This document shows positions 1 through 10,019 of a stretch of 10,019 nt of DNA, piece after piece (within the stretch, counting starts at the first letter, position 1; every line of letters starts with the position of its first letter). The stretch covers positions 1 to 10,019 of the forward strand of contig JAFAYN010000217.1 in NCBI GenBank assembly GCA_019240375.1. Reading direction: 5' to 3'. The DNA is from Gemmatimonadota bacterium. GTDB lineage: Bacteria; Gemmatimonadota; Gemmatimonadetes; Longimicrobiales; Longimicrobiaceae. The notes beneath the pieces are model-generated. The model searched no databases, had not been told where the DNA came from, and worked only from the letters and a program-made list of their open reading frames with translations. Position numbers and translations under genes: made by a program.

Positions 1-1987
1 TCCCCTCGGTGATCTTCGTCCACGTCTTCCCGTAGTCCTCGGTGCGGAACAGGTACGGGGCGCGGTCGTCCTGCTGGTAGCGGTTCGCGGCCAGGTACGC
101 CCGCCCCGGCTGGTGCGGCGACGCCTCGATCAGCGAGATCCGGCTCAATTCCGGGAGCTGCGGCGGCGTCACCTTCTCCCAGGTGCGCCCGCCGTCGCGC
201 GTCACCGACGCCACCCCGTCGTCCGAGCCGACCCAGATCGTCTGCCCGTCGCGCGGCGAGGGGGCGATGGTGAAGATGGTCCCGTACGTCTCCACCCCGG
301 TCTGGTCCAGGGTGATCGGGCCGCCGGAGGGGCCCAGCGTGCGCGGGTCGGCGCGGGTCAGGTCCGGCGAGATCCGCTCCCAGCTCTGCCCCTCGTTGAC
401 CGAGCGCCAGAGGTGCTGCGAGCCGGTGTAGAGCACCCGCGCGTCCGTCGGGGCGAAGACGATGGGGTACGTCCACTGGAAGCGCTCGCGGATGTCCTGC
501 GACGAGTGCCCCATCGGGTTTTCCGGCCACACCTGCACGTTGCGCGTCTGCCCGGTGCTCCGGTCGTAGCGGGTCAGGAGCCCGCCGTAGCTCCCGGCGT
601 AGTAGACCTCGGTGTTGTTCGGGTCGGTGGCGATGTACCCGCTCTCGCCACCGCCCACCGCGTAGAACTGGCTCCCGTTCCCGTTGCTGGGGACGCACAC
701 GGTGCTGTTGTCCTGCTGCGCCCCGCACACGTGGTAGGGGAAGTGCCTGGTGGTCACCACGTGGTAGAGCTGCGCGGTGGGGTAGTCCTGCTCCGTCCAG
801 CTCTCCCCGCCGTTGACGGTGACGTTGGCGCCGCCGTCGTTGGACTGGATCATCCGCCGCGGTTCCGCCGCGTCGATCCACAGGTCGTGGTTGTCGCCGT
901 GCGGGGTACGGATGGACTTGAACGTCTTCCCCCCGTCGGTCGACTTCCAGAAGTTGACGTTGAGGACGTAGACCGTCGCGGTGTCCCTGGGGTCGGCGTA
1001 GATGCGGGTGTAGTAAAAGGCGCGCTGCCGCAGCTTGCGCTCGTCGTTGACCCGGGTCCAGGTGGCCCCGGCGTCGTCGGAGCGGAAGACGCCGCCCTCC
1101 TTGGCCTCCACGATGGCGAACACCCGCCGCGGGTTTGCGCCGGATACCGAGATCCCGATCTTCCCCAGCGGCCCGGCCGGGAGGCCGGCGTTGCGGGTCA
1201 GGTCGGTCCAGGTGGCGCCCCCGTCGGTGGACCTGAAGATCCCGCTCCCCGCCCCGCCGCTGGACAGCGACCACGGGGTGCGGTTCACCTCCCACAGCCC
1301 GGCGTACAGCGTCTGCGGGTCCCTGGGGTCGAGCGCCAGGTCCACCGCGCCCACGCTGTCGCCGCGGAAGAGCGTCTTGCTCCAGCTCTTCCCGCCGTCC
1401 GTGGTGCGGAAGACGCCGCGCTCCGCGTTGCGCCCGTAGGTGTGCCCCAGCGCGGACACGTACACCCGGTCGCAGTCGGTGGGGTGCACGCGGATGCGGG
1501 AAACGGCCTGCGTTTCCGTGAGGCCGACGCCGCTCCACGTCTTGCCGCCGTCGCTGCTCCGGTACACGCCGTCGCCCTGCATGACGTTGCCGCGCAGCTC
1601 GGTCTCGCCCATCCCGGCGTACACCACGTCGGGGTTGGCCTCGCACACCGCCAGCGCGCCCACCGACGAGGAGGAGCGGAGGGAGCGGTCGGACACCGGC
1701 TTCCAGGTGGTCCCCCCGTCCGTGGTCTTCCACACCCCGCCGCCGGTGGCACCGAAGTAGTATTCCAGCGGGCGCTTCGAGCTTCCCGCCACCGCGATGG
1801 AGCGCCCGCCGCGGTTGGGGCCGATGTTGCGCCAGCGCAGCCCGGAATACAGTGTGGTGTCGTAGCGCATCGCCGGGGCGGCGGGCGCGGCCCGCTGCGC
1901 GTGCGCCGACGGAGCGCCCGACAGGAGGGCGAGCGCCGCCAGCGGCGCGGCGGTGAGGACCGACATCGAACTGCGGGATCGTCGCAT
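1..1987 (-). CDS. Secreted BNR-repeat (sortilin/VPS10-like beta-propeller) protein, 3' end outside the window
   Basis: This open frame runs leftward from ATG 1987-1985 to the window edge without a stop, giving about 660 residues. The start is supported by GGAG six to seven bases upstream. Residues 1-30 form a signal peptide: an Arg-rich start, a hydrophobic Ala/Leu core and a likely AHA/Q cleavage site. At least eight BNR/Asp-box motifs (S/T-x-D-x-G-x-T-W) follow, for example TTDGGTTW near 88, SSDGGKTW near 143, STDGGATW near 252, TRDGGRTW near 595 and TEDYGKTW near 648. This is the pattern of the VPS10/sortilin-like and YVTN/BNR propeller proteins, often labelled glycosyl hydrolase. Members usually approach 1000 residues, so the C-terminus is missing here. 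The protein is probably exported; its substrate is unknown and I see no catalytic residues that justify an enzymatic call. It is transcribed divergently from the histidine kinase gene. Confidence 0.9.
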   Translation of the reverse strand, partial: MRRSRSSMSVLTAAPLAALALLSGAPSAHAQRAAPAAPAMRYDTTLYSGLRWRNIGPNRGGRSIAVAGSSKRPLEYYFGATGGGVWKTTDGGTTWKPVSDRSLRSSSSVGALAVCEANPDVVYAGMGETELRGNVMQGDGVYRSSDGGKTWSGVGLTETQAVSRIRVHPTDCDRVYVSALGHTYGRNAERGVFRTTDGGKSWSKTLFRGDSVGAVDLALDPRDPQTLYAGLWEVNRTPWSLSSGGAGSGIFRSTDGGATWTDLTRNAGLPAGPLGKIGISVSGANPRRVFAIVEAKEGGVFRSDDAGATWTRVNDERKLRQRAFYYTRIYADPRDTATVYVLNVNFWKSTDGGKTFKSIRTPHGDNHDLWIDAAEPRRMIQSNDGGANVTVNGGESWTEQDYPTAQLYHVVTTRHFPYHVCGAQQDNSTVCVPSNGNGSQFYAVGGGESGYIATDPNNTEVYYAGSYGGLLTRYDRSTGQTRNVQVWPENPMGHSSQDIRERFQWTYPIVFAPTDARVLYTGSQHLWRSVNEGQSWERISPDLTRADPRTLGPSGGPITLDQTGVETYGTIFTIAPSPRDGQTIWVGSDDGVASVTRDGGRTWEKVTPPQLPELSRISLIEASPHQPGRAYLAANRYQQDDRAPYLFRTEDYGKTWTKITEG

Positions 1988-2030
1988 TGCTTTCTCCGCG
2001 TGGGGGAACGGTGGGACGGCGCCGATGAAC

Positions 2031-2060
2031 ATATTGCGCGTCGCCCCGGCGGGCGAGCAA
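2031..2060 (-). promoter_or_regulatory. Tentative promoter for the BNR-repeat gene
   Basis: On the minus strand TTGCTC (2060-2055) and CAATAT (2036-2031) are separated by 18 bp. Transcription would start near 2024, giving a leader of about 37 nt before ATG 1987. The -10 box is a poor match. The spacer holds a small inverted repeat, CGCCC-CGGC-GGGCG at 2042-2055. The divergent gap 1988-2101 must also drive the kinase gene, but I see no convincing plus-strand promoter in it. Confidence 0.3.
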
Positions 2061-2101
2061 GACGCCCCCGAACACTTCACCCTCCATCCCCGGAGCCCGC
2101 G

Positions 2102-3220
2102 GTGCACCCCACCCGACCGGAAGAGAACGAGCCCGTCCCCGAGCTGGGCGCCCCGCGCGCCGGAGCCGACCCTACGCCGCGCAGGCCCCGGGGCCCGGTC
2201 CGCGCCTTCCTGGGCGTCCCGCTCTTCTACAAGATCCTGCTCGCCAACGCGCTGATCGTGGTGCTCGGCACGGTGGGCGGCACCTGGGTGACCACCACCT
2301 ACGTCCGCCACACGCCGTACCGCTCCATCTTCGACCTGGTGACGCTGCTGGTGGTGGGCGGGGTGCTGCTGACGGTGCTGGTGAACGCGCTGATCCTGCG
2401 CCTGGCGCTCTCCCCCCTGCAACTGCTGGAGGACACGGCGGCGAGGGTGCAGGGTGGCGACCTGGACGCCCGCACACCGCTCTCTCCCCTGGCCGACCGC
2501 GAGCTGGAAAGGCTGACCGGCACCTTCAACGGGATGCTGGACACCATGGACCTGTACCGCCAGCGCCTGCGCGACGTGGCGGTGCGCGCCCTGACCGCCG
2601 CCGAGGAGGAGCGGAAGCGGATCGCGCGGGAGCTGCACGACGAGACGGCGCAGATGCTGGCCGCGCTCCTGATCCGAGTACGGATCGTGCGCAACTCCAG
2701 CGACCCGGAGGCGCTGGACACCCTGCTGGAGGAGATGCGGCAGGAGATCGGCCGCTCGCTGGAGGGGATCCGCCGCTTCGCCCGGGGGCTGCGCCCGCCC
2801 GCGCTGGACGAGCTGGGGCTGGGCCCCGCGGTGGAGTCGCACGCGCGCAACCTGTCGGAGAGCGTGGGGATCGGCATCCGCGTGGAGGCCGACCCGCTGG
2901 AAGGGGCCCTGACGCCCGAGGCCGAGCTGGCGATCTACCGTATCGTGCAGGAGGCGCTCTCCAACGTGGTGCGCCACTCCGGCGCCACCCGCGCCACGGT
3001 GCGCCTGGCCCGAGCCTCGGGTGCCGTGGTCGCCACCGTGCAGGACGACGGCCGGGGCTTCGACGTGGCCGGGGTGATGGCCGGCGACAGGCAGGGGCTG
3101 GGCCTGTTCGGGATGCAGGAAAGGGCCGCGTACCTGGGCGGGAAGGTGGAGATCGACTCCCGTGCAGGGGTAGGGACGAGGGTCCGCGCCGAGGTTCCCG
3201 CCGCCGGCGCGGGAGCATGA
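2102..3220 (+). CDS. Membrane sensor histidine kinase, HisKA_3 (NarX/DesK) type
   Basis: The frame is open far upstream, but the upstream part is antisense to the BNR gene. The chosen start is GTG 2102, with GGAG at 2092-2095 six bases away, giving 372 residues. Two transmembrane helices (about 41-63 and 76-100) leave only a dozen residues between them, so there is no real periplasmic sensor domain. A HAMP-like linker follows (about 100-152). The dimerisation/phosphoacceptor region has the H-box RELHDE with His179, typical of NarX-type kinases. The HATPase part shows the N-box QEALSN (Asn288), QDDGRGFD (314-321) and GLGLFGM (332-338). It should autophosphorylate and pass phosphate to a NarL-type response regulator, but none is encoded in the window. 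Its TGA overlaps the ATG of the next gene (ATGA at 3217-3220), which implies translational coupling to a disulfide reductase. With so little periplasmic sequence, the signal may be sensed in the membrane or cytoplasm. Confidence 0.9.
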
Positions 3221-4632
3221 ACCACCAGCCGAACGGGGACATGGGAACGGAGCACTTCGACGCGATCGTGGTGGGATCGGGGCAGGCCGGGAACCCGCTG
3301 GCGAAGGCGCTGTCCGAAGCCGGCCGCCGCACCGCCCTGGTAGAGCGTGAGCACGTGGGCGGCACCTGCATCAACGTGGGGTGCACCCCGACGAAGACGA
3401 TGGTCGCCAGCGCCAGGGTCGCGTACCTCGCCCGCCGGGCCGGCGACTACGGCGTGAACACGGGCGAGGTGAGCGTGGACCTCGCCGCCGTCGGCAGGCG
3501 CAAGGAAGCCGTGGTGAAGAGCTTCCGAGAGGGGAGCGAGCGCCGCCTGCAAGACGCGGAGGTGACACTGGTGGAGGGCCAGGCCCGCTTCACCGCGCCG
3601 AAGACCCTGGTAGTGACGCTGAACGAAGGCGGTGAGCGGACCCTCACCGCCCCGATGATCTTTCTCAACACCGGCTCCAGGTCCGCCCGCCCCGACCTCC
3701 CCGGTCTGGACGAGGTACCCGCCCTGGACTCCACCTCCATCATGGAGCTGGAAGAGGTCCCCGGGCACCTGCTGGTGCTGGGCGGCGGCTACGTGGGGCT
3801 GGAGTTCGCGCAGATGTTCCGCCGCTTCGGAAGCGAGGTGACGGTCGTGCAGCGGGGCCCCAGGCTCCTCGACCGCGAGGATCCCGACGTCGCCGACGCC
3901 GTGGCCGAAATCCTCCGCGAGGACGGCATAGAAGTCCTCCTCGGCGCGGAAGCGAAGAGCGTACGCCGCGAAGCGGGCGAAGTGGAGCTGAAGGTGAAGG
4001 CGGAAGACGGAGACAAGGTGCTGCGAGGCACCCACCTGCTCCTGGCCGCGGGGAGGACGCCGAACACGGACGACCTGAACCTGCAGGCCGCCGGAGTGGA
4101 GACCGACGACCGAGGCTTCGTCAGCGTGAACGAGCGCCTGGAAACCGGCGCGGAAGGGATCTGGGCGATGGGAGACGTGAAGGGTGGCCCCGCCTTCACG
4201 CACATCTCCTACGACGACTACCGGATCCTCCGCGCGAACCTGCTGGACGGGGGCGACCGCAGCACCGAGGGGAGGATGGTCCCCTACGTGGTCTTCACCG
4301 ACCCGCAGCTCGGCCGCGTGGGAATGAGCGAGAAGGAAGCCACCGAAGCCGGAAAGAAGATCAAGATCGCGAAGATGCCGATGTCGTCAGTGGCGAGGGC
4401 GATCGAGACGGACGAGACGAGGGGAGTGGTGAAGGCAGTGGTGGACGCGGAGACGGAAAAGATCCTCGGAGCCGCCGTGCTGGGGCTGGAAGGAGGCGAG
4501 GTCATGTCCGCCATACAGCTGGCGATGATGGGAGGGCTCCCCTACACCACCCTCAGGGACGGCATCTTCGCCCATCCGACGCTGGCGGAGCTGCTGAACA
4601 ACCTGTTCACCGACCTCAAGGACCCGGAATAG
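3217..4632 (+). CDS. Class I FAD-dependent pyridine nucleotide-disulfide oxidoreductase (MerA/RclA/Lpd superfamily)
   Basis: A 471-residue flavoprotein of the dihydrolipoamide dehydrogenase/mercuric reductase superfamily. Visible marks are the FAD motif GSGQAG (20-25), the redox-active disulfide CINVGC (Cys51, Cys56) followed by TPTK, the NAD(P)-binding GGGYVG (189-194), the second FAD contact MGD (Asp320), and the dimerisation domain with [10 protein letters not shown] (360-369) and the HPTLAE dyad (His453, Glu458). It lacks both the MerA N-terminal metal-binding domain and the MerA C-terminal cysteine pair, so true mercuric reductase activity is unlikely. No 2-oxoacid dehydrogenase E2 gene is nearby, so a housekeeping Lpd role is not supported either. 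RclA-like or low-molecular-weight disulfide reductase activity is possible. ATG 3217 overlaps the kinase stop, but its GGGAG lies only one base upstream; ATG 3241 is an alternative that removes eight unconserved residues. Confidence 0.88.
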
Positions 4633-4647
4633 GGAGCCCGAGAAAAG

Positions 4648-4676
4648 CTGGCACCCCTGGACCACAAGGTTATAAT
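4648..4676 (+). promoter_or_regulatory. Sigma-70-type promoter for the trxB leader
   Basis: CTGGCA (4648-4653) is separated by 17 bp from a perfect TATAAT (4671-4676). It lies just 15 bp after the stop of the disulfide reductase gene. Transcription would start near 4683, about 214 nt before the trxB start. The TTATAATT stretch stands out against the GC-rich surroundings. This makes trxB independently transcribed, although read-through from upstream is not excluded because I see no terminator between the genes. Confidence 0.7.
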
Positions 4677-4719
4677 TCCACGTCGCCGTTCCCCGTAGTT
4701 CCCGAAAGATGTACGGAGG

Positions 4720-4744
4720 GAGACCACAGCCGTACCGTGGGCTC
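4720..4744 (+). repeat. Leader hairpin, copy 1
   Basis: GAG-A-CCAC, loop AGCCGTACC, GTGG-G-CTC. The stem has an A/G mismatch between its lower three and upper four base pairs. It is extended below by CGGAG (4714-4718) pairing with CTCCG (4746-4750) across a G/A mismatch, so this copy could form a stem of twelve pairs with two purine mismatches. Confidence 0.7.
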
Positions 4745-4757
4745 ACTCCGGGGCGGG

Positions 4758-4784
4758 GAGACTCACGGCTGTATCGTGAGGCTC
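4758..4784 (+). repeat. Leader hairpin, copy 2
   Basis: GAG-A-CTCAC, loop GGCTGTATC, GTGAG-G-CTC. It has the same layout as copy 1, with one extra T-A pair in the upper stem and a G-C pair closing the loop. GCGGG (4753-4757) can pair with CCCGC (4791-4795) as an outer stem, leaving six unpaired bases on the 3' side. Confidence 0.7.
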
Positions 4785-4799
4785 ACCGACCCCGCGGAA

Positions 4800-4826
4800 G
4801 AGACCGGCAGCAGTACCGCCGGGCTC
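4800..4826 (+). repeat. Leader hairpin, copy 3
   Basis: GAG-A-CCGGC, loop AGCAGTACC, GCCGG-G-CTC. The upper stem sequence differs from copies 1 and 2 at several positions, yet every pair is kept. The loop differs from copy 1 at one base only. CCGC (4792-4795) may pair with GCGG (4831-4834) below it, in competition with the outer stem of copy 2. Confidence 0.7.
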
Positions 4827-4896
4827 TGGAGCGGCCCCAGGAGCACCAAAGCCAGATCCAAGCAAAAAACCATACGATAGCCCGGAGACCCAGAAG

Positions 4897-5928
4897 ATGC
4901 CGGAACGGAACAAGGAAACGCTGGTGATCATAGGCTCCGGCCCCGCCGCCTGGACCGCCGCCGTCTACGCCGCAAGAGCCAACCTCAACCCCATCGTCTA
5001 CGAAGGCGAGCCGTCCCGCGAGATGATCCCGGGCGGCCAGCTCATGTGGACCACCGACATCGAGAACTTCCCCGGCTTCCCGCAGGGCGTCTCCGGCACC
5101 GAGCTGATGGAGCGGATGAAGGCGCAGGCCGTCCACTTCGGCACCCGCGTGGAGATGGAGAACATCGCGGAGGTGGACCTGAGCGTACACCCCTTCGTCC
5201 TCAAGCCCACCTACAGCGAAGCCTTCGAGGCGATGGCCGTGATCGTCGCCACGGGAGCCAGGGCCAACTGGATCGGGCTCCCCAACGAGATCCGCCTGGC
5301 CCAGAGCGGCGGCGGCGTCTCGGCGTGCGCGGTGTGCGACGGCGCCCTCCCGGCCTTCCGCGACAGGGTGCTCGGCGTGGTGGGCGGCGGCGACTCGGCG
5401 ATGGAGGAGGCCACCTACCTGACCAAGTTCGCCAGCGAGGTGGTGATCATCCACCGCCGTGACGAGTTCCGTGCATCCAAGGTGATGGTGGACCGGGCGC
5501 TCGCCCACCCCAAGATCCGCGTGGAGTGGAACAAGCAGGTGGTGGACGCGCTGGGCGACGACTACCTGACCGGCGTGCGCCTCCGCGACACCGTGACGGG
5601 CGAGGAGAGCGAGATGCCGCTGGGCGGGCTGTTCGTCGCCATCGGCCACACCCCCAACACCGCCTTCCTGGGCGGCCAGGTGGAATTGACCGAGCGCGGC
5701 TGGATCAAACTTTCCACCCCCTGGCGTACGGAGACCAGCGTCCCCGGCGTGTTCGCCGCCGGCGACGTGATGGACGACTACTACCGCCAGGCGATCAGCG
5801 CCGCGGGAACGGGGTGCATGGCCGCGCTGGAGGCCGAGCGCTGGCTCTCGCACCACGGCGTGGCCGAGGCCGAGCCGCCGGTGCTGGAGACCGCCGAAAG
5901 CTCCCCCGGCCGCGGCGGCGAGGCGTAG
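4897..5928 (+). CDS. trxB: Thioredoxin reductase
   Basis: A 343-residue class II pyridine nucleotide-disulfide reductase. TrxB transfers electrons from NADPH through FAD and a cysteine pair to thioredoxin in the cytoplasm. The sequence shows the FAD motif GSGPAA (13-18), the substrate-side loop with [16 protein letters not shown] (46-61), the active site CAVC (Cys144, Cys147) followed by DGA, the NADPH fold GGGDSA (163-168), HRRDEFRAS (186-194) whose Arg residues bind the NADP 2'-phosphate, and the FAD contact GD (289-290) followed by [13 protein letters not shown]. The acidic Ala/Glu/Pro tail of about 20 residues after the last helix is a small extension. The start ATG 4897 has GGAG at 4884-4887, nine bases away. 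No thioredoxin gene lies in the window. The promoter and structured leader upstream, and the hairpin downstream, make it look like a single-gene unit. Confidence 0.95.
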
Positions 5929-5949
5929 GCGGGGCGGCACGTGCATCGG

Positions 5950-5984
5950 GAAGGGCGGGATCGAAACATTCGATTCCGCCCTTC
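5950..5984 (+). terminator. Long terminator-like hairpin after trxB
   Basis: A 16-bp stem pairs 5950-5965 with 5969-5984 around the three-base loop ACA, with a single G-U wobble (5959/5975). It begins 21 bases after the trxB stop. The following sequence, CGTCGTT, is only weakly T-rich, so this may be a non-canonical intrinsic terminator or an mRNA 3'-end stabiliser. Confidence 0.7.
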
Positions 5985-6033
5985 GTCGTTGCGCCGTTAA
6001 CACTTCCCGGAGCCCGCACGTCTCGTTTGTGAA

Positions 6034-6053
6034 GCCAGACAGAGCTGGCACCC
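6034..6053 (+). promoter_or_regulatory. Inverted repeat GCCAG-N6-CTGGC upstream of the Spy-like gene
   Basis: GCCAG (6034-6038) and CTGGC (6045-6049) form a perfect inverted repeat 39 bp before the start at 6088. The right half is part of the 11-mer AGCTGGCACCC (6043-6053), which also occurs at 4646-4656 over the -35 box of the trxB promoter. It could be a -35 region or an operator; no good -10 box follows at the right distance. Confidence 0.25.
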
Positions 6054-6087
6054 AGACACGCAAACTTTCGTGAACCGAGGCACCCAC

Positions 6088-6594
6088 ATGTTCTCCACTC
6101 GCAAGGTCCTGCTCCTGGCGGCCCTCCTGACCGCCCCCGCGCCCGCCCTGGTGGCGCAGACCGCGCAGTACCCCGCGCCGGCCGCCGCCGGCCGCCCGCA
6201 GCAGGGGATGATGCGCTCCCCGATCGCGCGCCTGCTGGAACAGCGCGACACCCTGCGGCTCACCGCCGAGCAGGTGACCCGCCTGGAGGCGATCGACCGC
6301 GACCTGCAGCAGCAGAACCAGCCCTACACCCAGCAGCTCCAGCAGCTCCGCCCCGAGGGAGGGCAACGCCGCGAGGACATGTCGGACGCCGACCGCGAAG
6401 CGATGCGTGAGCGCTTCGAGCAGCTCCGCCCGCTGATGGAGAAGATGCGCTCCAACAACCAGGCGGCGATGGAAAAGGCGAAGGCGGTGCTGACGCCCGA
6501 GCAGCAGCAGCTCGCGCAGAGCCTGATGCCGCAGCGCAGGCCGGGCGGACGTGTGCAGGGCGGCTGGGGACAGCGCCCGGACGGCAGCCGCTGA
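6088..6594 (+). CDS. Secreted Spy/CpxP-like LTxxQ-motif protein
   Basis: The start ATG 6088 is supported by GAGG at 6077-6080, seven bases away; an in-frame GTG at 6070 is less likely. The product has 168 residues. Residues 1-23 form a signal peptide (basic start, hydrophobic Leu/Ala core, LVA/Q cleavage). The mature part is Gln-, Glu- and Arg-rich and predicted helical, with LTAEQ (58-62) and LTPEQ (135-139) about 77 residues apart, as in Spy, CpxP and ZraP-type periplasmic proteins. These act as ATP-independent chaperones or as envelope-stress and metal sensors. The C-terminal tail (150-168) is Arg/Gly-rich and probably disordered. It has almost no histidine or cysteine, so metal binding by such residues is unlikely. 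The gene lies alone, bounded by hairpins at 5950 and 6618, just upstream of an ECF sigma gene whose cassette encodes a second LTxxQ protein. Confidence 0.8.
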   Translation: MFSTRKVLLLAALLTAPAPALVAQTAQYPAPAAAGRPQQGMMRSPIARLLEQRDTLRLTAEQVTRLEAIDRDLQQQNQPYTQQLQQLRPEGGQRREDMSDADREAMRERFEQLRPLMEKMRSNNQAAMEKAKAVLTPEQQQLAQSLMPQRRPGGRVQGGWGQRPDGSR

Positions 6595-6617
6595 GCCTCT
6601 CGGAAGACCGGTCCGGC

Positions 6618-6639
6618 GGAGCTTCCACGCGGAAGCTCC
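6618..6639 (+). terminator. Terminator-like hairpin after the Spy-like gene
   Basis: GGAGCTTCC (6618-6626) and GGAAGCTCC (6631-6639) form a perfect 9-bp stem with the loop ACGC, 23 bases after the stop codon. No T-tract follows, so its role as a terminator rests on position and stem strength. Confidence 0.55.
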
Positions 6640-6685
6640 CGCCCGGAAGGACACCGTGCCGGATCGCCGCTCACGTCTCTTGCAT

Positions 6686-6759
6686 GGGTCCCCGTCCGTG
6701 GACCCCGACGGATGGAACCTCCGTCCCCTCCGCTAACGCCGGAGACGGGCAATCCGTCT
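6686..6759 (+). promoter_or_regulatory. Upstream region of the ECF sigma gene: possible ECF -35 box and three small hairpins
   Basis: GGAACC at 6714-6719 matches the classic -35 box of ECF-dependent promoters and lies 51 bp before the sigma gene start, which would suit autoregulation. The expected -10 (near 6735-6741, AACGCC) is only a partial match. Three short inverted repeats are present: GGGTCC/GGACCC (6686-6691, 6700-6705), GACGGA/TCCGTC (6707-6712, 6720-6725) and AGACGG/CCGTCT (6743-6748, 6754-6759). The last two share the core GACGG/CCGTC and could exchange partners. Confidence 0.3.
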
Positions 6760-6770
6760 GACGAACGGAC

Positions 6771-7328
6771 ATGGCAGAAATCGACAGCGACGCGGTACTC
6801 GTGGGGCGTGCCCGGCAGGGCGACGCCGGGGCGTTCGAAACGCTGGTGCGGCGGCACCTGAAATCGGCGTACGCGGTCGCGCTCGCCCAGCTGGGGGAGC
6901 GGGCCGACGCCGAGGATGTCTGCCAGGACGCGTTCATCACCGCGCTGAAGCGGATCGAGGACTGCCGCAAGCCCGACCAGTTCGGCTCCTGGCTGATGTC
7001 GATCGTACGGAACCGGGCGCACGACTACCGGCGGTACCGGACGGTGCGGGACGCGCTCCCGCTGGACGCGGCGACCGAGGCGTCGGGCCGGGAAGACCCG
7101 GAGTGGGACGCCGAGAACGCGGAGCTGCGGGAAGACCTGGAGGAAGCGCTCCAGCACCTGACGGAATTGCAGCGGGAGGTGATCCTCCTGTACGACTTCG
7201 AGGGGTGGAGCCACAGGGAGCTGGCGGCGAAGCTGGGAATCACCGAGGGATCCGCACGGGTGCACCTGTTCAACGCGCGACGCGCCCTGCGGGAGCGCCT
7301 GTCGGAAAGACACAAGGAGGAACCGTGA
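6771..7328 (+). CDS. ECF-family RNA polymerase sigma factor
   Basis: A 185-residue sigma-70 family protein with only regions 2 and 4, the ECF layout. Region 2 covers about 24-93 and includes the acidic core-binding segment ERADAEDVCQDAFITALKR (43-61) and the promoter-melting part FGSWLMSIVRNRAHDYRR (71-88). A variable acidic linker (about 95-123) follows. Region 4 covers about 124-176, with LTELQREVILLYDFEGWSH and the helix-turn-helix ELAAKLGITEGSARVHLFNAR (150-170). The start ATG 6771 has only a weak ribosome binding site (CGGA nearby). The stop overlaps the next start (GTGA at 7325-7328). That gene encodes a small membrane protein, the usual arrangement for an anti-sigma factor. The target promoters are unknown, but GGAACC upstream suggests autoregulation. 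Confidence 0.93.
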   Translation: MAEIDSDAVLVGRARQGDAGAFETLVRRHLKSAYAVALAQLGERADAEDVCQDAFITALKRIEDCRKPDQFGSWLMSIVRNRAHDYRRYRTVRDALPLDAATEASGREDPEWDAENAELREDLEEALQHLTELQREVILLYDFEGWSHRELAAKLGITEGSARVHLFNARRALRERLSERHKEEP

Positions 7329-7702
7329 ACATCGAGGACGATTTCCGCGACCTCGCCCCGCTCGACCCCGGCCGCGACGCCGTCCGGTGGGAGAGCATGG
7401 TGGGAGCCATCACCCGGGCGGCACAGCCCGAGCTGGCGCGCCGGAGCAGGATGCCGGCTCCGGGAATGCTGATGCTCCTCTCGGACTGGATGCGCCCGGC
7501 CGTGTCGACGGCGGCGCTGCTGGCGGCCGCGGCGGGTACCTTCCTGCTCACGGAGCAGCAGACCACCGCGACCGCTTCCACCGCCACCACAGCGGGGCTC
7601 GCCGACGCGCTCTACCCGGTGCCGGTAGCGACCTGGATGGACGCGGGACAGGCCCCTTCGCTGGAGGACATGGTGACCGCGCTGGAAGGAGACGGACAAT
7701 GA
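7325..7702 (+). CDS. Small single-pass membrane protein, probable anti-sigma factor
   Basis: The frame is open well upstream inside the sigma gene, but the real start is almost certainly GTG 7325, which overlaps the sigma TGA and follows a strong AAGGAGG (7314-7320). The product has 125 residues. An acidic-to-basic cytoplasmic part (1-57), one transmembrane helix (about 59-77, rich in Ala and Leu) and a Thr/Ala-rich outer part (78-125) give the topology of CnrY-type or other short anti-sigma factors. There is no HxxxCxxC zinc-binding anti-sigma motif, and I cannot recognise the family from sequence. The role is inferred from position between an ECF sigma gene and a Spy/CnrX-like sensor, with 4-base overlaps on both sides (GTGA and ATGA), which points to stoichiometric coupled translation. 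Confidence 0.7.
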   Translation: MNIEDDFRDLAPLDPGRDAVRWESMVGAITRAAQPELARRSRMPAPGMLMLLSDWMRPAVSTAALLAAAAGTFLLTEQQTTATASTATTAGLADALYPVPVATWMDAGQAPSLEDMVTALEGDGQ

Positions 7703-8184
7703 GCCCGGAAGGGGATCGGACGCGCAGGGCCCGGCTCTTCGCGCTGCTGAGCCTGGTGGTGGTCTTCATCGCCGGGACGCTGGTGGGCGCCGCCGCCGAG
7801 CACGCCCGGGGGAGGCCCGGGGGAGGCCCGGGGCGCGGGGGGCCCGGCCGCCCGGAGATCTTCGCGGCGCAGGGGGAGCTGGCGAAGAGGCTCCACCTCA
7901 CCCCGTCGCAGAGCGACTCGATCCAGAAGATCGTGACGCGCAGCCGGGCCGAGGCGGACGCCATGTTCCGGGAGATGAGGCCGCGGCTCCGTGCCCGCTT
8001 CGACTCCACCACGACCGCGATCGACGCGGTCCTGACGCCCCAGCAGCGCGCGGAGTTCAAGCGGATCCGCGACGAGCACAGGGCGGAGCGGCGGGGACGG
8101 GGCGGCGGATCCGGGTGGCCGGGAGGTCCCGGCGGCCCGGAAGGAGGACCCGGAGGTCCGCCTCCGCCGCCGGAAGGACACTAG
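7699..8184 (+). CDS. Membrane-anchored Spy/CnrX-like periplasmic sensor protein
   Basis: The start ATG 7699 overlaps the previous stop (ATGA). The product has 161 residues. A basic N-terminus precedes one hydrophobic helix (about 13-33) that may serve as an anchor or uncleaved signal. A Gly/Arg/Pro spacer (36-52) leads to a helical domain with LTPSQ (67-71) and LTPQQ (112-116), the LTxxQ signature of Spy, CpxP and heavy-metal sensor proteins. The tail (132-161) is Gly/Pro-rich with a run of five prolines. CnrX binds metal through several His, Glu and Met residues. Here the only histidines are 35, 66, 127 and 161 and there is no HxxxH pair, so metal sensing is doubtful and misfolded protein or another envelope signal is equally possible. 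With the two genes before it, it makes a sigma/anti-sigma/sensor trio. Confidence 0.75.
   Translation: MSPEGDRTRRARLFALLSLVVVFIAGTLVGAAAEHARGRPGGGPGRGGPGRPEIFAAQGELAKRLHLTPSQSDSIQKIVTRSRAEADAMFREMRPRLRARFDSTTTAIDAVLTPQQRAEFKRIRDEHRAERRGRGGGSGWPGGPGGPEGGPGGPPPPPEGH
7805..7833 (+). repeat. 11-bp tandem repeat inside the Spy/CnrX-like gene
   Basis: The unit CCCGGGGGAGG occurs at 7805-7815 and 7816-7826 and is followed by a partial copy (7827-7833). It encodes the Gly/Arg/Pro spacer after the membrane helix. Because 11 is not a multiple of three, gain or loss of one unit would shift the reading frame. Confidence 0.85.
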
Positions 8185-8196
8185 CGGAGCAGTAAA

Positions 8197-8225
8197 GGGC
8201 GAAGGCTCGCATCGCGAGCCCGCCC
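8197..8225 (+). terminator. Terminator-like hairpin after the sigma/anti-sigma/sensor cassette
   Basis: GGCTCGC (8204-8210) pairs with GCGAGCC (8214-8220) around the loop ATC. The stem is extended by GGGCG (8197-8201) with CGCCC (8221-8225) past an AA bulge, giving 12 pairs in all. It starts 13 bases after the stop codon. There is no T-tract. Confidence 0.6.
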
Positions 8226-8227
8226 GG

Positions 8228-8295
8228 CCGGACCGAGTAGAGTTCCGGATGGATCCTGGTGAATGTTTGCAGATCTGTTAAGGACATAATATATA
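8228..8295 (+). promoter_or_regulatory. Probable promoter region of the TolC-like gene
   Basis: An AT-rich patch interrupts the GC-rich sequence just before the gene. TTTGCA (8266-8271) can serve as a -35 box with TATATA (8290-8295, spacer 18) or TAATAT (8287-8292, spacer 15). An inverted repeat CCGGA-N11-TCCGG (8228-8248) lies just upstream and could be an operator. The exact -10 box is unsure. With the hairpin at 8197, this suggests the export genes are transcribed separately from the sigma cassette. Confidence 0.45.
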
Positions 8296-8312
8296 GAAGC
8301 GAGGAAGAAAAG

Positions 8313-9644
8313 ATGATCGACATACTCGTGCAACCAGGCGCGTGGCGCCGCGTGGTGCCGGTGGCGGTGGGGATCCTGGAGCTGGCGTTCGCGCCGTTCG
8401 GGGCCGCCGCGCAGCAGGCCGAGCCCCCCGCGACGGTCACACTGGAGCAGGCCACCGCGCTGGCGTTCCAGCACAACCCGCAGGTGGTCCAGGCCGCCGG
8501 GACGGTGAGCACCTCCAGGGCGGCCGAGCGGACCGCGTTCGGAGCGTACCTGCCGAGCCTGTCGGTCAACGCCGGGACCTCGCTGGCGGGGAGCAACCAG
8601 TTCGGCTCGCAGGTGGGGAGCATCTCCACGGGGACCAGCGACTCGTACAGCGCCGGCCTTTCGGCGGCGTGGGACGTGTACGACCCGGGCCGCGGCGCCG
8701 AGCGCACCCAGGCGAAGGCGCAGACCCAGGCCGCCCAGGCCGACGTGGTGGCGCAGCGCGCCGGCGTGTCGCTGAGCGTGGAGCAGTCGTTCTACGCCGT
8801 GCTCCGGGCCGAAGACCTGATCGGGGTGGCGCAGTCGCGGATCCAGCGCGCCCAGGAGGGGGTGGACGCGGCGCAGAAGCGGCTCACCGTGGGCTCCGCC
8901 ACCCGCTCCGACGTGCTGCGGGCGCAGCTGGAATTGAACACCGCGCAGAGCGCCCTTCTGGAAGCGCAGACGCAGCGCGACGCCGCCCGGCTGGCGCTGG
9001 GGCGGCTGGTGGGAGCGGACGGCCCGGTGGGCGCGCAACGCGCCGGCGACGTGTCGCCGAAGCCGCTGGCGATGACCGACGAGCAGCTGATCGCGTCGCT
9101 GGTTTCGCAGGCGCCCGCCATCCAGGCGGCGCAGGCCGCCTCCCGTGCGGCCGAGGCCGGGACCGCAGCGGCCCGCAGCCAGTACCTGCCGTCGCTGCGG
9201 CTGACGACGGGCTACAACTGGGCCAACCAGGACCCGGCGTTCTCGGACAGCCGCGGGAGCTGGTCGCTGGGGCTGGGGATCTCGTACCCGGTCTTCAACG
9301 GCTTCCAGCGCGAGGAAACCTCGGTGCGGGCGCAGGCGCAGCAGGTCACCGCCGAGGCCCAGCTTGCCGACGCGGCGCGGCAGGTCCGCTCGCAGGCGGG
9401 GAGCGCCCTGGGGCAGCTCCACCTCTCGGAAGAGAAGATCAGGCTGGCCGAGCAGGCGCTGCAGACCTCGCGGGAAGACCTGCGGGTGCAGCAGGAGCGC
9501 TACCGGCTGGGGGCGTCCACCATCCTCGACCTGCTCAGCTCGCAAGGCGCGGTGGTGGAGGCGGAGAACAACCTGGTCGCCGCACGCTACGACTACCAGC
9601 TCGCCCGCGCGCAGCTGGAGGCCCTGGCCGGGAGAGAGCTGTGA
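8313..9644 (+). CDS. TolC-family outer-membrane efflux protein
   Basis: The start ATG 8313 is preceded by GAGG (8301-8304) in a purine-rich tract; an in-frame ATG at 8259 lies inside the promoter region and is rejected. The product has 443 residues. Residues 1-33 are a signal peptide ending near GAAA/QQ. The mature protein shows the outer-membrane-factor pattern: [17 protein letters not shown] (42-58), a beta-strand segment [11 protein letters not shown], long Ala/Gln-rich coiled-coil helices, a second strand segment [15 protein letters not shown], and a closing helix with [11 protein letters not shown] and [22 protein letters not shown]. Such proteins trimerise to form the outer-membrane channel and periplasmic tunnel of tripartite exporters. 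Its TGA overlaps the GTG start of a MacB/LolD-type ATPase gene, so the partner is probably an ABC exporter of the MacAB kind. No periplasmic adaptor gene is visible; it may lie beyond the right edge. Confidence 0.92.
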
Positions 9645-10019
9645 TCGCCCCCGCGCCGGTGATCCACGTGCAGGGGCTCCGCAAGGAGTACCGGATGGGC
9701 TCCGAGACGGTGCAGGCGCTGCGCGGGGTGGACCTGCGGATCGGCCGCAACGAGTACGTCGCGGTGATGGGGCCCTCGGGCTCCGGCAAGTCCACCTTCA
9801 TGAACCTGATCGGCTGCCTCGACACTCCCTCGGCCGGGGAGTACTGGCTGAACGGACACGCGGTGGCCGGCCTCTCGGACGACGAGCTGGCGCGGATCCG
9901 CAACCAGGAGATCGGCTTCGTCTTCCAGACCTTCAACCTCCTCCCGCGCAGCAGCGCGCTGGAGAACGTGGAGCTCCCGCTGGTCTACGCGGGGATGGCG
10001 AAGAGGGAGCGGCGCGAGC
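9641..10019 (+). CDS. ABC transporter ATP-binding protein, LolD/MacB type, 3' end outside the window
   Basis: The start GTG 9641 overlaps the TolC-like stop (GTGA) and follows GGAG at 9631-9634, six bases away. The 126 visible residues contain the A-loop region ([17 protein letters not shown]), Walker [10 protein letters not shown] (44-52), the family-typical [19 protein letters not shown], and the Q-loop [24 protein letters not shown] with Gln96. The signature motif and Walker B lie beyond the edge. Sequence around Walker A and the Q-loop is typical of the LolD/MacB/FtsE group, which powers mechanotransmission exporters rather than true importers. Whether the chain ends as a separate ATPase or is fused to a MacB-like permease cannot be seen. 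Coupling to a TolC-family gene favours a macrolide, peptide or siderophore-type exporter; the substrate is unknown. Confidence 0.92.

Follow-up and report, generated by a model that had tools for sequence, protein, structure and literature searches.

A dispersed three-hairpin repeat in one family of Gemmatimonadota, with a copy in front of trxB

The window analysed here, a contig stretch of 10,019 nucleotides from a Gemmatimonadota bacterium of the family Longimicrobiaceae, contains three hairpins of one kind in tandem in front of the thioredoxin-disulfide reductase gene trxB. We found that this unit recurs in many intergenic copies, in which three abutting hairpins retain their mismatches and loops, the stems show compensating changes, and the numbers and sites vary between species. 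On balance, we consider it probable that the three hairpins represent one of the copies of a non-coding repeat, dispersed in the genome and about 130 nt long, that is structured, resembles the repetitive extragenic palindromes (REPs) and has its single-stranded fold bound by a shared factor. No published description of this repeat was found by title or abstract start among the matches listed, and it appears to define a family of structured dispersed repeats that has not been described before, is restricted to one lineage and belongs to a phylum that has been little studied.

Anatomy of the window copy

The initial annotation of this DNA had pointed to three tandem hairpins of one family, each with an A·G mismatch and a nine-base loop of the form RGCNGTAYC, and direct reading of the letters at 4720-4744, 4758-4784 and 4800-4826 confirms all of these features in each of the three. 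These are, however, only the tips of the structure. They cap three longer hairpins with lower stems, arranged end to end in a unit spanning 4714-4834, and a loop-like motif lies just 5' of it; the lower stems, the unit and this motif had been missed. The features of the region, in window coordinates, are as follows.

4648..4676, + strand: predicted sigma-70 type promoter of trxB, CTGGCA-17-TATAAT (consensus scan, 10/12 matches; 1 against a mean of 0.0 in shuffles)
4685..4692, + strand: loop-like motif GCCGTTCC, outside the modelled hairpins (scanned as GYNKTWYC)
4695..4702, + strand: second 5' copy of the loop-like motif, GTAGTTCC (direct reading and motif scan)
4714..4750, + strand: hairpin A, with lower stem CGGAG/CTCCG, a G·A mismatch, GAG/CTC, the A·G mismatch 4723·4741, tip stem CCAC/GTGG and loop AGCCGTACC
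4720-4744, + strand: tip copy 1, GAG-A-CCAC-AGCCGTACC-GTGG-G-CTC (direct reading)
4751..4791, + strand: hairpin B, with a purine-rich lower stem containing G·A mismatches, GAG/CTC, A·G 4761·4781, tip stem CTCAC/GTGAG and loop GGCTGTATC
4758-4784, + strand: tip copy 2, GAG-A-CTCAC-GGCTGTATC-GTGAG-G-CTC (direct reading)
4792..4834, + strand: hairpin C, with CCGC/GCGG, a GGA/GGA purine internal loop, AGAG/CTCT, A·G 4803·4823, tip stem CCGGC/GCCGG and loop AGCAGTACC
4800-4826, + strand: tip copy 3, GAG-A-CCGGC-AGCAGTACC-GCCGG-G-CTC (direct reading)
4835..4837, + strand: short 3' tail CCC, beyond about which the flanks of other copies diverge by eye
4897..5928, + strand: trxB, thioredoxin-disulfide reductase (TIGR01292 above cut-off), not a conserved partner of the element

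Folding energy alone is weak evidence for the window copy. For the 215-nt leader no advantage over shuffled counterparts is seen (z -0.50), and the minimum free energy (MFE) structure of the 130-nt unit (z -2.38) contains hairpins B and C and lacks A. When the three hairpin stretches are folded singly the described tips form, with z of -0.96, -0.94 and -1.98. The opposite strand of this copy folds better (-72.0 versus -63.5 kcal/mol, z -4.74). Against the covariance model described below the copy scores 126.8 bits (E 3.9e-20), being itself among the 45 training rows of the model. By eye we recognized no consistent promoter hexamers inside the element, in the AT-rich patch before hairpin A, and a search of window positions 4600-4920 recovered no terminator-like site.

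Copies across the family and conservation of the fold

The genome of the window (G000; a 3.46 Mb assembly, 62% complete) contains 98 exact matches (51 forward, 47 reverse) to the strict hairpin pattern GAGAN{3,7}RGCNGTAYCN{3,7}GGCTC, against none for the reversed pattern used as a control, and the occurrence of the pattern in this genome is thus not a matter of chance. These matches form 62 clusters, within which hairpins A, B and C follow one another at intervals of about 40 nt. A covariance model (R2) of 45 copies from four genomes, with a hand-written structure, was run at a cut-off of E 0.001 with 144 candidates scored per genome. It recovered 89 copies in G000, 14 in a 96% complete genome of the same genus (G001), 48 and 33 in members of two other genera of the family (G006 and G007 respectively), two in G004 and one in G008, and none in the remaining 15 of the 21 family genomes. 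Outside the family none of 40 genomes of the same order was matched by the first model, run with stricter filters and 56 scored candidates per genome. Of 298 genomes sampled evenly across the phylum five were matched, all of this family; only 10 candidates were scored per genome in that sample, so weak copies could have been lost. As far as sampled, the repeat is therefore limited to one family of the Gemmatimonadota. Units with three GAGAC sites measure 124-135 nt in G000 and G001 and 155-204 nt in G006 and G007.

Several further candidates were discarded. The exact 3'-end pattern has matches in G002 (2), G005 (2) and G015 (3), for each of which R2 gives 0; both G002 matches fall inside called genes. 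Viral contigs gave two pattern matches, neither with a three-hairpin unit by eye, and the phage search returned no matches, while for plasmids there were four partial matches only, covering 17-30% of the query at E 0.03-0.4. The motif had initially been reported as not recognized and, in agreement with this, three Rfam searches gave no match to the element above any gathering score. The nearest Rfam match, to ctRNA_pGA1, lies close 5' to the hairpins in a G001 copy (L095 1652-1709) and, at 34.4 bits (E 0.0011), falls short of that family's threshold of 45; a sub-threshold match to an Rfam CRISPR direct repeat (L096 680-703, E 0.057) is seen near a G006 copy.

The anatomy of individual hairpins was compared in 120 copies parsed by their three GAGAC sites, a procedure that dropped 19 copies (from G000, G001, G006 and G007) and all five G002/G004 matches. 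The mismatched A faces G in 355 of the 360 hairpins and T in the other five, a proportion conditioned on the preselection of copies by GAGAC and on only G or T being accepted opposite. The tips carry GYNGTWY in 314 cases, GGGGTWT in 16 and neither in 30; the loop is favoured in G000, whose stretches were fetched for at least one strict-pattern hairpin. Half of the 30 tips with neither loop are A tips of G006 (copies in L142-L175), where 15 of the 30 parsed A hairpins depart from the usual loop, most of them with a larger alternative tip. In G006 and G007 hairpin B is lengthened by an additional CCCCGGACGGAGG/GGAGGAGGAG stem part. In hairpin B of L057, L078 and L127 and hairpin A of L189 the A·G mismatch has become an A-T pair, and some of these are near-perfect extended palindromes. 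In the 60 nt preceding hairpin A the loop-like motif GYNKTWYC occurs in 55/55 (G000), 9/12 (G001), 24/29 (G006) and 13/23 (G007) copies, as opposed to 2/53, 1/12, 2/28 and 2/23 control stretches further upstream in the respective genomes.

Pairing was assessed in an alignment of 45 rows (A2). Its structure was derived from these same sequences, which favours the fold, and related rows inflate the counts; read in this light, standard pairs fill 87.2% of pair cells (76.8% in shuffles), two-sided changes are present in 19 of the 39 pairs (13.1) and in 157 cells (51.4), and covariation scores 0.247 (0.084). None of 500 shuffles reaches the observed value for any of these four measures. A fifth, the number of further pair types (41 against 35.4), is reached by 5 of the 500. 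Sliding the partners by 1-3 columns reduces paired cells to 54% or less and two-sided cells to at most 39. Hairpin A has two-sided changes in 7/12 pairs with 86.1% of its cells paired, and hairpin B, where some rows are misaligned, in 7/14 pairs with 77.7% paired; in hairpin C they occur in 5/9 upper pairs and 98.3% of cells are paired. The initial annotation had argued for selection on a single-stranded fold with a conserved loop and had suggested a covariation test; this test, run here on 45 copies, gives the threefold excess of two-sided cells noted above and, with the mismatch chemistry and the loop counts, supports its argument.

The chemistry of the mismatches bears on the strand. With six misaligned hairpin-B rows of G001 set aside, and L136, apparently misaligned too, kept, the modelled pairs contain 127 purine-purine, 33 A-C and 6 pyrimidine-pyrimidine mismatches and 26 G-U pairs. 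Columns 62/107 account for 23 of the 33 A-C cells: if they are kept A-C (33) exceeds G-U (26), and if they are set aside 10 A-C cells stand against 26 G-U. Hairpins A and C alone, which are better aligned, give 74 purine-purine, 3 pyrimidine-pyrimidine, 16 G-U and 8 A-C. As the mismatches are mostly purine-purine, the forward strand, the one on which the hairpins were initially read, is indicated. By MFE, too, the forward strand is favoured in 97 of 122 copies, the window copy being an exception.

A cloverleaf closed by GCCGTTCC/GGAGCGGC was considered as an addition to this fold. Full 8-base outer pairing with the 3' tail is found in 48/55 (G000), 8/12 (G001) and 8/29 (G006) copies but in only 1/23 of G007, with controls of 1/53, 1/12, 2/28 and 1/23 respectively. 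Because the cloverleaf fails in G007, where it equals its control, and competes with the lower stem of hairpin C, it was left out of the conserved fold.

Turnover, genomic placement and competing explanations

With gaps scored as differences, copies of one genome have a median pairwise identity of 0.73-0.80; the maxima are 0.969 in G000 and 0.977 overall, in G001, and for 116 of 118 copies (118 of the 119 parsed were compared) the nearest relative is found in the same genome. Copies that differ so much in sequence yet keep the fold are more than a decaying repeat. Both flanking genes could be matched in four two-genome pairs (L075/L132, L057/L126, L082/L147 and L073/L184; proteins 42-86% identical), and one flanking gene in other copy pairs; copies at matched sites are each in the style of their own genome. 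Most compared sites have no flank match between genomes, G000 being incomplete, and of 15 G001 sites, 2 have the genes on both sides matched among the 62 G000 copies compared. Many intergenic regions of G000 (L031-L087) are occupied, for up to about 400 nt on the 5' side of the element, by a mosaic of other dispersed modules, several of which end in a T run; these include ACGCCCCCATCCG in 33/62 stretches, CCCAATTCTGGGG in 29/62 and GGGTCGGCAT...ATGCCGACCC hairpins.

Such turnover raises the possibility, which we hold to be rather unlikely, that the repeat is a miniature mobile element whose fold, as single-stranded DNA or RNA, serves only its mobilization by an enzyme encoded elsewhere, with no function for the host. 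It would account for the wide variation in copy number (89 in the 62% complete G000 against 14 in the 96% complete G001 of the same genus), the two shared sites in 15, the absence of a match at trxB in all eight relatives with an ortholog, and the frequent proximity of other dispersed modules. The repeat also resembles MITE-like sequences in being dispersed, short and non-coding with lineage-specific copy numbers; its outer complementarity, seen in G000 and G001 but not in G007, is no inverted repeat conserved in every genus, and no link to a transposase was found. A Y1 (IS200/REP-type) transposase, a reverse transcriptase or a TnpB-type domain was found in neither G000 nor G001. The RAYT family of Y1 transposases (PF01797), not detected in these two genomes (the former 62% complete), is present in G006, G007, G008, G013, G015 and G018, and in G006, G007, G008 and G015 no exact element 3' ends were detected within 50 kb of PF01797 genes. 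For TnpB or an IS605 guide RNA, PF07282 was found in 0/14 genomes (control genomes positive, 6/14). Reverse transcriptase (PF00078) occurs in 7/14 genomes, including the carriers G006, G007 and G008, and in none of the carriers G000, G001 and G004. Moreover, near-identical copies, going by the maxima given above, are absent, and copies of about 75% identity keep pairing, mismatch and loop, which speaks against a fold serving mobilization alone.

A simple custom gene caller, applied to the stretches retrieved (62 copies in the case of G000), supplied the gene contexts. Almost every copy is intergenic, with only 5 of 144 pattern matches, both G002 matches included, flagged in genes. Among the 59 G000 copies with a called 3' neighbour, 41 are turned toward the 3' end of a gene on the opposite strand (within 40 nt of its stop in 35 cases), and 18 are 5' of a same-strand gene. 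The opposite-strand share is 8/15 in G001, 25/34 in G006 and 14/25 in G007, of which 7/8, 4/25 and 2/14 respectively are within 40 nt of the stop; the looser spacing in G006 and G007 means that tight spacing is not general. Where both neighbours were called in G000 (n=51), 24 gaps are convergent, 23 tandem (12 and 11 by orientation) and 4 divergent, compared to 13, 73 and 29 respectively among 115 nearby element-free gaps (convergent enrichment p ~1e-6; the background stems from an earlier gene-caller run, whose threshold was slightly lower). The neighbour on the 3' side is the closer of the two in 49/51 (G000), 11/14 (G001), 27/28 (G006) and 24/25 (G007) copies, with the 5' distance, measured from a fixed 130-nt unit, including the 5' motif and being overestimated by some tens of bases in G006 and G007.

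This placement in G000 and G001, next to opposite-strand stops and, in G000, in convergent gaps, is what would be seen if the natural strand were the reverse complement, lying in the 3' untranslated region after the stop and terminating transcription or blocking exonucleases. We judge such a 3'-end element to be unlikely, even though the window copy is more stable on the reverse strand. The stop spacing that suggests it fails in G006 and G007, and the 18 G000 copies placed 5' of a same-strand gene include that of trxB. Reading the reverse strand would turn the predominant mismatches into pyrimidine-pyrimidine ones and G-U pairs into A-C, and runs counter to the lower forward MFE in most copies. 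The window also contains no terminator-like site around its copy.

A different objection is directed at the covariation itself. Template-switching correction of palindromes could create compensatory changes without selection, and might have produced those observed here. The five hairpins of 360 in which A·G has become A-T, some of them near-perfect extended palindromes, fit such a process, as does the independent assortment of the A, B and C tip types in G000 (p 0.92, 0.73 and 0.18 by shuffling; 57 of 62 copies parsed). In the same 57 copies the 3' lower arm of A is linked to the lower stem of B, the lower stems of B and C to each other, and the lower stem of C to its tip (p 0.002 each). Correction should erase the A·G mismatch, which instead persists in all other hairpins, although these were picked by GAGAC with only G or T accepted opposite; this weakens the explanation, and the mismatches being mostly of one chemical kind also argues against it. 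We therefore regard it as improbable.

Proposed role and relation to known elements

We return to the repeat as a bound single-stranded fold. The element may act as a single strand, most likely as forward-strand RNA, when transcription passes through it. The source of transcription would be the trxB leader in the window, and elsewhere read-through or antisense RNA at the 3' ends of genes. The repeated loop, the 5' motif copies and the purine internal loops could then together form a platform for one shared trans-acting protein or processing enzyme, which, by analogy, might work as REPs are thought to work at transcript ends. Two observations sit uneasily with a forward RNA: the window copy folds better on its opposite strand, the forward MFE being lower in most copies and not all, and the 41 G000 copies directed at 3' ends of genes on the opposite strand would there give antisense or read-through RNA. 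A bolder version, in which about 100 selected cis-acting copies serve as genome-wide RNA "punctuation" and one dedicated binding protein or nuclease reads the GYNGTWY loops and so determines where transcripts end, or how stable mRNAs are, for many genes unrelated to one another, is conceivable, and we hold it to be rather unlikely.

Among known elements the REPs come nearest. In the account of these elements and of their mosaics (BIMEs) in PMC3733652, they are high-copy extragenic palindromes, many of them between convergent or tandem genes near 3' ends, and are regarded as transcribed sequences that work as RNA; for REP stems, preserved complementarity is reported in PMC2817692. In G000 the element is likewise of high copy number, extragenic, in convergent or tandem gaps and near gene 3' ends. 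In contrast to the single palindrome of 20-40 bp that makes up a REP, it is about 130 nt or more in length with three abutting hairpins, in which the A·G mismatches and the loops, of 8-9 nt, are conserved. Unlike GTAG/CGTC-tagged REPs, it shows by eye in the alignments no conserved GTAG or CGTC tag at either end, and no Y1 transposase was found in G000 or G001. With dozens of natural variants of one fold in a single genome, and compensatory changes that favour single-strand selection, the question of selfish DNA versus working RNA in extragenic palindromes becomes directly testable.

The trxB copy also resembles riboswitches and protein-binding mRNA leaders, in that it is a structured RNA with conserved loops in a predicted 5' leader; unlike them, the element is tied neither to a gene class nor to leaders. 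A gene-specific cis-regulator of trxB, be it an aptamer or a redox or protein sensor, is hardly credible: the copy does lie between the predicted promoter and the gene, but no model match precedes trxB in any of the eight relatives with an ortholog (10 relatives searched), which contradicts it as a family-wide role, and those of the 89 G000 copies that were examined are beside unrelated genes. In one of the eight there are partial matches at chance level (E 7.7 and 8.9) upstream of the gene. The same-strand genes 3' of G000 copies include those for AlaRS, MutS, MreB, adenylosuccinate lyase, DAHP synthase, an HD hydrolase, a response regulator and CheC, among others, and trxB is the only clear thiol-redox gene among the 17 of 18 that were scanned, two having little or no annotation. 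The redox-sensing leader role initially suggested for the hairpins thus finds no counterpart in related trxB leaders. With matches scattered between unrelated genes, the outcome is the dispersed palindromic repeat that the initial annotation had itself named as speaking against that role. Such a copy should accordingly not be taken for a gene-specific riboswitch.

Upstream of trxB in G001 a similar GCTGGCA...TTATATT is discernible by eye, with a short leader from which the element is absent. G001 and three others (L258, L261, L262 and L263) have a relative of the window's histidine kinase gene upstream of trxB. In the 2102-4896 region of the window a gene for an FAD-containing disulfide oxidoreductase (3217-4632) is situated between the histidine kinase gene and trxB, and in the trxB stretches of the eight relatives no relative of it was found. 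On this comparison, the oxidoreductase gene and the element represent either additions here or losses there. Further downstream, at 6771-9644, the window has a row of genes for an ECF sigma factor, a small protein without a Pfam match, an LTXXQ/metal-resistance-like protein and an outer-membrane efflux protein.
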